This document shows positions 1 to 64,000 of a stretch of 64,000 nucleotides of DNA, one piece after another. How positions within the stretch are numbered: position 1 is the stretch's first letter; each line of letters begins with the position of its first letter. Made by a program: the position numbers and the translations under genes. Origin of the DNA: Futiania mangrovi. Lineage in GTDB: Bacteria > Pseudomonadota > Alphaproteobacteria > Futianiales > Futianiaceae. The notes under the pieces were generated by a model. That model had not been told where the DNA came from, made no database searches, and saw nothing but the letters and a program-made list of their open reading frames with translations. The stretch is from positions 62,001 to 126,000 of the forward strand of contig NZ_JAMZFT010000004.1 of assembly GCF_024158125.1 (NCBI RefSeq), given 5' to 3'.

Positions 1-263
1 ACAAGATCATGCCGCGCTGGCAGGCGAAGATCGCGGGCCATCCCCCGGCAGACGCGCCGTTCCACGAGGGGGCGGTGCGTTACCTGAAGGAGATCGGCGT
101 CTGGACCGCCGAGGACGAGGCCTGGAACCAGGACCGTCTTGCCCGCATGAAGGCGGTTCAGGCCGCCTGGGACGCGGCGATGGACGAGGCGCTGGAGAAG
201 AACCTGCCCGGCAAGGATTGGGAAGCGTTCTGGGCGGACTACCGCGCCAAGAACCTCCAGTAA
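1..263 (+). CDS. TAXI-type TRAP transporter solute-binding protein, C-terminal fragment
   Basis: This is the C-terminal end of a gene that enters the window from the left. The reading frame is open from base 3, so the ATG at 9 is internal rather than a start. The tail, with a motif like HEGAVRYLKEIGVW followed by a charged helix, resembles the C-terminus of periplasmic TAXI-family receptors of tripartite ATP-independent transporters. The next gene downstream is a fused DctQM-type permease of the class that pairs with TAXI receptors, which supports the call. Ligand unknown. Confidence is moderate because only about 87 residues are visible. Confidence 0.72.
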   Translation, partial: KIMPRWQAKIAGHPPADAPFHEGAVRYLKEIGVWTAEDEAWNQDRLARMKAVQAAWDAAMDEALEKNLPGKDWEAFWADYRAKNLQ

Positions 264-291
264 TCCGGTCCGCCGGTTTCCTCAGCCGCGC

Positions 292-320
292 CGGGGCGCC
301 GTCGACAAGGCGGCGCCCCG
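292..320. other. Strong hairpin between TRAP receptor and permease genes
   Basis: A perfect 10-bp inverted repeat (CGGGGCGCCG at 292-301, CGGCGCCCCG at 311-320) with a 9-nt loop lies in the 82-bp gap between the receptor and permease genes. There is no T tract, so it is not a classical terminator. In receptor/permease operons such hairpins commonly stabilise the 3' end of the receptor message so that the receptor is made in excess. That role is inferred here. Confidence 0.6.
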
Positions 321-345
321 TGCACCTTCAGCCCGGATCTGACCG

Positions 346-2328
346 ATGAGCACAGCCTCCACACCTGCGGCCGGGGTGCCTGCCGCGCCTGCTGCCGAAC
401 CGCACGAAGACCCGCGCTGGGGCTGGGACCGCCAGGGCCGCCGCATGGGCGGCGCGGCCTATCTGGTTGCGCTGGTCCTGTCGGCGGCAGGTCTCGCCAT
501 CGTCGTGAACCAGGTGTTCAATCTCGGCGCGTTCGGGTTCCGGCCGCTCAGCACGGCCTTCTACTATCTCGTGATCGCGATCTTCCTGCCGGTCGCATTT
601 CTCGCCTATCCCGCACGGGCCGGAGATGCGCAGCGGGTGCGCTGGTACGACTGGCTGCTCGGCGCGCTCACCATCGCGGTGGGCGGCTACCTCTCCCTCA
701 ATGCCGAGAACATCCTGACGCGCGGCTGGGATATCGAGGCGCCCGCCGCGCCGACGGCGGTCGCCGGCGTGCTCGTGCTGCTGGCGCTGGAAGGGGTGCG
801 CCGCTGCGGCGGGACGCTGCTGTTCGTCATCTGCGGCGTCTTCGCTGTCTTCCCGCTCTTTGCCGACCACATGCCGGGCGTTCTGTGGGGGATCCAGTAC
901 ACGGCGCCCGAGGCCGCACGCGCCCATGCCATGGGGGTGGAGAGCATCATCGGGATTCCCATGCGGGTCGTGTCCGACCTGCTGATCGGCTTCATCCTGT
1001 TCGGCGTGGCGCTGGTGGTTTCGGGCGGCGGGACGTTCTTCATGAACTTCGCCATGGCGCTGATGGGCGCACGGCGCGGAGGGCCGGCCAAGGTGTCGAT
1101 CCTCGCGTCGGGCTTCTTCGGCAGCCTGTCGGGCAGCGTGATCTCGAACGTGATCTCCACGGGCTCGATGACCATTCCGACGATGAAGCGGTCCGGCTAC
1201 CCCGCGCACTATGCGGGTGCGGTGGAGGCCTGCGCCTCGACCGGCGGGACTCTGATGCCGCCCGTGATGGGGGCCGTGGCCTTCATCATGGCCTCGTTCC
1301 TGAACGTGCCCTACACCGACGTGATGCTGGCGGCGCTGGTGCCTGCGGTGCTGCTCTATCTCGTGCTGTTGCTGCAGGCGGATGCCTATGCCGCGCGCGT
1401 CGGACTGAAGGGCCTGCCGCGGGCGGAGCTTCCGGCCCTCGGCGCGACCCTGCGCCAGGGCTGGGTCTATCTGCTGAGCCTCGCGCTTCTGATCTACCTC
1501 CTGGTGTTCGAACGGATCGAGTCGATGGCGCCCTTCTATGCGGCGCTGCTGCTGCTGGCGACGGCGGTGGTGCTGCAGAAGGGGATGGGCCGGGTCCGGA
1601 TCGCGCTCGACATGGCCGTGGAAGCCGGCGTGAACATCGCGAACCTGGTAGGCATCCTGGCAGGCATCGGCCTGATCGTCGGGGCGCTCTCGATGACGGG
1701 CGTGGGCACGGCCTTCTCCCGCGAGCTGGTCAATTATGCAGGCGACAACATCCTGCTGCTGCTGGCACTGGGGGCCCTGACGAGCTTCATCCTCGGAATG
1801 GGGATGACGGTCAGCGCCTGCTACATCTTCCTCGCGATCGTGCTCGCGCCAGCGCTCGTGCAGGTCGGCCTCAACGAGATGGCGAGCCATCTCTTCATCC
1901 TGTACTGGGGCATGCTGTCCTACATCACGCCGCCGGTGGCGCTGGCGGCCGTGGCGGCTGCCGGCATCGCCGGGGCGCCCGCGATGAAGACCGGCGTCAT
2001 GGCCATGCGCCTCGGCGGAGTGCTGTTCCTCCTGCCCTTCATGTTCGTGCTGAACCCGGCTCTGATCGGTCAGGGCAGTGCTGGTGAGATCGCGCTGTCG
2101 GTGGCGACGGCGGTACTTTCCATGCTGATGCTGTCTGCGGGCTTCGAGCGCTATGCCTATTTCGTCGGGCGCCTGCCGCTGTGGAGTGCAGGCCTGATGA
2201 TCGCGGGCGGGCTCACGCTGATGGTGCCGGAGCACAAGACGGACCTCGTCGGTCTCGTACTGCTTGCCGTGGTCTATGCCGAGCGCCTGATCCGCGGGCG
2301 GGGGCCGGGGGCGGAGCGGGCGGCCTGA
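346..2328 (+). CDS. TRAP transporter fused permease (4TM/12TM, TAXI-associated)
   Basis: The 660-residue polytopic membrane protein combines the small DctQ-like (4TM) and large DctM-like (12TM) subunits in one chain, the usual layout for TAXI-type TRAP systems. Hydrophobic segments run from about residue 35 to the end. Conserved-looking glycine-rich stretches include SGSVISNVISTGSMTIPTM and the region around STGGTLMPPVMGAVAFIMA, which are typical of the DctM domain. It would import an organic acid using a sodium or proton gradient together with the receptor just upstream. The start at 346 follows only a weak ribosome site. The neighbouring CoA-transferase and dehydrogenase genes suggest that the cargo is a carboxylic acid, but no substrate can be named. 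Confidence 0.9.
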   Translation: MSTASTPAAGVPAAPAAEPHEDPRWGWDRQGRRMGGAAYLVALVLSAAGLAIVVNQVFNLGAFGFRPLSTAFYYLVIAIFLPVAFLAYPARAGDAQRVRWYDWLLGALTIAVGGYLSLNAENILTRGWDIEAPAAPTAVAGVLVLLALEGVRRCGGTLLFVICGVFAVFPLFADHMPGVLWGIQYTAPEAARAHAMGVESIIGIPMRVVSDLLIGFILFGVALVVSGGGTFFMNFAMALMGARRGGPAKVSILASGFFGSLSGSVISNVISTGSMTIPTMKRSGYPAHYAGAVEACASTGGTLMPPVMGAVAFIMASFLNVPYTDVMLAALVPAVLLYLVLLLQADAYAARVGLKGLPRAELPALGATLRQGWVYLLSLALLIYLLVFERIESMAPFYAALLLLATAVVLQKGMGRVRIALDMAVEAGVNIANLVGILAGIGLIVGALSMTGVGTAFSRELVNYAGDNILLLLALGALTSFILGMGMTVSACYIFLAIVLAPALVQVGLNEMASHLFILYWGMLSYITPPVALAAVAAAGIAGAPAMKTGVMAMRLGGVLFLLPFMFVLNPALIGQGSAGEIALSVATAVLSMLMLSAGFERYAYFVGRLPLWSAGLMIAGGLTLMVPEHKTDLVGLVLLAVVYAERLIRGRGPGAERAA

Positions 2329-2365
2329 CCGCCTGCCCTGGCCGCGCGCCCTGGCCGCGTCGGGC

Positions 2366-3514
2366 TCAGTGCCGGGCCAGCGCCGCGCGTTCCTCGGCGT
2401 CGAAGCCGAAGTCGGCCAGCACCGCGTCCGTGTCCGCTCCGAGGCGCGGGGCGGGGCTGAGCGGGACGGCGATGCCTGGCGGCCGGGGGATCGGCAGGGG
2501 GCCCAGCGCGGGCTCGTCAACCGTCTGGAACAGCCCCGTTTCGACCGCGTGCCGGTCGGCGCGCAGGGCGTCGTAATCGTTCACCGGCGCACAGAGGACG
2601 CCCGCAGGCTCCATCTTCGCAAGCCATGCCGCCGTCGTGTCACCCGCGATGATGCCGCCGACCAGCGCATTGAGCCGGTCGGCATTGCGCACCCGCGCAT
2701 CGAGCCTTGCGTACTCCGGATCGTTCAGCCACTCCGTCTTGCCGAGTGCCTCGCAGATCGCTGCGAAGGTCTTCTCGCTGACCGAGGTCACGCGCAGGTA
2801 GCCGTCCGCGGTGGGAAAGACGCCCGACGGGACCGTGGGCGGAACCGCGGGCGCGCCCGCGGTCACATACTCCTCGAGCATGTGGATGGCCTGGAAGGAC
2901 GCCGCGCAGTCGAGCAGTGGTACTTGCACATGCGCGCCCTCGCCGGTCGCCTTCGCCCGGTAGAGGGCGGCGAGCGAGAGATGCGCGGCGTGCAGGCCTG
3001 TCAGCATGTCGACCGCGAACATCGGGATCGGCCGGGGGGTGCCGTCGGATTCCCGGTTCATCTGCATCATGCCGGATATGGCCTGGATCACCGTGTCGGT
3101 GCCCGGCCGGTTCCGGTAGGGGCCTTCCGCACCGAAGCCCGACACGGAAACGAACACGAGCGCGGGGTTCGCCGCGCGCAGCGCCGCGGGGTCGAGGCCG
3201 ATCCGTGCGGAGACACCTGGCCGGAAGCTCTCGATCACCATGTCGGCCCGTTCCGCCAGCCGTGCCAGCGCGGCACGGCCCGTCTCGGTCGCGGTATCGA
3301 GAACGACGGATTCCTTGCCCGGATTGACCGCGGCGGCGAGTGCGTTCATGCCCTCGCGGCTCATGCCGATGCCGCGGCCCCAGTCGCCCGCCGGCGGCTC
3401 TACCTTGATGACGCGCGCGCCTTGCAGGCCGAGCAGGGCCGCGCACCACGGACCCGCGATGCCCTGCGCGGCATCGAGGATGGTGATGCCCGCGAGGGGA
3501 GCTGACGGTGCCAT
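2366..3514 (-). CDS. CaiB/BaiF family (class III) CoA-transferase
   Basis: The 382-residue protein starts with PLAGITILDAAQGIAGPWCAALL, a form of the family III CoA-transferase opening, and carries VFVSVSGFGAEGPYRNRPGTD, which resembles the conserved segment containing the catalytic aspartate. These enzymes move CoA between carboxylic acids, as in carnitine, oxalate or aromatic acid metabolism. It lies 1 bp downstream of the molybdenum hydroxylase gene on the same strand, so the two are probably one transcript. Length matches the family (about 380-410). The natural acid substrate is unknown. The dehydrogenase at 6790 and TRAP genes nearby suggest an acid-degradation locus. Confidence 0.9.
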   Translation of the reverse strand: MAPSAPLAGITILDAAQGIAGPWCAALLGLQGARVIKVEPPAGDWGRGIGMSREGMNALAAAVNPGKESVVLDTATETGRAALARLAERADMVIESFRPGVSARIGLDPAALRAANPALVFVSVSGFGAEGPYRNRPGTDTVIQAISGMMQMNRESDGTPRPIPMFAVDMLTGLHAAHLSLAALYRAKATGEGAHVQVPLLDCAASFQAIHMLEEYVTAGAPAVPPTVPSGVFPTADGYLRVTSVSEKTFAAICEALGKTEWLNDPEYARLDARVRNADRLNALVGGIIAGDTTAAWLAKMEPAGVLCAPVNDYDALRADRHAVETGLFQTVDEPALGPLPIPRPPGIAVPLSPAPRLGADTDAVLADFGFDAEERAALARH

Positions 3515-3515
3515 C

Positions 3516-5852
3516 TCAGGCGGCCTTCGTGGCGGTGCCGTTCAGGGCGGCCCAGATCACCTCGGGCGTTGCCGGCATGTCGATGTGGTCGATCCCGGTC
3601 GTGGGCCTGAGTGCGTCGACGATGGCGCCGATCGTGGCCGGCGGCGCACCGATGGCGCCGGCCTCGCCCGCACCCTTCACGCCCAGAGGGTTCGTGGTGC
3701 AGGGCACGTTGCGCATGGAGAAGTCGACATCGGGCACGAGGTCGGCGCGCGGCATGCCGTAGTCCATGAAGGAGCCGGTGACGAGCTGGCCCGTGTCCGG
3801 GTCGTAGACCGTGTGCTCGGTCAGCGCCTGGCCCACGCCCTGGGCGATGCCGCCATGCACCTGTCCGGCGAGCAGCATCGGGTTGATCGTCGCGCCGAAG
3901 TCGTCGACCACGGTGTAGCGCAGGATCTCGACCGTGCCCGTGGCGGGGTCGACCTCCAGTTCGCAGACATGGCAGCCGTTGGGATAGGTCGGTGCCTCCG
4001 GCTTGCGCTCGTGCACCTCGTTGAGGCCGGGCTCCATCCCGTCTTCGAGATTCGCCGGGTCGTGCGCGGCCTTCTCCACGTCCGCGAGCGTCATCGACTT
4101 GTCGGTTCCGGCCACGCGGAAGACGCCGTCCGCGAACTCGATGTCGGCTGGCGCCGTCTCCATGACGTTTGCCGCGATCTTCTTGCCTTTCTCGACGATC
4201 TGGCGGCCGCCGAGCAGCACCGCCGCGCCACCCACCGGGATCGCGCGCGAGCCGCCCGTCATGCCCCAGCGGGTCTCGTCCGTGTCGCCCTGGATCACGC
4301 GGATCTTCTCCGCGTCGATGCCCAGCGTGTCGGACAGGATCTGCGCATAGGCCGTCTCGTGGCCCTGGCCGTTCGACTGGTTGCCGATGCGGATCTCGAC
4401 GCCGCCTTGCGGGGTGAAGCGGATGTCGGCGGTCTCCGGGTTTCCGCCGCCGCAGCGCTCGATGTAATAGGCAAGGCCGATGCCGCGCAGCTTTCCGGCC
4501 TTCGCCGAGGCCTCCCGCCGCGCTTCGAAGCCTGCCCAGTCCGCGCGCTCCATGCAGGTTTCCATCAGCGCCCGGAATTCGCCCGAGTCGTAGACATTTC
4601 CGTGCGCGGTTTTGAACGGCATTGCCTCCGGAGGGATGAAGTTCCGCCGGCGCACCTCGTCCGGGCTGAGGCCCATTTCCAGACCCACCTTGTCGATCAC
4701 CCGTTCGATCACGTAGGTCGCCTCCGGGCGGCCGGCGCCTCGGTAGGCGTCGACCGGCGTGGTGTTCGACAGGACGCCCTTCACGTTCACATAGAGGTGC
4801 GGGACCTTGTAGACGCCGGTCAGCATGTGCGTGCCGGCGTTCGTCGGAATGAAGGCGCCCATCTGGCTGAGATAGGCGCCGAGATTGGCATAGGTCGTGA
4901 CGCGCAGCGCCTGGATGACGCCGTCGGCGTCGACCGCGGCCTCGGCGTAGGTGACATTGTCGCGGCCCTGGATGTCGCTGACGAAGGCTTCCGACCGCTC
5001 CGGCAGGTAGCGCACCGCGCGCTTCAGCTTGCGCGACGCCCAGACCGCGAGCACCTGCTCGGGATAGAGGAAGATCTTCATGCCGAACCCGCCGCCCACG
5101 TCGGTCGTGCGGCAGCGCAGAAGCTTGGGATCGATCTTCAGGACCTGGCCCGCGAGGATCGGCTGGATCACGTGCGGGCCTTGCGTAGACGACCAGAGCG
5201 TGGAGCGCCCCGTCTCCGCGTCGTATTCGGCTACGATGGGACGCGGCTCCATGGAATTCACGACGATCCGGTTGTTGACGATGCGCATGGAAACGCGCGT
5301 CGCGGCCTTCTCGAACGCCGCATCGACGGCGGCTGCGTCGCCGTTCTGCCAATCGAAGGCGGTGTTGTGCGGGATGTGGTCGAAGAGTTGCGGCGCCCCC
5401 TCTGCGGTCGACCCCTCGGTATCCACGGTCGCGGCCAGCTCGTCGTACTCGATGACGATGGCTTCCGCCGCGTCGCGCGCCTGGTAGGCGGTTTCTGCGA
5501 CGACGAAGGCCACCGGCTCGCCGACGTGGCGCACCTTGTCCACGGCAAGCGCCGGCCGGGGCGTGTCCGCGCGCGCACTGCCGTCCCGGTTCTGGATCGG
5601 TACAACGCAGGGCAGATCGCCAAGGCCGTCCGCCACCACGTCCGCTCCGGTGTAGATGGCGATGACCCCCGGCATGCCCTTCGCGTCGGCGGTGTCGATC
5701 GACACGATGCGCGCGTGCGCGACCGGAGAGCGCAGGATCGCGGAGCGCGCCGCGCCGGGCACGTCGATGTCGTCGGTGTATTTCCCCGCCCCCCGGATGA
5801 GGCGGCTATCCTCGACACGGGCGACGCCCTGACCGATCGCGAATTTCACCAT
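3516..5852 (-). CDS. Xanthine dehydrogenase family molybdopterin-binding subunit (orphan large subunit)
   Basis: The 778-residue protein has the layout of CoxL/aldehyde oxidase large subunits: an N-terminal hammerhead-type domain (IGQGVARVEDSRLIRGAGKY) and long molybdopterin-binding regions. It carries the AYRGAGRPEATY motif, the form found in non-CODH (form II-like) members rather than the AYRCSFR motif of true CO dehydrogenase. Such proteins hydroxylate aldehydes, purines or N-heterocycles using Mo-cytosine dinucleotide. The usual partner subunits, a [2Fe-2S] protein and an FAD protein, are not adjacent: upstream is a divergent HupE gene and downstream is the CoA-transferase 1 bp away. The partners must be encoded elsewhere or the gene is an orphan. 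Confidence 0.9.
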   Translation of the reverse strand: MVKFAIGQGVARVEDSRLIRGAGKYTDDIDVPGAARSAILRSPVAHARIVSIDTADAKGMPGVIAIYTGADVVADGLGDLPCVVPIQNRDGSARADTPRPALAVDKVRHVGEPVAFVVAETAYQARDAAEAIVIEYDELAATVDTEGSTAEGAPQLFDHIPHNTAFDWQNGDAAAVDAAFEKAATRVSMRIVNNRIVVNSMEPRPIVAEYDAETGRSTLWSSTQGPHVIQPILAGQVLKIDPKLLRCRTTDVGGGFGMKIFLYPEQVLAVWASRKLKRAVRYLPERSEAFVSDIQGRDNVTYAEAAVDADGVIQALRVTTYANLGAYLSQMGAFIPTNAGTHMLTGVYKVPHLYVNVKGVLSNTTPVDAYRGAGRPEATYVIERVIDKVGLEMGLSPDEVRRRNFIPPEAMPFKTAHGNVYDSGEFRALMETCMERADWAGFEARREASAKAGKLRGIGLAYYIERCGGGNPETADIRFTPQGGVEIRIGNQSNGQGHETAYAQILSDTLGIDAEKIRVIQGDTDETRWGMTGGSRAIPVGGAAVLLGGRQIVEKGKKIAANVMETAPADIEFADGVFRVAGTDKSMTLADVEKAAHDPANLEDGMEPGLNEVHERKPEAPTYPNGCHVCELEVDPATGTVEILRYTVVDDFGATINPMLLAGQVHGGIAQGVGQALTEHTVYDPDTGQLVTGSFMDYGMPRADLVPDVDFSMRNVPCTTNPLGVKGAGEAGAIGAPPATIGAIVDALRPTTGIDHIDMPATPEVIWAALNGTATKAA

Positions 5853-5941
5853 GTCCCGAAAGCTCCCTGACGCGGTTTGATCTGGTTTGGGGTGGGAGGC
5901 TACGAACTCGCGGGCCCCGTCTCAAGCGCAATTGCCGTGGC

Positions 5942-5968
5942 CCCGCCATGCCCTCAGGCATGGGCGGG
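5942..5968. other. Inverted repeat in the divergent 5853-6137 intergenic region
   Basis: The arms CCCGCCATGCC (5942-5952) and GGCATGGGCGGG (5957-5968) pair with a single bulge around a 4-nt loop, in the gap between the divergent molybdenum hydroxylase and HupE genes. It could be an operator or a 5'-leader structure. No B12 box or other riboswitch core is recognisable nearby. Function unassigned. Confidence 0.45.
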
Positions 5969-6137
5969 CGAAACGACGCGTGCAGGGCAGGCCTTCGCGG
6001 CAGGGATCTGCGCCCTGCTCGACAGGTGCAGGCTGCAGTGCCTAAGCTGAGGCCAACAAGGACGCCCCGACAGGGCGCGGCGCGCAGAAGGCCGGGCTTC
6101 GGCGCATGAACAACAGGGATGGTCGAGGAGGACCGAT

Positions 6138-6761
6138 ATGACACGCTTTTCACTCGCTCTCGGACTGGCGCTCTCCGGATTTGCGGGCCCTGCGCTGGCA
6201 CATCACCCGATGGGCGGGTCTACGCCGGAAACCCTGATGCACGGTCTGCTGTCGGGGCTCGGCCACCCGGTGATCGGGATCGATCATTTTGCCTTCGTCG
6301 TAGCCGTGGGCATCGCCGCGGTGCTGGCCGGGGTCCGGTTCGCGGCGCCATTGTCGTTCGTCGGGGGGACCGTGGCGGGTTGCCTGCTGCTTGCGTCCGG
6401 CGTGGCGCTGCCCTTCGCCGAACTGGCGATCGGGGCGAGCGTTCTGGCGCTCGGAGCGGCGCTTGCTCTCGGCAGAATGCCCACGAAGGGTGTCCTGCTG
6501 GCCCTGTTCGCGCTCGCCGGTCTGTTCCACGGCGGCGCTTATGGCGAGGCGATCGTCGGTGCGGAAACGACGCCGCTTCTCGCCTATCTCGCGGGCTTCG
6601 CCGCCGTTCAGACGGCAATCGCGGCTGCGGCAGGTTGGCTCGCGGTCGATATCGGAGGACGCGCGGCGCAAACGCTGCGGCCCCGGCTGGCGGGCGCTGC
6701 GGTGGCGGGCATCGGCCTGACCGTCCTCGTCGAAACCGTCGAGGCGATGGTGTTCGTCTGA
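6138..6761 (+). CDS. HupE/UreJ family nickel or cobalt permease
   Basis: The 207-residue protein begins with a signal peptide ending ALA, so the mature chain would start with HHPMGG, a metal-binding-type N-terminus found in HupE proteins. About six hydrophobic helices follow. The motif GHPVIGIDHFAFVVAVG and a later LFHGGAYGEAIVGAE carry the histidines and acidic residues that are conserved in the HupE/UreJ family of Ni(II) or Co(II) transporters. A strong ribosome site (GAGGAGGA) sits just before the ATG at 6138. No hydrogenase or urease gene is nearby, so cobalt for B12 enzymes or nickel for an enzyme elsewhere are both possible. Upstream lies the inverted repeat at 5942-5968. Confidence 0.85.
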   Translation: MTRFSLALGLALSGFAGPALAHHPMGGSTPETLMHGLLSGLGHPVIGIDHFAFVVAVGIAAVLAGVRFAAPLSFVGGTVAGCLLLASGVALPFAELAIGASVLALGAALALGRMPTKGVLLALFALAGLFHGGAYGEAIVGAETTPLLAYLAGFAAVQTAIAAAAGWLAVDIGGRAAQTLRPRLAGAAVAGIGLTVLVETVEAMVFV

Positions 6762-6789
6762 GCACACCGGAGCGAGAGGGGCGGCGGGC

Positions 6790-7749
6790 GTGGCTGACAG
6801 GAACGAGACTTATCGCGGCGCCGACGCCGCGGTCGTGGGCATCGTCGGAACGGGTCTCATCGGGGCCGCGTGGACGGCCTATTTCCTGAGCCGCGGCCTG
6901 GCGGTGCGGGCGTGGGACCCCGCGCCCGGCTGGGAAGGGCGGCTCGAGGGGTTCCTTGGCCCCGCCATGGCCGACCTCGCCGCCGTCGACCCGGAAGCGA
7001 TAACGGGAACGGAGCGGCTGGCGCTCTGCTGCACGCTGGAGGAGGCGGCGGGCGGCGCCGACTACATCCAGGAGAACGCGCCGGAGAAACTGCCGCTCAA
7101 GCAGGACCTGCTCGCCCGCATCGACGCCGCGGCCCCTGCCGACGTGGTGATCGGGTCGAGCACGTCCTCGCTGCGCGCGACCGACATGCAGGCCATGTGC
7201 GCCAATCCGGCCCGCGTTCTCGTCGCCCATCCCTTCAACCCGCCGCACCTGCTGCCTCTGGTGGAGCTCGTGCGCGGCGAAAAGACCGACGAGGCCGCGC
7301 AGGCCGCCGCCGCGGCGTTCTTCGAGGCCGTGGGCAAGGCGCCGATCCGCGTGCGGAAGGAGGCAACCGGCCATGTCGCCAACCGCATGACCGCGGCGCT
7401 GTGGCGCGAGGCCGTCAACATCGTCGCGGAAGGCATCGCGAGCGTCGAGGACGTGGACAAGGCGATCCGCTACGGTCCCGGCCTGCGTTGGGCGATCGAC
7501 GGGCCGCACATGCTCTACCACCTGGGCGGCGGCGCAGGCGGCATCGCCCAGTATCTGGAGCACTTCGGTCCCTCGCAGGAGCGACGCTGGAAGGAGCTTG
7601 GCGACCCGAAGCTGACGGACGCGGTCAAGAAGGCGCTGGTCGAGGGCGTCGCGGCGGAAGCGCGCGGGCGCAGCATCGACGCGCTGGCCCGCCGCCGCGA
7701 CGACGCGCTGATCGACCTGCTGCGCGCACTTGCGAAGTACGAAGGGTGA
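6790..7749 (+). CDS. 3-hydroxyacyl-CoA / L-carnitine dehydrogenase family protein
   Basis: The 319-residue protein opens with a Rossmann NAD motif (VVGIVGTGLIGAAWTAYFL). It has the family segment VLVAHPFNPPHLLPLVELV in the catalytic domain and an all-helical C-terminal domain. Length and motifs fit the one-domain branch that includes L-carnitine 3-dehydrogenase and L-gulonate 3-dehydrogenase (lambda-crystallin), as well as 3-hydroxybutyryl-CoA dehydrogenases. The start is GTG at 6790 after a GC-rich leader, 28 bp after hupE. It probably oxidises a 3-hydroxy acid or its CoA ester with NAD+. The CoA-transferase at 2366 would provide CoA activation. The exact substrate is undetermined. Confidence 0.85.
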   Translation: MADRNETYRGADAAVVGIVGTGLIGAAWTAYFLSRGLAVRAWDPAPGWEGRLEGFLGPAMADLAAVDPEAITGTERLALCCTLEEAAGGADYIQENAPEKLPLKQDLLARIDAAAPADVVIGSSTSSLRATDMQAMCANPARVLVAHPFNPPHLLPLVELVRGEKTDEAAQAAAAAFFEAVGKAPIRVRKEATGHVANRMTAALWREAVNIVAEGIASVEDVDKAIRYGPGLRWAIDGPHMLYHLGGGAGGIAQYLEHFGPSQERRWKELGDPKLTDAVKKALVEGVAAEARGRSIDALARRRDDALIDLLRALAKYEG

Positions 7750-7790
7750 GACGGGCGGAGCCTTGCTTCGCCTGATCCCGCTGGCCTCGC

Positions 7791-8189
7791 CTATTTCTTT
7801 TCCTTCTCGACCACCGGACCGCCCGCGGCCTTCCATGCGCCGAAGCCGCCCTGGATGTGGCAGACGGGTTCAAGCCCCATGTCCTGCACCGCCTTGGTCG
7901 CCAGCGCCGAGCGCAGGCCGCCTGCACAGAAGAACACGAAGCGGTTGCCGGACTGGAAGACGTCCTTTCCATAGGGGCTGTCCGGGTCGACCCAGAATTC
8001 CAGCATGCCGCGCGGGACGTGCACCGCGCCCGGCACCGCGCCGTCGCGCCACAGTTCGCGGATGTCGCGGATGTCGATGAAGGTCACGCCGTCCTTGCCA
8101 AGCTGTTCGATCGCCTGCTCGGGCGTCCAGGTTTCGATCTCCGCCTCCGCCTCGGCGCACAACTGCTTGATGCCTTTGGTGATCGGCAC
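7791..8189 (-). CDS. Rhodanese-like domain protein (single domain)
   Basis: The 132-residue cytosolic protein contains one rhodanese domain: TFIDIRDIRELWRDGAVPGAVHVPRG at the front and an active-site loop FCAGGLRS with the catalytic cysteine at residue 88. The start chosen is GTG at 8189, because a GGGAGG ribosome site lies 7-8 nt before it and the upstream sequence does not look coding, although the frame stays open for a further 2.7 kb. Likely role is persulfide or sulfur transfer. It converges with the dehydrogenase gene at 6790-7749. The active loop CAGGLRS is short, as in single-domain sulfurtransferases such as GlpE and YgaP. Confidence 0.9.
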   Translation of the reverse strand: MPITKGIKQLCAEAEAEIETWTPEQAIEQLGKDGVTFIDIRDIRELWRDGAVPGAVHVPRGMLEFWVDPDSPYGKDVFQSGNRFVFFCAGGLRSALATKAVQDMGLEPVCHIQGGFGAWKAAGGPVVEKEKK

Positions 8190-8387
8190 GGGCTTGCCTC
8201 CCTTTCTGTTCCGCGTTCGGGCGGTCTGTTTGCTGCCGGGCGGCGGTCCGCCCGGTCCTGTGCCGAGGGTAGGGGGGCGTCGCGCGTCTTGTCCAACGCC
8301 GAATTTGCAGGGCCCCCGATGCGTGCCTAGAGTGACAGGGCCTGCGGACGGAGGCCCTGCGGGCGGGGCTGGAGCGGAGGAACCGGG

Positions 8388-9506
8388 ATGCGCGAACTCT
8401 ACGATCTGCCGCGCGAGGTGGCCTATTTCAACTGCGCCTATGTCTCGCCCATGCTGCGGTCCGTGCACGCGGCGATCGAGGGTGCGCTCGCACGCGAAGC
8501 ACGGCCCTGGGAGATATCCGCGGACGATTTCTACGATCCGCCGGACCGGCTGCGGGCTGAATTTGCCCGCCTGATCGGGGCAAGGCCCGCCGATATCGCC
8601 ATCGTCCCGTCCGCGAGCTACGGCCTTGCCACGGCAGCGGCCAACCTGCCGCTCCGACGCGGCCAGCATATCCTGCTGCTCGAGGATACCTACCCCAGCA
8701 ACGTCTATTCCTGGCGGCGGCTCGCGGCCCGGTCCGGGGGCGAGGTGCGCACCGTGCCGCGGCCCGCGGACGGCGACTGGACGGTGGCGGTGCTGGATGC
8801 GATCGACGACCGCACCGGCGTCGCCGCCCTGCCGCACAACCACTGGATGGACGGGGCGCTGCTCGACCTCGAAAGGATCGGCGGGGCGCTCAGGGAGCGG
8901 GGGGCCGCGCTCGCACTCGATGCCAGCCAGTCGCTGGGCGCGCTTCCCCTCGACGTGGCGCGCGTGCAGCCCGATTTCCTCGCCACCTGCGGCTACAAAT
9001 GGCTGCACTGCCCGTACACGATCTCCTTCCTCTATGTCGCGCCGCACCGGCAGGACGGCGTCCCGATCGAGGAAAACCCCATGAACCGCAAGGGCTCGCG
9101 CCACTTCGCGCGCATGGCGGACTACACCGAGGACTACGAGCCGGGGGCGGTCCGCTTCGACGTTGGCGAACGGGCGAACTTCACGCTGCTGCCGGGCGCG
9201 CTCGCCGCGCTGGAGCAACTGAACCGCTGGACGCCGGGGTGGATCGCGGCGGAGATCGGGGCGAAGACTGCACGCATCGCGGAGGAGGCGCGGGGGCTCG
9301 GCCTCGAGGTGCTGCCCGACCGCTTGCGCGCGCCGCACTTCCTCGGCCTCATCTTTCCCGATGGCGTGCCTGACGGTGCAGCCGACCGGCTGAAGGCGCA
9401 GAACGTCCATGTCTCCGTGCGCGGCCGGTCGATCCGCGTCACGCCGCACGTCTACAACGACGCCGAGGACATGGAGCGGCTGCTGGCCGCCCTGCGCGCG
9501 CTCTAG
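8388..9506 (+). CDS. Class V aminotransferase-fold PLP enzyme
   Basis: The 372-residue protein has the class V aminotransferase fold. There is a pyridoxal-phosphate pocket with VPSASYGLATAA early in the sequence, an aspartate in LALDASQSLGALPLDV, and the Schiff-base lysine in CGYKWLH at residue 204. Relatives include isopenicillin-N epimerase-like enzymes, kynureninases and cysteine desulfurase-like proteins. The HCPYT segment after the lysine and the lack of a desulfurase cysteine loop argue against IscS. It is divergent from the rhodanese gene and its 3' end overlaps the convergent SDR by 4 bp. The reaction is unknown. Confidence 0.85.
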   Translation: MRELYDLPREVAYFNCAYVSPMLRSVHAAIEGALAREARPWEISADDFYDPPDRLRAEFARLIGARPADIAIVPSASYGLATAAANLPLRRGQHILLLEDTYPSNVYSWRRLAARSGGEVRTVPRPADGDWTVAVLDAIDDRTGVAALPHNHWMDGALLDLERIGGALRERGAALALDASQSLGALPLDVARVQPDFLATCGYKWLHCPYTISFLYVAPHRQDGVPIEENPMNRKGSRHFARMADYTEDYEPGAVRFDVGERANFTLLPGALAALEQLNRWTPGWIAAEIGAKTARIAEEARGLGLEVLPDRLRAPHFLGLIFPDGVPDGAADRLKAQNVHVSVRGRSIRVTPHVYNDAEDMERLLAALRAL

Positions 9507-10279
9507 CCGCCGCGCAGTGAGGGCAGGCCGATGCCGGTTGCGTCGAAGCCGCCGTCGACCGCCAGCGTCTGGCCGTTGATGTAGCTCGCCTCCTCGCTGC
9601 ACAGGAAGACGACGGCGTTGGCGATCTCCTCCTCGGTGCCGTAGCGGTTGAGCGGGATCGCGTCGTGGTAGCCCGCGCGGATGTCGGGCGTGTGCACCTG
9701 CTTGGCCATGGCGGTATCCACCGGGCCGGGCGCGACTGCGTTCACCCGGATGCCCTTGTTCCCGAACTCGGCCGCCTGCTGCTTGGTCAGGTGCATGAGC
9801 CCCGCCTTGGAGGTGCCGTAGGCGGCGCGCAGCGTGCTGGCGCGGAGGCCCGAGATCGAGGTGATGTTGACGATGCTGCCGCCGCCCGTCCTCAGCATCG
9901 CGGGCGCACACGCCTGGGCGCACAGGAAGGGGCCGCTGAGGTTGACCGCCATGACGCGCGACCATTCCTCGAAGCTTGTCTCCAGCATCGGCTTGAAGAC
10001 GGCCACGCCCGCATTGTTCACCAGCGCGTCGATGCGTCCGAACGCCTCGACCGTCCGGGCCACGGCGGCGGCGACCTGGTCCGGCTCTGCCACGTCGCAG
10101 ACGAGTTCGAGCACGTCGCCACGGGCCGCCAGCCTCTGCACCGTGCCAGAGAGCGTCTCGGCGTCGATGTCGATCAGCGCGACCCGCCAGCCTTTCTCCA
10201 GAAACCGCTCGGCGATGGCCTGGCCGATGCCGCGCGCGGCCCCCGTGACGACCGCGACGCGGTCCTGTGCATCCGTCAT
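9503..10279 (-). CDS. SDR family NAD(P)-dependent oxidoreductase
   Basis: The 258-residue classical short-chain dehydrogenase shows the cofactor motif TGAARGIG near residue 12, the NNAG motif, a serine in NITSISG, and the catalytic pair YGTSK near residue 155. An aspartate after the second strand (ALIDID) suggests NAD+ preference. It acts on an alcohol or ketone substrate that cannot be inferred from the sequence. The start ATG at 10279 stands alone, with an 81-bp gap to the nuclease-family gene upstream. The 3' end overlaps the convergent aminotransferase-fold gene by 4 bp. Confidence 0.92.
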   Translation of the reverse strand: MTDAQDRVAVVTGAARGIGQAIAERFLEKGWRVALIDIDAETLSGTVQRLAARGDVLELVCDVAEPDQVAAAVARTVEAFGRIDALVNNAGVAVFKPMLETSFEEWSRVMAVNLSGPFLCAQACAPAMLRTGGGSIVNITSISGLRASTLRAAYGTSKAGLMHLTKQQAAEFGNKGIRVNAVAPGPVDTAMAKQVHTPDIRAGYHDAIPLNRYGTEEEIANAVVFLCSEEASYINGQTLAVDGGFDATGIGLPSLRGG

Positions 10280-10360
10280 TCCGCTCCCCGCTGCGTCCGT
10301 TTGCTTCTCGACCGACGCGTAGCGCGAAACCGCCGCCGCGCCAATGCCGGACGTGTGCGG

Positions 10361-11356
10361 CTAGAGCCGGAACGCCGCCACGACCGGTGCATGGTGGCTT
10401 TCGCGCCCGCCGTGGATGCTGAGGGCGCCGACAAGCTCGTCGCCCAGTGCATGATTGTGAATCTCCACGGCTTCCACCGCCGCCGCCAGCGGACGCGAGG
10501 CGAGGATGTGATCGAGCAGCAGGGGGCGGCCCGCGTGCCGCACGCTGAAGCGGCGCTCCTCCGCCACCTCGCGGGCCAGCGGGATCAGCGCCCGCGCGGC
10601 GAGGCGCGCGTTGCCCGTGTCCTCCTCGCCAGCGCAGAGAATGCGCACCGCGTCCTCGTGCATCTCTGCGTTGAGGTCGCCGCAGACGGCCACGAGGGCG
10701 TCGTGGTCCTCGTCGAGGATGCGGTCGACGGCGAGGCGCGCCTCCAGCGCCTGGCCGGCCCGCTGGACGGCCGCCATCCAGTAGCCCTCTGCCCAGCGGT
10801 CGGTGCGCGCCCAGGCGAACGGGGCCTCCCGCCCGCCGGGCACCGCTGCGGCCAGCGGCGCGCGCAGGTGCAGGTTCAGCACGTGCAAGCGCCGCCCGTC
10901 CGGCAGGGACAGCGCCGCCTGCAGGGCCGGACGCTCCCACCTCAGGGGGCGCGGTTCGGCCTCCGGCGGGTCGGCGGTGACGAGCCGGTGGCGCGGCGGC
11001 GCGACGATGCCGTGGTGAAGCTGGCGCCAGTCCTCGACCGGAAAGCGGCTCAACTGGACGAGGTTGTGCACGTCTGCGACGCCGTGGTCCGAACCCGACG
11101 GACTGAGCGTCGAGATGCGGTGGAAGCCTTCGTACGCCGTCCCCTCGAGCACGGCGTCGAGCGCGTGGAGAACGCGCGGGCCCCCGCCGGGCGGTTTTGT
11201 GCCGTTCACCTCCTGCAGGCAGAGGATGTCTGCGTCGAGGCGCACGATCTGCGGCCTGAGCGCCGCGATCCGCTCTCCGAGCGGCGGGCCCGCAGCACGC
11301 TTGGCGCCGAGATTCTCGACATTGAAGGTGGCGATCCGGACGGTCCCGGCGCCCAT
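10361..11356 (-). CDS. Endonuclease/exonuclease/phosphatase (EEP) family protein
   Basis: The 331-residue protein begins RIATFNVENLG and has LDADILCLQEVNG, the conserved Asn and Glu of the DNase I-like metal-dependent phosphodiesterase fold. Later DHGVADVHNLVQLSRFPV, VCGDLNAEMHEDAV and LLDHILASRPL supply the remaining catalytic Asp, Asn and His positions. No signal peptide is evident. It ends 81 bp before the SDR and starts 5 bp after rmuC on the same strand, so it is probably co-transcribed with rmuC. Nucleic acid or phosphoester substrates are both possible. Confidence 0.9.
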   Translation of the reverse strand: MGAGTVRIATFNVENLGAKRAAGPPLGERIAALRPQIVRLDADILCLQEVNGTKPPGGGPRVLHALDAVLEGTAYEGFHRISTLSPSGSDHGVADVHNLVQLSRFPVEDWRQLHHGIVAPPRHRLVTADPPEAEPRPLRWERPALQAALSLPDGRRLHVLNLHLRAPLAAAVPGGREAPFAWARTDRWAEGYWMAAVQRAGQALEARLAVDRILDEDHDALVAVCGDLNAEMHEDAVRILCAGEEDTGNARLAARALIPLAREVAEERRFSVRHAGRPLLLDHILASRPLAAAVEAVEIHNHALGDELVGALSIHGGRESHHAPVVAAFRL

Positions 11357-11361
11357 GGCCG

Positions 11362-12558
11362 TCAGCCGCGCCCGAATAGGTTGCCCGCCGCCGCCTTGGG
11401 CACGGTGCCTTGCGCTTCAGGGGCGTCGCCGAGGTCGAACTCCTCGATCTTCGTCACGCGGCGGACGATCTTGTCGGAGGAGATCTCGATCTCGCGGATG
11501 TCCTTCTCTGCCTGGCCGAAATGGCCCTTGAGATTGTCCACGCGCTTCTGGAGCCGGTCCACATCGGCGAACAGCAGGCCGATCTCGCGCTGGATCGCGC
11601 CCGCCTGCTCGCGCATGTGCACGTCCTTCAGGATGGCGCGCACGGTGTTGAGCGTGGCCATGAGCGTGGTGGGCGAGACGATCCAGACGCGGGCCTCGTA
11701 GCTCTTGCGCACCACGTCGGGAAAGCTCGCGTGAAGTTCGGCATAGACCGCTTCGGACGGCAGGAACATCAATGCGGAATCCGCCGTCTCCCCCGGCAGG
11801 ATATAGCGTTCGGAGATCGCCTTCACGTGGGTCTGCACGTCGGTGCGGAAGGCGCGCGCGGCCTCGCGCTTCTCCGCGTCCGTGCTGGCCGCACGCAGCG
11901 CCTGGAAGCTGTCGAGCGGAAACTTCGCGTCGACCGCGATGGGGCCAGGCGGATTGGGCAGCAGCAGCATGCAGTCCGCCCGCTTGCCGTTGCCGAGCGT
12001 GGTCTGGAAGCTGTAGGCGGAAGGGGGGAGCGCGCTCGTCACGATGTCGTTGAGCTGCACCTCGCCGAACGCCCCGCGCGCCTGCTTGTTGGCAAGGATG
12101 TCCTGCAGGCCGACCACCTCGGTCGACAGCTTCTCGATGTTCTTCTGGGCCGCGTCGATGACCTGCAGGCGGGTCTTGAGTTCCGACAGGCTGCCGGCAG
12201 TCTTTGTCGCCGTCTCGTTCAGGCTTGCACCCATGCGCTGGCTCACCTGGTCGAGGCGCATCTCCAGCGTGCGCATCAGCTGCGCCTGCGTTGCGGCCTG
12301 GTGATCGGACAATTGCTTCAGGCTGCCGGTCAGGTGGCCCTGCCCCTGCGCGAGGCTCGCCACGGTGTCGGCAAGACCGTCGAGCCGTGCGCCGAGGCGT
12401 TCTGCCTGGGCGCGCCGTCTGCCGGACGCCCACAGCACGAGCCCGAGCAGCGCCAGTGCGGCCAGCGCGGCGAGGGCGAGGAGGAGTGTCGCAGGCGCGA
12501 GGCCTACGTCCGCGGCCAGCGCCGTGACCCAATCGGGGAGGAAAGTCGAATCAGTCAT
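11362..12558 (-). CDS. rmuC: DNA recombination protein RmuC homologue
   Basis: The 398-residue protein has one N-terminal transmembrane helix ([19 protein letters not shown]), a coiled-coil stretch to about residue 120, and the RmuC nuclease-like domain with [24 protein letters not shown] and [16 protein letters not shown]. The GE...D...DAKFP pattern resembles restriction-endonuclease-type active sites. RmuC limits inversions at short inverted repeats in E. coli. Length is in the family range. It is divergent from def across a 69-bp gap and sits just upstream of the EEP gene. Adjacency to def and fmt is a common arrangement in Rhizobiales. Confidence 0.93.
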
Positions 12559-12591
12559 GTTCTCATTTTACCCCAATCGGCGTTCTGCTTC

Positions 12592-12620
12592 TTGACCGCG
12601 CGCGCGCCCGCCAATATTTC
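12592..12620 (+). promoter_or_regulatory. Candidate sigma-70 promoter for def (possibly leaderless)
   Basis: A TTGACC -35 match at 12592-12597 is separated by 17 bp from a weak -10 (TATTTC, 12615-12620). If used, transcription would begin at about 12627-12628, at the def ATG itself. The AGGAGG at 12621-12626 is only 1 nt from that ATG, too close for normal Shine-Dalgarno use, so a leaderless message is a reasonable inference. The -10 match is poor. Confidence 0.35.
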
Positions 12621-12627
12621 AGGAGGC

Positions 12628-13146
12628 ATGGCGATACGACCGATCCTTCATGCGCCCGACCCGCGCCTCAAGACCGTCTCGGAGCCCGTGGAGGCAGTGA
12701 CGGACGAGATCCGTGCGCTCATGGACGACATGCTCGACACCATGTACGATGCGCCGGGCATCGGGCTTGCGGCGATCCAGATCGGCGTGGCCAAGCGCGT
12801 GATCGTGATGGATATCTCCCGCGACGGCGAGCCGCGTCAGCCGCGCTACTTCGTCAATCCGGAGATCGTCTGGGCGTCGGAGGAGACCTCCGTCTACAAC
12901 GAGGGCTGCCTGTCGGTGCCGGAACTGTTCGACGATGTGGAGCGGCCTGCGCGCTGCGCCGTCCGCTTCCTCGATTATGACGGCAAGGAACAGACGCTCG
13001 ACTGCGACGGCCTGCTCGCCACCTGCATCCAGCACGAGATGGACCATCTGGAGGGCGTACTGTTCATCGACCATTTGTCGAGGCTGAAGCGCTCGATGAT
13101 GTTGCGCAAGCTCACCAAGGCCAAGCGCGTCAAGGAAACCGCCTGA
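12628..13146 (+). CDS. def: Peptide deformylase
   Basis: The 172-residue enzyme removes the formyl group from nascent N-terminal formylmethionine. All three family motifs are present: [17 protein letters not shown] and HEMDHLEG, which give the Cys and two His metal ligands and the catalytic Glu. The start ATG at 12628 aligns with the family N-terminus ([13 protein letters not shown]). No other ATG is suitable, although the ribosome site abuts it. It is followed 25 bp later by fmt, giving the usual def-fmt pair, and then truA. It is divergent from rmuC. Confidence 0.97.
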
Positions 13147-13171
13147 GTCCATACGGGAGGCTGCACGCCCC

Positions 13172-14107
13172 ATGACGATGCGCCTCGCCTTCATGGGGAC
13201 GCCAGATTTCGCCGTGCCCGTGCTGCGCGCGTGCCTCGCCTCCGGGAACGAGGTCGTCGCGGTCTATACGCGCGCGCCGCGGCCTGCGGGCCGCGGCATG
13301 GGGGAGCGCAAGAGCCCCGTGCATGAGGCGGCGGAGGCCGCGGGCATCCCCGTCTTCACGCCGCGCACGCTGCGCGATGCGGACGCACAGGCCGCCTTCG
13401 CTGCGCACGACCTAGATCTTGCGGTCGTGGCCGCCTACGGGCTGATCCTGCCCAAGGCGGTTCTCGACGCCCCGCGCAAGGGCTGTATCAACCTCCATGC
13501 CTCGATCCTGCCTCGCTGGCGTGGGGCCGCGCCGATCCAGCGCGCGATCATGGCCGGCGACATGGAAACCGGCGTCACCGTCATGCAGATGTCGGAAGGT
13601 CTCGACGAGGGGGACATGGGGCCCGTCGCGCGCGTCACCATCGGGCCGGAGACGACGGCGGGGGAGTTGCACGACGCGCTGGCCGAGGCGGCGGGGTGGC
13701 TGACGTCCGACGTGCTGGCGCAGATCGCCGACGGCACCTTCCGCACCCTGCCACAGCCGGAGGAGGGCGTGACCTACGCCGCGAAGATCGACAAGGCGGA
13801 GGCGCGCATCGACTGGACACGCGACGCGGAAACCGTCGACCGCCAGATCCGCGGGCTGTCGCCCTTTCCCGGCGCCTGGTTCGAGCTTGGTGGCAAAGAG
13901 CGGGTGAAGGTGCTGCGCTCGCGCCTTGCGGAGGAGGTGCCCCAGGGTGCGGTGCCGGGCGAGATGCTGGCGGGCGCGGGGCTGACCGTCGCCTGCGGTG
14001 CGGGCGCGGTGCGATTGCTCACCCTGCAGCGCGCAGGCAAGCAGCCGGTCGATGCGGCGGCGTTCCTCAACGGTGCGCGGCTTTCGCCCGGCGACCGGCT
14101 CGGCTGA
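13172..14107 (+). CDS. fmt: Methionyl-tRNA formyltransferase
   Basis: The 311-residue enzyme transfers the formyl group from 10-formyl-THF to initiator Met-tRNA. The N-terminal domain carries [14 protein letters not shown], and the catalytic region [21 protein letters not shown] contains the essential Asn and His. The C-terminal tRNA-binding domain ([14 protein letters not shown]) follows. It is preceded by def in an apparent operon and its stop is 1 bp from the truA start. The ATG at 13172 is used because a GGGAGG lies upstream; an ATG two codons later is an alternative. Confidence 0.97.
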
Positions 14108-14108
14108 C

Positions 14109-14855
14109 ATGCCGCGCTACCGGCTCGACCTCGAATACGACGGCGGCCCCTTCGTCGGCTGGCAGCGCCAGGACAACGGCCCCTCGGTGCAGCAGGCGCT
14201 GGAGGAGGCGATCGCCCGCTTCGCCGGACATGAGGTGCGCGTGCAGGGCGCGGGGCGGACCGACACGGGCGTCCATGCGCTGCGCCAGGTCGCCCATGTC
14301 GATCTCGACCGCGACTGGCCGGCGGACACGGTGCGGGACGCGACAAACCATCACCTCAAGCCCGCCCCCGTCAGCGTGCTGGCCGCAGCCCCCGTGCCGG
14401 ACGATTTCCACGCGCGCTTCTCGGCTGTGGGGCGGGCCTATGTCTACCGCCTGCTCGACCGGCGCAGCCCGCCCGCGCTGGACCGTGGCCGGGTATGGCA
14501 CGTGGTGCGCACCCTCGACACGGACGCTATGGCTGCGGCGGCCGGGCACCTTGTCGGGCGGCACGACTTCACGACCTTCCGCGCCGCGCAGTGCCAGTCG
14601 GCGAGCCCGGTCAAGACGCTCGACGCGCTGGAGGTCTCGCGTGTCGGTGCGGAAGTGCACGTGAACGCACGCGCGCGGTCCTTCCTGCACAACCAGGTGC
14701 GCTCCATGGTGGGTACGCTGGTGGAAGTGGGGCTGGGCCGCTGGCGGCCTGAAGATGTCTCCCGCGCGCTCGCGGCCTGCGACCGTGCGGCGTGCGGCCC
14801 CGTCGCACCGCCGCAGGGGCTCTATCTCTCCGCTGTGCGATATCCAGGGGAGTGA
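14109..14855 (+). CDS. truA: tRNA pseudouridine(38-40) synthase
   Basis: The 248-residue enzyme makes pseudouridine at positions 38-40 of tRNA anticodon arms. It begins with [19 protein letters not shown], has the catalytic aspartate in [12 protein letters not shown], and ends with the family motif [17 protein letters not shown]. The ATG at 14109 is 1 bp after the fmt stop, so def-fmt-truA form one operon. It converges with dapE, leaving only 7 bp between stops. Length is typical. Confidence 0.97.
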
Positions 14856-14862
14856 GTCAGCC

Positions 14863-16044
14863 TCACCCCGCGAAGTAGCGGCGCAGGATCTCCGTGTAGA
14901 CGTCGGTCAGCTGTTCGAGGTCGGTGACGCGCACCCGCTCGTCCACCTTGTGCATGGTGTCGGAGATGAGGCCGAACTCCACGACCGGGCACAGATCCTT
15001 GATGAAGCGCGCATCCGACGTGCCGCCTGTCGTCGACAGCTCCGGCTTGCGGCCCGTCACGTCTTCGATGGCGCCGGCCACGACTTCGGTCAGCCTGCCG
15101 GGCTCGGTCAGGAATGCCTCGCCCGAGACGCGGGTGTCGAGCCGGTAGCGTGTGCCGTCCGGCGCGGCAGCCTTGTCGAGCGTCTCGCGCAGGAAGGCGT
15201 CGAGCCGCGCGCCCGTCCAGGTGTCATTGAAGCGGATGTTGAACCGCGCAGCCGCCGTCGCCGGGATCACGTTGGTCGCGTCGTTGCCGATGCGGATGTC
15301 GGTAATCTCGAGGTTCGAGGGCTGGAAGTGTTCCGTCCCTTCGTCGAGCGTCAGCGCATCGAGCGCCGCCAGCAGCCGCACGAGCCGGGGCGCGGGGTTG
15401 TCGGCGAGGTGCGGATAGGCGACATGTCCCTGCGTCCCCTCGACCGTGATCGTGCCGTTGATGCTTCCGCGCCGTCCGATCTTGACCATGTCGCCGAGGT
15501 CGCGGGGGTTCGTCGGCTCCCCCACCACGCAGGCGTCGAGCGCCTCGCCCGTCTCGCGCGCCCAGCGCACCATCTTGGTCGTGCCGTTGATCGAGACGCC
15601 TTCCTCGTCGCCCGTGATCATCATCGAGATCGAGCCGCCGAAATCGGAACCGCGCTCGGCAAGGAAGCGGCCCACAGCGGCTGCGAAGCAGGCGATCGCA
15701 CCCTTCATGTCGACCGCGCCGCGGCCATAAAGCAGGCCGTCGCGGATCTCCGCGCCGAAGGGATCCGCACTCCACGCGCCGCGCGCGCCCACGGGCACCA
15801 CGTCCGTGTGCCCGGCGAAGCAGAGGTTCGGCCGCGCCGCGCCGAGACGGGCGTAGAGATTGTCGACGTCCGCCGTTCCTTCTTCGGAGAACGGCAGGCG
15901 CGTGCAGGTGAAGCCCAGGCCCTCCAGCACCCGCTGCAACGTGTCGAGCGCGCCGGCGTCGGCCGGCGTCACGCTCTCGCAGCGGATCAGGTCGCCAGTG
16001 AGCGCGACCGGATCGATGGCGGAAGGGGCGGGCTGACCGGTCAC
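14863..16044 (-). CDS. dapE: Succinyl-diaminopimelate desuccinylase
   Basis: The 393-residue M20-family zinc hydrolase converts N-succinyl-LL-diaminopimelate to LL-diaminopimelate in lysine and peptidoglycan synthesis. Metal-binding motifs are [21 protein letters not shown] and TGDEEG. The C-terminal [14 protein letters not shown] is characteristic of DapE rather than other M20 enzymes. The start is GTG at 16044, whose GTGA overlaps the dapD stop by 4 bp, indicating translational coupling. The open frame continues upstream through dapD in a different phase, but that part is not coding. Confidence 0.95.
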
Positions 16045-16874
16045 GACCGCAGAAGCTCGTTGATCGAGGTCTTGGAGCGCGTGCGCTCGTCGACGCGCTT
16101 CACGATCACCGCGCAATAGAGCGAGGGTCCGCCCTTCGGGTCGGGCAGGGAGCCCGGCACCACGACCGAGTAGGAGGGCACCTCGCCCATGCTGACCTTG
16201 CCCGTCGCGCGGTCGACGATCTTCGTGGAGGCGCCGATGTAGACGCCCATGGAGAGCACCGAGCCCTCGCGCACGATCACGCCCTCCGCCACCTCGGAAC
16301 GGGCGCCGATGAAGCAATTGTCCTCGACGATGACGGGGCCGGCCTGCAGCGGCTCCAGCACGCCGCCGATGCCCGCGCCGCCCGAGATGTGGCAGTTCTT
16401 GCCGATCTGCGCGCACGACCCCACGGTCGCCCAGGTGTCGACCATGGTGCCCTCGTCGACATAGGCGCCGATGTTCACGAAGGACGGCATCAGCACCACG
16501 CCCTTGGCGATATAGGCCGACCGGCGCACCACGCAGTTCGGCACGGCGCGGAAGCCCGCGGTGCGGAAGTCTGCCTCACCCCAGCCGGAGAACTTCGACG
16601 GCACCTTGTCGAACCAGGGCGCGTCGCCGCCGGGGCCGCCAGCGATCGTCGTCATGTCGTTGAGGCGGAAGGACAGCAGCACGGCCATCTTGAGCCATTG
16701 GTGGACGACCCAGTTGCCGTCGGCCTGCCGCTCGGCCACGCGCGCCTGCCCGCTGTCCAATTGGTTCAGCGCCGTCTCCACGGCGGCGCGCACCTCGCCA
16801 CCCGTTTCGGCGGTTACGTTGGCGCGGTCTTCCCAGGCCGCCTCGATCACCTGGCGCAGCGTGTCCGACGTCAT
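16041..16874 (-). CDS. dapD: Tetrahydrodipicolinate N-succinyltransferase
   Basis: The 277-residue left-handed beta-helix acyltransferase adds succinyl from succinyl-CoA to tetrahydrodipicolinate, the step before the aminotransferase and DapE in lysine/DAP synthesis. Hexapeptide-repeat sequence is clear in [20 protein letters not shown] and the following [19 protein letters not shown]. The start at 16874 is preferred because GAGGGG lies 9 nt upstream. The in-frame ATG at 16883 directly abuts that site. It is coupled to dapE by a 4-bp overlap. Confidence 0.96.
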
Positions 16875-16943
16875 GTCCGGCATCCCCTCACGATAAACCC
16901 TCTCGGCAAAGCGATGCGGACCTTACCGGCCCGCGCCCCGGTG

Positions 16944-17624
16944 TCAATCCAGCGGGCGCACCGGCACGGCGGCATCGAGAAACGCCACCAGGTCGTCGAT
17001 GCGATGGTGGACGTGCGGGGCGTCCGCCCCTTCGCGCGCCCAGTCGTCGCCGGTGTGAACGTGGACCGTGGTCATGCCCAGCGCGTGCGCGGCCTCGAGG
17101 TTGCGGGCGATATCCTCGAACATCGCCGCGCCGCGCGGATCGACCCTGTGCTGCTTCACGAGCTTCTCGTAGCCGTGCGGCTGCGGCTTGGGCCGGTAGT
17201 CGCCCGCGACGATGTCGAAGATCGCCTCGAAATGATGGGCGACGCCCAGCCGCTCCATCACGCGTTCGGCATGGCGGACGGAACCGTTGGTGTAGATGAG
17301 CTTGCGCCCGGGAAGACGGGCGAGCGCCGCCTCCAGCCGCGGATCGGGATCGACGGGGGAGTGGTCGATGTCGTGGACGTATTCGAGGAAGTCGGCCGGG
17401 TCGATGCCATGGCGCAGCATCAGGCCGTTCATGGTCGTCCCGTACTCGCGGAAATAGGCCTTCTGGATGCGACGCGCCTCGTCCGGGGCGACGTCGAGCA
17501 GCGTGCAGATATAGGCGCCCATGCGCCGGTCCACCTGGTCGAACAGGCGGCACTCGGCCGGGTAGAGCGTGTTGTCGAGGTCGAAGATCCAGGTCTCGAC
17601 ATGGGCGAGCGGCAGGCCAGTCAT
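16944..17624 (-). CDS. Pyrimidine 5'-nucleotidase (HAD superfamily)
   Basis: The 226-residue haloacid dehalogenase-superfamily phosphatase has motif I in WIFDLDNTLYPAE, motif II around LIYTNGS, and motif III/IV in GDYRPKPQPHGYEKL and MFEDIARNLEAAHALGM. The NTLYP signature places it with the pyrimidine 5'-nucleotidase subfamily (SDT1/PHM8-like). In alphaproteobacteria it commonly lies next to argB and dapD, as here. It would dephosphorylate UMP/CMP-type nucleotides or related metabolites in the cytosol. There is a 45-bp gap to argB upstream on the same strand. Confidence 0.9.
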   Translation of the reverse strand: MTGLPLAHVETWIFDLDNTLYPAECRLFDQVDRRMGAYICTLLDVAPDEARRIQKAYFREYGTTMNGLMLRHGIDPADFLEYVHDIDHSPVDPDPRLEAALARLPGRKLIYTNGSVRHAERVMERLGVAHHFEAIFDIVAGDYRPKPQPHGYEKLVKQHRVDPRGAAMFEDIARNLEAAHALGMTTVHVHTGDDWAREGADAPHVHHRIDDLVAFLDAAVPVRPLD

Positions 17625-17669
17625 GCATCCCTCCGGCGTGATCGCGACGCCGCGCCGACCTCTTCAGGG

Positions 17670-18608
17670 TCAGTCCGTGCGGCGGATCAGGGTCCCGGCC
17701 CCGTGTTCGGTGAAAAGCTCCAGCAGGACCGCGTGCGGGACGCGCCCGTCCAGCACGACCACCGCCTCGACCCCGCGCCGGGCCGCGTCGATGCATGTTT
17801 CGAGCTTCGGGATCATGCCGCCGGTGACCGTGCCGTCGGCGATGGCCGCCTCGGCCTGGGCCAGCGTCATCTCCGGGATCACGTGGCCGTCCTTGTCCTT
17901 CACGCCCGGCACGTCGGTCAGCAGCAGCAGGCGCATGGCGCCGACCGCCGCGGCAATGGCGCCCGCGACGGTATCGGCGTTGATGTTGAACGTCTCCCCG
18001 TTCGCGCCGACGCCGATGGGTGCGATCACGGGAATGATGTCGGAGCCGAAGAAGGCTTCCAGCACCGCGGGGTTCACCTGGTCCGGTTCGCCGACGAAGC
18101 CGAGGTCGATCACCTTCTCGATGTTCGATTCGGGATCCTTCCTGGTGCGCAGAAGCTTCTTTGCGCGTACCAGGTTCCCGTCCTTGCCGCACAGGCCGAC
18201 GGCCTTGCCGCCCGCGCCGTTGATCGCGGTCACGATCTGCTTGTTGATGGAGCCCGCCAGCACCATCTCGACCACGTCGACGATGGCTTCGTCGGTGACG
18301 CGCAACCCGTCCACGAAGGTCGACTGGATGCGCAGACGCTCCAGCATCTCGCCGATCTGCGGGCCGCCGCCGTGGACGACGATCGGGTTGATGCCGACCT
18401 GCTTCATCAGGACGATGTCGCGCGCGAATTCCCGCGAGCGTTCCGCATCGCCCATGGCGTGGCCGCCGTACTTGATGACGACGATCTTGCGCTCGTAGCG
18501 CTGCAGGAAGGGCAGCGCCTCCGACAGGGTGCGCGCGGTGGCCACCCAGTCGCGCGTGCGTTGCCGGTCGTCGCGGTTGTCGTGTTTCGCGTCGGAGTGC
18601 GTCGTCAT
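17670..18608 (-). CDS. argB: Acetylglutamate kinase
   Basis: The 312-residue amino-acid-kinase family enzyme phosphorylates N-acetylglutamate, the second step of arginine synthesis. Motifs: [13 protein letters not shown] at the ATP site, [12 protein letters not shown] for the substrate, and [26 protein letters not shown] for the C-terminal nucleotide domain. An N-terminal extension of about 35 residues, absent from the short E. coli form, resembles the extended, arginine-inhibited type, suggesting feedback control. It lies 63 bp downstream of engB on the same strand. Confidence 0.96.
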
Positions 18609-18671
18609 CGGCGTGCGGGCCTCATCCCTCGTCTGTCGGGCCGTCGTTGAGGCCCGGGCGCGCTTATAGCG

Positions 18672-19343
18672 TCAGGCGCCTTCCCGTGCCAGTTCTGCAA
18701 TCGCCAGCCGCAGCGCGTCGATGCCGGCCCCCTTCTCCGAGGAGGTCGCGAGCACCACCGGGTAGGCGGCGGGGTTGCGGCGGGCTTCCGCCTCGGTCTC
18801 CGCCAGGACGCGGGCCTGGTCGGTGCCTTTCAGCTTGTCGATCTTGGTCAGCACGACCTGGTAGGAGACAGCCGCCTCGTTCAGCATGCCCATGATCTCG
18901 CGGTCGTTGGCCTTGACGCCGTGGCGGGCGTCGATCAGCAGGAAGACGCGCCTCAGTTGCGGGCGGCCGCGCAGGTAGAGGCGCACAAGGCGCGTCCACG
19001 CCTCGACCTTCGCCTTGGGCGCCTTGGCGAAGCCATAGCCCGGCATGTCGATCATCAACAGCCGGCCGCCCATGTCGAACACATTGAGCTCCTGTGTCCG
19101 GCCCGGCGTGTTGGATGTGCGTGCCAGTGTACGCCGCTGGGTCAGTGCGTTGATCAGGCTCGACTTGCCGACGTTCGAGCGGCCGGCGAACGCGATCTCC
19201 GGCAGTGCGCCGCCGGGAAGGGCGCCGAGGTCGACGACGCCCTTCACGAAGCTGACGTCCTGCGTGGTCAGCCGGCGCGCCTCGGCCAATGCCTCGGCGT
19301 CGTCCGGCTCCTGCGCCCCGTCGGGATCGGCGGGGGCGGCCAT
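18672..19343 (-). CDS. engB: Ribosome biogenesis GTPase YihA/YsxC (EngB)
   Basis: The 223-residue small GTPase is needed for 50S subunit assembly. P-loop [13 protein letters not shown]2 [10 protein letters not shown]3 [12 protein letters not shown] and G4 TKIDKLKG are all present. The ATG at 19343 overlaps the yidC stop (TGATG), so yidC and engB are translationally coupled. The frame is open upstream inside yidC, but that part has no GTPase sequence. The order yidC-engB-argB matches many alphaproteobacteria. Confidence 0.96.
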
Positions 19344-21115
19344 CAGTCCTTCGGCTGCGACTTTGAGCCGGCGTAGAACTCCAGCGGCACGCCCATGCGC
19401 TTCATGATGACGCCCTGTTGAATGATCGACAGCAGGTTGTTCCACGTCCAGTAGATCACCAGGCCCGCCGCGAAGGGCGCGAGCACGAACGTGAAGATCA
19501 CGGGCAGGAACAGGAACACCTTGGCCTGCGTCGGATCGGCCGGCGGCGGGTTCAGGCGCTGCTGCACGAACATGGTGACGCCCATCAGCAGCGGCCAGAC
19601 ACCGATCATCAGGAAGCTCGGCGGATCCCACGGGATCAGGCCGAACAGGTTGAAGATCGTGGTCGGATCGGGGGCGGACAGGTCCTGGATCCAGCCGAAG
19701 AAGGGTGCGTGCCGCATCTCGATGGTGACGAACAGCACCTTGTAGAGCGCGAAGAACACCGGGATCTGGACGAGGATCGGCAGGCAGCCTGCGAGCGGAT
19801 TGACCTTCTCGGTCTTGTACAGCTCCATCATCGCCTGCTGCTGCTTCATCTTGTCTTCGGCGTAGCGGTCCCGGATCTTCAGCATCTCCGGTTGCAGCTT
19901 CTTCATCTTCGACATGGCGACGTAGGACTTGTTCGCCAGCGGGAAGAACAGAAGCTTCACGAGGACGGTCAGCAGCAGGATGGCCACGCCGAAGTTGCCG
20001 ACCAGCGCAAAGAGCCAGTCGAGCACGTAGAAGATCGGCTTCGTCAGGAAGAAGAACCAGCCCCAGTCGATCGTCAGGTCGAAGCGGTCGATTCCCAGCT
20101 GTTCCTCGTAGGCGTTGATCGTCTGCACGATCTTGGCGCCGGCAAACAGGTGGTCGGTCACGGCCGCGGTGCCGCCGGCCGGCACGACCATTCCGTCGCG
20201 GATGTAGTTCGCCTGGTAGACCGGCCGGTTGGCGCTTTCGGCGTACTTGAATTCCCCCGTGAAGCGCTCCGACTGGTCGGGGACGAGTTGCGTCATCCAG
20301 TACTTGTCGGTGATGCCGAGCCAGCCGCCCGTGGTCTCCACGCGCCGGGTCTTTTCCTCCGCGATGTCGGAGTAGTCGATCTCGAGCAGCGACCCGCCGA
20401 GCACGCCGATCAGGCCCTCGTGCAGGATGTAGAAACCTTCGGTCACCGGCTCGCCGACGCGGCGGATCAGGGCATAGGGGAAGAGCGTCACATCCTCCGC
20501 ACCGGTGTTCTGCACAGATTGCTCGACCGTGAACAGGTACTGGTCGTCGACGCTGATCGTCCGGCGGAAGACGAGACCCTGGCCGTTGTCCCAGCCCAGC
20601 ACCAGCGGCTGGCCGGGGGCGAGCGTCTCACCCTCGACCACGGTCCACGGGGTATCGGGGCCGGGGGTGGCGATCCCGCTGCCGGGGGCGACCTGCCAGC
20701 CGAACTGGGCGAAATAGGGTGCTTCGGAGCCCTGCGGCGACAGCAGCACGATATTGGGGGAGTCCGGGTCCACCGTCTCGCGGTAGTTCTTCAGCGCGAG
20801 GTCGTCGATCCGCGCGCCGGTCAGCGCGATCGAGCCCTTGAGCGTCGGGGTGTCGATGGCGACCCGCGCGCTCCGCGCCAGCGCATCGGCGCGCGGCAGG
20901 GCAATGGCTCCGCCGGTCCCGACGTTGGGGGTGGATGTCCCTGCCGCACCCGGCGTCGGCCGCAGCGCATCGGCGGCGTCGCCGCCCGCGGCCTGCTGCT
21001 GCGCGATGCGGGCCTGTTCGGCCTCCATCTGCGGTTTCGCGACGAAGTACTGCCACGCGATGAGCACGAGGAAGGACAATGCGAACGCGAGGATGAGGTT
21101 GCGATTGTCGCCCAT
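19343..21115 (-). CDS. yidC: Membrane protein insertase YidC
   Basis: The 590-residue inner-membrane insertase starts with a transmembrane helix ([20 protein letters not shown]), then a proline/alanine-rich linker. The large periplasmic beta-sandwich domain runs to about residue 340. The conserved five-helix core includes [20 protein letters not shown], the cytoplasmic coiled coil [22 protein letters not shown] and the [19 protein letters not shown] helix. It inserts membrane proteins alone or with SecYEG. It overlaps engB by 1 nt downstream and has yidD 15 bp upstream. Confidence 0.97.
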
Positions 21116-21130
21116 GAAGCCTTTTCTCGG

Positions 21131-21514
21131 TCAGGAAAGTTCCGGCGCCCGCGTTTTAGGCGCGGGGGCGGCGGGGTGCAAACGGTTTCGGTCCTCGGTG
21201 CCCGTCTCGTGCGGCACGGTGTCGCCCTCGTTCCGACAACAGGTGTGGCCGGTGCGGGGCGGAACCGGGTCGAACGCCCAGCCGCCGGGCAGCCGCGTGA
21301 ACGGGTGGCAGCGCGCAAGCCGCCGCGCCGCCAGCGCGGTGCCGCGGACCGGGCCATGAAGCTTCAGCGCCTCGACTGCATATTCCGAGCAGCTCGGCGC
21401 AAACCGGCAACGCGGACCGATCAGCGGCGAAATCAGGTAGCGGTAGACGAGAATCGGCGCGATCAGCACGGTGGTGCCGATGCGCGAAGCCAGATGTCCC
21501 AAGCCTGACGCCAT
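21131..21514 (-). CDS. yidD: Membrane protein insertion efficiency factor YidD
   Basis: The 127-residue protein has an N-terminal amphipathic or membrane helix ([20 protein letters not shown]) followed by [19 protein letters not shown], the hallmark Cys-rich YidD motif, and ends with a basic tail that is longer than in short homologues. The ATG at 21514 is chosen because it aligns with the family start. Upstream in-frame sequence overlaps rnpA in another phase. It lies between rnpA and yidC, the classical position. It is thought to aid YidC-dependent insertion at the inner membrane. Confidence 0.95.
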
Positions 21515-21542
21515 GTCCGTGTTCTCTTTGGCTGGCAGCGGA

Positions 21543-21920
21543 TCAGTCCGGACGGGCCGGAGCGGGGTCGCGAGCGGGGTCGCGGTCGAGGCGGCGATGC
21601 ACGCGGGACAGCGCTTCCTCCAGGTCGGCACGCAACAGGGCGAAGTCGCGATCCGGCGTCGTTCCGCGGGCTATCAGAACATAGGCGATGCCGGGGCGGC
21701 CGCAACGGGCGATCAGGTCGTCGGCGAGAACGCGCAGACGCCGCTTGGCGCGGTTGCGCTGAACCGCGCCGCCAACCTTGCGGCTCGCGGTGAAGCCGAC
21801 CCGCGGACCATCGGGTGGCGAGAGGTCCGTGCGGGCCTGCAAAACGAGACCCGGCGCCGCCCATCGGACGCCGCCGGCCACATGCTTGAAATCGGCACGT
21901 CGTTTCAGGCGCGGAAGCAC
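21543..21920 (-). CDS. rnpA: Ribonuclease P protein component
   Basis: The basic protein of about 125 residues binds RNase P RNA and helps mature tRNA 5' ends. Diagnostic sequence: [12 protein letters not shown] at the N-terminus, [24 protein letters not shown] (the conserved RNR region), then [10 protein letters not shown]. The GTG at 21920 is chosen because it gives the family-typical start [10 protein letters not shown]. It lies 17 bp downstream of rpmH, the standard pair. The C-terminal tail rich in Arg, Asp and Pro is an unusual low-complexity extension. Confidence 0.93.
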
Positions 21921-21931
21921 GCGCGCCCGAA

Positions 21932-21947
21932 GTCGGCTCAGGCCGAC
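21932..21947. other. Hairpin overlapping the rpmH stop codon
   Basis: A perfect 6-bp inverted repeat with a 4-nt loop (GTCGGC at 21932-21937, GCCGAC at 21942-21947) straddles the rpmH stop and the short rpmH-rnpA spacer. There is no T tract. It could mark an RNA processing or attenuation point that lets L34 be made in excess of RnpA. This is inference only. Confidence 0.4.
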
Positions 21948-22072
21948 AGCCGCTTGCGGCCCCGGGCACGGCGCAGCGCCAGCACCTGCCGGCCGCCGCG
22001 GGTCGCGCTGCGTGCGCGGAAGCCGTGCCTGCGCTTGCGAACGAGCTTGCTCGGCTGATAGGTGCGCTTCAC
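21938..22072 (-). CDS. rpmH: 50S ribosomal protein L34
   Basis: The 44-residue, highly basic protein reads [20 protein letters not shown] followed by a run ending in [13 protein letters not shown], an unmistakable L34. It starts with GTG at 22072 and ends with TGA at 21938. The ribosome site is weak. It leads the rpmH-rnpA-yidD-yidC-engB-argB block and is preceded by a near-consensus promoter at 22170-22198, with a leader of about 90 nt. Confidence 0.97.
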
Positions 22073-22169
22073 GGGTCTGCTCCATCATCTGTCTGGCGTC
22101 GCGGCGGGCACGGGCCATCTCATGCCCCGGCAGCGCGGACGCGCAAAAGCCTCACGAAAGTTGAACGCG

Positions 22170-22198
22170 GGCTATACGGGCGAGGGTGCGCATTGTCA
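22170..22198 (-). promoter_or_regulatory. Sigma-70 promoter of rpmH operon
   Basis: On the minus strand a perfect TTGACA (22198-22193) is followed by a 17-bp spacer and TATAGC (22175-22170). This is the best sigma-70 promoter match I found in the window and suits a ribosomal protein operon. Transcription would start near 22163. The rest of the 330-bp gap 22073-22402 holds no gene that I can support. Confidence 0.8.
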
Positions 22199-22402
22199 AT
22201 GCCTCAGCGGCCCGGCGGGGCCGGTCGCGCCGGCTCGTCGTTCACCGTGGATCACGTTTCCTTTATCTTGCGGGGGCGACGCTGGTTTCCTGCCCTGCAA
22301 TACCGCACATAAGTCGAAGCGGGGCGTCGTCGCCCTCGCGCGGTCCGATCGGGGTTCGTTTCAGTCCGGGGGTTTTGCATGGGCAGGATGAAGGAGCAGG
22401 AC

Positions 22403-23176
22403 ATGGATGGACGCAGCCTGGCCGCCCGCGAACGCAAGGCGCCGGGCGTGGCGGTTGCGCCTGCCCGCGGTGCGCTCGCCCGGTTATGGCCGCTTGCCGT
22501 CCTGGGGGTGGGGCTGCTCCTCTTCTTCGCGCTGGGCGGCCCGTCCTATGTCTCTTTCGACACGCTGCGTGAGAACCGGGCGGATCTCATCGCCTGGCGG
22601 GCGGAGCACGGGGTTCTGGCGGCTTTCGCCTATGTGGCTCTATATGCGGCTGTCACGGCCTTCTCGCTGCCGGTCGCCTCGGTCCTGACCCTGACGGGCG
22701 GGTTCCTGTTCGGCTGGTTCTGGGGCGGTCTCTGGACAGTGACGGGGGCCACCCTTGGCGCCGCGGTGCTGTTCCTCGCCGCCCGGACGGCGCTCGGCGA
22801 GACCCTGAAAGCGCGGGCAGGGCCGTTCCTGAAGCGGTTCGAGGCCGGCTTCCGGCGCGACATGTGGAGCTATCTGTTCATCCTGCGGCTCGTGCCGGTC
22901 TTTCCGTTCTGGCTGGTGAACCTCGCGCCTGCCTTCCTGGGCGTGCCGCTTCATGCCTTTCTGGTCACGACCTTCCTGGGCATCCTGCCCGGCTCGTTCG
23001 TGTTCGCGTCGGTCGGGGCGGGGCTCGGGGCGGTGTTCGACCGGGGCGAGGATCCCGACCTCTCCGGCATCCTGACCGATCCGGCGGTCTTCCTGCCGAT
23101 CCTGGCGCTGATCGCGCTGGCGCTGGTACCCGTCGTCTACAAGCGCCTCGTGCGCCGGCCGGGACTGCCTCAATGA
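22403..23176 (+). CDS. TVP38/TMEM64 family membrane protein
   Basis: The 257-residue polytopic membrane protein has a VTT/SNARE-associated (DedA-like) core: FSLPVASVLTLTGGFLFGWF, the GATLGAAVLFLAAR segment, and FLVTTFLGILPGSFVFASVG. The ATG at 22403 is chosen because AAGGAG lies 6 nt before it; ATGs at 22379 and 22388 are weaker. Family members are thought to be lipid scramblases or transporters. The stop overlaps the start of the disulfide oxidoreductase gene by 4 bp (ATGA), and similar proteins are sometimes fused to such oxidoreductases. Confidence 0.9.
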   Translation: MDGRSLAARERKAPGVAVAPARGALARLWPLAVLGVGLLLFFALGGPSYVSFDTLRENRADLIAWRAEHGVLAAFAYVALYAAVTAFSLPVASVLTLTGGFLFGWFWGGLWTVTGATLGAAVLFLAARTALGETLKARAGPFLKRFEAGFRRDMWSYLFILRLVPVFPFWLVNLAPAFLGVPLHAFLVTTFLGILPGSFVFASVGAGLGAVFDRGEDPDLSGILTDPAVFLPILALIALALVPVVYKRLVRRPGLPQ

Positions 23177-24600
23177 GCCGGACCGTGGAGACCGACATCT
23201 GCGTCATCGGTGCTGGCTCTGGCGGGCTCTCCGTGGCGGCGGGGGCGGCGCAGATGGGCGCGCGCGTCGTGCTCGTCGAGAAGGGGGAGATGGGCGGCGA
23301 CTGCCTGAACTACGGCTGCGTCCCGTCCAAGGCGCTGCTGGCAGCCGGCAAGCACGCCCACGCGATGCGCCATGGCGCGGCTTTCGGGATCGCGCCCCTC
23401 GAACCGCAGGTCGATTTCGCCGCCGTGCGCCAGCACGTGCACGGCGTCATCGCCGCCATCGCGCCGCACGACAGCCAGGAGCGGTTCGAGGGCCTCGGCG
23501 TCACCGTTATCCGCGAGGCCGCACGGTTCGCGGGACCTCGCACGGTGCAGGCGGGAGAGACCCGGATCGAGGCGAAATACGTGGTGGTGGCGACGGGCTC
23601 CTCGCCCTTCGTTCCGCCGATCGAGGGGCTGGACGGGGTTCCCTATTTCACCAACGAGACGATCTTCGGCAACGACGTCCGGCCTGAACATCTGATCGTC
23701 GTCGGCGGCGGTCCCATCGGGATGGAAATGGCGCAGGCGCACCGGCGGCTGGGATCGCAGGTAACCGTGCTCGAGGGGATGCGCGCGCTCGGCAAGGACG
23801 ATCCGGAAGCGGCAGCCATCGTTCTCGACCGTCTGCGCGGCGAAGGCATCGACATCCGGGAGCAGGCGAAGGTCGTCCGCGTCGCCCCCGTGGCCGAAGG
23901 CGTCGCCGTGACGGTCGAGCGGAACGGCCGCGAGGAGACCGTGACCGGCAGCCACCTGCTCGTCGCGGTCGGGCGGAAGGCGAACGTCGAGGGACTGAAC
24001 CTCGAAGCCGGCAATGTCGCCTACGACCGGCGCGGCATCTCGGTCGACTCGCGGCTGCGCTCCACCACCAACAGCCGCGTCTTCGCCATCGGGGACGTGG
24101 CGGGCCAGCTTCAGTTCACGCATGTCGCGGGCTACCACGCGGGCATCGCGATCCGGAACATGCTGTTCTGGCTGCCGGCCAAGGCCAGCATGCGCGCCAT
24201 GCCCTGGGCAACCTACACCGACCCGGAACTGGCCCATGTCGGCATGGCGGAGGCCGAGGCGAAGAAGGCGCACTCCGACGCATCCGTGCTGCGCTGGACC
24301 TTTAAGGAGAACGATCGCGCGCAGGCCGAACGGCGCACGGAGGGGATCATCAAGGCCGTCGTGCGGGGCAATGGCGAAATCCTGGGTGCGACCGTCGTCG
24401 GGCCGCATGCTGCCGATCTTCTGCTTCCATGGGTGCTTGCGGTGGAGAAGCGCATGAAGATCGGTACGCTGGCCGGGCTCACCGCGCCCTATCCCACCCT
24501 CGGCGAGGTGTCGAAACGTGTTGCGGGCAGCTATTATACGCCGAAACTGTTCAGCGACCGGACTCGGAGGCTTGTCCGCTTCCTGATGCGCTGGTCCTGA
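23173..24600 (+). CDS. FAD-dependent pyridine nucleotide-disulfide oxidoreductase (MerA/Lpd-like)
   Basis: The 475-residue flavoprotein has an FAD motif (CVIGAGSGGLSVAAGAAQ), the redox disulfide in GGDCLNYGCVPSK (Cys44, Cys49), and an NAD(P) motif in IVVGGGPIGMEMAQAH. Its dimerisation domain ends APYPTLGEVSKR, where dihydrolipoamide dehydrogenases have the catalytic HPTLSE. The catalytic His is therefore Tyr while the Glu remains, so it is probably not a true lipoamide dehydrogenase. No N-terminal heavy-metal domain or C-terminal vicinal Cys of mercuric reductase is present. It is translationally coupled to the TVP38 gene. Substrate unknown. Confidence 0.9.
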   Translation: MSRTVETDICVIGAGSGGLSVAAGAAQMGARVVLVEKGEMGGDCLNYGCVPSKALLAAGKHAHAMRHGAAFGIAPLEPQVDFAAVRQHVHGVIAAIAPHDSQERFEGLGVTVIREAARFAGPRTVQAGETRIEAKYVVVATGSSPFVPPIEGLDGVPYFTNETIFGNDVRPEHLIVVGGGPIGMEMAQAHRRLGSQVTVLEGMRALGKDDPEAAAIVLDRLRGEGIDIREQAKVVRVAPVAEGVAVTVERNGREETVTGSHLLVAVGRKANVEGLNLEAGNVAYDRRGISVDSRLRSTTNSRVFAIGDVAGQLQFTHVAGYHAGIAIRNMLFWLPAKASMRAMPWATYTDPELAHVGMAEAEAKKAHSDASVLRWTFKENDRAQAERRTEGIIKAVVRGNGEILGATVVGPHAADLLLPWVLAVEKRMKIGTLAGLTAPYPTLGEVSKRVAGSYYTPKLFSDRTRRLVRFLMRWS

Positions 24601-24625
24601 GAAGGGCGGCAAGCGGGGACACCAC

Positions 24626-26038
24626 ATGGCCGACATCCGCGTGCCCGGTGCGCCCGCGCCGGGCCTCAGCCTGATCCGCGGTCTGTCCGGGCGGCTGCTG
24701 CTTCTGACCGTGCTGTTCGTCATGCTGGCGGAGGTTTTCGTATTCGCGCCGTCGGTCGGCCGCTTCCGGCTGACCTATCTGGCCGACCGGCTGGAGGCGG
24801 CGCAGATCGCGGGGCTCGTCCTGGAGGCCGCGCCCGGGGCCGCGGTCTCCGCCGCGCTGAAGGAGGAGCTGCTGATGAGCGCGGAGGTCGTGTCGGTGGC
24901 GATTCGCCGGCCGGGCCGTCCCGTCCTCATGTTGATGGCCGAAGGACACCCGCCGCACGAGGCGACCTATTCCATCGGCAGCGCCGGCTTCTTCAGCTCG
25001 ATCGCCGATGCTCTGCGTGCGCTTGCCGGGCCGCCGCGCGTCATCATGGCGACGGGACCCGCGGCTTTCGGAGAGGGCTCGGTCGAGATCGTGATGAGCG
25101 AGGCGCCGATGCGCGCGGCGATGATCGACTATGGTCTGCGCATCCTTGGGCTTTCGATCCTCATCTCGCTGTTCACCGCGGCGCTGGTCTTCCTCAGCCT
25201 GTACCTGCTGCTTGTGAAGCCCTTGCGGCGGATCACCGAGAACCTGACAAGCTTCCGGGACAACCCCGAGGATGCGTCCCGCGTCATCGTCCCGCGCCAC
25301 GGTCCCGACGAGATCGCGCAGGCCGAGCGGGAGCTTGCCGGCATGCAGGCCGACGTGCGCGCAGCGCTGAAGCAGAAGGACCGCCTGGCGGCGCTGGGCC
25401 TCGCGGTCGCCAAGATCAACCACGACCTCCGTAACATCCTTGCGAGCGCTCAACTGGTCTCCGACCGCCTTGCGGTGAGCACCGACCCGGGCGTGCAGCG
25501 CATTGCCCCGCGTCTGGTTGCTGCCATCGACCGGGCCATCGCCCTTTGCACCAATACGCTGCGTTACGGCCGGGCCGAGGAGCGTGTGCCCGAACGGCGC
25601 CGCATCCGGCTCAGCGCGCCGCTCCGCGACATTGCATCGGTGCTGGCGCTTGCCGAACATCCGGCCATCCGCTGGCGGGTGGACGGGCTCGACGACTTCC
25701 CGGTCTATGCCGATCCGGAGCACCTGTTCCGCATCCTGATCAATCTCGTGCGCAATGCGATGCAGGCGCTGGAGGACTTTGGCGGTCCGGGCGAAATCGC
25801 AGTGACGGCGCGGCGCAGGCCCGGTCATGTCGAGATCGACGTGGCCGACACGGGGCCCGGCGTGCCGGAAACGGCCCGTGCGCATCTCTTCGGGGCCTTC
25901 GTCGGTTCGGCGCGTGCCGGCGGCTCAGGCCTCGGCCTTGCGATCGCGCGCGAGCTTGCGCGTGGCCACGGCGGCGACGTTGTCCTGCACCGCACGGGGC
26001 CGGAGGGAACGGTCTTCCGGGTGACGCTGCCGGACTGA
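24626..26038 (+). CDS. Membrane sensor histidine kinase
   Basis: The 470-residue kinase has two transmembrane helices (about residues 22-42 and 172-195) that enclose a periplasmic domain of about 130 residues, followed by a HAMP-like linker. The H box is INHDLRNILASAQLV, the N box NLVRNAMQALE, and the G boxes DTGPGVP and GSGLGLAIAREL. No response regulator gene lies next to it. The upstream flavoprotein ends 25 bp earlier and a ParA gene follows 77 bp later. Signal unknown. The HDLRN form of the H box places it with bacterial kinases that act on a regulator encoded elsewhere. Confidence 0.93.
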   Translation: MADIRVPGAPAPGLSLIRGLSGRLLLLTVLFVMLAEVFVFAPSVGRFRLTYLADRLEAAQIAGLVLEAAPGAAVSAALKEELLMSAEVVSVAIRRPGRPVLMLMAEGHPPHEATYSIGSAGFFSSIADALRALAGPPRVIMATGPAAFGEGSVEIVMSEAPMRAAMIDYGLRILGLSILISLFTAALVFLSLYLLLVKPLRRITENLTSFRDNPEDASRVIVPRHGPDEIAQAERELAGMQADVRAALKQKDRLAALGLAVAKINHDLRNILASAQLVSDRLAVSTDPGVQRIAPRLVAAIDRAIALCTNTLRYGRAEERVPERRRIRLSAPLRDIASVLALAEHPAIRWRVDGLDDFPVYADPEHLFRILINLVRNAMQALEDFGGPGEIAVTARRRPGHVEIDVADTGPGVPETARAHLFGAFVGSARAGGSGLGLAIARELARGHGGDVVLHRTGPEGTVFRVTLPD

Positions 26039-26115
26039 GGTATCCTGCTCGCTTGTTGTGCGACGCAACATGAATGCCTATCCTCAATGTCGGATGCCAA
26101 GAGAGGATGCGGTCC

Positions 26116-26748
26116 ATGGCCAAGGTCATCACCATCGCGCAGCAGAAGGGCGGGGCCGGCAAGACCTCGCTCGCCGCGCACCTGGGCGCGCATTGGGCGC
26201 GCAAGGGCAAGCGCGTTGCATTGCTCGATCTCGACCCTCAGCAGAGCCTCAGTGCCTGGTTCTCGATGCGGCAGGACCTTGGACACGACACCGGGCATCT
26301 GACACTGCGCCCGTCCTCGGGCTGGCGGGCGACGACCGAGGTGCGGCGCCTCGGCGAGGAAGCGGACGTGATCCTGATCGATTGCCCGCCGCACGCCGAG
26401 ACCTCGGGCCGGGTGGCGATCCGGTCGGCCGACCTGGTCGTCGTGCCGTGCCAGCTGTCGCCGATGGATATCTGGGCCTCGCGCCCGACGCTCGAGATGG
26501 TGGAGAAGGAAGGCCGGCCCGCCCTCCTCGTGCTGAACCGCGTGCCGCCGCGCGGGAAGCTGGCGGACGAGCTGCGCGCGCGCATGGCGAAGGATGAGCT
26601 GCCGCTTGCCAGGGCCTCCCTCGGCAACCGCATGGGTTTCGCCGCGAGCCTGATGGACGGCCTCGGCGTGTCGGAGGCGGAGCCGCGCTCCAAGGCCGCG
26701 CGGGAGATCGCCGCGCTGGCCACCGAGATCCTGCGCAAGTCGGGCTGA
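26116..26748 (+). CDS. ParA family ATPase (orphan)
   Basis: The 210-residue deviant Walker-A ATPase has KGGAGKTSLAAHLGAH at residues 11-26, Walker A' LLDLDPQQSLSAWF and Walker B VILIDCPPH. It resembles the short chromosomal ParA/VirC1 group rather than the ParA of parABS, with no N-terminal HTH and no ParB gene beside it. The ATG at 26116 is chosen for its GAGAGG site about 9 nt upstream. Likely role is spatial positioning of some cargo or complex. It converges with gamma-glutamyltransferase with a 19-bp gap. Confidence 0.9.
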   Translation: MAKVITIAQQKGGAGKTSLAAHLGAHWARKGKRVALLDLDPQQSLSAWFSMRQDLGHDTGHLTLRPSSGWRATTEVRRLGEEADVILIDCPPHAETSGRVAIRSADLVVVPCQLSPMDIWASRPTLEMVEKEGRPALLVLNRVPPRGKLADELRARMAKDELPLARASLGNRMGFAASLMDGLGVSEAEPRSKAAREIAALATEILRKSG

Positions 26749-26767
26749 GCGCTCCCGGGCTCCCTGC

Positions 26768-28501
26768 TTAGTCCCCCAGCGCCACGCCCTCCCGCCTCCG
26801 GTCCGCGGCCCCGGTCAGCGTCCCGTCCGTGCCGATGGCGATGGCGTGCAGGCCGCTGGTCATCTCCACGACCCTGACCTCGTGACCCTTCGATTCCAGA
26901 GCGGGGGCGAGCGCCTCTGCCGCCGTGCCGGCCTCGAGGTCCGTCGCGCCGTTTCGGTTGACAACATGCGGCAGGTCGAGCGCGGCCTGCGGGTCGAGAT
27001 CCCAATCGAGCACGCCGAGCAGCGCGCGCAGCGTGTAGCCGGGAATCCGGCTTCCGCCGGGCGAACCCACCGCCAGCACAGGCTTGCCTGCCTCGTCGAA
27101 CGCGATGGTCGGCGACATGGATGACCGCGGGCGCTTGCCGGGCTGGACGGCGTTCGCCACGACCCGGCCATCGGCATCGAGCGGCCGGAACGAGAAATCG
27201 GTCAGCTGGTTGTTCAGCAGGAACCCTCCCACCATCAGGTGGCTGCCGAACCGGAACTCGACGCTCGTGGTCATGGACACGACGTTCCCGTCTGCGTCGA
27301 CCGCGACGAGGTGCGATGTCGAGGGCACGTCGAAGCCCGCGCCCGGCACGAGGTCCGCCCGGTCCAGCGGGCGCCCGGCGGTGGCCTTGCCCATGCTCGC
27401 GTCGACGCTGATCAACGCGGAGCGGCGGGCGAGATAGCCCCGGTCGAGCAGCGCGTCGACCGGCACCTCGACATAGTCCGGGTCGGCAACGTAGAGGTTG
27501 CGGTCTGCGAAGGCGAGGCGGCCTGCCTCCGCGATCAGGTGCGCTGTCTCTGCCGACACGGGATCGAGCGCGGCAAGATCGAAGCGTTGCAGCACCCCCA
27601 GCATCTGCAGCACGGCAATACCGCCGCTCGTCGGGGGCGGCATGCCGCAGACGCGATGCGCGCGGTAGGGGGCGCACACCGCCTCGCGCAACACGGGCCG
27701 GTAGGCCGCCATGTCCGACATCTCCAGCCGGCCGGGGTTCCCCACGTCTCCCTGGACCGCCGCGACGATCTTGCGTGCGATTTCGCCCTCGTAGAAGGCA
27801 CGCGGCCCCTTCTCGGCAATCTGGCTCAGCGTGTCGGCGAGCGCGGCGTTGCGCAGAACGTGCCCGACGGGAAGCGGGTCGCCCGTCGCATCCAGGAAAT
27901 AGGTCGCCGCAGCGGTGCGCGAGGCGATCAGGTCGCGTCCCGCGACAATCGCGTCATGCAGGCGCTGGCTGACCTCGAAACCGCTGCGCGCAAGCCGGAT
28001 GGCCGGCTGGAACAGGTCGGCCCAGGGCAGGTTTCCCTGCCGCTCGTGGGCTGCGGCCAGCATGGCGAGCGCGCCCGGCACGCCGACGGCACGTCCGCCG
28101 ACAAGGGCGTCGAAGAACTTCAGCGGTTGTCCCTGATCGTCGAGGAAGAGGTCGGGCGTCGCAGCTTCCGGTGCCTTCTCGCGGCCGTCCCAGGCGTCGA
28201 GCGCGCCGTCCTGCGCAGACCAATGGAGCAGGAAGGCCCCGCCGCCGATACCGGAGGATTGCGGTTCGACCAGGGTCAGCACCATCTGCATGGCGACTGC
28301 AGCGTCCACCGCGCTCCCGCCTGCACGCAGGATCTCGCGCCCGGCCTCGGCGGCGTGCGGGTTCGCGGCGGCGACCATCTGCGTCTGCGCGGTGACCGGC
28401 GCACGGACATCGCGCGCGTGCGCCGACCCGAGCAGCAGGAAGGCTGCGGCAATGCCGGCGGCGAGATGGCCGATGACGGCGAATAGGCGTGAATGGGTCA
28501 T
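26768..28501 (-). CDS. ggt: Gamma-glutamyltransferase
   Basis: The 577-residue periplasmic Ntn hydrolase has an N-terminal signal peptide ending AHA. The N-terminal substrate region includes MQMVLTLVEPQSSGIGGGAF. The autoprocessing site STSHLVAVDADGNVVSMT has the nucleophilic Thr at about residue 395, and the small subunit ends with GSPGGSRIPGYT. It cleaves glutathione or other gamma-glutamyl compounds. The ATG at 28501 is preferred, although a TTG two codons earlier is in frame. It is divergent from the P1 peptidase. Confidence 0.94.
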   Translation of the reverse strand: MTHSRLFAVIGHLAAGIAAAFLLLGSAHARDVRAPVTAQTQMVAAANPHAAEAGREILRAGGSAVDAAVAMQMVLTLVEPQSSGIGGGAFLLHWSAQDGALDAWDGREKAPEAATPDLFLDDQGQPLKFFDALVGGRAVGVPGALAMLAAAHERQGNLPWADLFQPAIRLARSGFEVSQRLHDAIVAGRDLIASRTAAATYFLDATGDPLPVGHVLRNAALADTLSQIAEKGPRAFYEGEIARKIVAAVQGDVGNPGRLEMSDMAAYRPVLREAVCAPYRAHRVCGMPPPTSGGIAVLQMLGVLQRFDLAALDPVSAETAHLIAEAGRLAFADRNLYVADPDYVEVPVDALLDRGYLARRSALISVDASMGKATAGRPLDRADLVPGAGFDVPSTSHLVAVDADGNVVSMTTSVEFRFGSHLMVGGFLLNNQLTDFSFRPLDADGRVVANAVQPGKRPRSSMSPTIAFDEAGKPVLAVGSPGGSRIPGYTLRALLGVLDWDLDPQAALDLPHVVNRNGATDLEAGTAAEALAPALESKGHEVRVVEMTSGLHAIAIGTDGTLTGAADRRREGVALGD

Positions 28502-28604
28502 GTGCAAGGCGTTCCTTTCCGTTCTGCCCGGCGGGGGGCTCGTCGCAGAAGTCAGGACGGGTATAGTGCCTTGATCTGACCGTCATTGCGAGGGATGGGC
28601 GAAC

Positions 28605-29633
28605 ATGGCCGTGACCACGGGACCGCGGAACCTGCTGACCGACGTCGCCGGGCTGAAGGTGGGCAATGCGGAGGATCTCGCCGTGCGGACGGGTGTCACC
28701 GCCATTCTGCCGGACACGCCCGTGACGGCTGCCGTGGATGTGCGTGGCGGCGCGCCCGGCACGCGGGAGACCGATGCGCTCGACCCATCGGCGCTGGTCG
28801 ACAAGGTGCATGGGATCGTGCTCTCCGGCGGCTCGGTCTACGGTCTCGATGCGGCGTCGGCGGCGGTGAGCTGGCTTGGTGCGCGCGGTGTCGGTTATGC
28901 CGTCCTGCCGCCGCCCGTGCCGCCCGCGCCGGTGGTGCCGGGCGCGATTCTCTTCGATCTCGCAAACGGTGGCGACAAGGCGTGGGGGAGCGAACCGCCC
29001 TACCGCCGCCTCGGTATCGCTGCGTGCGAGGCGGCGGGCGTCGATTTCGCACTGGGAAGCGCGGGGGCGGGGGCGGGCGCCATGGCGGGGACGCTGAAAG
29101 GCGGGCTCGGAAGCGCGTCGCTGGTGCTCGACGACGGGACGACGGTGGCGGCCCTGATCGCGGGCAATCCCGTGGGCAGCGCTGTAATTCCGGGCACGCG
29201 GCACTTCTGGGCCTGGCCGCATGAGCGCGAGGGAGAGTTCGGCGGCCTCGGCGCGCCTGAGGGCGTTGCAGTGCCCGTACCGTCGCTGCCGGACGATACC
29301 AAGCTCGGCCAGATCTCGCGTCCGGGCGCCGCAACCGTCATCGGCGTGGTCGCGACCGACGCGGACCTGACACCGGCGGAAGCACGGCGCCTTGCCATGC
29401 AGGCGCACAGCGGCCTCTCCGCGGCCGTCTGGCCTGCGCACACGCCGCTCGACGGCGACACGCTGTTCGCGCTGGCCACGGGCGCACGGCCCCTGGGCGA
29501 GGCGCGCGCGGTCAGGCTTGCGGCGCTCGGTGCGGCGGCCGCGGCGTGCGTCGCCCGCGCCCTTGCCCGGGGCGTTTACGAGGCCCGTGCATTGGGACAA
29601 GAGCGTGCCTGGCGCGACCTTTCAGGGGCGTGA
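28605..29633 (+). CDS. P1 family peptidase (DmpA/L-aminopeptidase type)
   Basis: The 342-residue Ntn-like hydrolase has GVTAILPDTPVTAAVDVRGG, HGIVLSGGSVYGLDAASA and the conserved ATVIGVVATDADLTPAEARRLA segment near the autocleavage site. Family members are self-cleaving aminopeptidases acting on N-terminal D- or L-Ala or beta-amino acids. A GAGGGAT ribosome site lies before the ATG at 28605. It is divergent from ggt and the pair may both handle small peptides. tRNA-Arg lies downstream. Confidence 0.9.
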   Translation: MAVTTGPRNLLTDVAGLKVGNAEDLAVRTGVTAILPDTPVTAAVDVRGGAPGTRETDALDPSALVDKVHGIVLSGGSVYGLDAASAAVSWLGARGVGYAVLPPPVPPAPVVPGAILFDLANGGDKAWGSEPPYRRLGIAACEAAGVDFALGSAGAGAGAMAGTLKGGLGSASLVLDDGTTVAALIAGNPVGSAVIPGTRHFWAWPHEREGEFGGLGAPEGVAVPVPSLPDDTKLGQISRPGAATVIGVVATDADLTPAEARRLAMQAHSGLSAAVWPAHTPLDGDTLFALATGARPLGEARAVRLAALGAAAAACVARALARGVYEARALGQERAWRDLSGA

Positions 29634-29654
29634 GCGAAAAGCTGCCGATAGGGC

Positions 29655-29683
29655 TTGCAACACGCACGAGGGGGCGCTAGTTT
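29655..29683 (+). promoter_or_regulatory. Candidate promoter of tRNA-Arg
   Basis: TTGCAA (29655-29660), a 17-bp spacer and TAGTTT (29678-29683) precede the tRNA, with a predicted start about 20 nt before the mature 5' end. The -35 is good and the -10 is weak. Confidence 0.5.
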
Positions 29684-29709
29684 CCGCGCCCGTCCGGTAA
29701 CGGACCTGC

Positions 29710-29786
29710 GCACCGGTAGCTCAGCTGGATAGAGCACCAGACTACGAATCTGGGGGTCGGGAGTTCGAATCTTCCCCGGTGCGCCA
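29710..29786 (+). tRNA. tRNA-Arg (anticodon ACG)
   Basis: A full cloverleaf can be drawn: acceptor GCACCGG/CCGGTGC, D arm GCTC/GAGC, anticodon stem CCAGA/TCTGG with loop CTACGAA (ACG at 29744-29746), T arm GGGAG-TTCGAAT-CTTCC, discriminator G and encoded CCA (29784-29786). A34 would be edited to inosine by TadA to read CGU, CGC and CGA. Its 3' end is the left border of accessory DNA and is partly repeated 1 kb downstream. Confidence 0.97.
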
Positions 29787-29790
29787 TTTT
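29776..29790 (+). repeat. Candidate att-type repeat, left copy (tRNA 3' end)
   Basis: The 15-bp CCGGTGCGCCATTTT spans the acceptor 3' strand, the CCA end and 4 flanking bases of tRNA-Arg. It matches 30790-30804 at 14 of 15 positions in direct orientation. This pattern is expected of integration at a tRNA 3' end. No integrase gene lies in between. Confidence 0.4.
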
Positions 29791-29929
29791 CCGCATATCA
29801 CGCAGAGCGGCGAAGGCCTTGTCCGCGAAGCGGTCACGACCGCCATTTCCGGAGAGTCAGTCCGAGTTGGTCGAGACCCGCCGTTGACGCGGTCCCGATG
29901 GAATGACGCGAACTCGCCGGGAGCGGACG

Positions 29930-30463
29930 TTAGCCAGTCATCAACAGCTGACCCTCGCGAATGTTCGCAAGCCGCGTCTCGAAGTCACTGATTGGAACCG
30001 TCTCGCGGATGGGATCGATCCATTCGCTATCCACGTCGCCGGAGTAGAAGTGCAACAGCAACCCCGCATGTTTGACGCCGGGCGTAGCGAGCAAGTCAGC
30101 GATGATACGGGACCAAAGGGTAAGACTATCCGGCGTGTTGGCGTGTCGTCGTTCGCCGGCCCGATCATCCATCCTCGCGCGGTCGCTAAGCCAGCGATCA
30201 ATCTTCGCTTGAGACCAACCCTTCTTCGCGAGTTGCATGGCCTTCTTGGTTGGTTTGCCAGTGCTGTCGATGACCATCGCCGCTAGCGCGGTTCCGCAGT
30301 CGCAGTGACCAACAGTCGTTAGGAACTGCGCTTCTCCAGGAAAGAGCACGCCACGTACTGATGCATTGCTGAGTGGCTTCGCTTGGCGACCATGCCGACG
30401 AAGAACCCCGTCTATCGTCACGGCGTCCGACCCTTGGACCACTAAGGTGATGAAATGGCACAT
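29930..30463 (-). CDS. Conserved hypothetical protein (MCHFITL type)
   Basis: A 177-residue soluble protein of unknown function. It begins MCHFITLVVQGSD, an opening I associate with uncharacterised proteobacterial proteins, and contains CDCGTAL, which may be metal-binding, and a basic KKGWSQAKIDRW segment. The ATG at 30463 is preferred over one nine codons upstream because it gives this opening. No clear ribosome site is seen. The gene has visibly lower GC than its neighbours and lies alone between tRNA-Arg and a partial copy of the tRNA end, suggesting horizontal acquisition. The 391 bp upstream (30464-30854) hold no supported gene. Confidence 0.6.
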   Translation of the reverse strand: MCHFITLVVQGSDAVTIDGVLRRHGRQAKPLSNASVRGVLFPGEAQFLTTVGHCDCGTALAAMVIDSTGKPTKKAMQLAKKGWSQAKIDRWLSDRARMDDRAGERRHANTPDSLTLWSRIIADLLATPGVKHAGLLLHFYSGDVDSEWIDPIRETVPISDFETRLANIREGQLLMTG

Positions 30464-30789
30464 AGAATTAACGTAGCACAGATGGGCCAATTTCTGCTAC
30501 GGGCCAAACTCAACCTGCGGACGATCTCAAGAATGACAACCGGGCCCGTATTGCTGCTGCCGAGGAGAAACGGAAGACGCTTGGCCGAACGGATCTGCCG
30601 GTAATCCCAGTGGACTGCGGCGGACGTTCTCGGGGGAAACCCGCCTGATACAATGCGGCTGACCTTGGCGTGGTTTTCGGGGCGCCGCGGAAGATGATCG
30701 CCCATTGCTCCCTCCGCGCAAGCGGGCAATTGTCAACCGTCGGCTCTGGCTTCAGCTGGATGAGTGCCGGGGGTCACAGCAATCCAGTA

Positions 30790-30804
30790 CCGATGCGCCA
30801 TTTT
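30790..30804 (+). repeat. Candidate att-type repeat, right copy
   Basis: CCGATGCGCCATTTT differs from the tRNA-Arg 3' end at 29776-29790 by one base. It lies in non-coding DNA 51 bp before the PAS kinase start and could be the distal border of a roughly 1-kb insertion. Confidence 0.35.
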
Positions 30805-30854
30805 TTGCGTTAACTTTCGGTACAGCAATTTGCTGCCCATCAGGGGGCATTCAA

Positions 30855-32873
30855 GTGGTCGAGCAGCTTGATCCCATTATTGAGGCGTTCGACCTTCTGG
30901 AAACAGGTCTGGCGGTCTTTGACAAAAGACTTCAACTGGTCAGATGCAATCCGGCATTTCGGACGCTGCGGCGATACCCTGACGACCTCTGCCGTCCGGG
31001 TATCGCACTCGAAGACCTGCTGCGCTTCAACGCGCAGCGCGGCGATTTTGGTGCAGGTTCTGTCGACGGGCTCGTCAGCGAACGCCTGGGAGAGATAAGG
31101 CGGACGGATCGGCGCGATATCGAACAACGAATGGCGGACGGTCAGGTTCTGCGCATCCGCTACCGACGGTCTCCGTCAGGGGCGCTCGTCGTCGCGATGG
31201 AGGACACGACGGAAACCAGTCAGGCTGAACGGGCCCTTGCTGCGAGCGAGGAGCGTTATTCCCTCGTCACCCGGGCGACCAGTGACGGCATCTATGACTG
31301 GAATGTCGCGGAAGACCTGCTTTTCGTCTCGGATCATCTTCGCGTGATGATGGAATTCGACGCCGGGCTCAAGGGCTCCAGGGCTTGGGCCGACCGGGTT
31401 CACCCGGATGACAAGGCCCTTTATGCGCAGGCCATGCGGGATCACTTCCGCGGCGACGCGGAAGCGCTCGACTGCGAATATCGCCTGCTATACGCGGACG
31501 GCGGATACCGATGGATCCATGACCGGGGCGTTGGGGTCAGAGACGAAAGCGGGCGGGTAAAGCGACTTGTCGGGGCGGTTCGTGACGTCACGGAGCTTCG
31601 CCAGCGGGAGGCGGAGGTCAAGGCAGCCAGTATCCGTTTCGAGGAAGCCATAGAGGCGGTTTCGACCGGCTTTGCGCTCTGGGATGCAGATGACCGGCTG
31701 ATCGTCTGCAACTCGCGGTACCGCCTTTACTTCGAGCAATTGAGCGACATCGCCGCTCCCGGGATCAGGTTCGCTGACCTGATGGCAGTCGCATTGGCGC
31801 GGGGCATCTTCCCGGGCCACGAGAACGATCCCGCGGGCTTCCTGCAGGAAACCTTCGCACGCCGGGCGCGGGCGGACGGTCTGCCGCGGGAACAGCGCCT
31901 TGTCGGTGGTCTTTGGCTCCAGGTTACCGATCACCGTACCGCCGATGGGGGCCTTGTCTCCATCTACAGCGATGTCACATCCCTCAAGGAGAGGGAGGCG
32001 GAAAGCCGGCGCGACAAGGAAGCCGCCGAAGCTGCCCTGGCGGAACTTCAGCGCGCGCAGGCACAGCTTATCCAGGCAGAGAAGATGGCGAGTCTCGGCC
32101 AGCTGACCGCAGGAATCGCTCACGAGATCAAGAACCCGCTGAACTTCGTCAATAATTTCTCCAGGCTGTCAGCCGAGATGATGGATGAGCTTTCCGAGCT
32201 TCTGGCGGAGCCCATCTCCACGCTGCCGGAGGAGCCTCGCGCCGATGCGAACGATCTGATCGGAACGGTTGTAGGCAATCTGCGCAAGATCGACGAGCAC
32301 GGCCGCCGCGCGGACAGCATCGTCAAGAACATGTTGCTGCATGCCCGTTCAGGTGACGGCAAGCGCCAGCCAGTCGATGTCAACATGCTGGCCGAGGAGG
32401 CGATGGCACTCGCCTATCACGGCGCGCGCGCGGCGGACCCGGGCTTCAATCTGACGTTGGTTCGCGACTTCGATCCTGCCACGGGCAGCATCGAGGGGGA
32501 GCCGCAAGACCTGCAACGGGTCCTTATCAATCTTTGCGCCAACGGGATGTATGCCGCCGCGCGTCACGCGGCCGACGCAGGAGGCGAGGCCCGCCTCTCG
32601 GTCGCGACGCGGCGCGAGAACGACGAGGTCATTCTCGAGGTCCACGACAATGGCGCCGGTGTGCCCGCAGATGTGCGCGACAAGATCTTCCAGCCCTTTT
32701 TCACAACCAAGCCGACGGGCGAAGGGACGGGCCTCGGACTTTCCATGAGCTACGACATCGTCAGAAAGCACGGTGGCTTTCTTACCCTCGAAGAGGCGGT
32801 CGGAGGGGGAGCCCGTTTCAGGGTCGTGCTTCCTGCACGGGGAGCACACGCGAGCGGGGGGACACGCCGATGA
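30855..32873 (+). CDS. Cytosolic multi-PAS sensor histidine kinase
   Basis: The 672-residue kinase has no membrane helix. It has three PAS-type modules (about residues 5-115, 125-255 with the HPDDKALYAQAMRDH of a PAS_3 fold, and 265-385), then a coiled coil and H box GIAHEIKNPLNFVNN with His423. The ATPase domain has NLCANGMYAA, DNGAGVP and GTGLGLSMSYDIV. The start is GTG at 30855 behind GGGGG at a 7-8 nt spacing. An ATG at 30705 would add 50 residues that do not look like protein. The stop overlaps the response-regulator cyclase by 4 bp, making a coupled pair. Soluble PAS input suggests an internal redox, light or ligand signal. Confidence 0.92.
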   Translation: MVEQLDPIIEAFDLLETGLAVFDKRLQLVRCNPAFRTLRRYPDDLCRPGIALEDLLRFNAQRGDFGAGSVDGLVSERLGEIRRTDRRDIEQRMADGQVLRIRYRRSPSGALVVAMEDTTETSQAERALAASEERYSLVTRATSDGIYDWNVAEDLLFVSDHLRVMMEFDAGLKGSRAWADRVHPDDKALYAQAMRDHFRGDAEALDCEYRLLYADGGYRWIHDRGVGVRDESGRVKRLVGAVRDVTELRQREAEVKAASIRFEEAIEAVSTGFALWDADDRLIVCNSRYRLYFEQLSDIAAPGIRFADLMAVALARGIFPGHENDPAGFLQETFARRARADGLPREQRLVGGLWLQVTDHRTADGGLVSIYSDVTSLKEREAESRRDKEAAEAALAELQRAQAQLIQAEKMASLGQLTAGIAHEIKNPLNFVNNFSRLSAEMMDELSELLAEPISTLPEEPRADANDLIGTVVGNLRKIDEHGRRADSIVKNMLLHARSGDGKRQPVDVNMLAEEAMALAYHGARAADPGFNLTLVRDFDPATGSIEGEPQDLQRVLINLCANGMYAAARHAADAGGEARLSVATRRENDEVILEVHDNGAGVPADVRDKIFQPFFTTKPTGEGTGLGLSMSYDIVRKHGGFLTLEEAVGGGARFRVVLPARGAHASGGTRR

Positions 32874-34126
32874 CCGGGGCAGTGCGCATTCTTGTCGTCG
32901 ATGACGAGCCCGATATCGAGGCGCTGGTGACGCAGCGCTTCCGACGTGAGATCCGCAAGGGCGAGATGTCCTTCGTGTTCGCCCGCGACGGCGAAGAGGC
33001 CCTGAAGGTTCTCGATTCCGATCCCGAGGTGTTGATGGTCCTGTCTGACATCAACATGCCGCGGATGGACGGGCTGACGCTCCTTTCGCGCATCGGCGAG
33101 GCGCATCGCGACCTCCGAACGGTCGTTGTCTCAGCCTATGGCGACATGACGAACATCCGCACGGCGATGAATCGCGGGGCGTTCGACTTCCTGACCAAAC
33201 CGATCGAATTCTCCGATCTCGATACGACCATCCGCAAGACGCTGAGCCACCTCGAGGAATATCGCGAGATGCAGCGCCGGCAAGCCGAGGCAGAGCTCTC
33301 GCGCGCCATTCTCGCCCGCTATTTCTCACCGAACATCGTGGCAAGCCTCTCCTCCCAGTCGGGTGGGTTCAAGCCACGGGGCGAGTGGCGCGAAGCGACG
33401 TTCCTGTTCACCGATCTGGCCGGGTTCACGCACCTCGTCGAAACGACATCCCCCGATGTCATCGGCGACCTGCTCAACGCCTACATCGACGGCATCGCCC
33501 GGATCGTGTTTGCCCACGACGGCACCATGATGAAGGTCATAGGCGACGCGATCCATGCTGCCTTCGGGGCGCCGGTCGCCCAGCCGGATCATGCCGAGCG
33601 CGCAGTAGCCTGCGCCCTGGATATCGACGAATTCGCAGAGGCCTATCGGGAGCATTGGCGGGCGCGAGGGATCGATCTGGGTGCCACGCGGATCGGCGTG
33701 AACTCGGGCAAGGCAATGATCGGAGACTTCGGAGGGGACGCCTTTTTCGACTATACGGCCTATGGCGATGCGGTGAACATCGCCTCGAGGCTCGAAGCCG
33801 CCAACAAGGTTCTGGGCACGCGGCTATGCGTGAGCCAGAACACCGTCGACAGGATCGCCGGCTTCACAGGCCGCCCAATCGGCCTGCTGCAATTGCCGGG
33901 CATGTCGGAGCCGGTGCCCGCTTACGAGCCGCTTGATCCGTCCCGGGCAGATTCCCCGGAGGTGGCCGCCTATACCAGCGCCTACGGTCTTCTTGCAGGA
34001 GGAGATACCTCCGCCCGCCAGGCGTTCGCAGCCCTGGTCGGCGCAGCGCCTGACGATCCTCTTACACTCTTTCATTTGCAGCGGACACTGGCAGGTGCGA
34101 CAGGTATTCTGATCGATGCGGGCTGA
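32870..34126 (+). CDS. Response regulator with class III adenylate/guanylate cyclase output
   Basis: The 418-residue protein has a receiver domain at 1-125 (VDDEPDIE, phosphoacceptor Asp60 in LSDINMPRMDG, LTKPIE) and a linker helix. The class III cyclase domain has metal Asp in FLFTDLAGFTHLVE, substrate Lys and Asp in MMKVIGDAIHAAFG, and the catalytic Asn/Arg in GDAVNIASRLEAANK. The Lys in MKVIGD and Asp-Tyr-Thr in FFDYTAYGD favour adenylate cyclase. It is coupled to the PAS kinase, so phosphorylation would directly set cAMP production. A 60-residue helical tail follows. All catalytic residues I can check are present. Confidence 0.92.
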   Translation: MTGAVRILVVDDEPDIEALVTQRFRREIRKGEMSFVFARDGEEALKVLDSDPEVLMVLSDINMPRMDGLTLLSRIGEAHRDLRTVVVSAYGDMTNIRTAMNRGAFDFLTKPIEFSDLDTTIRKTLSHLEEYREMQRRQAEAELSRAILARYFSPNIVASLSSQSGGFKPRGEWREATFLFTDLAGFTHLVETTSPDVIGDLLNAYIDGIARIVFAHDGTMMKVIGDAIHAAFGAPVAQPDHAERAVACALDIDEFAEAYREHWRARGIDLGATRIGVNSGKAMIGDFGGDAFFDYTAYGDAVNIASRLEAANKVLGTRLCVSQNTVDRIAGFTGRPIGLLQLPGMSEPVPAYEPLDPSRADSPEVAAYTSAYGLLAGGDTSARQAFAALVGAAPDDPLTLFHLQRTLAGATGILIDAG

Positions 34127-34144
34127 AGACCGCTGCGGGAGCGA

Positions 34145-34296
34145 TGTCAGAGGGAATTCATTTGATATCCTGCAGACGGGTCAGCGGTGGGGCTCAGTGG
34201 CGCTGCGGAAGACAATTCTTTCGGCAGATCAATGAAGTGTTGGCCCCAAGCCAGGCGCCAATGCCCCCAAGGGTCTCCCGGTTCATTCCTCTGACA
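34145..34296 (+). mobile_element. MITE-like element, copy 1
   Basis: A 152-bp element bounded by inverted termini (TGTCAGAGG at the left, CCTCTGACA at the right). It aligns along its whole length with 45212-45364, roughly three quarters identical by eye, including the internal ATTTGATATCC and GGTTCATTCCTCTGACA. The same terminal sequence begins the IS6-like remnants in this region, so it could have been moved by their transposase. It has no convincing protein. It occupies part of the 427-bp gap 34127-34553, whose remainder carries the protease promoter. Confidence 0.65.
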
Positions 34297-34489
34297 ATGC
34301 CAGTTCTTCTGACAAGCCCGGCATGTCAGTTTCCGTTACACCGTAGAAAGCGCAGAACCCATCAAAGATGGGCATTTATGAGCGCGGCAGACCTCGGTTC
34401 ACAGTGTGGGTGTCGGATTGCTTTTCAGGTATGAGTTAGCAATGGCGCTCAAATCGCGATACGCAATTGAAAACAGAGGGGGGCGTACT

Positions 34490-34505
34490 TGGAACAAATT
34501 TTGCT
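34490..34505 (+). promoter_or_regulatory. Sigma-54 (-24/-12) promoter of PEP-CTERM-like protease
   Basis: TGGAACAAATTTTGCT matches the consensus TGGCACG-N4-TTGCW at all but two positions and keeps the invariant GG (34491-34492) and GC (34503-34504) exactly 10 bp apart. It lies 49 bp before the protease ATG. PEP-CTERM genes in other bacteria have been linked to sigma-54 control through PrsK/PrsR. A matching element precedes the small sorting-signal gene at 51762. Confidence 0.68.
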
Positions 34506-34553
34506 TGCTCCTTACCCTTAAGACCTGCGCTGCGAGAAATCCAAGTGTGAGCC

Positions 34554-35378
34554 ATGTTCGGAAAAGACCTAATTCGCTCAGTTTTAACCGCCCTCGGGCT
34601 TGTGTTTCTTTGCGCAGGTTCGGCGCACGCCGTGCCACTCGGCGCCAGCACGCAAGATAGCTCGTCCGTTTATCCATATGTCGGCAGCGTGTATTATGGA
34701 AGTTGGGGCTCCGGTATCCTCATCGCTCCGGACGTTGTTCTAACGGCCGGGCACGTAGTTGAAGAGGCTCTCTCCTATGCCGGCACGAGCGTATTCCTGA
34801 CCGGTGTTGGGCCTTTCACCACCACACCGCCGGAAACAGCCACATCTATAATTGGCGGGATTTTGCATCCGTCCTATGATCCTTCTGTATTTGGCGAAAA
34901 CGATATCGGAATTTTGTTTCTCAGCGCCAATGTAAACCTTGCTCAATATAGCGTGCTTTTCGCCGAGCCCGCGAGTGGTCTGGGTGGGGAGGCGGCTTCT
35001 GTAGTGGGCTATGGCTTGAACCTGACGCGCCGCATAGGCTCGCTAGCCATCGATAGCGCGTATACAACCGACAATGCAATTTGGGCATTCGACAGTAGCA
35101 TCCCAATGGTCGAAGGCGGGGACAGTGGAGGCGGTTTATTCGTGGAGCGTGGGGGTCAGCAATTATTGGCGGGAATTACCTCCTTCACAAGTATTTCAGC
35201 CCCTTATTATTCATATTTTGTATCAGTAAGTGGGTTCCGTGAATTCATCGACGGCAACGCCCCTCAAGCCCAATGGTATGGTGGTGCGAGGCCTGTCTCG
35301 GAACCGTCGGCTGTCGTCGTGTTTGGCCTCGCGATCATTGGCCTCCTCTCCGCAGCAGGCCGCCCTAGATCGCAATAG
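34554..35378 (+). CDS. Trypsin-like serine protease with PEP-CTERM-like sorting tail
   Basis: The 274-residue exported protein has a signal peptide to about residue 26 (SAHA). The chymotrypsin-fold catalytic triad is His67 in TAGH, Asp117 in ENDIGIL and Ser191 in GGDSGGG. A C-terminal tripartite tail follows: SEPS (249-252), a hydrophobic helix and a basic end (GRPRSQ), the form of exosortase-processed PEP-CTERM signals. The coding sequence is clearly lower in GC than the surrounding genome. A sigma-54 promoter match precedes it, and an exosortase is encoded 15 kb away. It is flanked by a MITE-like element and an IS6 remnant, so it is likely acquired. Confidence 0.88.
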   Translation: MFGKDLIRSVLTALGLVFLCAGSAHAVPLGASTQDSSSVYPYVGSVYYGSWGSGILIAPDVVLTAGHVVEEALSYAGTSVFLTGVGPFTTTPPETATSIIGGILHPSYDPSVFGENDIGILFLSANVNLAQYSVLFAEPASGLGGEAASVVGYGLNLTRRIGSLAIDSAYTTDNAIWAFDSSIPMVEGGDSGGGLFVERGGQQLLAGITSFTSISAPYYSYFVSVSGFREFIDGNAPQAQWYGGARPVSEPSAVVVFGLAIIGLLSAAGRPRSQ

Positions 35379-35394
35379 CTCGCATGCTCGACCG

Positions 35395-35580
35395 CCATTC
35401 AGTGGCCGAGAACGGGGTACAGCAGGCGCTCAAACTTTCTCGGCGATAGCGACCACCGGACGTACATCGTTGCCGGGAGGCGCATGACCTCCGGCGACCT
35501 CTTGAGATAGCGGAAGGGGCTGGGCATCAACCGTGGATAGGGATGCAGCTTGGCAGGCTCAACGGCTTTCCCTCTGACAA
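35395..35580 (-). pseudogene. IS6-family transposase remnant 1
   Basis: Reading leftward from a terminal TGTCAGAGG-like sequence (35579-35571), the translation contains PSPFRYLKRSPEVMRL followed by MYVRWSLSPRKFERLL. This matches the start of IS6-family transposases (typically FRYFKTSPEVIRL and MYVRFPLSLRNVEDLL). Only the first 45 or so codons survive and they have diverged. Its terminus faces the haloalkane dehalogenase gene. Confidence 0.75.
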
Positions 35581-35635
35581 GCCCCATCCCCCGGCTTGGC
35601 ACACCGTGGCGTTCCATCGGTAGAGAGATCAGGCT

Positions 35636-36514
35636 TCACGGCATCGCGCCCAGCCAATTGGCAATCGCCTTGCCGATCTCGGTGCCGCTGTCTTCCTGGA
35701 TGAAGTGGCTGCCCTTGACAGTGACTTCCTTCTGGTTCTGCCAGCTCCGGCAGAAGTCGCGCGGGGCCCCGATCAGTATGGCACCGGGTTCGGCGTTGAC
35801 GAAGAGCTTGGGCAGGTCGTTTTCGGCCATCCACGCTGAATAGTCGGACACGATGCCCACAACATCGGCGGGCTCTCCGGCGACGGGGATCTGGCGCGGC
35901 CAGGTCAGGGTCGGCCAGCGGTCTTCACGATTGGGGAATGGGCGCCGGTATTCGTCCTTCTCCGCCTCGGTCAAGTCCCGCAGGATCGAACCGACCAGCA
36001 CCTTCTCGACAAAGAGATTTCGGTCGAGGATCAGTTCTTCGCCCTTGTCGGACCGGAAGCCCTGAAACAGCGGCGCGGCCTGGGGGTTGAACTCGGTCCA
36101 GTCGGCCAGGGGCTTCACGATGCCCTCCATATAGGCGATGCCCGCCACCGCGTCGCGGTGCCGGTTCGCCCAGTCGAACCCAAGCGCCGACCCCCAGTCG
36201 TGGATCACCAGAATGGCGTCTTCGGTCACGCCGACGGCATCAAGAAAGCCTTCGACGAAGCTGCGATGCGTCTGGAAGATGTAGGTGTCCGGGCCGGGAT
36301 CGGGCAGCTTGTCTGAATCGCCCATGCCGATCAGGTCGGGGGCGATCAGGCGGCCAAGCCCGTCGCATTCGGCCATGACGTCGCGCCACAGGAAGGACGA
36401 GGTCGGGTTGCCGTGCAGGAGCACGATCGGACGTCCTTCGCCGCGTTCTACATAGGCCATCTGGCGGCCGTTCACCTTTACCTTGCGCTTCTGCGCAGCC
36501 CAGTCGTTGGTCAT
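35636..36514 (-). CDS. Haloalkane dehalogenase (DhaA/LinB type)
   Basis: The 292-residue alpha/beta hydrolase would cleave carbon-halogen bonds of haloalkanes to give an alcohol and halide. The complete subfamily-II catalytic set is present: nucleophile Asp106 and halide-binding Trp107 in VIHDWGSALG, halide-binding Asn36 in LLHGNPTSSFLWR, catalytic acid Glu130 in GIAYMEGIVKPL, and base His270 in KGSHFIQED. The spacing is nearly that of Rhodococcus DhaA. The ATG at 36514 has AGG 6 nt upstream. It is a lone gene between two IS6-family remnants whose termini face it. A cap domain is seen at about residues 140-215. It appears functional. Confidence 0.93.
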   Translation of the reverse strand: MTNDWAAQKRKVKVNGRQMAYVERGEGRPIVLLHGNPTSSFLWRDVMAECDGLGRLIAPDLIGMGDSDKLPDPGPDTYIFQTHRSFVEGFLDAVGVTEDAILVIHDWGSALGFDWANRHRDAVAGIAYMEGIVKPLADWTEFNPQAAPLFQGFRSDKGEELILDRNLFVEKVLVGSILRDLTEAEKDEYRRPFPNREDRWPTLTWPRQIPVAGEPADVVGIVSDYSAWMAENDLPKLFVNAEPGAILIGAPRDFCRSWQNQKEVTVKGSHFIQEDSGTEIGKAIANWLGAMP

Positions 36515-36563
36515 TGTGATCCTGCCTTGGCTGTCCACCGCGAGATCGTCCCTCGCATGGGTG

Positions 36564-36803
36564 TTGTCAGAGGAAAATCCGTTGCTCCTCCCGGGCGGTG
36601 TCCCTTGCCTCGGTGGTTGCCCAGCCCCTTCTGCTATTTCAAGGCATCGCCGGAGGTCATCCGCCTCTCGGTTAAGGATGTAGGTCCGGTTCCCGCTCTC
36701 GGCCAGGAACGTCGAAGACCTGCTCCACGAGCGAGAAATCGACATCGCCCAAGGAACGGTGCGGTTCTGGTGGAACCGCTCCGCGCCGGTGTTCGCCGGC
36801 TGA
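36564..36803 (+). pseudogene. IS6-family transposase remnant 2
   Basis: It begins with TGTCAGAGGAAAATCCGTTG, then encodes FCYFKASPEVIRLSV, and after a frameshift near 36675 continues YVRFPLSARNVEDLLHE and TVRFWWNRSAPVFAG before a stop at 36801-36803. These are the N-terminal signatures of IS6-family transposases. The rest is deleted. Oriented away from the dehalogenase, it forms an inverted pair with remnant 1. The 190 bp that follow up to the cold-shock gene hold only its leader. Confidence 0.82.
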
Positions 36804-36994
36804 ACGTGTCCGAATGAAGGGTTGACATCCGGATGTATTTCCTTCATAAAGCTTTGGTCGATATTTGCTTGCTGAGCTTTGATTATTGCGCGATTGAAAT
36901 CGCGCCGTGAACGGATCTCCCTCTCAAAAATCGCTCGCTCCATCCGCCAGGTATTCGCCGGGCGGTCACTCAATACGCTATCAAGGGGTCCATC

Positions 36995-37204
36995 ATGGCC
37001 ACTGGCACAGTCAAATGGTTCAATTCCACCAAGGGCTTCGGCTTCATTCAGCCTGACAACGGCGGCGCGGATGCGTTCGTTCACATCTCCGCCGTGGAGC
37101 GCGCCGGAATGCGCGAGATCGTCGAAGGTCAGAAGCTCAGCTACGACATGGAACGGGACAACAAGTCGGGCAAGATGTCCGCTTGCAACCTCCAGGCAGC
37201 CTGA
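36995..37204 (+). CDS. Cold-shock protein (CspA family)
   Basis: The 69-residue OB-fold RNA chaperone has both RNA-binding motifs: KGFGFIQPD (RNP1) and AFVHISAVE (RNP2 region). It starts at ATG 36995 after a long untranslated leader of the type used by csp genes for temperature-dependent folding. It ends 62 bp before a strong terminator and is followed by two small charged ORFs. Function is to melt RNA structure or act as an antiterminator. The -RAGM- insertion after HISAVE is common in alphaproteobacterial members. Confidence 0.96.
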   Translation: MATGTVKWFNSTKGFGFIQPDNGGADAFVHISAVERAGMREIVEGQKLSYDMERDNKSGKMSACNLQAA

Positions 37205-37266
37205 AACTGCTCTTGCCTTCCGTCGTCCACGGAATTCCCGGCACTGGCGGAAGCACGACACCAAGG

Positions 37267-37295
37267 AAGGTCAGGCGAATAGCCTGACCTTTTTT
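37267..37295 (+). terminator. Rho-independent terminator after the cold-shock gene
   Basis: AAGGTCAGGC (37267-37276), a 5-nt loop, and GCCTGACCTT (37282-37291) form a perfect 10-bp stem that ends in a T run. It separates the cold-shock gene from the two downstream small ORFs, which must be made by read-through or from their own promoter. Confidence 0.92.
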
Positions 37296-37334
37296 GTTGC
37301 CGCGCCGGCAAGGGCCCAACGAGTTAACCCGCCC

Positions 37335-37568
37335 ATGACACCGACATACAGCAGGCCGCGTCGGCAGGCCGAAATTGCGTTTGCCAAGGCGCAATCGCAG
37401 TTCCTTGCGCGAAGCCCTACAGCAGACGTGGTCGACCCGATCGCGAAGACTCGCGAGGAAAAAACGTTGCGTCTGAGGACGGCACGCCTCGCCCGTGAAC
37501 AGGAAGAGCGCTCGCGGGCGACCGCGGCCGCCTTTCCCGACAACACTCGAAACGGAACACAGAATTGA
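37335..37568 (+). CDS. Small charged hypothetical protein
   Basis: A 77-residue protein rich in Arg, Ala and Glu with no signal peptide or membrane helix. The central segment SPTADVVDPIAKTREEKTLR and the tail LRTARLAREQEERSRATAAA are probably helical. I do not recognise a named domain. Its TGA overlaps the TTG start of the next ORF (TTGA), which indicates coupling. The position after a cold-shock gene suggests a role linked to stress or RNA metabolism, but that is only association. Confidence 0.6.
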   Translation: MTPTYSRPRRQAEIAFAKAQSQFLARSPTADVVDPIAKTREEKTLRLRTARLAREQEERSRATAAAFPDNTRNGTQN

Positions 37569-37945
37569 GAAAAACAAGAGAAAGCGACCTCTCCGATCGT
37601 CGTAGCGCGGCCGCCGACGCAAAGGCCGCTCAGCTTCGCGCGTTTCGTGCGGCACAGGAGGCCGCAGCGCCGACCCGGCTGGCGCGGCAGGAAGAACGTC
37701 TCGCCGTAGCTGTGGCGAGAGAAGAGCGCCGTGCGGAGCGTGACAGGATCAAGCGCGAGGAGCAGGCCCGCATTCAAGCCGAGGCCGCTGCACATCAAGC
37801 CGCCCTCGAAGCGGCCGCCAGGGCCGAAATCGAAGCGCGTGAGAAGGCTGAGAAGGATCGGATATCCCGTGTCATCGCGGACGAGGCCGCCAGGAAAGCC
37901 GAGCGCGACCGGCGCTATGCCAATCGCAAGGCGAGACAGCGCTGA
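37565..37945 (+). CDS. DUF6481-type small coiled-coil protein
   Basis: The 126-residue protein is almost wholly Ala, Arg, Glu and Lys. It begins with SDLSDRRSAAADAKAAQLRA, which resembles the opening of DUF6481 proteins, and ends with a repetitive ARAEIEAREKAEKDRISR helix and a basic tail. It must form a long charged helix or coiled coil. The start is TTG at 37565, overlapping the previous stop; no ATG is available nearby. In other alphaproteobacteria such genes also lie near cold-shock genes. Function unknown. Confidence 0.65.
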   Translation: MRKTRESDLSDRRSAAADAKAAQLRAFRAAQEAAAPTRLARQEERLAVAVAREERRAERDRIKREEQARIQAEAAAHQAALEAAARAEIEAREKAEKDRISRVIADEAARKAERDRRYANRKARQR

Positions 37946-38091
37946 TCCCGACGGCGGTGCTGTCAGGACAAAATTACCTCATGGTCCGATAGGGACCCGG
38001 TACGCGGACTTCATCATGGCCCGCGGTCACATGCACTGCGCGCAAAGGCCAGACACACGACCGCAACCCGCAGCACGATGGGTCCAACATC

Positions 38092-38130
38092 CAATTCGTC
38101 CCTTGCATCAAAGAGGGCGTCCACACATGA
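38092..38130 (+). repeat. Short copy of the IS6 remnant 3' segment
   Basis: A 39-bp stretch (CAATTCGTCCCTTGCATCAA onward) matches 41852-41891, the distal part of remnant 3, at about four of five positions. It is probably the stub of another decayed element. The 195-bp gap 37946-38140 contains nothing else that I can identify. Confidence 0.5.
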
Positions 38131-38140
38131 CAGCACCCCA

Positions 38141-39226
38141 TCACGAATACTCTTTGAGCACCTCTGGCCCATGGATCAGCCCATGGATGAAGCGCAGTTT
38201 TCCCATCACCGCCGGAGCCAGGACAAAGGGGTAGAGATCCGGTTGGCCCATGCTGTGATTGAGGCTGTTGACCGCATAGGTGAGTGGCAGCCAAGCTGAG
38301 ATCAGCGCGTCGAAATCGCGCTGCCGGCAGGGATCGAAGTCGATTTCCATCACGATCACAGGATGGCGGCCGGTCGCCGGCCTGACGCACATGCCGAAGG
38401 CGGCGGCTGTTTCCAGCGTATCCACGATGTGCAGATAGTGGGCCCAGGTCTCGGCGAAATCCTCCCACGGATGAGAGCCGGCGTAACCGCTTATGAAGCG
38501 TTCCTGCCAGTCGGGCCGCGGGCCGTTTGCATAGTGCGCGGCCAGGGCCTCGGCGTAGTTCGCGCGCTCGTCCCCGAACATCTCGCGGAAGGCGTCGTGC
38601 CAGACGCTGTCGCGAACGAGACGATCCCAGTAGTGGTGGCCGACCTCGTGACGAAAGTGACCTAGGAGCGTTCGGAAGGGCTCCGCCATGTCCTGGCGAT
38701 GGCGCTCGCGTTCGGCATCGTCGGCCTCGGCGATATCGATCGTGATCACCCCTTCGCGATGACCCGTCATGACCTGGGGGCCTTCCTGGAACGCCCCGCT
38801 CGATCCGGCAAGGAAGTCGAACACGAGCCCGCTGCCAGGGTCCTCGAACCGGCTCGTGACAGGCAGCTTCAGGCGCAGAAGGCCGTAGACCAGCCGATGC
38901 TTTGCTGCCTCCAGCCGCTGCCAGAGCAGGAGGTGCGCGGGTACGCCCAGGTCCGGGATCGTCCGGTTGAGGCGGCAGGCACGGCAGAACGCATCCGGCC
39001 CGTCGGCCAGGACCAGCCAGTTACAGACATCGTGGATGGCGTTGGCGCAAAAACGAAACTCTTCGCCGGGAAAGGCGAGCGCACGCCAGCGTCCGCCCCC
39101 TTCGGGAGTCAGGGCGCTCAGTGCCGACCGGTCTGCCAGGTAACCCAGCACGTGCCCGCAGCGCTCGCACCGCGTATTCTCGAAGTAGAGCAATTGGCCG
39201 CAGTGTTGGCACTCGAACAGCTTCAT
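38141..39226 (-). CDS. Zinc-ribbon putative zinc-binding metallopeptidase
   Basis: The 361-residue protein starts with a rubredoxin-like zinc ribbon (CQHCGQLLYF and CERCGH), has a second Cys pair (FCRACRL), and carries a zincin motif HEVGHHYWD at 193-201 with a downstream Glu in NYAEALAAHYANG. This matches the family of putative zinc-binding metallopeptidases (DUF2248-like). It is cytosolic with no signal peptide. The ATG at 39226 overlaps the end of the desaturase gene (ATGA), so the two are co-translated. Substrate unknown. A role in the cold or membrane response is conceivable given the desaturase partner. Confidence 0.88.
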   Translation of the reverse strand: MKLFECQHCGQLLYFENTRCERCGHVLGYLADRSALSALTPEGGGRWRALAFPGEEFRFCANAIHDVCNWLVLADGPDAFCRACRLNRTIPDLGVPAHLLLWQRLEAAKHRLVYGLLRLKLPVTSRFEDPGSGLVFDFLAGSSGAFQEGPQVMTGHREGVITIDIAEADDAERERHRQDMAEPFRTLLGHFRHEVGHHYWDRLVRDSVWHDAFREMFGDERANYAEALAAHYANGPRPDWQERFISGYAGSHPWEDFAETWAHYLHIVDTLETAAAFGMCVRPATGRHPVIVMEIDFDPCRQRDFDALISAWLPLTYAVNSLNHSMGQPDLYPFVLAPAVMGKLRFIHGLIHGPEVLKEYS

Positions 39227-40236
39227 GCGCCGGTCCCGCGCATGTCGACCTGGCGGACAGTCACCATCCGGCCCAGATCCTCGTCCCACAGGATGAACCG
39301 CACGGCGCGAAGACCATCGCGGAGAGACATGCCCGGAACCTTCCGTAGCGGCGGCAGCGCCTCGTGGCATTCCTGGAGCCGGTAGTTCGGGATGCGCGGG
39401 TTGAGGTGATGCACATGGTGGTACCCGATGTTGCCCGTGAACCATTGCAGGACGGCAGGCAGCCGCAGGAATGTCGAACCCTTAAGCGACGCGGAGGCTG
39501 CATCCCAATCGTCGTGGCGGGCCCACAGAACGTCTTCGCCGCGATGCTGGATCGCGAACAGCCATACGCCGAAGATGGACGCCAGGACCATGACCGGGAG
39601 ATGGACCGTCGCGACCGCGTCGAATCCGAGCAGAAGGCCGAGCCCGCCGAACATGGCGGCCAGCGCGATGTCGGTCGTGTAGACGGCGCGGCGCTCCCGC
39701 CGCCACGCAGCCGGCGCGTCGAACGGCACCCGGTAGAGACAGAGGAAAACCAGCGGCGGCAGCAGAATGTTGGCGATGAAGGGATGCCGGGTCGTCCGGT
39801 ACCACCAGCGCCGGGAGGGGCTCATGTCGCGATACTCGGCGGCCGTCAGGCAGGCCGAGTAGATGTCAGCCCCGCTCTCACGCCGGTCGAGATCGTTCCA
39901 CACGCGGTGATGGCCGGCGTGTTGCCGTCGCCACGATGCATAGGGCGTCAGCGTCAGCAGGCTGCACGCGAGGCCAAGGGCATCATTCGCCCGCCGCCCC
40001 CGAAAGAACGACCCATGTCCGCAGTCGTGCTGGATGATGAAGATGCGCACCAGAAATCCGGCGGCCAGTGGAGCCAGCACGAGAGCAAGCCAGAATGACG
40101 TCTCGTTCAGCACGTACATGCCCGCGCACGTGGCAAGGAAGCCGCCGAACGAGGTCGCCACCTGGGAGACGCTTTTGCCGATCAGGGGCACCTGAAAAGG
40201 CTGCGCGTGCCGACGAAGCTCTGAATTTTCGCTCAT
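39223..40236 (-). CDS. Fatty acid desaturase
   Basis: The 337-residue membrane di-iron enzyme shows the three histidine boxes HDCGHG (70-75), HAGHH (106-110) and GYHHVHHLNPRIPNY near the C-terminus, with hydrophobic helices between. This is the acyl-lipid desaturase family (omega-6/delta-12-like). It would introduce double bonds into membrane acyl chains. It is upstream of and coupled to the metallopeptidase gene. The 300-bp region 40237-40536 contains its presumed promoter and an inverted repeat. Confidence 0.93.
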   Translation of the reverse strand: MSENSELRRHAQPFQVPLIGKSVSQVATSFGGFLATCAGMYVLNETSFWLALVLAPLAAGFLVRIFIIQHDCGHGSFFRGRRANDALGLACSLLTLTPYASWRRQHAGHHRVWNDLDRRESGADIYSACLTAAEYRDMSPSRRWWYRTTRHPFIANILLPPLVFLCLYRVPFDAPAAWRRERRAVYTTDIALAAMFGGLGLLLGFDAVATVHLPVMVLASIFGVWLFAIQHRGEDVLWARHDDWDAASASLKGSTFLRLPAVLQWFTGNIGYHHVHHLNPRIPNYRLQECHEALPPLRKVPGMSLRDGLRAVRFILWDEDLGRMVTVRQVDMRGTGA

Positions 40237-40489
40237 GAAGGCCTCTCGAGACGGAGGGCATCCCTTTATCAGCCTGCACTGTCCCGCTGCGATGGACAAT
40301 ATTCGTTCAGGATTGTTGTTGGGCCCGGCCACTCTCTGCCGCGGGGCGTTGTCGCCAGAAAGATGGCGGGATCGAGTTTTGAGAGCGCGTTCGGCGTAGA
40401 GGCCGCCCAAACGCGCGGTCCTTATTTTTGGGCCGCTTTATGTAATCGTGGCTTGCTCTGTTTGGCCTCTGTTGCGCCGGCACGAATGA

Positions 40490-40517
40490 GGCGCTCCCAG
40501 CGCCAACCGGGAGCGCC
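40490..40517 (-). terminator. Hairpin, possible terminator of the 40537-40887 gene
   Basis: A perfect 9-bp inverted repeat (GGCGCTCCC at 40490-40498, GGGAGCGCC at 40509-40517) lies 20 bp beyond the stop of the membrane-anchored hypothetical gene. No T run follows on the minus strand, so a Rho-independent terminator is uncertain. Confidence 0.4.
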
Positions 40518-40536
40518 CGATTCCAGCGGAGCTGGT

Positions 40537-40887
40537 TCAAAAAGTTTTGGCAAGTCGATCCATGCATGCACTGGCGACCGCACGATTTGGTTCCGCCGAT
40601 CCCGGCATCGTGGCCCAGCCAGCTTTCATGAGCATGTCATCGCGTTCGTAGGTCCTTGCGGCCTTCATGTTGGCCATCGTTTCCTGCATCTGCGGGTCCT
40701 GCTCCGACTGGACGACGCAGATGGGAACAAGGGCGGCAAGGACCTCGCTGCGGGCCTTCGCCGAGGCCATCTCGTCGGCGGCTTTCGCTGTCATCCAGCC
40801 GCCCGCGGTAAACCCGATGACGGCGAGGGCGATGGCCCCCAGGACAGCGCCATAGGAGGCTGGTTTCATCCATTCCGGTGCGGTCAT
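40537..40887 (-). CDS. Conserved membrane-anchored hypothetical protein
   Basis: The 116-residue protein has one N-terminal transmembrane helix (GAVLGAIALAVIGFTAGGW) and a C-terminal soluble part containing LAALVPICV, a helix, and KAGWATMPGSAEPNRAVASACMDRL. This pattern is a conserved hypothetical family in Rhizobiales; two Cys (in PICV and ACMD) could form a disulfide if the domain is periplasmic. The ATG at 40887 is preferred because GAGG lies 8 nt before it. Function unknown. Confidence 0.8.
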   Translation of the reverse strand: MTAPEWMKPASYGAVLGAIALAVIGFTAGGWMTAKAADEMASAKARSEVLAALVPICVVQSEQDPQMQETMANMKAARTYERDDMLMKAGWATMPGSAEPNRAVASACMDRLAKTF

Positions 40888-40964
40888 GTGCATATCCTCA
40901 CGATGAAAGAAGGGGAGACAGGCGCCGCTTCAAGGCCTGCGCCGACAGATGGGCATATTGTCCC

Positions 40965-41168
40965 TCAGCGCTTGCGTGGCTTCGAAGATGCGCGTGTGTT
41001 GAGGGGAAGCCCGTTGCGCCATGAATGACTGGTCTTGCAGTGCGGGCAGATGCGCTCTCCGGACCAGCGGCTCTCGAACGCGGTGCCGCAGCGAAGGCAG
41101 TCTCTGGTCTTGGGAATCTCCCAAGTGGCAAGAAATTCCGGGTCGTCCCGGGCGGTTGGGTCGCTCAT
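40965..41168 (-). CDS. Small zinc-ribbon protein
   Basis: The 67-residue cytosolic protein has CLRCGTAFESRWSGERICPHC, a four-cysteine zinc ribbon, followed by a basic C-terminal tail. GGAGG lies 6 nt before the ATG at 41168, an excellent ribosome site that supports a real gene. Similar tiny zinc-ribbon proteins occur in Rhizobiales and have no assigned role; nucleic acid or protein binding is plausible. It is upstream of and parallel to the membrane-anchored hypothetical gene (77-bp gap). Confidence 0.8.
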   Translation of the reverse strand: MSDPTARDDPEFLATWEIPKTRDCLRCGTAFESRWSGERICPHCKTSHSWRNGLPLNTRASSKPRKR

Positions 41169-41280
41169 CTGCTGCCTCCGGCATCTGGGCACAATGGGGT
41201 GCCCTTTCCCCATGTTCTGTTGCGCGCTTTTCCGGTCGCGCAGCAGCCCGGGCGCAAGAGAGCGGACGCCTCGAGCAGGC

Positions 41281-41432
41281 CGGATCAGAAAAATCAAAAT
41301 CAAGAAGTCAACAGGGCGAAAATGATACATGCCCGGAGTGTGAATTTTCCTCAACTCGAATTTATTTATATAGGGGTATATTTATTTATTTCAATATTTA
41401 TGGGGGGATTTTTAAAATATTTAAAATGGCTG
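41281..41432. other. Extremely AT-rich patch
   Basis: About 150 bp dominated by A and T (runs such as TTTATTTATATA and ATTTTTAAAATATTTAAAAT) in a genome that is otherwise high in GC. No protein, tRNA or known element is visible. It lies between the zinc-ribbon gene and IS6 remnant 3, in a 316-bp gap (41169-41484) without a gene. It could bind H-NS/Ros-type silencers or be foreign DNA. Confidence 0.6.
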
Positions 41433-41484
41433 ACTTTCCGTGGCTTCAGGAGGAGCCCGCCTGGAACGGTAACGGCCATGGTCT

Positions 41485-41893
41485 TGTCAGAGGAAAATCC
41501 GTTGAGGCCGACAAGCGGTGTCCTTAGCCTCAGCCTCGGTGGATGCTCAGCCTCTGCCTGTATTTCAAGACATCGCCCGAGGTCATCCGCCTCGCGGTGA
41601 TGATGTATGTCCGGTTCCCGCTCTCGCTCCGGAACGTCGAGGACCTGCTGCACGAACCAGGGATCGACATCAGGCACGAGGAAGCGGTTCGGTCAGCCCG
41701 AAACGATCGTCACGGACCGGCTCAGATCCTGTGGCGCGGCCCTGCGGGAACTGGGCTCTGCGGGCCGTCAGGAAACCGGCCGGTGGCTCAACGACCGGGC
41801 CGGAAACTCACGCTTTCCGTTACGGCAAGGCGCAGCTCGATCAGCCATCGCTCAATTCGCCCCTTGCATCAACGGGGCCGTCCGCACGTGAAA
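41485..41893 (+). pseudogene. IS6-family transposase remnant 3
   Basis: It starts with TGTCAGAGGAAAATCCGTTG. The translation has LYFKTSPEVIRLAVMMYVR and FPLSLRNVEDLLHEPGIDIR, then jumps by an internal deletion and frame change to RFGQPETIVTDRLRSCGAA and AGRQETGRWLNDRAGNS, which match the C-terminal half of IS6-family transposases. The catalytic DDE core between them is gone. It is the fullest of four copies, and its right end abuts the SDR-molybdenum oxidoreductase chimera. Confidence 0.85.
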
Positions 41894-41904
41894 GCATCAC
41901 CCTC

Positions 41905-43548
41905 TTACCCGGAAAACCTGATTCCGCTGCGAACCATCGGTAGGGCGGCCGGTATGGGCTGTCCGATCGCGAGGATCGCGTTGGCCAGATCGGTCTCGGA
42001 GGCTTGGTATTCAGGCGTGGTTCGCACCATTTCGAACAACTCAGCCTTGAGCGCGTCGGAACTGCGAGACTCGGCGGCCGAGAAATCCCAGCTCACCTCA
42101 AGCGCGTCGCGTGCTTGGAAGGCGGCCCAGGTGGTTTCGGCGTAGACCATGACGCCCCTGTTGTTGGGCATCTCGATAGCCATGATGAAACCGGGAATGA
42201 TGCGCGCGGCGCTGTCGTCAAAGGTGGCGACCGTCCCGCCGAGACGTGGCGCGCGCCTGATCGCGACGACCATCTGGTTGTCCAGTTGAACGTCCATCGA
42301 GAACTGTGCCGAGCCGTCGATCTTCGCTGGGGTGTCGAGCCGGCCCTTCTGGTCGACGCCGATCACGCGCCACTCGGACGGGTCCTTGAGTCGCGGTTCG
42401 GCGGGTACGTCGCGCGTTGCGGCAGCGGCTACGAAATCGCCGATCCCTGCCGAATGGCCGGCACCGGAAATGATGCCGTCGCGAAGGATCGGGTTCGACG
42501 GGCGGACACCCCAAGCCTCGGCGGCGGCGCCAATCAACATTTCTCGGGCTGCGGCCGCCGCGGTCCCATACTGCATGAAGGAATTCGCCATCGCCGTCGA
42601 GCCGCCGGTACCTTGCGAGCCGAAGAACAGATTGGCGTAGCGTGCGTTGTCCGCAGGGGCCATCTCGAACCTGATGTCCTGGAGCGACATGTTCAACTCT
42701 TCGGCGATGAGCGCCGAAAGACCGGTGGCCGTGCCCTGGCCGCCTTCGAAATGCTTGATGATGGCGGCGATGGTGCCGTCATCCTGTGCCTTGCGGTCGC
42801 CCAGAAGGCGGTCCGCATCGGGACCGGCGCGGAAGCGCAGGCGGTCTCCGGTCTCGTTGGCCGCGTCCCAGATGACCCCGGCGACGACCTCGGGCGCGGA
42901 CGGGTCGGAGGCTAGCTTGCCGAAGAGACGTCCCATCGCCTCGGCCGTGGGGGCGTAGTCGGAGAGACTTTCGTCCATCGCGAAATCGAAGGACCGGCCG
43001 CCGAAGTCCGTCTTGATCATGCCCGGCTCGACGATTCGCACCCGGATGCCGAGCGGCTCCAACTCGTAGTGGAGAGCCTCGGACAGGCCTTCGACCGCGA
43101 ACTTCGTGCCGTGATACAGCGTGCCGAGCGGGAAGGTGATCTGCCCGCCGATGGAGGAGATGTTGACGATCGTGCCGGAGCGATTGGCCCGCATATGGGG
43201 CAGCACGGCCTTCGTCACCTCGAGGAGCCCGATCACGTTGGTGTCGAACTGGCGACGGATCCGCTCGGTCGAGAAGGCTTCGAGCGCACCATAGGCGCCA
43301 TACCCGGCGTTGTTCAGGAGCACGTCGATCTTGCCGAACCGGGAGATGCCGCCTGCGACGGCGTCCGAAATGGATCCCGCATCGGTGACGTCGAGCCGGG
43401 TGACGAGGACGTTTTCCAGACCGTCAAGCTCGGCTGCGGTAGACGGGTCGCGCATTGTGGCGATCACGGTCCAGCCTTCGGCCTGGAAGCGTTTGGCGGT
43501 TGCCCTGCCGATGCCCGAGGAGGCTCCTGTGATCAGGATGGTTTTCAT
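41905..43548 (-). CDS. In-frame chimera: SDR fused to IorB-like molybdopterin subunit pieces
   Basis: A 547-residue open frame. Residues 1 to about 258 are a nearly complete SDR (TGASSGIG, NNAG, catalytic YHGTK at 145-149, FRAGPDADRLLGDRKAQDD near its normal end). From about 259 to 515 it becomes the interior of an isoquinoline 1-oxidoreductase beta-type molybdopterin subunit (IIKHFEGGQGTATGLSALIAEEL, FFGSQGTGGSTAMANS). The last 30 residues (TDLANAILAIGQPIP) resemble the C-terminal tail of such subunits, with some hundreds of residues missing between. It lacks the Tat/N-terminal part of IorB. It was probably formed by deletions near IS6 remnant 3. The SDR half could be active. Confidence 0.8.
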   Translation of the reverse strand: MKTILITGASSGIGRATAKRFQAEGWTVIATMRDPSTAAELDGLENVLVTRLDVTDAGSISDAVAGGISRFGKIDVLLNNAGYGAYGALEAFSTERIRRQFDTNVIGLLEVTKAVLPHMRANRSGTIVNISSIGGQITFPLGTLYHGTKFAVEGLSEALHYELEPLGIRVRIVEPGMIKTDFGGRSFDFAMDESLSDYAPTAEAMGRLFGKLASDPSAPEVVAGVIWDAANETGDRLRFRAGPDADRLLGDRKAQDDGTIAAIIKHFEGGQGTATGLSALIAEELNMSLQDIRFEMAPADNARYANLFFGSQGTGGSTAMANSFMQYGTAAAAAREMLIGAAAEAWGVRPSNPILRDGIISGAGHSAGIGDFVAAAATRDVPAEPRLKDPSEWRVIGVDQKGRLDTPAKIDGSAQFSMDVQLDNQMVVAIRRAPRLGGTVATFDDSAARIIPGFIMAIEMPNNRGVMVYAETTWAAFQARDALEVSWDFSAAESRSSDALKAELFEMVRTTPEYQASETDLANAILAIGQPIPAALPMVRSGIRFSG

Positions 43549-43561
43549 GGGCTTCTCTCCT

Positions 43562-44104
43562 TCAGGCGTTCAGGTCGAGCATCCGCTCGATGCCGAAGCC
43601 CGACAGCTCCGTCCGGTAGCATTCGGCAATGGCCTCGAGCGCCCACTTCGACGCCGAATAGGTGCCATAGAAGGGGGTGGCGATCCGGCCGATCAGGCTT
43701 GAGGTGTAGAGGACAGTGCCGGCGCCCTGCGCACGCATGTGGGGCAGGGCCGCGCGCATGACTCTCTGCACGCCCATCACGTTCACGTCGAATACTCGTG
43801 CCATGTCCTCGGGCGACATCAGTTCCTGGATGCCGTAGGAGCCGATCCCGGCATTGTTGAAGAGGACATCCAGACCGCCGAGTGCGGCATTGGCCTCGGC
43901 GACGCCCACCTCGGTGCTGGCTGTTTCCGTTATGTCCAGCTCGACGATCCGCGCGCCTGCAGCTTCCAGTTCGGCGACCGTGCCGGCGTTCCTGCCTTGG
44001 CGATTGCGCACGCTGCCCGCAACCGCGTGTCCCTTTTCAAGCAGTGCCAGTGCCGTGGGCCTGCCGAAGCCGCCCCCTATCCCCGTGATCATCACCTTCG
44101 CCAT
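43562..44104 (-). pseudogene. C-terminally truncated SDR
   Basis: A 180-residue SDR N-terminal domain: cofactor motif ITGIGGGFGRPTALALL, FNNAGIGSYG and catalytic YSASKWALEAIAE. It ends after ELSGFGIERMLDLNA, where full-length relatives continue for about 100 residues, so the substrate-binding end is missing. It lies 13 bp upstream of the chimeric SDR gene, and the loss may come from the same rearrangement. It is divergent from an AraC-family regulator at 44261, which probably controlled the SDR genes. Confidence 0.7.
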
Positions 44105-44260
44105 GTTCACCCTGCTCGCTTGTCGGTTTGTCGAGCCTACTTCGACGGCGGCGGCCATTCTTTCCCTATCGCCCAGATTTCTTGCCTGATCCTCCGTCTG
44201 AGGCAATTTTTGTTCAAGCTGGCCGGAAACTTGTGCTAGGCGGTTCGCAGGGAGAGAGCC

Positions 44261-45178
44261 ATGGCAGACACAGGCCTGTTGCATCACGTATCGGCCTTGC
44301 TCGACCGGGAAGGCCCGGCTCAGGGCGCGCTCGCGCACGGGTCGAGCGGCCTGCACTTCCTGCGGTTTTCCGCAGCGACCGGGCAGGATGCGACCGTTTA
44401 CCGGCCCCTTCTCTGCCTCGTGCTGCAGGGCGCCAAGGAGGTGGGCACAAGCGCACGCACCTTGCGCATCGCCGACGGGCAATCGCTGGTCGTCACCCAT
44501 GCGGTTCCGGTCGTCTCCCGCATCACCGAGGCCACGCCCGACCGCCCATATGTCGCGCTCGTTTTCCCGATCGATCTCGACCTCATGCGCGGGCTCGCCG
44601 CCGACGTGACGCCCAAATCCGGCGGGAGCCCGAAAGATCCGTTCTCGATATCGCTCTGCCAGGCCGATCTGGAACTGGAGGAGGCGCTTCTGCGCTATCT
44701 GCGGCACTGCGACAGCGAAAATGCGCGCCGCCTGCTGGCGCCGATCACAGCCCGGGAAATCCATGCCCGGCTCTTGTTGGGGCCGCATGCCGAGCCGCTT
44801 CGGAAACTCCTCTGGCACGAAACGACGGCCAGCCGAATCTTCCAGGCCACGCGCGAGATCCAGTCGGATCTCGCCCGACCGATCTCTGTCGGGGACCTCG
44901 CGCAGCGGGCGGGCATGAGCAGTTCGGCCTTCTTCGAACACTTTAAGGCGGTGACGGGCACGTCGCCGCTGCAATACCAGAAGGACCTGCGCCTGCTCCG
45001 CGCGCGTGATGTGCTGCGGAGCACGAACGAGAAGATCTCCGGAATCGCGTTCGCGGTCGGGTATGAAAGCCCAGCCCAGTTCTCGCGGGAATACGCCCGG
45101 AAGTTCGGTGTGCCGCCAAGGCAGGACAGAGGGAGTCGTCAGAGGAAAACCGTTGAGACCACCATGCGGCGTCCATAG
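44261..45178 (+). CDS. AraC family transcriptional regulator with IS-derived C-terminus
   Basis: The 305-residue protein has an AraC-type N-terminal effector domain (YRPLLCLVLQGAKEVGTS) and two C-terminal helix-turn-helix motifs (ISVGDLAQRAGMSSSAFFEHF and KISGIAFAVGYESPAQFSREY). A GGGAGAGAG ribosome site precedes the ATG. The last dozen residues are encoded by the terminal sequence of IS6 remnant 4 (from 45137), so the natural end has been replaced. It is divergent from the truncated SDR across 156 bp and probably regulated those SDR genes. Confidence 0.9.
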   Translation: MADTGLLHHVSALLDREGPAQGALAHGSSGLHFLRFSAATGQDATVYRPLLCLVLQGAKEVGTSARTLRIADGQSLVVTHAVPVVSRITEATPDRPYVALVFPIDLDLMRGLAADVTPKSGGSPKDPFSISLCQADLELEEALLRYLRHCDSENARRLLAPITAREIHARLLLGPHAEPLRKLLWHETTASRIFQATREIQSDLARPISVGDLAQRAGMSSSAFFEHFKAVTGTSPLQYQKDLRLLRARDVLRSTNEKISGIAFAVGYESPAQFSREYARKFGVPPRQDRGSRQRKTVETTMRRP

Positions 45179-45211
45179 CCATCGGTGGATGGCCAGCCTC
45201 TTCCGCCGCGT
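45137..45211 (+). pseudogene. IS6-family remnant 4 (left end only)
   Basis: CGTCAGAGGAAAACCGTTG and the following ATCGGTGGATGGCCAGCCTC match the left ends of remnants 2 and 3. The element is cut after about 75 bp where MITE-like copy 2 begins. It overlaps the 3' end of the AraC gene. Confidence 0.65.
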
Positions 45212-45364
45212 TGTCAGAGGAAAATCATTTGATATCCGGCAGCCGGGTCACCGGTGGGTTCCAGCGGCGCTACGGAAGATAGTTCTTTCCTCAGATGAGT
45301 GAGTTATTGGGCTCAAGCCAGAAGCCAAGGCTCCAAGCGCCACTCTCGGTTCATTCCTCTGACA
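45212..45364 (+). mobile_element. MITE-like element, copy 2
   Basis: A 153-bp element with the same inverted termini (TGTCAGAGG/CCTCTGACA) and the same interior as 34145-34296. It appears inserted in, or recombined onto, IS6 remnant 4 and ends 9 bp from the stop of the next AraC gene. No gene inside. Confidence 0.65.
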
Positions 45365-45372
45365 ATACCGGC

Positions 45373-46503
45373 TCATGGCTTGATGCCTCCATCTTCCGGA
45401 GAGCGGGTGGCAGAGCCGGCTCGCCAGGCGCCGGGGGATTGCCCGGTCGCACCCTTGAAGGCGCGGCTGAAGGCAGACTCGGAGGCATACCCGACCTCCT
45501 CTGCAATCGCGGCGATCTTGCTGCCGGTCTTGATCAGCAGACGCGAGGCGATCTGCATCCGCCAGAGCGAAAGATAGCGCATCGGCGCGCATCCGAGACG
45601 CCGTGAGAACCGCTCCGCCAGAGCCGTCCGCGAGACACCGCACTGCGCGGCAAGCGCCGCCAGCCTCCAAGCATGGGCCGGGCGGGTGTGCAGAAGCGAC
45701 AGGGCGCGGGACAGGACGGGGTCTTGCAGGGCCCGGAGCCAGCCCTTCTCGTCAGGCGAGGGCTGCGCCGCGGTGAGCCGCAAGACCTCGAGGAACATCA
45801 GCTCGCTCAAGGTGAGGCGCAGGGCGTCTCCACCCGGGCGGCGCACCTGAAATTCCGCGAGCGCAAGCTCGATGAGCCGAGGCAGGGGTCCCTCGTCCTC
45901 GACGGCATCTGCGCGCACGTGCAGCAGGGCTGGCAGCGCCCCAAGCAGCGGATTGAAGGGTACCCGGTCGCACCCCAGGTAGCCGCAAATGAACCGCGTC
46001 GTGATCGTTGGGCCCGTCCCTTCCTCGACGACGAACGGCAGCTTTCCCGCCGCCATCTGGCCCAGAAAGCGAACTGTCTCGGACCCTGAAAACTCCGGCG
46101 TCCGATCGGGTTCGGCCAGAAGGGAATAGGCGTCGCCATGCGCCATGACGAGAACGTCGCCTGCCCGGAACCTGACCGGCGTTTGCCCGGAAACGCAGGC
46201 CCAACCGCCGCCTTCGAGGATGACGTGATAGGAGATGACGTCGCGCGCCCGCGGCAGGATCTGCGCGGCAAATTCGCGTGCCTGCGGCACCTCGACCCCC
46301 CAGTTCTGCCGCGCCTCCACAAGGAAGAACAGCGCACCGGTGAGCCGGATCGAACGCAGTACATCGGACAGCGGATCGGACGCCGGGACAGCAGCGCCGG
46401 GCGGAGGGCGGGCTTTCGCGGCGGGTGCCGCGATAGGGAGGGGGGCGCGTTTTCCGGACGATCCGGCAGAAGATACGGATGCCCGGCCATGGGGCTGAGC
46501 CAT
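45373..46503 (-). CDS. AraC family transcriptional regulator (cupin sensor)
   Basis: The 376-residue regulator has a low-complexity N-terminus, a cupin-type sensor domain (YHVILEGGGWACV and the FRAGDVLVMAHGDAYSLL beta-strands) and a C-terminal double helix-turn-helix (WRLAALAAQCGVSRTALAERF and KIAAIAEEVGYASESAFSRAF). It belongs to the AraC-cupin subgroup that often controls adjacent oxidoreductases or efflux genes. It is divergent from the methyltransferase gene across 66 bp. The 3' end borders MITE-like copy 2. Confidence 0.92.
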   Translation of the reverse strand: MAQPHGRASVSSAGSSGKRAPLPIAAPAAKARPPPGAAVPASDPLSDVLRSIRLTGALFFLVEARQNWGVEVPQAREFAAQILPRARDVISYHVILEGGGWACVSGQTPVRFRAGDVLVMAHGDAYSLLAEPDRTPEFSGSETVRFLGQMAAGKLPFVVEEGTGPTITTRFICGYLGCDRVPFNPLLGALPALLHVRADAVEDEGPLPRLIELALAEFQVRRPGGDALRLTLSELMFLEVLRLTAAQPSPDEKGWLRALQDPVLSRALSLLHTRPAHAWRLAALAAQCGVSRTALAERFSRRLGCAPMRYLSLWRMQIASRLLIKTGSKIAAIAEEVGYASESAFSRAFKGATGQSPGAWRAGSATRSPEDGGIKP

Positions 46504-46569
46504 GCGTCAGTCTACACTGATATTCCATTTTGCACCATGGACGGTCCCACGGACCGGGGAGGCGCAGGC

Positions 46570-47370
46570 ATGACCCTACAGCGGCAACCGACCAATCCGG
46601 CGGAGGTCTACGAGCACTGCTTCGTGCCGGCCTTGTTTGCGCAATGGGGGCCCGTCACCGCGGCGGCAGCCCGCATCGGTCCGGGCGATCATGTGCTGGA
46701 CGTGGCATGTGGGACCGGTGTCCTTGCCGGCGCGGCCGCGGAACGGGCCGGGCCGCGGGGGACGGTCGTCGGACTGGACGTCAATCCGCAGATGCTTGCC
46801 GTTGCGCGCGCCAGCCAGCGGCCCGTCGAGTGGGTCGAGGCGCCGGCGGAGGCCCTGCCGTTCGCCGATGCCACCTTCGATGCCGTGGTCAGCCAGTTCG
46901 GCCTGATGTTCTTCGACGACCGGGCCGGCGCTCTCCGCGAGATGAGGCGGGTTGCACGGCCGCGCGGCCGGATTGCGGTGACGGTGTGCGACAACATCAG
47001 GCACTCGGCAGGCTACAGCGCCTTCGCGCAACTGCTCGACCGGCTGTTCGGACGCGGGGTGGGGGATGCGTTCCGCGCGCCCTTTGCCCTCGGCGACGCG
47101 GAGGTGCTCAAGCGCCTGGCGACCGAGGCAGGCTTGCCGGGAGCTGCGGTCGCGCGCCGGAGCGGGGACGTCAGCTTCCCGTCGGTCGCGTCCCTGGTGT
47201 CGACAGAGCGCGCCTGTGCCTGGACCCTTGGAGGGATCCTCGACGAGGGCCAGTTCGAGCACCTTCTGGAAGCTGCGGAAACCGAACTCGCACCCTTCGC
47301 GCGGGAGGACGGCAGCATCGTCTTCGAGATGCCCGCACTGATCCTGACGGCGCGGATGGACGGACCGTGA
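46570..47370 (+). CDS. Class I SAM-dependent methyltransferase
   Basis: The 266-residue protein has the SAM-binding motif VLDVACGTGVLAGAAAERAG, post-I acidic GLDVNPQMLAVAR, and motif II DAVVSQFGLMFFDD. It falls in the UbiE/methyltransferase_11 type group. GGGGAGG lies 7 nt before the ATG at 46570. It is divergent from the AraC-cupin gene, which may regulate it. Acceptor substrate unknown. Confidence 0.9.
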   Translation: MTLQRQPTNPAEVYEHCFVPALFAQWGPVTAAAARIGPGDHVLDVACGTGVLAGAAAERAGPRGTVVGLDVNPQMLAVARASQRPVEWVEAPAEALPFADATFDAVVSQFGLMFFDDRAGALREMRRVARPRGRIAVTVCDNIRHSAGYSAFAQLLDRLFGRGVGDAFRAPFALGDAEVLKRLATEAGLPGAAVARRSGDVSFPSVASLVSTERACAWTLGGILDEGQFEHLLEAAETELAPFAREDGSIVFEMPALILTARMDGP

Positions 47371-47490
47371 GGTGGTACCCGGCGCGTGCCGATCGGTTCA
47401 GGCCGGGAGGAGTCGGGCCGGAAATTCCGAGGCGCAGCACCAGAAGCATGAGGCCCAGGGCCCGTATCTGCAGGCCGATGTGCGCCCGCA

Positions 47491-48120
47491 TCACTCATCC
47501 GGCCGACTCTCCACCATGGCGGGTCTGCGGGAGAAGGTCGCCGACCAGTCCGACAGCACCGGGCACCGGGCGCGCCACGCGGTGCTGAAGCGGAAGTCGA
47601 TGTACTCCAGGGCGCATCCGGCGACGATCTGTTCCAGGCGCAGCGGCCCCTCGACGATGCGATCCGCAATCCCTTCGAGGTGATCCAGGCAGCGCTCGAT
47701 GCGCTGGCTCTGCTTGGCGATCGTCTCGTCGCTGCGGGCGCCGTCGGGCCGTATGATCTCCATGCGGTAATGCAGGCACGCCTCCGTCAGGCCGAGCAGG
47801 AGCGCGATGCGCGTGGCCTGCGCATCGTCATCCCCGGGCAGCATCGAGGGCCGGCCGGACAAGCGATCGAAACAGGCGAATATCACGCGGCTGTCGTAGT
47901 AGGCCGTGTCGCCTCCGACGATCAGCGTCGGGATCTGCCGCAGCGGGTTGAGCCGGTCGATGAACTCGGCCGTGTAGATGTTGAGGACCTCATACCTGAA
48001 GGGGATGCCCAGCTCGCGCCCCAGCACCAGCGCCATGCGCGCAAAGGGCGAGGTCGGGCCGCCATAGAGCACCATGTCGGGACACTTCGGGTTGTTGCCT
48101 GAGCGGCTCGTGGCGTTCAT
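47491..48120 (-). CDS. Glutathione S-transferase family protein
   Basis: The 209-residue protein has a thioredoxin-fold N-terminal domain (VLYGGPTSPFARMALVLGREL, with the Ser/Pro typical of bacterial GSTs, and the cis-Pro segment LRQIPTLIV followed by YDSRVI) and an all-helical C-terminal domain. The ATG at 48120 is chosen as the family-like start; 20 further in-frame codons upstream look non-coding. A glutathione-conjugating or dehalogenating role is possible but unproven. Confidence 0.9.
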   Translation of the reverse strand: MNATSRSGNNPKCPDMVLYGGPTSPFARMALVLGRELGIPFRYEVLNIYTAEFIDRLNPLRQIPTLIVGGDTAYYDSRVIFACFDRLSGRPSMLPGDDDAQATRIALLLGLTEACLHYRMEIIRPDGARSDETIAKQSQRIERCLDHLEGIADRIVEGPLRLEQIVAGCALEYIDFRFSTAWRARCPVLSDWSATFSRRPAMVESRPDE

Positions 48121-48231
48121 GCGTGTTCTCTCACTCTGCTTCGGGCAGGCAATTCGGGGGGCGCGACGGCGCCGCGCCACCCCACCGGAGCGGCCGCTCC
48201 CCCGCAGCGGGAACGGCCGGCGGGAGGCAAA

Positions 48232-48945
48232 TTACCTGAGGGCCGCCTTGAGGGCCTTGGCCGCTTCCACCGCACCCGTCGTGTCCGAGTGCACGCAGAT
48301 GACATCGAAATCGATCTTGATGTCGTGGCCATCGAGGGTGTCGACGACGCCTTCCTCTACTGCCTTCATGCAACGGGCGATCACCTGCTCCGTGGTGACC
48401 TTGGGCGGCTGGCGCATGATGATCAGGCGCCCGTCGCCCGCGTATGGCAGGTCTGCGTACAGTTCTGCGACGAAGCCGACGCCGCGCGATGTGTAGACCT
48501 TCTCGTGCAGGGTGTTCGCCATGCCGTAAAGCGGCACCCCGAAAACCTCGGCAGCGTCGGCCACTGCGTTCGCAACCTCCTCGTCGCGGGCCGCGACCCC
48601 GTACAGGGCCCCATGCGGCTTGATGTGGTTGAGCGGCATCCCGTGCATGTCCAGGAAGCCCTTCAGCGCCGAAACCTGGTAAATGATGATGTCGCGCAGC
48701 TCCTCGCGTTCGATCTTCATCTCCCGCCGTCCCCAGCCCTGCGGGTCCGGGTAGGAGGGATGCGCGCCGACCAGGACGCCGTTTTCCTTTGCCAGCCTGA
48801 CCGTCCGGTGCATGACGACAGGATCGGAGGCATGGAAGCCGCAGGCCACATTGGCGATGTCGATGTGCTTCATCATTTCCGCATCGTCGCAGACCGAATA
48901 GATCGCGAACCCTTCGCCCATGTCGCAATTTATCTTGGGGTGCAT
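48232..48945 (-). CDS. LamB/YcsF family (5-oxoprolinase subunit A-like) protein
   Basis: The 237-residue protein has INCDMGEGFAIY, ANVACGFHASDPVVM, VGAHPSYPD and IKPHGALYG, the conserved signature of PxpA/LamB-YcsF enzymes. PxpA works with PxpB and PxpC to hydrolyse 5-oxoproline. Neither partner is adjacent here, so it is an orphan or acts on another lactam. The 204-bp region upstream (48946-49149) separates it from the exosortase operon and holds nothing recognisable. Confidence 0.9.
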   Translation of the reverse strand: MHPKINCDMGEGFAIYSVCDDAEMMKHIDIANVACGFHASDPVVMHRTVRLAKENGVLVGAHPSYPDPQGWGRREMKIEREELRDIIIYQVSALKGFLDMHGMPLNHIKPHGALYGVAARDEEVANAVADAAEVFGVPLYGMANTLHEKVYTSRGVGFVAELYADLPYAGDGRLIIMRQPPKVTTEQVIARCMKAVEEGVVDTLDGHDIKIDFDVICVHSDTTGAVEAAKALKAALR

Positions 48946-49149
48946 TGTGAACTCCTTCGGTGGATGTTGCGCAAAAGAACGCGCTCGCGCCGATTTCTGT
49001 TCATGCGCGCAAACACGGCCAGAAGGGGATATTACGATTTTTCAGCCGAACCGCATTGACGGATAGAAGGCGGTTGAAAGCGACAGAAGATCGGTTCGGC
49101 AGGCGGTGCCATGTGTGGACGGCCGCGACGATGCCATGGCGGCCGGGTG

Positions 49150-50667
49150 TCAGTGTGTTCCGCGCCGGGCCATGAAGGCTGAGGCGAACTCTAGGAGTAC
49201 GGCGTCGGGCAGCGGGGCCGTTCCTTCGTGTGCGACGACGAGGACGCCCGCCACGGGATGCGCACCCGCCAGCAGGCGTAGCGTGCGTTCCGCGGCAAGC
49301 GCCCGGCGGGAAGGCACGCTCTCGCCGTCGACGTGGAGAAAGGTGTCTGCGAACACCATGCGCGGCCCTTCGGTCTGATCGAGCACAACGGTCTCGCCCT
49401 GAAAGCAATAGCCGCCACCGCACACGCGGCGCGGCCGGCGCTCCTTGATCCACCAGAAGGCGTCTGGCGCGAGGTCGAGCGCCGCGCCCGCAACCTTTGC
49501 GCCGCGGCGCGCCGCCAGCGCCTGGAAGACCAGGACTCTTTGCCCGCCTTGCTCATAGACGGCCGCCTGGGTTGCGTCTGCATGCGGCGCGGCCGGGCTC
49601 CAGTCCTGCGGGCCGGTCACCTTCTCCCATCCGCCCACGCTTTGCGGCGCGGAAATGGAGGGGATGGCGGCGGCCGTCAGGCCCGGTGCCGGCCACGCGT
49701 GCGTCACGACGATCGCGGCGGCGGCGGCGGCGCCAGCCAGCGCGACCGCGCGGCGCGGACGCGCAACGCCTGCCTCGCGCACCGGCACGGTATCGCCTGC
49801 CTGGTCGCGCATGCGATAGGCCGCGGCAAGGAGCAGCGCGAGAATGACCGCCAGAACCGCCCACCCCACGCCGCGATGGGCGGAGATGTCCATCACCGCG
49901 CCCTGCCAGTGATTGTAAAGGACGATCAGGTTCACCCTTATGCCGTTCGCTACAATGGCCGCGACGGCCGCCGCCGCAGTCAGCGCCGCGGTCTTCAACA
50001 CCGTACGAAACAGCAGCAGGCCGAGCGTCAGGCCAACGAAGGACGTCGCGAGCAATTCTCCCAGGCCGGCGCAGGCAGCGACCACGGCATAGGGCTGACC
50101 CGCCACGGTGATGTTCAGGCCGTCGCGTACCGTCTCCAGTCCGGCGAGTGCGCTACCCTGCGCGACGAACCAGGCCGTAAGCGATGTCAGCGCCGGCAGC
50201 AATTGCTGGCCTGTCGGAACCAGAAAGACCACGAGCAGCAAGGGCGGCAGCGCCGCCCGGAAGGCATGCGGACCCAATCCCGCGTGCAGCACGCCGACCG
50301 CCATGCCGGCGAGCGCAAGGTGGCGGCCCTCGGCAATGCCGGCGAGGTCCGCAACGCTCCAACCTGCGGCGCACGCGATCGTCAAGGCGACGCCTGTCAG
50401 GCTGCCCGAGGGCGGTTCCTGCAGGATCCGCCCTCGCCGGTCCCACAAGATGTACAGCAGCGTGGGCAACACGAGGAAGCCATGGTTGTAGGTCTCGTTC
50501 GCCGCCCAGATGCGCACCATGTCGGCCGCGGTCGCTGCGTGGGCCGCCAGCAGGCTGACGAGTGCCAGCGCGAGGCCCGCACGTACCATCCCCCATCCGG
50601 GTGCGTATGCGGCCTGCGGTGTTGCCGCGAGGCTTCCGGAGGTTCCTGCGGGATGCGCCCGGCTCAT
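49150..50667 (-). CDS. Exosortase fused to EpsI-like domain
   Basis: A 505-residue membrane protein. Residues 30-290 form the eight-helix exosortase core with the presumed catalytic Cys199 in VAACAGLGELLA, Arg244 in NGIRVNLIVLYNH and His264 in SAHRGVGW. An upstream HGFLVLPTLLYILW motif is also typical. After another helix, residues 320-505 match the EpsI/DUF3485 type domain (PQSVGGWEKVTG, and CGGGYCFQGE with two Cys). Exosortases cleave C-terminal sorting signals at the inner membrane. The ATG overlaps the sterol-desaturase stop by 4 bp. The fusion resembles the XrtD-like arrangement, but the family is not certain. Confidence 0.92.
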   Translation of the reverse strand: MSRAHPAGTSGSLAATPQAAYAPGWGMVRAGLALALVSLLAAHAATAADMVRIWAANETYNHGFLVLPTLLYILWDRRGRILQEPPSGSLTGVALTIACAAGWSVADLAGIAEGRHLALAGMAVGVLHAGLGPHAFRAALPPLLLVVFLVPTGQQLLPALTSLTAWFVAQGSALAGLETVRDGLNITVAGQPYAVVAACAGLGELLATSFVGLTLGLLLFRTVLKTAALTAAAAVAAIVANGIRVNLIVLYNHWQGAVMDISAHRGVGWAVLAVILALLLAAAYRMRDQAGDTVPVREAGVARPRRAVALAGAAAAAAIVVTHAWPAPGLTAAAIPSISAPQSVGGWEKVTGPQDWSPAAPHADATQAAVYEQGGQRVLVFQALAARRGAKVAGAALDLAPDAFWWIKERRPRRVCGGGYCFQGETVVLDQTEGPRMVFADTFLHVDGESVPSRRALAAERTLRLLAGAHPVAGVLVVAHEGTAPLPDAVLLEFASAFMARRGTH

Positions 50668-51521
50668 TCGGCGGCTTCGCCGGCGGGGGGCTGCGCGCGC
50701 CCGGCGTCCGGAACGGGAGCGCCCGCCTGCCGGTCGCGGACGAAGGGCAGCGCGAGTGTGCGCAGGAAGCGCATGTCGTCCGGCTCCCGGAAATACTCGA
50801 GGCCCGCCGTGATCTCGTCCAGACGCTCGCTTTCCGGCGCGCGGTAGGTTCCGAATGTCCGGTCCCAGAAGGAGAAGACCACGCCATAGTTGCTGTCGGT
50901 CTGCGGCTGCCATGTCGAGTGATGGATGAAATGCATTCCCGGCGTCACGAAAATCGTGCGCACCGCGCGATCCAGACCTGCGGGCCATTGCAGGTTGGCA
51001 TGCGACCAGATGGTCACGGCGACCGCCAGGATCGCATAAAGCAGGATACCCTCCGCCGTCAGACCGAGGCCGCCCACGATGGCGAGCGTCAGAACCATGC
51101 TGCCAAGGGTCTCAAGCGGATGGTGCCGCTCTGCGGTGGTGAAGTCGATTTCGGTTTCCGCGTGGTGGACCAGATGCAGGCGCCACAGGAGGGCGGAGCG
51201 GTGCAGGACCACGTGCTCGGCATATTTGCAGGCATCGAGGATCAGGACCGTGGCGGCTGCGGCCAGCCACTCCGACCCGATCAGCGGGCGTAGCAGGCCG
51301 TGTTCGGCGGCAAATGCGGACCCCGCGACCTCGATCGCCGTCGCGGGCAGCACGACGCGGTGCAACAACAGCGTCATGGCATAAAGGCCGCCGTTCGTTG
51401 TCCAGCGGATCGCAAGGCTGACCCGGTGGCGATGCCACGGTGCGAAAAGCTCCAGCAGCGCGAAAACGATCAATGCGACGTAGAAGGCGTTCGCCTGTAC
51501 CAGCGTGATGATCTCTGACAT
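50664..51521 (-). CDS. Sterol desaturase / fatty acid hydroxylase family protein
   Basis: The 285-residue membrane di-iron oxygenase-type protein has four to five helices and the histidine clusters HVVLH (103-107), HLVHH (116-120), RHHPLE (132-137), SHAN and HFIHH (197-201). This is the family fold that hydroxylates or desaturates sterols, fatty acids or carotenoids. It lies between the 51-residue sorting-signal protein and the exosortase, with its stop overlapping the exosortase start. That is an unusual neighbour for an exosortase and suggests modification of a lipid or anchor used in the same pathway. That role is inferred. Confidence 0.92.
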   Translation of the reverse strand: MSEIITLVQANAFYVALIVFALLELFAPWHRHRVSLAIRWTTNGGLYAMTLLLHRVVLPATAIEVAGSAFAAEHGLLRPLIGSEWLAAAATVLILDACKYAEHVVLHRSALLWRLHLVHHAETEIDFTTAERHHPLETLGSMVLTLAIVGGLGLTAEGILLYAILAVAVTIWSHANLQWPAGLDRAVRTIFVTPGMHFIHHSTWQPQTDSNYGVVFSFWDRTFGTYRAPESERLDEITAGLEYFREPDDMRFLRTLALPFVRDRQAGAPVPDAGRAQPPAGEAAE

Positions 51522-51559
51522 CCGTTCTGCCCGGCCTTGTAGCGGCGTCCGGCGAGGAG

Positions 51560-51592
51560 GCGGCCGGAATCCGGGTGCCCGGTGCCGGCCGC
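51560..51592 (-). other. Nested hairpin between the tiny substrate gene and the desaturase
   Basis: An 8-bp outer stem (GCGGCCGG 51560-51567 with CCGGCCGC 51585-51592) encloses a 5-bp inner stem (CCGGG/CCCGG, 51571-51582). It has no T run. Lying 14 bp past the small gene's stop, it could stabilise or partly terminate the transcript so that the substrate outnumbers the exosortase. Inferred. Confidence 0.6.
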
Positions 51593-51606
51593 GCCCCGTC
51601 TGCCGG

Positions 51607-51762
51607 TTACTTTCTGCGGCGCGCCAGATAGACGCCGCCAACCACCGCCGCCGCCGCGAGACCCAGAATGCTGGGGCCGGGCAGGGTCGGCACGGGACCG
51701 CTCGCAAGCGCCGGCGTTGCAAGCAGCACAGCCGGTGCGATCAGGGTCAGGATACGAGACAT
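51607..51762 (-). CDS. 51-residue signal peptide plus C-terminal sorting signal protein
   Basis: The whole protein is a signal peptide (residues 1-20, ending PALA), about ten residues starting SGPVPTLPGP, a hydrophobic helix (SILGLAAAAVVGGVYLA) and a basic end RRRK. This is the tripartite form of an exosortase target with almost nothing between. GGAGGG lies 4-5 nt before the ATG at 51762. It heads the exosortase operon and is preceded by a near-consensus sigma-54 promoter. The motif VPTLPGPS is not the standard PEP-CTERM motif. After both cleavages only a peptide of about 8-12 residues would be released or anchored. Confidence 0.78.
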   Translation of the reverse strand: MSRILTLIAPAVLLATPALASGPVPTLPGPSILGLAAAAVVGGVYLARRRK

Positions 51763-51851
51763 GGAACCCTCCATCATTGTCTCTTCTTGTTTGCCGCATC
51801 CGAAGAAGCGGCAGGGGCGCGCCAGTCCGGCGTCCCCTGGAGGGTCTGACA

Positions 51852-51867
51852 AGCAATAATTGTGCCC
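51852..51867 (-). promoter_or_regulatory. Sigma-54 (-24/-12) promoter of the exosortase operon
   Basis: On the minus strand GGGCACAATTATTGCT keeps the invariant GG (51866-51865) and GC (51854-51853) 10 bp apart and differs from TGGCACG-N4-TTGCW at only two positions. The small gene starts 90 bp downstream. It lies in the 388-bp gap 51763-52150, which also has an AT-rich imperfect inverted repeat (CCCATT...TCAAAT / ATTTGAATGGG, 51865-51917) that could be an activator or enhancer site. No gene is seen in the gap. Confidence 0.75.
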
Positions 51868-52150
51868 ATTTCGCACTCAAATATTTCAATAACTTGCGAC
51901 CATATGATTTGAATGGGTGAAAAGAAGGCTGACGGTGCGTTTTCCATTGTGGAAAAGTCCGGAGCGACGGGGCGAATTCAGTCCCCTGCGCCCTGACCTG
52001 TTTTCAGCAGTCGCTCGATCAACGGGTGTCTTTGCGACCTGTCGAGCACTTGGGATCGCTATCGCCGCAAGGTCGGGAAATGTCGGCGGCGCATGACGTC
52101 GTCCCCCCAGGCGGAGACGGAGGCCCGTTCGCATTGGGCAAAGCGATCTC

Positions 52151-53386
52151 CTATGCCCGCTCGAGAAGCCTGAAAAGTACCCGGACGATCACCCGTGTGG
52201 CCTTCCTGAGATCCTCAAGCGCAACGCGTTCGTCTGCGCGGTGACCGTTGGCCTCCAGAAGTGTTGAAGGACCTGCTCCGTACATGACAGTCGGGATGCC
52301 TGCAGCCGCATAGTGGCGCGCATCGGCGTAGAGCGGCACACCTTCAAGCGGCACGTCGACACCCAATTCCACCTGTGCAGCCTCCGCGACGGTTGCCGCC
52401 AGCGCATCCGAACCGTGTACCGGGCCGAATGGGCGTGCGAGCAGCACCCGCTGTGTGCGCCAACCGATGCCCGGCAGCCCATCAAGCGCCCTTGCGACGA
52501 CGGCTTTCAACTCGGCCTCCACGGCCTCGCAGTCCTCTTCGGGCACGATGCGCCGATCGATGCGCAGAGTGACCTTGTCCGGCACCACGTTCGTGTTGAT
52601 CCCACCCGAGATAAGCCCGATCACCATGGAGGGAGAATCGATGCCCGGTACCGCCGAGTGAATGTCCGCAAGTCCTTTCCGGTAGGCGTAAAGCGCCGCG
52701 AGCAATGTCGAGGCGGCCTCCAGCGCATCGTGGCCGGTGTCGGGTCGCGCGGCGTGAGCGGAGGTCCCGGTCACGGTCACCTCCAGGTGAAGGCACCCGT
52801 TGTGCGCCACGGTGACGGCGTATGAAAAGCCTGCGCAGATCGCGAAGTCGGGCTTCGACAACCCCGTGTCCAGCAGGCGGCGCGGCCCGATCTCGCCGCC
52901 GGCTTCCTCGTCATAGGTCAGGTGGAGTTCGACGGTGCCCGAAAGCTGCACTCCAGATGCAACGAGTGCGCGGAGCGCAAACGCATAGGTCGCGAAATCG
53001 GACTTCGAGACCGCGACGCCGCGCCCGTACATCCAGCCGTCCCTGATCTCCGCGCCATAGGGGTCGGTCGTCCATCCCTCTCCTGGTGGGACGACGTCGC
53101 CATGCGCGTTGAGCGCTAACACCGGACCATCCCCGAACCGGTGACGCACGATCAGGTTGGTCGCCGATACCATTCCGTGAGCCTCGGCGTCCGCTTCGGG
53201 AACCGGATCGCGCGCGACCGTGAACCCCAACTGCTCCAGCAGCGCGGCCGTGCGCTCCGCGTGCGGCGCGCAGTCTCCCGGCGGATTGTCGGATGGCACG
53301 CGCACCAGTTCCGCGAGGAAGGCCGTCTCCTGCGGAAAGGCGCTGTCCACCGCGTCGAGGGCGCGTGCAAGGGTGTCACCGGTCAT
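52151..53386 (-). CDS. M20 family metallohydrolase
   Basis: The 411-residue zinc hydrolase of the ArgE/DapE/CPG2 type has metal motifs LNAHGDVVPPG, YGRGVAVSKSDF and TYDEEAGGEIGP, a dimerisation domain with GTSAHAARPDTGHDA, and a C-terminal GAGPSTLLEANGHRADE. Note Ser instead of the usual Gly after VSK and the Val-Ser in place of Asp-Met of DMKG, which changes a normally conserved metal-site region. It probably deacylates an N-acyl amino acid or cleaves an amide. It is last in the minus-strand catabolic group. Confidence 0.88.
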   Translation of the reverse strand: MTGDTLARALDAVDSAFPQETAFLAELVRVPSDNPPGDCAPHAERTAALLEQLGFTVARDPVPEADAEAHGMVSATNLIVRHRFGDGPVLALNAHGDVVPPGEGWTTDPYGAEIRDGWMYGRGVAVSKSDFATYAFALRALVASGVQLSGTVELHLTYDEEAGGEIGPRRLLDTGLSKPDFAICAGFSYAVTVAHNGCLHLEVTVTGTSAHAARPDTGHDALEAASTLLAALYAYRKGLADIHSAVPGIDSPSMVIGLISGGINTNVVPDKVTLRIDRRIVPEEDCEAVEAELKAVVARALDGLPGIGWRTQRVLLARPFGPVHGSDALAATVAEAAQVELGVDVPLEGVPLYADARHYAAAGIPTVMYGAGPSTLLEANGHRADERVALEDLRKATRVIVRVLFRLLERA

Positions 53387-53402
53387 GACTTTGCTCTCCT
53401 GC

Positions 53403-54434
53403 TCATGCCGCGATTGTCAGAAGCCGGCGGGGCGTGTGAACGAACATCTGCTCTATCTCCGCCTCGGTGAACCCGCGTAACCGCATCAACGGGATCACGT
53501 TGCGAAACAGGTGCCCATAGCCGTGACCGCCCCCGGAGACGAGGCGCGTGCGCGTGCAGATGTCCTGCGAAACCGCGATGCGATCGAGGTGTCCAGAGTC
53601 GGCGAGACCGCGCAGCAGCCGAAGCCGCGTCCCGTCGTTGGGGAGATCGATGTCGGGCTGGAACGGATACCAGGAGCTTTCGATGCCGAAGAAGTCGAAC
53701 TCGATCACGCAGCCGGTATCCGCAAGCCGGACGAGACCGTCGACGTCAAAGAGCGTCCGGTCGACATGGCTCATGACGAGCCGCTCCGGATCGCCCCCAT
53801 GCGCCCGGATGAACTCCACCACCTCGACCAGATCGAAGGGACTGCGTGGCGGATGGACATTGAGCGAGGCGCCCGTTCCGCACTGTGCAACAGCGGCGGC
53901 GGCGAGCACGCGCTTCTCGGCCTCTGTCCAAGGGCTGCTCAAGCCGATCTCGCCGATGATCCCGGCACGGATGCCTCCCATCCCGTGGCGCACGGCTGCG
54001 ACCATCTCGCCGGCCAGCCAGTCGACGGACGCACCGCGCGCCGAGGCGTCGAGATATGCCTCCACGTAGAAGCCACAGCCCATGACGATGTGGACGCCGG
54101 ACGCCGCCGACACGCGCGCAAGGCCAGCCGGGTGGGGTGCGATGCCTGCACAGGTCAGTTCGACCAATGCGCGGCCGCCCTCGGCATGCAGGCGTTCGAG
54201 TTCGGCAATGGCGACCGCCTCGTCGGTCAGCCGGTGATTGCCGAGGTGATTGCACCACTGGTGGCGGATCTCCCAGCAGGTCTCCAGCGTGATCTCGGCC
54301 TCGGGACCGCCTTTGGCGGCAAGCGCCGGCGGCGTGATGTCGCACAACACGTGCTCGTGCATCAGCGTCGGTCCCAGGGTGTCCGGCGCAATGGGACCGA
54401 GAACGGTCATGACGTGTGGCCCGGACTGCGTCAC
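53403..54434 (-). CDS. Phosphotriesterase-family amidohydrolase
   Basis: The 343-residue TIM-barrel metallohydrolase has GPTLMHEHVLCDI (HxH metal pair), a position in GIIGEIGL where the bridging residue is Glu rather than the carbamylated Lys, NVHPPRS and MSHVDRTL (later His ligands) and VSQDICTRTRL (catalytic Asp). These features fit phosphotriesterase-like lactonases or lactamases rather than organophosphate hydrolases. It overlaps the DUF6282 gene by 4 bp, so they are coupled. It probably opens a lactone or cyclic amide. Confidence 0.88.
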   Translation of the reverse strand: MTQSGPHVMTVLGPIAPDTLGPTLMHEHVLCDITPPALAAKGGPEAEITLETCWEIRHQWCNHLGNHRLTDEAVAIAELERLHAEGGRALVELTCAGIAPHPAGLARVSAASGVHIVMGCGFYVEAYLDASARGASVDWLAGEMVAAVRHGMGGIRAGIIGEIGLSSPWTEAEKRVLAAAAVAQCGTGASLNVHPPRSPFDLVEVVEFIRAHGGDPERLVMSHVDRTLFDVDGLVRLADTGCVIEFDFFGIESSWYPFQPDIDLPNDGTRLRLLRGLADSGHLDRIAVSQDICTRTRLVSGGGHGYGHLFRNVIPLMRLRGFTEAEIEQMFVHTPRRLLTIAA

Positions 54435-55345
54435 GCGGCCAACTCGCCCACGCGGAACAGACGGGCTGCGTTGGCTGCCGACATGGCGCGCATTTCTTCC
54501 GGGCCGAAGCCTGCGCTCTGCACGAGCAAAAGAAACTCGCGAAAGCCTTCCACCGGGGGTGGCAGGACGAAGACGCCACAGTCGCCCGACAGGATCGTAT
54601 GCTCAGGTCCAGCCGCGCGGATCAATTGCGCGAGTTGAGGAAGTGTCACGGCGTCGACCGTGTGCTTCTCGGCATCAACATGCGTCAGCCCGACCTGGGT
54701 CGCGTGGCTCAGGAAGAAGAACGAGAACTCCGCAATCGCGCCTGCGGCGGTAACGGCGCGCACCGTCTCCGCATCGTAGTGTGTCGAGGGCACGAGAATG
54801 CGCGTCACGCCCCGGGCGCGTGCCGCCTCGACAACGCGCACGGCCTCCGGTCCCGACACATGGCCCGTGTTCAGGACCACGTCGCGCTCCGCGATCAGGT
54901 CGAGGATCTCGGGCAGGGGATCGGGAAGTTCTCCCCGCTCCGGGATGCCCAGGCAGGCTTCGACATAGGCGGGGGAGCGTCCTTCGGCCCGCGCGATGAA
55001 CCGGGTGTGATGGGTCGGCAGGGAGATGAAGCGCGCCCCGTCGCGCGCCGCGCCATAGCCGTAGCCCAGGGCGATACGCGCAGCCTCCGCTGAAACCCCA
55101 CCCGCCGGCGGCTCCATGATCAGTCCGCCGAATACCTCCACCCCCAGTCCGCCCAACTCCCGCATGGCGAGGGCGGCGTAGCCCGAGGTGTTGCAGAAAT
55201 TGTCCATCAGGCCGATCGCCGCCATGCCGGCATCGGCTGCTTGACGCACGGCGGTCAGCACATCGATAGACCGCGCATTTATGTGCGGACAGCAATGCAC
55301 GTGATTGTCGACGGCGCCGACGAGCATGTCCGCCCCAGGCAACAT
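54431..55345 (-). CDS. DUF6282 family amidohydrolase-like protein
   Basis: The 304-residue protein has VDNHVHCCPHINARS, LPTHHTRFIARA, LNTGHVSGPEAVRVVEAAR, LVPSTHYDAE and LSGDCGVFVLPPPVEGFREF. These look like the metal ligands and barrel strands of amidohydrolase-like DUF6282 proteins, whose function is not known. It is coupled downstream to the phosphotriesterase-like gene and lies 29 bp after the ABC ATPase gene, so it is part of the importer operon. It is expected to act on an imported compound. Confidence 0.82.
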   Translation of the reverse strand: MLPGADMLVGAVDNHVHCCPHINARSIDVLTAVRQAADAGMAAIGLMDNFCNTSGYAALAMRELGGLGVEVFGGLIMEPPAGGVSAEAARIALGYGYGAARDGARFISLPTHHTRFIARAEGRSPAYVEACLGIPERGELPDPLPEILDLIAERDVVLNTGHVSGPEAVRVVEAARARGVTRILVPSTHYDAETVRAVTAAGAIAEFSFFFLSHATQVGLTHVDAEKHTVDAVTLPQLAQLIRAAGPEHTILSGDCGVFVLPPPVEGFREFLLLVQSAGFGPEEMRAMSAANAARLFRVGELAA

Positions 55346-55374
55346 CGTTTCCTCCCTTGTCCCTGTAAGGACGG

Positions 55375-56112
55375 CTAGTGCCGCAGGATCTTTCCGACGA
55401 AGTCGCGTGTCCGTTCCTTCTTCGGCGCATCGAACAGGTCGGCCGGCGGCGCGACCTCGACGACATGGCCATCGGCCATGAAGACGACCTTCGACGAAAC
55501 CTCCCGCACGAACGCCATTTCATGGCTCACGATCAGCATGGTCATGCCCTCGGCCGCCAGCATGCGTATGGTGTCCAGAACCTCGTTCACCAGTTCGGGG
55601 TCGAGGGCAGACGTCACCTCGTCCAGCAGCAGGATTTCCGGCTTCAGCGCCAATGCCCGGGCGATCGCGACCCGCTGTTGCTGGCCGCCCGAAAGCTGAT
55701 CGGGATAGGCGTCGAGCTTGTCGGAGAGGCCGACCCGGGCCAGAAGGCGCCTGGCATCGGCCTCGACCTCCGCCGCGGGACGGTTCTGGATCTTGATCGG
55801 CGCGACCGTCACGTTGCGCAGCACGGTCATGTTCTGGAACAGGTTGTACTGCTGGAACACGACGGCGCAGCGGCGGCGCACCTCGCGCAGGCTCTTGCGG
55901 CTGGCGTAGTCGATCGGCACGCCGTCCACGCGCACTTCGCCTGAAATCGGCGGTAGCAGCCCCATGATGACCCGCAGCAGCGTGCTCTTGCCCGAACCCG
56001 ACGGACCGATCAGGCTGACGATCTCGCCCTTCGCCACCTCGAGATTTATGCTTTCGAGGACGGTCACCGGGCCATAGTTCGCCTTCAGCTCAGCGATTTC
56101 GAGGTGGGGCAA
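55375..56112 (-). CDS. Polar amino acid ABC transporter ATP-binding protein
   Basis: The 245-residue ATPase has Walker A GPSGSGKST, the Q loop FQQYNLFQNMTV, signature LSGGQQQRVAIARALAL, Walker B ILLLDEVTSALDPELV and the H-loop SHEMAF. The FQQ(Y/F)NLFQNMTVLRNV pattern is typical of the histidine/glutamine/arginine-type importers. The start is TTG at 56112 with GGAG 10 nt before, so the gene overlaps the permease end by 23 bp. It supplies energy for the two permeases upstream. Confidence 0.94.
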   Translation of the reverse strand: MPHLEIAELKANYGPVTVLESINLEVAKGEIVSLIGPSGSGKSTLLRVIMGLLPPISGEVRVDGVPIDYASRKSLREVRRRCAVVFQQYNLFQNMTVLRNVTVAPIKIQNRPAAEVEADARRLLARVGLSDKLDAYPDQLSGGQQQRVAIARALALKPEILLLDEVTSALDPELVNEVLDTIRMLAAEGMTMLIVSHEMAFVREVSSKVVFMADGHVVEVAPPADLFDAPKKERTRDFVGKILRH

Positions 56113-56782
56113 GTTTCTTCTCCATCCAGAAGCCGAAGCGCGCCAGCGGGTAGGACAGCGCAAAATACAGAATGAGGATCGTCCCGAACACGAGGGCCGC
56201 GGAGAAGCCCTTGTTGTTCATGACCTTTCCGGCGTAGGTCAGCTCCACGACGCCAATCTGGGACGCGAGCGCGGTATCCTTGATGAACAGGACGAAGAAG
56301 CTGAACGCGGGCGGGATGATCACCTTCCAGGCCTGCGGGATGATGACGAGGCGCAGCGTCTGCCAGTAGCTGAAGTTCATGGCTTCGGCTGCGTCCCACT
56401 GGTTCTGGTGCACGGACTCGATGCCGCCGCGAACGATCTCCGCGATGAAGGCGGTCGCGATCAGGCAGACGCTGATCACCGCGATGGTGAAAAGCGTGAG
56501 GTCGATGGCCAGCGCCTGGAACACGAAGAAGGTCAGCAGCAGCGTAACGAGGAAGGGGATGCGCCGGAACGTCTCCGTGAAAAGGATCGCGAGCCAGCGC
56601 GCCCATATGAGCCCCAGCCCCCGCGTCCTGCGCAGCACGGCGAGCGCAAACCCGACCCCGAATCCGAAGAGGCACCCCGCGGCCGACAGCAGGAAGGTCG
56701 CGCCCAGCGCCTTCAGCAGGAAGATCAGGTTCCAGTAGGTGAAGAAGGCCGGCGCTTCCTCGACAATGCGCTCCCACATCAC
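56090..56782 (-). CDS. Polar amino acid ABC transporter permease 1
   Basis: The 230-residue inner-membrane permease has five or six helices and the EAA-loop segment AAEAMNFSYWQTLRLVIIPQA, the coupling motif of polar amino acid importers. It overlaps the second permease by 4 bp upstream and the ATPase by 23 bp downstream. The EAA variant starts with AAEAMN rather than AAxALG. It forms a heteromeric channel with the next permease. Confidence 0.94.
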   Translation of the reverse strand: MMWERIVEEAPAFFTYWNLIFLLKALGATFLLSAAGCLFGFGVGFALAVLRRTRGLGLIWARWLAILFTETFRRIPFLVTLLLTFFVFQALAIDLTLFTIAVISVCLIATAFIAEIVRGGIESVHQNQWDAAEAMNFSYWQTLRLVIIPQAWKVIIPPAFSFFVLFIKDTALASQIGVVELTYAGKVMNNKGFSAALVFGTILILYFALSYPLARFGFWMEKKLAPPRNR

Positions 56783-57453
56783 ACGATCCTCATCTTGGCG
56801 CGGAACATGTAGCGCCCGACGAGGGCGAGGATGAGCGTCGCGGCAAAGGTCACGACGACATACAGACCCGCGGTGATGGAGAAGATCTCGATCGAGCGGA
56901 ACGTCATCGCGTTGATCGTCATGGCGCGTCCGGTCAGTTCCTCGACGCCGAACACGGCGGCCATCGAGGAGCCGAGCGTCATCAGGATGTACTGGTTGGA
57001 CAGGGGTGGAAAGAGAACCTTCATGATGTGCGGCAGGATCACGTAGCGAACCTGTTGGGCCAGGCTGAAACCCATGGTCTGGGCCGCCTCCAACTCCTCG
57101 CGGCGGATGCTGTCGAAGCCGGCCTTCTGGATCTGGGTGAGGTAGGCGCCCGCGTTCAGCGTCATGCCGAGCACGACGGCGGAGAACGGCGAGAGCAGGA
57201 TGCCCGCGTCGGGCAATGCGAAAAAGATGAAATAGATCTGCACCAGCTGCGGCGTATTGGCGAAAAAGCTGACGTAGATGTCGACGATGCGGACGAGCCA
57301 GCGCGGCCCGAAGGAGCGGATCGTCGCGCCGAGAAGGCCGATGACCATGCCGCCGCAGAACGCAAGGAAGGCGATCTGCAGGCTGACGAGCGCGCCCGCC
57401 ATGAGATAGGGCAGGTGATCGGTAACCTGGCCGAACTGCAGCGTGTAGTTCAT
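56779..57453 (-). CDS. Polar amino acid ABC transporter permease 2
   Basis: The 224-residue inner-membrane permease has VRIVDIYVSFFANTPQLVQIYFI (an N-terminal His/Glu/Gln/Arg/opine-family permease signature) and the EAA loop ELEAAQTMGFSLAQQVRYVILPHIM. It overlaps permease 1 by 4 bp. A 74-bp gap separates it from the binding-protein gene upstream, a common place for reduced downstream expression. Confidence 0.94.
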   Translation of the reverse strand: MNYTLQFGQVTDHLPYLMAGALVSLQIAFLAFCGGMVIGLLGATIRSFGPRWLVRIVDIYVSFFANTPQLVQIYFIFFALPDAGILLSPFSAVVLGMTLNAGAYLTQIQKAGFDSIRREELEAAQTMGFSLAQQVRYVILPHIMKVLFPPLSNQYILMTLGSSMAAVFGVEELTGRAMTINAMTFRSIEIFSITAGLYVVVTFAATLILALVGRYMFRAKMRIV

Positions 57454-57527
57454 GCGTGAGGAATCCGCGCCGGGAATGTCAGCGGGACGCGGGCGTCCGT
57501 CGGGAAGGACAGACGCCCGCGCTCAGC

Positions 57528-58340
57528 TCAGAAGTACGGAGAAGCCTTGACGTCGAAGATCATCGGGATACCGAACCACTTCACCCAGGTCTCGTCGATG
57601 AAGCCGCGGCGATGCAGGTCGAAGATCGCCACGTTCAACCAGTTGCGCAGGCTGTCGTTGCCCTTTGCCACGCCGATGGAGCAGTAGTAGACGTCAACCG
57701 GCGTTTCCACGACTTTCCAGTCGACCTTGTGCTTGTTCATGTGCTCGCCGACGAAGTCGACGACGTCGACCATGGCGTCGGCCCGGCCCTGCGCGATGGC
57801 CCGCACTGCATCCGGGTAGTTGTCGAGTTGCAGCACCTGCGCCTTCGGCAGGTTCTCGGCGATGAACTTGATCGGCGTCGTGCCACGGACCTGAACCAGC
57901 TTGACCGCCGGGTCGTTGAGTTCGCGCCAGTCGGTGTAGGGCTTGGCCTCGGTCGTCAGGACACCGAAAACCTCGGTATGGACCGGCAGGGTGAAGTCGA
58001 TGACCTTCGCACGCTCGGGATTGCGGGTCATCGCGCCCAGGACGATGTCGATCTTGCCGCTCGCCACGAACGGAATCCGGTCAGGGGAGCCGACCTGAAC
58101 CACCTCGAGTTCGACCCCAAGCATGGCCGCAAGACGCCGTGCGACGTCCACGTCGAAGCCATCGATCTCGTTCTTGTCGTTGTAAAGCCCCAGCGGAGGC
58201 AGCGTCGGATTGACGCCGACAACCAGCTTCTTGGAGGAGAGTATTTCGTCAAGCGACCGGGCTTCCCCCTTTGTCGGCGCAAGCGCGGCGAGGGTCACGG
58301 CAACCGCGAGCGTCGCGGTACGCAGCAGTGTCTTGAGCAT
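57528..58340 (-). CDS. Amino-acid ABC transporter substrate-binding protein
   Basis: The 270-residue periplasmic binding protein (SBP_bac_3 type) has an N-terminal signal peptide (to about residue 28), KKLVVGVNPTLPPLGLYNDK, IDGFDVDVARRLAAMLG and SGKIDIVLGAMTRNPERAKVIDFT. These are clear polar-amino-acid receptor motifs. GGGAG lies 8 nt before the ATG at 58340. As first gene of the minus-strand operon it defines the ligand, probably a small amino acid or derivative. A divergent catabolic operon starts at 58517. Confidence 0.94.
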   Translation of the reverse strand: MLKTLLRTATLAVAVTLAALAPTKGEARSLDEILSSKKLVVGVNPTLPPLGLYNDKNEIDGFDVDVARRLAAMLGVELEVVQVGSPDRIPFVASGKIDIVLGAMTRNPERAKVIDFTLPVHTEVFGVLTTEAKPYTDWRELNDPAVKLVQVRGTTPIKFIAENLPKAQVLQLDNYPDAVRAIAQGRADAMVDVVDFVGEHMNKHKVDWKVVETPVDVYYCSIGVAKGNDSLRNWLNVAIFDLHRRGFIDETWVKWFGIPMIFDVKASPYF

Positions 58341-58410
58341 GCATCTGTCTCCCTTTGTGATCGCGGCCATCAGTGGCCGGCGAACGCAACTCTCGTTCAG
58401 ATCCTCCCAT

Positions 58411-58431
58411 AACATGCCTTTTTTGCATGTT
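58411..58431. promoter_or_regulatory. Palindrome in the divergent promoter region
   Basis: AACATGC (58411-58417) and GCATGTT (58425-58431) form a perfect 7-bp inverted repeat with a 7-bp T-rich centre, in the 176 bp between the transporter and dehydrogenase operons. GTATAC and TGTACA palindromes follow within 50 bp. These are candidate sites for the GntR regulator encoded at 63829. Confidence 0.45.
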
Positions 58432-58516
58432 TTTTTAGGTATACGAACTGCACACGCATGTTGTACAGTATGGGAACATCAACGTCTAGGCTTGTCAACG
58501 GGAAGAGTTCGCCCGC

Positions 58517-58831
58517 GTGAAGAGGTCCTCTGAGCAACCACAGGTCGCCGATTTGCGTGTGCGCCGCGGTTTCGTGCGCGGGGCGCACGTGACCTTCATC
58601 GTGGACGGCGCCGAGATGGAGGCGCCGGAGGGCGAGAGCCTTGCGGTCGCGTTGTTCGTGAATGGCAGGCGCACGCTCCGCCGCAGCCCGCGCGACGCGA
58701 ACCCGCGCGGCATGTTCTGCCTCATGGGCTCGTGCCAGGAGTGCGTCGTGACCGTCGACGGGCGGCGGGTGCCAAGCTGCATGGAGCCCGTGCGCGCCGG
58801 TATGGTCGTCGTGACCGGAGATCCGGGATGA
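58517..58831 (+). CDS. [2Fe-2S] ferredoxin-like subunit (HcnA/OoxA-like)
   Basis: The 104-residue subunit carries one [2Fe-2S] cluster site in MFCLMGSCQECVVTVDGRRVPSC (three Cys and a fourth at the end). It corresponds to the small iron-sulfur subunit of hydrogen-cyanide synthase, opine oxidase or D-hydroxyproline/proline dehydrogenase complexes. Its TGA overlaps the next ATG, the first of three coupled genes coding for a heterotrimeric dehydrogenase. It passes electrons from flavin to acceptor. Confidence 0.9.
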   Translation: MKRSSEQPQVADLRVRRGFVRGAHVTFIVDGAEMEAPEGESLAVALFVNGRRTLRRSPRDANPRGMFCLMGSCQECVVTVDGRRVPSCMEPVRAGMVVVTGDPG

Positions 58832-60279
58832 AGGGCGCCGGCGTCCGTGCGGAGCAGTCCGTCGACCTCGTGGTGCTGGGCGCCGGCCCCGCGGGCGTCG
58901 GCGCCGCGACGGCAGCCTCTTCGGCGGGGGCGCGTGTGGTCGTCGTTGACGAGAACGCGCAGGCCGGGGGGCAGGTGTACCGGGCACCTCCCGGGACCTA
59001 TGGGATCGATGCCCCGGATACACCCGAGGCGCGAGAGGGCGCACGGCAGAGAGCCGCGCTCGGCGAAAGCGGGGTAACGCACGCCGCGGGGCACAGGGCA
59101 TGGTCGATCTCGCGCGACCTGGCCGTGGATGCCATCGGTCCGCATGGTCTTGTGCGCTGGACGCCGCGGACCCTGATCGTCGCCGCGGGGACGACCGAGC
59201 GTGTCATTCCCTTTCCCGGCTGGACCCTGCCTGGCGTCATCGGCCTTGCCGCCGCGACGGTCCTGCTGAAGTCGCAAGGCGTGCTGCCGGGCCGCTCGAC
59301 GGTCGTTGCCGGATGCGGGCCATTGCTCGCCGCCGTCGCAGTCGGGATCCTGAAGGCTGGCGGCCGTGTCGAGGCCGTGGTGGATCTCGCCGGCGCGCGC
59401 GACTGGCTGGCCGGGGTTCCCGACATGCTGTCGCGCCCGGATCTGCTGCGGCAGGGGGCCGGATGGCTGGCCGCGCTGGCAAAGGCGCGCGTGCCCCTCT
59501 ACCGCCGCCACGCGGTTGTAGCCGCCCGGAGCCACGGAGAGGGCCTCGCAATCGCGATCCGGCCGGTCGATGCTGCAGGTGCCCCTCTGCCCTCGGGCGC
59601 GGAACGGATCGTGAGCGCGGATTGCCTCGCCATCGGGCACGGCCTCGTTCCGTCGACCGAGGTCACGCGCCTGCTCGGCGCCCGGCACGGGTACCTGCCG
59701 GAACGGGGCGGCTGGATTGCCGAGACGGATGGCGATTTCCGAACCAGTGTGCCGGGTCTCTTCGTTGCCGGAGACGCGGCGGGCATATCGGGCGCGGTTC
59801 CCGCGCTCCACAAGGGGCGTATCGCGGGATTCGCCGCGGCACATGATCTCGGTCTGATCGACGGTGCGCGTTTCGACGCGCTCGCCGCCGCCGACCGGCG
59901 GGCTTTGGCGCGGGCCGAACGGTTCGGCCGAGCGGCGGCCCGGCTGATGTCGCCGCGCCCGGCCCTTGCCGCGACAATGACACCGGACACTGTCGTATGC
60001 CGGTGCGAGGATGTGACGCGCGCAGAAATCGATGCGGCGATGGCTGATGGGGCAGACAGCCTAAATCAATTGAAGGCCTGGACGCGCTGCGGCATGGGGC
60101 CCTGCCAGGGCCGGACCTGCGGCGAGGCTGCGGCCATGCTTCTGGCGGCGCATGTCGGCGGGCGCGACCGCGCGAGGTTCTGGACCGGCCGGGCGCCGCT
60201 GCGCCCGGTCCCGCTGGCCGACATCGTCGGCGACTTCGACTATGACGACATCCCGATTCCGAAGGCGGCACCGCTGTGA
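58828..60279 (+). CDS. FAD/NAD(P)-type oxidoreductase alpha subunit (HcnB/OoxA-like)
   Basis: The 483-residue flavoprotein has an N-terminal FAD motif (LVVLGAGPAGVGAATAASSAG), a second dinucleotide site (STVVAGCGPLLAAVAVGIL) and a C-terminal BFD-like [2Fe-2S] motif (VVCRCEDVTRAEI and CGMGPCQGRTCGE). This layout matches HcnB and the A subunit of opine/sarcosine-type oxidases. Its start ATG at 58828 is coupled to the small subunit and its stop to the third subunit by 4-bp overlaps. Confidence 0.92.
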   Translation: MKGAGVRAEQSVDLVVLGAGPAGVGAATAASSAGARVVVVDENAQAGGQVYRAPPGTYGIDAPDTPEAREGARQRAALGESGVTHAAGHRAWSISRDLAVDAIGPHGLVRWTPRTLIVAAGTTERVIPFPGWTLPGVIGLAAATVLLKSQGVLPGRSTVVAGCGPLLAAVAVGILKAGGRVEAVVDLAGARDWLAGVPDMLSRPDLLRQGAGWLAALAKARVPLYRRHAVVAARSHGEGLAIAIRPVDAAGAPLPSGAERIVSADCLAIGHGLVPSTEVTRLLGARHGYLPERGGWIAETDGDFRTSVPGLFVAGDAAGISGAVPALHKGRIAGFAAAHDLGLIDGARFDALAAADRRALARAERFGRAAARLMSPRPALAATMTPDTVVCRCEDVTRAEIDAAMADGADSLNQLKAWTRCGMGPCQGRTCGEAAAMLLAAHVGGRDRARFWTGRAPLRPVPLADIVGDFDYDDIPIPKAAPL

Positions 60280-61421
60280 CCGGCATCCATGACATCGCGG
60301 TGATCGGGGGCGGCGTGATGGGCTCCACGGCCGCGCTGTTTCTCGCGCGCGGCGGCATGTCCACGGCGCTCATCGACCGCGGGCCGCTCTGCCGCGAGGC
60401 GTCGGGTGTCAATGCGGGCACGTTGACCCTGCACATGACGCGCGCAGCCCTGATCCCCTACGCGATCAGGGGCTGGGAGATGTGGCAGGCCGCCGAGGAC
60501 TGGCTCGGCCGCGGCGTCGCGGCGCGGGCGGTCGAGGGGCTATCGCTCGCGTTCACGGAGGCGGAGGAGGACCTGCTGGTCCAGCGCGCCAGGGTCCGCC
60601 AGGCCGAGGGCGCGCCGATCGAACTGGTCGATCCGGTGCGCGCCCGCGAGATCGAGCCTGGCCTGAACCCGGCTGTCCGCCGCGCTGCATGGTGCCGCAT
60701 CGACGGCTTTGCGAGCGCCTATCTGACCGGCAGGGCCTATCGTCACGCCCTCGTCGACGCCGGCGCGGACGTGCGCGAGGGCGCCACCGTGAAGGGGATC
60801 GACCGGACCGGCCGGGGTTTCACGGTGCGGATGGAAGGCGGCGAGACCCTCGCGGCCCGCCGCGTCGTCCTGGCCGGCGGCGTCTGGCTGGAGCGCATGC
60901 TCGGCTGGCTGGGCGTGCACATTCCGGTCAAGTGCCTAGTCAACCAGCTGGTCGTGACGGAGCGGATCGAGCCGGTGATGCGGACCGTCCTCAGCATCGC
61001 CAACGGGCTCCTGTCGCTCAAGCAGTTCGACAATGGCACGGTCCTGATCGGCGGCGGCTGGCAGGGCATCGGCGATCCGGATATGGGCGGGCGTGAGGCG
61101 ATCCCTGAAAACCTCGTCGGCAACATCCGCCTCGCCTGCCATGTCATCCCGGCACTGCGCGCGACCCGCATGGCGCGGGTCTGGCTGGGGCTGGAGGCAG
61201 AAACGGCGGACGCCCTGCCGCTGCTCGGGGATGTCCCGGGGGTTCCGGGCGCATATGTCATCGGCTCCGTTCACTCCGGATACACGAGCGGTCCCTGGAT
61301 GGGACGTCTTCTTGCACAGCACATCTTGGGAGCCGCGCCCGAGATGGGCCTCTTCGATCCTGCGCGCCTGCTCGACCAAACTCCGGCCGGACAAGAAACA
61401 GGGGAGGCAATCCCTCTATGA
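60276..61421 (+). CDS. FAD-dependent amine oxidoreductase beta subunit (HcnC/OoxB-like)
   Basis: The 381-residue D-amino-acid-oxidase-fold protein starts at GTG 60276 and has IAVIGGGVMGSTAALFLARGG, REASGVNAGTLTLHM and a late GSVHSGYTSGPWMGRLLA, typical of the DAO/glycine oxidase family. With the two preceding subunits it makes a membrane-linked dehydrogenase that oxidises an amine or imino acid (glycine, opine, D-hydroxyproline or D-proline type). Downstream, the DapA-like gene overlaps by 4 bp. Confidence 0.92.
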   Translation: MTGIHDIAVIGGGVMGSTAALFLARGGMSTALIDRGPLCREASGVNAGTLTLHMTRAALIPYAIRGWEMWQAAEDWLGRGVAARAVEGLSLAFTEAEEDLLVQRARVRQAEGAPIELVDPVRAREIEPGLNPAVRRAAWCRIDGFASAYLTGRAYRHALVDAGADVREGATVKGIDRTGRGFTVRMEGGETLAARRVVLAGGVWLERMLGWLGVHIPVKCLVNQLVVTERIEPVMRTVLSIANGLLSLKQFDNGTVLIGGGWQGIGDPDMGGREAIPENLVGNIRLACHVIPALRATRMARVWLGLEAETADALPLLGDVPGVPGAYVIGSVHSGYTSGPWMGRLLAQHILGAAPEMGLFDPARLLDQTPAGQETGEAIPL

Positions 61422-62386
61422 TTCCGAACACCGACAGGCCCTTCGACGGCATCTATGTCGCCACCGTCTGCCCCATGCACTCCGATGGTGCCATCGACGA
61501 GGCAGCGCTTGCTCACCATTTTCGTACGGCCATGTCGACCGACGGCATCGTCGGCGTTCTGGTGAACGGTCACGCCGGCGAAAACTTCGCCCTTTCGCGC
61601 GCGGAGAAGCGCCGCGTGACGGAGATCGCCGCCGCAACCATCGGCGACCGCGCGATCATCGTGTGCGGCATCAATGCGGAGGACAGCTTCGAGGCACAGC
61701 GGCACGCCCGCGACGCAGAGGCGGCGGGCGCCGACGTGCTCATGGTTTTTCCGCCGTTCTCATGGGCCCTATCGCTCACGAGGGACATGGCGCTTACGCA
61801 TCACCGCATGGTTGCTGAGGCGAGCGGGCTGCCGCAAATGCTCTACCAGGCGAGCGTGGGGTCGGGGCGCATGGCCTATGACGCGGAGACGCTGGCCGCC
61901 CTCGTCACCCTGCCGAACGTCGTGGGCATCAAGGAGGGCAGCTGGGAGACCGCACGCTACGAGGCGAACCGCCGCCTCATCCGCGAGGTTGCGCCGCACG
62001 TCGCAGTCATGGCGTCCGGCGACGAGCATCTGCTGAGCTGCTTCCTCGCAGGAAGCGAAGGCAGCCTCGTCAGTCTCGCCGTTCTGGTTCCGGACGCGAT
62101 CGTCGCGCTGGACCGCGCGGTGCGGCGCGGCGACCTCGCGGCGGCGCGCGCCGCGCACGAGCGGATATACCCGCTCGCCAGGGCCGTCTATGGCACGGCC
62201 CCTTCCGGCTATGCGGCGGCTCGCCTCAAGACCGGCATGCGGCTTCTCGGCCTGCTCGATTGCGATCGCGTCCGGCCGCCTATCGGCGCGCTCGACGCGA
62301 CCGAGATCGCGCGGCTTGACCGCGCCATCGCCGCCGCTGGCCTGGATGCCCGCAAACTCTGCCCGAGTACCGACACACCGTCCTGA
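61418..62386 (+). CDS. Dihydrodipicolinate synthase family aldolase/deaminase
   Basis: The 322-residue TIM-barrel Schiff-base enzyme has the catalytic Lys in VVGIKEGSWET, a tyrosine in QMLYQAS and a front loop VLVNGHAGENFALSRAEKRRV. Relatives include DapA, N-acetylneuraminate lyase, and 1-pyrroline-4-hydroxy-2-carboxylate deaminase (HypD). The chain is longer than DapA. Next to a proline/opine-type dehydrogenase, a HypD-like reaction is one possibility, but the epimerase and semialdehyde dehydrogenase of that pathway are not in the window. Coupled by 4-bp overlap to the preceding gene. Confidence 0.9.
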   Translation: MIPNTDRPFDGIYVATVCPMHSDGAIDEAALAHHFRTAMSTDGIVGVLVNGHAGENFALSRAEKRRVTEIAAATIGDRAIIVCGINAEDSFEAQRHARDAEAAGADVLMVFPPFSWALSLTRDMALTHHRMVAEASGLPQMLYQASVGSGRMAYDAETLAALVTLPNVVGIKEGSWETARYEANRRLIREVAPHVAVMASGDEHLLSCFLAGSEGSLVSLAVLVPDAIVALDRAVRRGDLAAARAAHERIYPLARAVYGTAPSGYAAARLKTGMRLLGLLDCDRVRPPIGALDATEIARLDRAIAAAGLDARKLCPSTDTPS

Positions 62387-62402
62387 CCGAGGGAGCGAAC
62401 CC

Positions 62403-63815
62403 ATGACCTCAACCGTGATCCGCAACGGCCGCGTTGTCACCGCCGTCGACGATTATGTCGCCGACGTGCTGATGGAAAACGGGCGCATCGTGTGCATTGG
62501 CGAGGCCCTGCAGGTCGGCGCGCACGTCGCCGAGGTCGACGCCACGGGGATGCTGGTGCTGCCGGGCGGGGTCGATTGTCACACCCACCTTGAGAACACC
62601 TTCGGGGAGTCGACAACGGCAGACGACTTCAGGTCGGGCACCAAGGCGGCCGCGTTCGGCGGCACGACCACGATCGTGGATTTCGCCTTCCAGGGCCGCG
62701 ACGTCGGCGTCATGCAGGCGATCGAGGCTGCGAGAGGCCGGGCGGAAGGGAAGGCCGCCGTCGATTACGGCTTTCACCTGATCACGACGCATGTCGACGA
62801 CCAGGCGCTGGCAGACCTCAAGCTCGCGATACGCAATGAGGGCGTCACGAGTTTCAAGATGTTCATGGCCTATCCCGGCAAGGTCATGGTGGACGATGCG
62901 GCGATCTTCCGCGCGATGCGCCTTGTCGGGCAGCATGGCGGCGTCATCTCCCTGCACGCCGAGAATGGCATCGTGATCGAGCAATTGATCCGCGAGGCGC
63001 TTGATGCCGGCCATACCGCGCCGAAGTATCACGGCATAACACGGCCCGCGCTCATGGAGGGCGAGGCCACCCACCGCGGCATCAAGCTGGCGGAACTGGC
63101 GGAGGCGCCTGTCTATTTCGTGCATCTCTCGGCGCGGGAGGCGCTCGCCCAGGTCGTGGAAGCGCGAGACCGCGGTATTCCGGCGTTCGCCGAGACCTGT
63201 CCGCACTATCTCTTCTTCGACGAGAGCGCCTATGAAGACGACGGCTTCGACGTGGCTAAGTTCGTGATGAGCCCTCCGCTGCGCTCCAAGGAGGCGCAGC
63301 GCGACCTGTGGCGGGCGCTCAAGTTCGACGACCTCCAGGTGATCGCGACCGACCATTGCCCCTATTGCATGAAGGAGGGCCATCTGGGCCACCTCAAGCA
63401 GAAGCCCTTCGGCAAGGACGATTTCTCGAAGATCCCGAACGGTGCGCCGGGACTGGAGGCGCGCATGACGGTGATCTACGACGGCGGCGTGCGGCCGGGC
63501 CTAATCTCGCTCAACCGGTACGTCGAACTCACGGCTACCGCGCCGGCGAAGATCTTCGGCCTGTTCCCGCGCAAGGGAACGATCGCGGTTGGCAGCGACG
63601 CCGACATCGTCATATTCAATCCGGACGAACGGCACGTGATCTCGGCGAAAACGCACCACAGCGATTGCGACTACACCCTGTTCGAGGGGCGCGAGGTGCA
63701 GGGGCGCGTCAAGAAGGTGTTCCTGCGCGGCGAGATGATCGTGGATGGCGATGCATGGTACGGGCGCGACGGCAGCGGCGCATTTCTGAAGCGTGGCGAA
63801 ACGGTAATGTTCTGA
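62403..63815 (+). CDS. hydA: Dihydropyrimidinase / hydantoinase
   Basis: The 470-residue amidohydrolase has VDCHTHLENTFG (metal-binding HxH), SFKMFMAYPGK with the carbamylated Lys, VISLHAENG, VYFVHLSAREAL and VIATDHCPYC with the catalytic Asp. The motifs and length match dihydropyrimidinases and D-hydantoinases. It opens cyclic imides or hydantoins to N-carbamoyl products. A GAGGGAG ribosome site precedes the ATG at 62403. It follows the DapA-like gene by 16 bp and is followed by a GntR regulator. Confidence 0.94.
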   Translation: MTSTVIRNGRVVTAVDDYVADVLMENGRIVCIGEALQVGAHVAEVDATGMLVLPGGVDCHTHLENTFGESTTADDFRSGTKAAAFGGTTTIVDFAFQGRDVGVMQAIEAARGRAEGKAAVDYGFHLITTHVDDQALADLKLAIRNEGVTSFKMFMAYPGKVMVDDAAIFRAMRLVGQHGGVISLHAENGIVIEQLIREALDAGHTAPKYHGITRPALMEGEATHRGIKLAELAEAPVYFVHLSAREALAQVVEARDRGIPAFAETCPHYLFFDESAYEDDGFDVAKFVMSPPLRSKEAQRDLWRALKFDDLQVIATDHCPYCMKEGHLGHLKQKPFGKDDFSKIPNGAPGLEARMTVIYDGGVRPGLISLNRYVELTATAPAKIFGLFPRKGTIAVGSDADIVIFNPDERHVISAKTHHSDCDYTLFEGREVQGRVKKVFLRGEMIVDGDAWYGRDGSGAFLKRGETVMF

Positions 63816-63828
63816 GGACGCAGGGCGA

Positions 63829-64000
63829 ATGGCAGCCAGGTCGCACACACGACGCAAGACGGACATCGCACCAGCACCGCGCGCGGCGTCGAGGGCCGAG
63901 TCCGAAGGCAATCTCTCAGAAAGGGTCTACCGGCAATTGTCGGAGATGATCCTGGAGAAGAAACTCCCCGGCGGGACCGCCATCGTCGAGGGGCGGCTTG
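63829..64000 (+). CDS. GntR family transcriptional regulator, N-terminal part
   Basis: The gene is cut by the window end after 57 codons. After a basic N-terminus it shows SERVYRQLSEMILEKKLPGG, the first helix and turn of a GntR-type winged helix (FadR/FCD-like). It is 13 bp from the dihydropyrimidinase and so probably in the same operon. It would repress or activate the divergent operons through sites in 58341-58516. Its effector domain lies outside the window. Confidence 0.82.
   Translation, partial: MAARSHTRRKTDIAPAPRAASRAESEGNLSERVYRQLSEMILEKKLPGGTAIVEGRL

Follow-up and report, generated by a model that had tools for sequence, protein, structure and literature searches.

A probable PrsR/sigma-54 regulon membership for a trypsin-family protease with a PEP-CTERM-like tail in Futiania mangrovi

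The locus considered here raises the question of whether a secreted protease with a sorting-signal-like C terminus, preceded by a -24/-12 promoter match, belongs to one sigma-54/PrsR regulon with a second gene bearing such a signal and with the exosortase encoded at 49.15 kb of the window, that is, the whole stretch of 64,000 nucleotides that was analysed. Such a regulon and such a link to the exosortase had been put forward in a preliminary description of the sequence. The elements of the protease locus are the following.

34411 to 34427, plus strand: PrsR-box-like element (motif 1) TGTCGGATTGCTTTTCA, 15.7 bits with a matrix from other genomes only, spacer of 62 nt to the -24 element
34490 to 34505, plus strand: -24/-12 (sigma-54) site TGGAACAAATTTTGCT, one mismatch to TGGCAYN5TTGCW
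34554 to 35378, plus strand: secreted trypsin-family (S1) protease of 274 aa with a divergent PEP-CTERM-like (SEP) tail, PF00089 56.3 bits, triad H67/D117/S191
35295 to 35375, plus strand: C-terminal sorting-signal-like tail VSEPSAVVVFGLAIIGLLSAAGRPRSQ, ranked third of 1968 ORFs by a PEP-CTERM matrix

Judged from its sequence, the product is an S1 (trypsin) protease, since it scores above the cut-off of the Pfam Trypsin model (PF00089, E=5.3e-15, cut-off 20.6) and possesses the His-Asp-Ser triad. The three catalytic residues named in the preliminary description are exact, and their trypsin-family contexts TAGHVV, ENDIGI and GGDSGG align with those of solved S1 proteases (best E=4.1e-5). The sole cysteine, residue 20, lies inside the signal peptide, which was judged by eye. 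The gene stands alone behind approximately 430 nt without an obvious gene; its downstream neighbour is an alpha/beta hydrolase on the opposite strand, and its upstream neighbours (30705-34126, plus strand) are a PAS-histidine kinase and a receiver-guanylate/adenylate cyclase protein, a possible signalling pair. An orthologue with a conserved promoter was sought in 96 genomes and none was found: three match the protease, its own included, and the other two share 27-29% identity with it. The plasmid search for an orthologue gave no match. A Roseovarius trypsin domain obtained by contig search was rejected as an orthologue; it is devoid of a CTERM tail and continues in frame into a repeat-rich region that looks by eye like a calcium-binding export domain.

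Trypsin-like proteases are known among the substrates of the GlyGly-CTERM/rhombosortase system. In the present protease the tail, PVSEPSAVVVFGLAIIGLLSAAGRPRSQ, displays the VSEPS-helix-basic organization that the preliminary description had reported as SEPS-helix-basic, and the protein combines a [PS]EP motif, a hydrophobic helix, a basic extreme C terminus and a signal peptide, as a PEP-CTERM protein does. It escapes the family models: the PF07589 and TIGR02595 searches do not report it, and the protease is absent among the hits listed up to E=20 with an HMM built from 13 tails of the same genome. This failure of the standard models would favour a tail that is a mere membrane anchor, uncut by any sorting enzyme, a reading that we hold to be rather unlikely: with a matrix of 57 tails, VSEPSAVVVFGLAIIGLLSAA-GRPRSQ owes its third rank to a score of 17.4 bits, its VSEPS is identical in the PF07589-matched member L013, and its regulation is common with that of the PEP-CTERM genes described below. 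The accepted members of the genome score 30.8 to 48.8 with this matrix, which they helped to train, and next below the protease are two other CTERM-like tails, with 6.6 and 5.6, after which the score falls to 0.4. The protease would thus carry a divergent PEP-CTERM-like tail, most likely served by XrtA.

The -24 element of the protease promoter reads TGGAAC, with A in place of C, and the site ends 48 nt before the ATG at 34554; its position before the protease had been correctly noted, with a distance of 49 bp that needs this small correction. The window contains 13 matches to TGGCAYRN4TTGCW with at most two mismatches, versus 20.5 expected; of these, just two have a single mismatch, TGGAACAAATTTTGCT and GGGCACAATTATTGCT, the latter before the other CTERM gene. 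The coincidence noticed at the outset, by which the two CTERM genes of the window are the two with strong -24/-12 sites, is therefore real. The second promoter and the genes behind it are as follows.

51918 to 51934, minus strand: PrsR-box-like element CGTCAGCCTTCTTTTCA, 12.0 bits, spacer of 50
51852 to 51867, minus strand: -24/-12 site GGGCACAATTATTGCT, one mismatch
51607 to 51762, minus strand: 51-aa mini-CTERM protein, in which VPTLPGPS-helix-RRRK comes right after the signal peptide, ranked fifth of 1968 ORFs by the PEP-CTERM matrix
50664 to 51521, minus strand: membrane enzyme of the fatty acid hydroxylase family, encoded second in the apparent operon, PF04116 88.4 bits
49150 to 50667, minus strand: second, divergent exosortase, its ATG overlapping the stop codon of the hydroxylase gene, PF09721 150 bits

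Over the genome (3,391,920 bases in 5 contigs), TGGCAYN5TTGCW with at most one mismatch has 87 matches versus 111 for the reversed control pattern, and TGGNAN6TTGCW has 18 exact matches versus 10 for its control. Because the sites are no more abundant than chance would have it, a -24/-12 match of such quality means little alone; that of the protease is no exception, and it is its position and the second motif that give it significance. Equally good matches at unrelated genes, which the preliminary description regarded as fatal to its proposal, do exist for the -24/-12 pattern taken alone, as 72 of the 87 sites were not assigned to CTERM genes; the second motif disposes of this objection. The abundance of the pattern and the imperfect -24 element are also what would speak for a chance match, the protease being expressed from another promoter. 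We consider this very improbable, for a search upstream of the gene revealed no sigma-70-like site, and the second element stands at the published spacing with a score that none of the 72 other sites approaches.

The position of these sites in the genome is telling. PF07589 matches 14 places, one of which (L014, E=1.7, 11.8 bits) was dropped because, on inspection by eye, it resembles a membrane protein that lacks a PEP-CTERM tail. Each of the 13 retained genes is preceded by a -24/-12 site, at 40 to 223 nt from the start codon as picked by the analyst. The enrichment upstream of CTERM genes, which had been proposed as a check together with the genome-wide count, is marked: in 11 of the 13 genes the site has at most one mismatch and lies within 250 bp, where 0.04 would be expected for 13 stretches of that length, and in the other two (L006 and L007) it has two mismatches. 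Sites were assigned to genes by reading the ORFs in the surroundings of all 87, and not from curated annotation. Two secreted proteins with CTERM-like tails, VDEPSMAGLMGLGLAGLALGGLRRRRMA and VNEAVPLGLVIAGIGGVFLLHRRPSAAAG, encoded at L165:902-1468 (minus strand) and at L172 (site at C1:1272100), also stand behind -24/-12 sites and are missed by PF07589. The product of L007 (C4:126635-126703, just past the window end) is a PEP-CTERM protein with, by eye, a thioredoxin-fold look, and its site CGGTACAATTATTGCTTG is almost the same as the mini-CTERM site GGGCACAATTATTGCTTG.

The second motif has a precedent. According to the passages available of Haft et al. (2006; PMC1569441), the upstream regions of PEP-CTERM genes in proteobacteria combine a 17-nt motif that ends in TTTACA with a -24/-12 site downstream of it; the spacer between the two averages 62.8 nt (range 32 to 92), the -24/-12 site lies on average 71 nt before the start, and the arrangement was tied to PrsR. 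The box used here was learned without the window, from PEP-CTERM genes that belong to the same class but to other genomes. Of 142 genomes, 17 match TIGR02595, that of F. mangrovi included. A usable start was available for 66 of the 68 gene loci read, and 26 of the 66 showed a good -24/-12 site; one of the 26 was dropped for its short upstream sequence, which left 25 regions. An EM search of these 25 regions yields a 17-nt motif, tGTCggaatTcTTTACA, with a log-likelihood of 151 versus 51-56 in five shuffled sets, and this motif resembles the published PrsR box. It is present at 14.8 bits or more in 18 of the 25 regions, all from genomes with a PrsR above the curated cut-off (7 of the 16 other PEP-CTERM genomes), which amounts to 18 of 21 sites where PrsR is found and 0 of 4 where it is not.

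Both CTERM genes of the window carry this box within 32-92 nt of the -24/-12 site, and both in the same TTTTCA form; both score above the 99% shuffle point of 8.7 bits, and the box of the protease has the most common spacer, 62. The five best box scores within the published spacing among the 87 sites are those of the protease (15.7), C2:277563 (12.0), the mini-CTERM gene (12.0), C4:280266 (11.1) and C2:336417 (9.1), the genes at C2:277563, C4:280266 and C2:336417 each having a SEP tail. All five precede CTERM genes and the best of the 72 other sites scores 3.9 (Fisher p=8e-5); when the CTERM side is restricted to the 11 sites defined independently by PF07589, a rank test against the same 72 gives p=0.03. 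The box is not uniform across the canonical PEP-CTERM genes of the genome, since 9 of the 13 score below 3 bits with the same matrix and have no clear box. Half-sites are seen by eye in some of the low-scoring genes, L006 and L011 sharing GTTAAnCCCAnCTTACA; searched de novo for a motif, the upstream regions of the 13 genes yielded no convincing box. A search with the combined pattern, written after both window sites were known and thus not an independent test, gives three hits (the two promoters and window 22364-22458) versus one for the reversed control.

The regulators expected for such promoters are encoded in the genome. A single PrsR exceeds its cut-off (662 bits versus 502.6, at C1:1206225), and it is clustered on C1 with PrsK (503 bits, cut-off 300), XrtA (321 bits, cut-off 208, at C1:1198214), XrtA-associated amidotransferase, deacetylase and ATPase genes, and export genes; RpoN is encoded on C2. 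The PrsR model also gives 328-383 bits to three more NtrC-like proteins, and one of them might be imagined to drive a sigma-54-dependent promoter at the protease in place of PrsR. None of the three reaches the PrsR cut-off, and the box is a PrsR-associated one, found in other PrsR genomes and absent at the four sites of genomes devoid of PrsR, so that we judge a different NtrC-class activator quite unlikely. A second motif at the published spacing, the five best of 87 box scores all before CTERM genes, the presence of PrsR, PrsK and RpoN, and sites before 13 of 13 PEP-CTERM genes together make the shared regulon of the two window genes, extended to the whole genome, a well supported prediction, and in this respect the preliminary description appears to have been right.

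The identity of the processing enzyme is a separate matter, on which the link to the exosortase is weaker than the shared regulon. In the 13 PF07589 genes the motif reads SEP in five (L003, L004, L005, L012 and L013), PEP in six and PAP in two, and SEP is thus a usual form of the XrtA-type signal in this genome. As a canonical XrtA is encoded on another contig beside PrsK and PrsR, and as five of the 13 tails read SEP, XrtA, and not the nearby exosortase, probably processes the protease. The preliminary description had itself stated that a different exosortase matching the SEPS motif would undo its link to the enzyme at 49.15 kb; XrtA appears to be that exosortase, and what survives of the link is the promoter type common to the protease and the apparent operon of the window exosortase. 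Its doubt that one enzyme would serve both SEPS and PTLPGPS seems reasonable, the gene beside the window exosortase having VPTLPGPS. The protease could nevertheless be a PrsR/sigma-54 target whose tail is processed by the divergent exosortase, since the two are on the same contig and their promoters have the same form of box. We believe this unlikely, because the SEP motif matches the XrtA-type set while the exosortase's neighbour carries another motif, and the genes, 14 kb apart, form no operon.

The more unusual part of the window is not the protease, it is the mini-CTERM operon. XrtA and the window exosortase are the only exosortases found in the genome; the latter scores 183 bits with the XrtA model TIGR03109, under the cut-off of 208, and its branch in a 16-row tree is long (2.47). 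A close relative was sought in 289 genomes and none exceeded 34% identity apart from itself; the plasmid matches, in four records, are distant as well (<34%). No hydroxylase or mini-CTERM match was found among the 16 stretches compared, 11 of which are exosortase neighbourhoods. The minus-strand unit from 51762 to 49150 resembles a single operon with a PrsR-type promoter in front, and a search of 50600-52140 revealed neither a terminator-like nor a sigma-70-like site; the window exosortase may by virtue of this arrangement be itself in the regulon. A bolder reading, which we offer tentatively and would not yet favour, is that PrsR and sigma-54 control the PEP-CTERM substrates together with a whole second sorting unit, composed of the 51-aa protein made almost entirely of a signal peptide and a sorting tail, the fatty-acid-hydroxylase-type membrane enzyme and the divergent exosortase. 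This exosortase would have in the tiny substrate its own dedicated peptide or a decoy, switched on with the XrtA substrates, the protease included. About ten residues of the mini-CTERM protein would remain after both cuts. Elsewhere in the window (41905-43548, minus strand), an ORF starts as a short-chain dehydrogenase-like protein and goes on, by eye, as part of an isoquinoline oxidoreductase large subunit; it is possibly chimeric or deletion-fused.

The promoter elements, the triad, the tail and the presence of XrtA, PrsK, PrsR and RpoN are read directly from the sequence, and the model that we propose with good confidence makes the protease an XrtA-processed member of a PrsK/PrsR-RpoN PEP-CTERM regulon. 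Phosphorylated PrsR would bind the box at 34411-34427 and, across the 62 nt that separate it from the downstream -24/-12 site, contact the sigma-54 polymerase there and open the promoter. The signal peptide would export the protease, which the SEP-helix-basic tail would hold in the inner membrane. The canonical XrtA, encoded near prsK and prsR in the exopolysaccharide cluster of C1, would then process it and release the cysteine-free S1 protease, presumably active, or hand it on to the cell surface or the matrix.

A regulon of this type has been known since 2006, as the consulted portions of PMC1569441 make clear, and the protease is an added member. It has in common with the PEP-CTERM/EpsH (XrtA) system described there the 17-nt box, the spacer of 32-92 nt and the -24/-12 site, the single-gene unit after a long non-coding stretch, and an XrtA exopolysaccharide cluster with PrsK and PrsR; it differs by a box ending in TTTTCA instead of TTTACA, by a SEP tail that escapes the PEP-CTERM models and by its product, a trypsin-family protease. 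The RpoN1-dependent pepA of Aquincola tertiaricarbonis (PMC9850573) is likewise, in the passages seen, a PEP-CTERM gene behind a mapped -24/-12 promoter with a predicted upstream enhancer; that promoter was tested experimentally whereas ours is predicted, and those passages do not describe PepA as a protease. The GlyGly-CTERM/rhombosortase system, as far as the excerpts of PMC3237569 go, also relies on a C-terminal sorting signal with a helix and a basic end, with GlyGly as the motif in place of SEP. In a literature search covering titles and abstract openings, neither a sigma-54-controlled PEP-CTERM trypsin-family protease nor a PrsR-governed exosortase operon was encountered.

What began as a coincidence between two genes becomes a regulon that extends over the genome and whose composite promoter can be tested. 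Sorting substrates that the standard C-terminal models miss, such as those with SEP, DEP or PTLPGPS tails, may thereby be recovered through the structure of their promoters, and one regulator would possibly serve two exosortases. Finally, the -24/-12 site TGGCACGCATCCTGCT at position 1794 of L002 (C1:1312544-1312559, plus strand), preceded by GTTAACCTTTACA, is an orphan, as no convincing gene follows it; a GC-rich stem seen by eye about 190 nt past this site could belong to a PrsR-driven small RNA.

Follow-up and report, generated by a model that had tools for sequence, protein, structure and literature searches.

The PEP-CTERM/EpsH (exosortase A) system with PrsK, PrsR and sigma-54 joins substrates carrying a tripartite C-terminal signal to an EpsH-family Cys/Arg/His enzyme and an EpsI partner, and in that work Haft and colleagues found sigma-54 boxes preceding 99 of 167 proteobacterial PEP-CTERM genes (Haft 2006, PMC1569441). 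For one RpoN-dependent PEP-CTERM gene, pepA of floc-forming bacteria, which encodes a protein of ordinary size and comes without a hydroxylase, the sigma-54 promoter has been mapped experimentally (PMC9850573). In the same superfamily, the archaeosortase ArtA of haloarchaea is reported to carry out C-terminal processing that is followed by covalent lipid attachment of the substrate (PMC7157517). A different line of relatives comprises OlsE, an ornithine lipid hydroxylase, and other lipid enzymes of the FA_hydroxylase superfamily, which share the PF04116 domain with its histidine motifs. Dedicated single-target exosortase systems, XrtE/VPEID-CTERM, were reportedly described by Haft in 2012; they comprise a second exosortase encoded beside its candidate target. 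We know of no hydroxylase partner of ArtA. No acceptor is known to us to which exosortases join their substrates, and a search of the open-access literature gave none either.

We analysed a stretch of 64,000 nucleotides, referred to as the window, from an alphaproteobacterial genome of 3.39 Mb in five contigs, with relatives compared at the level of the class. An earlier note on this DNA had described a small operon, and its genes, their order, coordinates and sequences were all confirmed in the sequence, as was the ATGA overlap shared by the hydroxylase and exosortase genes at 50664-50667. The operon runs on the minus strand throughout, from the micro-protein gene through the FA_hydroxylase gene to the exosortase-EpsI fusion gene, with the following features:

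51940-51956, minus strand: dyad TTTTCC-ACAAT-GGAAAA, from sequence reading, with the sigma-54 box about 75 nt downstream; candidate activator site of the PrsR type
51853-51866, minus strand: sigma-54 -24/-12 promoter box GGCACAATTATTGC, within TGGGCACAATTATTGCTTGT (51849-51868)
51607-51762, minus strand: putative micro exosortase substrate, 51 aa, from its ORF, signal anatomy and counterparts in four other families
51549-51606, minus strand: strong G+C-rich hairpin between the micro-gene and the hydroxylase gene, from RNA folding
50664-51521, minus strand: membrane di-iron enzyme of the FA_hydroxylase (sterol desaturase) family, 285 aa, from PF04116 and His motifs
49150-50667, minus strand: exosortase with a fused divergent EpsI domain, 505 aa, from PF09721; EpsI part at about 49150-49785

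Like the PEP-CTERM/EpsH system, the locus combines a tripartite C-terminal signal with an EpsH-family Cys/Arg/His enzyme and an EpsI partner, and it has a sigma-54 box before the substrate gene and PrsR in the genome. It differs in that the substrate is nearly devoid of a mature part, in that the operon includes a membrane hydroxylase, and in that the exosortase stays below the cut-off for exosortase A, XrtA (TIGR03109; 183.9 bits against 208). The promoter class is shared with pepA. A second exosortase beside a candidate target is also a feature of XrtE/VPEID-CTERM, whereas the motif and the hydroxylase partner of the window are different from that system. The dyad may serve as an activator site, and the hairpin (51515-51612 folds at -49.8 kcal/mol, z -2.5) possibly gives unequal expression of the micro-gene and the hydroxylase gene. 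We conclude that the window holds a sigma-54-type micro-substrate/hydroxylase module, here with its own exosortase.

The micro-protein is made up of a signal peptide ending in PALA, the segment SGPVPTLPGP, a hydrophobic helix and RRRK, and GGAGG lies immediately 5' of its ATG. Its signal peptide, motif, hydrophobic helix and basic C terminus form a PEP-CTERM architecture in which PGP replaces PEP. Against the PEP-CTERM sorting domain (TIGR02595, NCBIfam) it scores 12.6 bits, under the curated cut-off of 16; the protein appears PEP-CTERM-substrate-like, with borderline formal membership in TIGR02595. It looks like an exosortase substrate with about ten residues between both signals, and the minute remnant that the earlier note had read there is borne out. 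Judged from these patterns, signal peptidase and exosortase would cleave the protein to leave a predicted remnant of 5-11 residues, SGPVPTLP.. in the window and GIPVPPVSV, APPAPVEV, GAVIVPI, SNIIVV, TTAIVV and SQVNLTSV at other loci, which is too short to be a folded domain. The tripartite anatomy was found only this once in six frames of the 64-kb window and 104 kb of other DNA from the same genome. A chance ORF was ruled out by this unique anatomy, by its own Shine-Dalgarno sequence, by the sigma-54 box and by the counterparts elsewhere. Searching with the window micro-protein as a single sequence returned mainly chance matches to signal peptides and one decayed relative. The latter (locus L137, 855-1010, plus strand, genome G371) is probably a decayed micro PEP-CTERM gene, in which a signal peptide and a TAA stop are followed by LPEPSMLGLVALGVAG...

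The exosortase exceeds the cut-offs of PF09721 (150.7 bits, cut-off 25.7) and TIGR02602 (131.2, cut-off 105.55). Cys199, Arg244 and His264, which had been placed in family positions before, are indeed invariant across 12 aligned exosortases. The Asp before His264 is missing, the window enzyme having SA-HRGVGW (window 49870-49880) versus DHxxYGW in nearly all relatives, and its activity or specificity may differ. Pfam and NCBIfam profiles for the EpsI domain (TIGR02914, PF11984) found no match in the window protein, whereas 10 of the 12 alignment members match. The fused C-terminal part scored 58 bits against an EpsI profile made from 11 relatives, the best of 1,000 shuffles reaching 7; a fused domain unrelated to EpsI was ruled out by this score. 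Foldseek comparison of the exosortase structure model with the PDB gave no significant match. A single-protein scan of 84,980 species yielded no relative, while a scan with a three-row exosortase profile gave 37 GTDB loci at 24-40% identity. No FA_hydroxylase gene or micro-gene was found beside the exosortase at these 37 loci or at about 20 loci from sampled genomes, so the co-occurrence of the trio that the earlier note had proposed to measure was absent from every other exosortase locus examined.

Contig C1 of the window's genome encodes a second exosortase, of the canonical XrtA type, next to a glycosyltransferase-like gene and, 8 kb from the exosortase, PrsR (TIGR02915; 662 bits, cut-off 502.6). 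Seven of the 15 ordinary PEP-CTERM genes in this genome have GGCA[CT]N5TTGC upstream, where 0.19 would be expected by chance (p = 3e-10); the sigma-54 consensus was counted 4 times in 128 kb of strand. The start codon of the micro-gene follows about 90 nt after GGCACAATTATTGC, which has the -24/-12 form of the PrsR/sigma-54 regulon, and by this promoter the window operon can be assigned to the PEP-CTERM regulon reported by Haft and colleagues. Since the operon shares the promoter of that regulon, the dedicated single-substrate exosortase proposed in the earlier note is not established; the other substrates and the second exosortase in the genome speak against it, and the trio was found at none of the other exosortase loci examined. 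The pattern of XrtE-type systems, one target per exosortase with both conserved together, was not found for the window.

The hydroxylase belongs to PF04116 (89.1 bits, cut-off 31), and the His columns of the superfamily are invariant in an eight-row alignment. OlsE (NF052566) is its only named NCBIfam match, at 55.8 bits far under the cut-off of 475, and the window enzyme is not OlsE. The best PDB match of its structure model, the sphingolipid fatty-acid hydroxylase Scs7p, is weak (E 0.4).

A micro-protein/hydroxylase pair recurs in four other alphaproteobacterial families, none of them that of the window organism, as a PEP-CTERM-like protein of 55-74 aa whose gene precedes an FA_hydroxylase gene by 14-119 nt. 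In genome G146 a 55-aa PEP-CTERM protein is followed by the FA_hydroxylase gene after 17 nt; G230 has three tandem micro-genes (57, 56 and 57 aa) and then the FA_hydroxylase gene after 14 nt; and the distance is 66 nt for the 56-aa micro-protein of G092 and 119 nt for the 74-aa micro-protein of G313. TIGR02595 scores are 24.4 for G146, 21.6, 20.3 and 25.5 for G230 and 16.0 for G313, all at or above the cut-off of 16; the G092 protein did not appear among the TIGR02595 matches. This recurrence shows the link between micro-protein and oxygenase to be real, in agreement with the earlier note, and a sigma-54 box is present at two of the four pairs. Conservation of the small ORF together with the exosortase, on which the note had made its reading depend, was not found, and is seen with the hydroxylase instead: no exosortase lies beside the pair in any of the four other genomes. 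The pair is sporadic, because a phylum-wide profile search of 388 genomes gave no further full-length micro-proteins. None was found in a plasmid collection, in which hydroxylase matches are common (189 records) and exosortase matches are only distant, from Vibrio and Photobacterium. In phylogenetic trees the five paired hydroxylases sit on long branches that do not belong to the main alphaproteobacterial group of homologues; they were not recovered as a single clade, which is not rejected either (p-AU 0.27), and the pair may have more than one origin. The G313 pair (locus L231, 9-3382, plus strand) lies directly downstream of genes for MdoG (periplasmic glucan) and a family 2 glycosyltransferase, the latter reading as MdoH-like.

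The tiny remnant and the recurrent partnership with an enzyme of lipid-hydroxylase type lead us to propose, tentatively and as a serious possibility short of a probable one, that the remnant of 5-11 residues is transferred by the exosortase to a lipid carrier, which the hydroxylase modifies. PrsR and RNA polymerase-sigma-54 would turn the operon on together with the PEP-CTERM regulon, and the hairpin would allow excess production of the small protein. Sec export and signal peptidase would leave a 5-11-residue stub anchored by the C-terminal helix; the exosortase would then cleave at P-x-P, and the stub would go to an amine- or hydroxyl-bearing membrane lipid or EPS-carrier lipid. The hydroxylase would oxidise this acceptor to give a lipid that could receive the peptide or present it. 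The micro-protein would serve as a peptide tag for a lipid and not as the carrier of a folded domain. Cutting would fall to the general exosortase of the genome in the other families, and to the second exosortase inside the operon in the window. The nearest named hydroxylase family, OlsE, is a lipid enzyme, which supports this proposal as the best explanation. Also in its favour are the recurrence of the pair, the placement of micro-ORFs and sigma-54 boxes at hydroxylase loci, the selection on the sorting signal of the G230 copies, the TIGR02595 scores of the G146, G230 and G313 micro-proteins, and PrsR in the window's genome. The lipid anchor reported for archaeosortase substrates (PMC7157517) makes a lipid carrier plausible by analogy, and ArtA may serve as a model for the mechanism, whereas its substrates are large surface proteins and its lipids archaeal. 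We count against the proposal the PGP motif and the sub-cut-off PEP_CTERM score of the window micro-protein, the divergence of the paired hydroxylases and the missing Asp in the exosortase.

The micro-protein could instead remain uncleaved and serve the hydroxylase as a small membrane subunit or regulator with two helices; its likeness to an exosortase signal would then be accidental or reflect only an anchor. A hydrophobic helix at each end of the micro-proteins, the sub-cut-off PEP_CTERM score of the window copy and the pairing without an adjoining exosortase in four genomes are consistent with such a role, which we nevertheless regard as unlikely. The micro-proteins of three of the four other loci lie at or above the curated PEP_CTERM cut-off, the window operon does include an exosortase, and a strong exosortase match is found in three of the four other pair genomes versus 19 of 384 genomes overall. 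Also speaking against an uncleaved partner are the tandem copies of G230, which differ in signal peptide and linker after divergence but have kept the sorting signal. Over 23 codons of this signal dN is 0.04-0.12 and dS 0.59-1.67, values that show purifying selection on its amino-acid sequence in these tandem micro-proteins. The purifying selection called for in the earlier note is accordingly present in homologous micro-ORFs, namely the G230 tandem copies on which it was measured, the window ORF itself being without close relatives.

A more improbable role is that of a decoy or timing substrate, which would occupy the exosortase or report its load and so tune the PEP-CTERM regulon, with the hydroxylase adjusting the same membrane pathway. 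Sigma-54-type control in common with ordinary PEP-CTERM genes, the near absence of cargo and the three tandem copies in G230 would all suit a decoy, which leaves the recurrent hydroxylase partner unexplained.

It is equally improbable that an ordinary small PEP-CTERM gene came by chance to stand before unrelated genes, the three having no functional link. A micro-gene of this kind does occur without a hydroxylase (locus L235, 2691-2864, plus strand, genome G377), encoding a 57-aa protein in a PEP-CTERM gene cluster and preceded by a sigma-54-like box at -91, and the exosortase adjoins the pair in the window only. The recurrence in four other families argues against chance, as does the placement of the micro-ORFs. 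An automatic micro-ORF detector, run on 109 hydroxylase loci (418 kb) fetched by hydroxylase query, reported four micro-ORFs; three of these, correctly oriented, immediately precede the hydroxylase gene. This upstream slot accounts for 5% of the sequence searched (p = 5e-4), and a sigma-54 box precedes three of five paired and none of 107 unpaired hydroxylases (112 genes, p = 4e-5), both p values being descriptive since we settled on the motif and the regions in the course of inspection. Within the hydroxylase set, the box is found before paired genes only.

Release of the 5-11-residue peptide as a signal after both cuts, the alternative raised in the earlier note, was not borne out and is very unlikely: each remnant, such as SGPVPTLPGP, has the size of a signalling peptide, but the remnants vary widely among loci and among the three tandem copies, the neighbourhoods read contained no recognisable gene for a receptor or exporter, and release would not need a membrane hydroxylase.

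Returning to the transfer of the remnant to a hydroxylated lipid, a near-cargo-free substrate that recurs with an enzyme of a lipid-hydroxylase family points to a lipid acceptor for exosortases, and in the window the enzyme, the substrate and the candidate modifier of the acceptor are encoded by three adjacent genes. The recurrent pair, in some cases behind a promoter of the same class, suggests an undescribed tagging or modification of surface lipids. Searches of the open-access literature, outside which most subscription journals fall, found no report of the pairing and no paper naming an exosortase together with 'fatty acid hydroxylase' or 'sterol desaturase'. It is doubtful whether there is a sporadic class of micro-substrates with a 5-11-residue peptide put by the exosortase on a hydroxylated lipid (a peptidyl-lipid or lipopeptide) as the only product. 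If there were, a lipopeptide would arise through the joint work of the ribosome, signal peptidase, a membrane hydroxylase and an exosortase, which would be a new biosynthetic route and not protein sorting. If the product exists, its small size would let mass spectrometry read it in one piece.

Related promoters were seen elsewhere in the window's genome. On contig C4, 0.6 kb past the right end of the window, an AhpC-TSA/thioredoxin-like PEP-CTERM protein is encoded (locus L077, 1618-2262, minus strand). At up to 3 mismatches, the 20-bp sigma-54 box of the micro-gene has a single further match in the whole genome, the promoter TCGGTACAATTATTGCTTGC of this gene, and the protein is possibly a co-regulated second substrate. 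A second FA_hydroxylase paralogue on contig C2 (locus L076, 3577-4500, minus strand) is preceded at about -66 by TGGCACGCCCCTTGC, a perfect sigma-54 box, and no micro-gene intervenes.

Follow-up and report, generated by a model that had tools for sequence, protein, structure and literature searches.

The operon and its upstream region

The stretch of DNA analysed here (the window, 64,000 nucleotides) corresponds to contig C4, positions 62001-126000, of the Futiania mangrovi genome (G000). On its minus strand it carries a gene for a very small protein, termed mini-CTERM, followed by the genes for a membrane hydroxylase and a second exosortase; the region upstream of the first gene contains a series of candidate regulatory elements. 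In the direction of the operon, the features are:

51918-51934, minus strand: putative PrsR-type activator box (motif 1), CGTCAGCCTTCTTTTCA, located with a matrix derived from other genomes
51865-51917, no strand assigned: AT-rich imperfect inverted repeat, read as a probable bendable spacer
51884-51896, minus strand: candidate IHF-like box, CAAGTTATTGAAA, one mismatch to YAANNNNTTGATW, 16 nt upstream of the -24 element
51852-51867, minus strand: predicted sigma-54 -24/-12 promoter, GGGCACAATTATTGCT, from consensus match, matrix score and shuffles
51607-51762, minus strand: mini-CTERM gene, 51 aa, signal peptide and CTERM with no cargo domain, GGAGG ribosome site
50664-51521, minus strand: membrane protein of the fatty-acid-hydroxylase superfamily (PF04116), 285 aa
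49150-50667, minus strand: second exosortase, about 505 aa, its start overlapping the hydroxylase stop (ATGA), family Cys, Arg and His kept

The mini-CTERM begins with an ATG at 51762, 89 nt from the 3' end of the -24/-12 site; the first-pass annotation had given 90 bp. In the protein, the signal peptide runs directly into VPTLPGPSILGL...YLARRRK, with VPTLPGPSILGLAAAAVVGGVYLARRRK joined straight onto the signal peptide; the product has a signal peptide, a Pro-rich turn, a hydrophobic stretch and a basic tail, without a PEP motif. Against TIGR02595 it scores 12.6 bits, under the cut-off of 16, which places it outside the PEP-CTERM proteins as defined by that profile. The original reading of the protein as an exosortase substrate is therefore upheld by its anatomy, but neither by a PEP motif nor by the profile; if it is a substrate, it would presumably be processed by the adjacent exosortase.

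The hydroxylase gene follows after a gap of 85 nt; its product shares the PF04116 domain and the histidine motifs with OlsE-type and other hydroxylases of this superfamily, but stays below the OlsE equivalog threshold (NF052566; 55.8 vs 475 bits). The second exosortase, scored from a frame that opens 26 codons before the likely ATG, reaches 131 bits against the exosortase family (TIGR02602/PF09721; cut-off 105.55), and its best curated match is XrtA (TIGR03109), at 183.7 bits and below the cut-off of 208; it keeps the catalytic Cys, Arg and His of the family, and a separate, true XrtA is encoded in the same genome. Relatives of the second exosortase are found in 14 of 189 other genomes, at only 27-34% identity; used as a query against the genome-contig set and the plasmids, it returned none.

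The -24/-12 element

As first annotated, with correct sequence and coordinates, the GG (51866-51865) and GC (51854-51853) of GGGCACAATTATTGCT are separated by exactly 10 nt. Compared to TGGCACN5TTGCW, 10 of the 11 positions agree, rather than the nine originally counted; the single mismatch is a G in place of the T that opens the -24 element (GGGCAC instead of TGGCAC). With a matrix set by hand from the sigma-54 consensus, the site reaches a score of 16.1 and ranks second among the window positions on both strands, and its score is reached in none of 1000 dinucleotide shuffles of the intergenic stretch 52150-51763. The consensus at up to two mismatches occurs 18 times in the window, against 24.8 expected by chance, so the bare consensus alone is not decisive; at up to one mismatch only two sites remain, at 51867-51852 on the minus strand and at 34490 on the plus strand. 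This second site precedes a gene for a PEP-CTERM-like protease, and the promoter served as a comparator:

34411-34427, plus strand: PrsR-type box, TGTCGGATTGCTTTTCA, 62 nt upstream of the 34490 site
34490-34505, plus strand: second sigma-54 site, TGGAACAAATTTTGCT
34554-35378, plus strand: trypsin-family protein, 274 aa, with a CTERM-like tail

Genome-wide, there are 838 sites with up to two mismatches and at least 31 with up to one (26 listed and at least five more before L068, L069, L070, L071 and L078); among the 26 one-mismatch matches listed, six precede PEP-CTERM-type genes, including the 34490 site, and the site at 51867-51852 is a seventh. A search for a sigma-70-like site in 51400-52300 found none. 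As judged from the shuffles, the -24/-12 site is real and not a chance match, and the transcript is expected to start near 51841.

RpoN, PrsR and a putative activator box

The genome contains one rpoN gene and encodes four strong sigma-54 activators, PrsR (C1:1206225-1207550; 662 bits, cut-off 502.6) and three others. The prsR gene adjoins those for PrsK (595 bits, cut-off 300) and PrsT (535.5 bits, cut-off 312.2) and is clustered with the gene for the true exosortase A (XrtA, 321.3 bits). The first-pass annotation had stated that no PrsR-type activator lies in the window, and this is correct, the prsR gene being on another contig: a search with PF00158 gave seven matches in the genome and none on contig C4, and TIGR02915 matches the window only once, weakly and over profile positions 1-137 (C4:94888-95295). 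Near the prs genes themselves, a motif-1 box, TGTCAATAATCTTTACA, with a sigma-54 site 205 nt further on is found upstream of a small membrane ORF that diverges from prsK (L056:3615-3946, G000 C1, minus strand), and the exopolysaccharide export gene with which the XrtA cluster opens is preceded by a sigma-54-like site, TGGCACGGTTCTTGTT (L055:8483-8704, G000 C1).

In the motif description of Haft et al. (2006; PMC1569441), promoters of PEP-CTERM genes have a 17-nt motif 1 ending in TTTACA, followed by a spacer of 32-92 nt and then the sigma-54 motif (motif 2), and PrsR is proposed as the protein that binds motif 1. A matrix for motif 1 was built from 17 promoters of PEP-CTERM genes in seven other genomes with PrsR, G000 being excluded, and replaced an earlier ad hoc score on the genome's own promoters; of 30 other-genome loci, 12 had been dropped for having no sigma-54 site of at least 11.5, and L105, with a short upstream region, was removed from the remaining 18. 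The consensus of this matrix is near TGTCRGNATTYTTTACA.

With the matrix, CGTCAGCCTTCTTTTCA at 51934-51918 scores 12.9 bits; it ends in TTTTCA, not TTTACA, and lies 50 nt upstream of the -24 element, a spacing within the 32-92 nt of the published description and the same as in three of the training promoters. The five highest positions in the window (of about 128,000) are 34324+, 34411+, 41354+, 34298+ and 51918-; ranks 1, 2 and 4 precede the other CTERM gene of the window and 51918- ranks fifth, so that the two CTERM promoters account for four of the five. The score of the box is reached in 31 of 5000 shuffles of the stretch and in 12 of 6204 random stretches. Sigma-54 site and motif 1 occur together at only two of 11 sampled sites in the genome's own sequence, and these are the two CTERM promoters of the window. 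Across the genome, the pattern GTCRGNNTTYTTTNCA is matched perfectly at two places, 51934-51918 and C3:265514 (reverse orientation, in a PEP-CTERM leader); the pattern was relaxed after the box had been seen and is therefore not counted as independent evidence. In 34298-35378, the trypsin-family gene has three motif-1-like boxes upstream (34298, 34324 and 34411).

The AT-rich repeat

The IHF-like consensus is YAANNNNTTGATW, and the candidate box CAAGTTATTGAAA sits inside the AT-rich inverted repeat, the arms of which are 51874-51882/51907-51915 (9 nt, 89%) and 51865-51870/51912-51917 (6 nt). Boxes with up to one mismatch to this consensus are present in seven of the 17 training promoters (shuffle mean 0.99, as high in 0 of 200), six of them at 17-20 nt from the -24 element, and in four of 15 promoters of the own genome (shuffle mean 0.57, 0 of 200), three of these at other distances. 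The repeat noted in the first-pass annotation exists, but the activator role suggested for it probably does not hold: as the PrsR-type box lies just upstream of the repeat and the IHF-like box inside it, the repeat is probably a bendable spacer and not an activator site.

Sigma-54 sites before the PEP-CTERM genes of the genome

In a scan of the genome for the same motif upstream of CTERM genes, as proposed at the outset, a search with PF07589 returned 14 matches, 12 of them over the cut-off, and in 13 of the 14 the best upstream -24/-12 site scores 12.1-17.8. The fourteenth (L080), which has no such site, is a sub-cut-off match of 11.8 bits in the middle of a protein and was left out of the genome's own PEP-CTERM set. 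In two cases (L067 and L071) the sigma-54 site is more than 200 nt from the likely start. As background, sites scoring at least 12 occur 11 times in 332,692 strand-bases of own sequence that was not chosen by pattern, true sites included.

A good motif 1 (at least 10.7, at 50-94 nt) is present in only five of 15 own promoters, so that sequence alone does not establish PrsR control for the regulon as a whole, and the ten promoters without a clear motif 1 suggest that other activators may serve sigma-54 sites in this genome. An EM motif search on the own promoters yielded an AT-rich pattern only. The dyad TGAC-N6-GTCA, exact in three of the 15 (p ~3e-6, uncorrected for roughly 5,600 words and gaps), is absent from the mini-CTERM promoter and was rejected as a candidate.

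Recurrence of the mini-CTERM-hydroxylase pair

A mini-CTERM of 51-55 residues directly before a hydroxylase gene is also found in two genomes of the same class (G092 and G146) and in two of other classes in the same phylum (G721 and G689). In all four, the pair is preceded by a -24/-12 site, with a motif-1-like box 40-62 nt further upstream; the boxes are weak in G092 (6.5) and G146 (4.8), and the -24/-12 site is modest in G689 (11.3). PrsR matches are seen in G092, G721 and G689, with none returned for G146; within the flanks examined, none of the four has an exosortase gene directly behind the pair.

Most hydroxylase homologues have no linked CTERM gene: in four slightly overlapping sets, a mini-CTERM upstream was found at one of 30 loci (the window's own), one of five, three of 23 and one of 80, the last being a Chromatiales MAG (L289:2451-2639) in which a 62-aa IPTL/XrtH-like mini peptide precedes the hydroxylase, without a sigma-54 site. 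In a quick, unfinished hydroxylase tree of 47 rows, with L123 left out, the five module hydroxylases fall into one group of nine rows with support 90; the module label is as clustered in nine of 500 shuffles, and the module rows are long branches. A paralogous hydroxylase gene in the genome (L188:3574-4567, G000 C2, minus strand) lacks both a mini-CTERM and a good motif 1; a sigma-54 site, TGGCACGCCCCTTGCT, lies roughly 50 nt ahead of its likely ATG.

The near-consensus sigma-54 promoter of the first-pass annotation holds in the light of the shuffles, of the PrsR-type box at canonical spacing and of the recurrence in other genomes; with RpoN encoded and PEP-CTERM genes preceded by such sites genome-wide, a sigma-54 promoter before the mini-CTERM gene is strongly supported as a prediction.

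Proposed mechanism and alternatives

In the reading that best accounts for these observations, 51867-51852 is, with good probability, the core of a sigma-54-dependent promoter that is activated by PrsR and drives the operon in the following way. PrsK would phosphorylate PrsR, and PrsR would bind the box at 51934-51918; the DNA between box and promoter would be bent, possibly via IHF at 51896-51884, allowing PrsR to open the RpoN polymerase positioned at 51867-51852. With a start at about 51841, transcription would then yield, in dependence on RpoN, a single mRNA for the mini-CTERM, the hydroxylase and the second exosortase, expressed together with the PEP-CTERM regulon of the genome.

The alternative that survives best, although it is unlikely, is that the sigma-54 promoter is genuine but driven by another enhancer-binding protein (NtrC- or NtrX-like) in place of PrsR. 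The three further strong enhancer-binding proteins and the 10 of 15 own promoters without a clear motif 1 would allow for this; against it, PEP-CTERM genes in PrsR-positive genomes are preceded by a motif that the box matches, the spacing also occurs in those genomes, and the gene downstream is CTERM-like. It is less probable that the -24/-12 element is a chance match and that the operon is transcribed from a sigma-70-family promoter or by read-through from the M20 peptidase gene upstream, which is on the same strand and has only one weak terminator-like site near its end; two-mismatch matches to the consensus are, indeed, no commoner than expected, but none of the 1000 shuffles reaches the score, 51400-52300 offers no sigma-70-like site, the PrsR-type and IHF-like boxes are at canonical places, and the arrangement recurs in other genomes. 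Just as improbable is an activator site formed by the inverted repeat itself, which is present but abuts the -24 element, leaves the motif-1 box outside and encloses an IHF-like box where six of the 17 training promoters carry one.

Relation to known systems

The promoter is well supported as a new member of a class that is already known, and the operon behind it is an unusual variant of the exosortase theme. Like the promoters in the description of Haft et al. (PMC1569441), it has a motif 2 with GG and GC, a 17-nt motif 1 ending near TTTACA, a spacer in the range of 32-92 nt, and tens of nt to the start codon, in a genome with PrsK, PrsR and PrsT over their cut-offs. It differs in that it stands before an operon with hydroxylase and exosortase genes and not before a single PEP-CTERM gene, in that the first product lacks PEP, and in the IHF-like box noted here, of which the motif description in that paper makes no mention. 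For a PEP-CTERM gene with a -24/-12 element, pepA of Aquincola tertiaricarbonis, RpoN dependence and a mapped start have been shown by experiment (PMC9850573); there, the downstream prsT is reported as not RpoN dependent, whereas here the hydroxylase and exosortase genes lie downstream and the first gene encodes a 51-aa peptide.

In the literature library searched, no paper on the module was found, and none linking PEP-CTERM or exosortase to sterol desaturase, or PEP-CTERM to fatty acid hydroxylase. It is conceivable, though we would hold this only tentatively, that the cargo-less CTERM peptide and the membrane hydroxylase form an accessory module of exosortase systems that is conserved across Pseudomonadota and controlled by PrsR. 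The peptide would then act as a partner in lipid or envelope modification or as a regulator of the exosortase, and not as a surface protein; in Futiania, the module would have gained a private exosortase and its peptide lost PEP, the result being a self-contained unit. The attachment target of exosortase substrates is called an unknown nucleophile in Haft et al. (PMC1569441), and the co-regulated hydroxylase would be a concrete candidate partner. The proposed promoter would also link the second exosortase, the hydroxylase and the peptide, itself nearly a pure sorting signal, to the PEP-CTERM expression regulon, and peptides of 51-55 aa would be minimal natural exosortase substrates, useful for biochemistry.

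Elsewhere in the window, at 41905-43548, a 547-aa frame combines a short-chain dehydrogenase with a partial molybdopterin-binding domain, perhaps a deletion scar.
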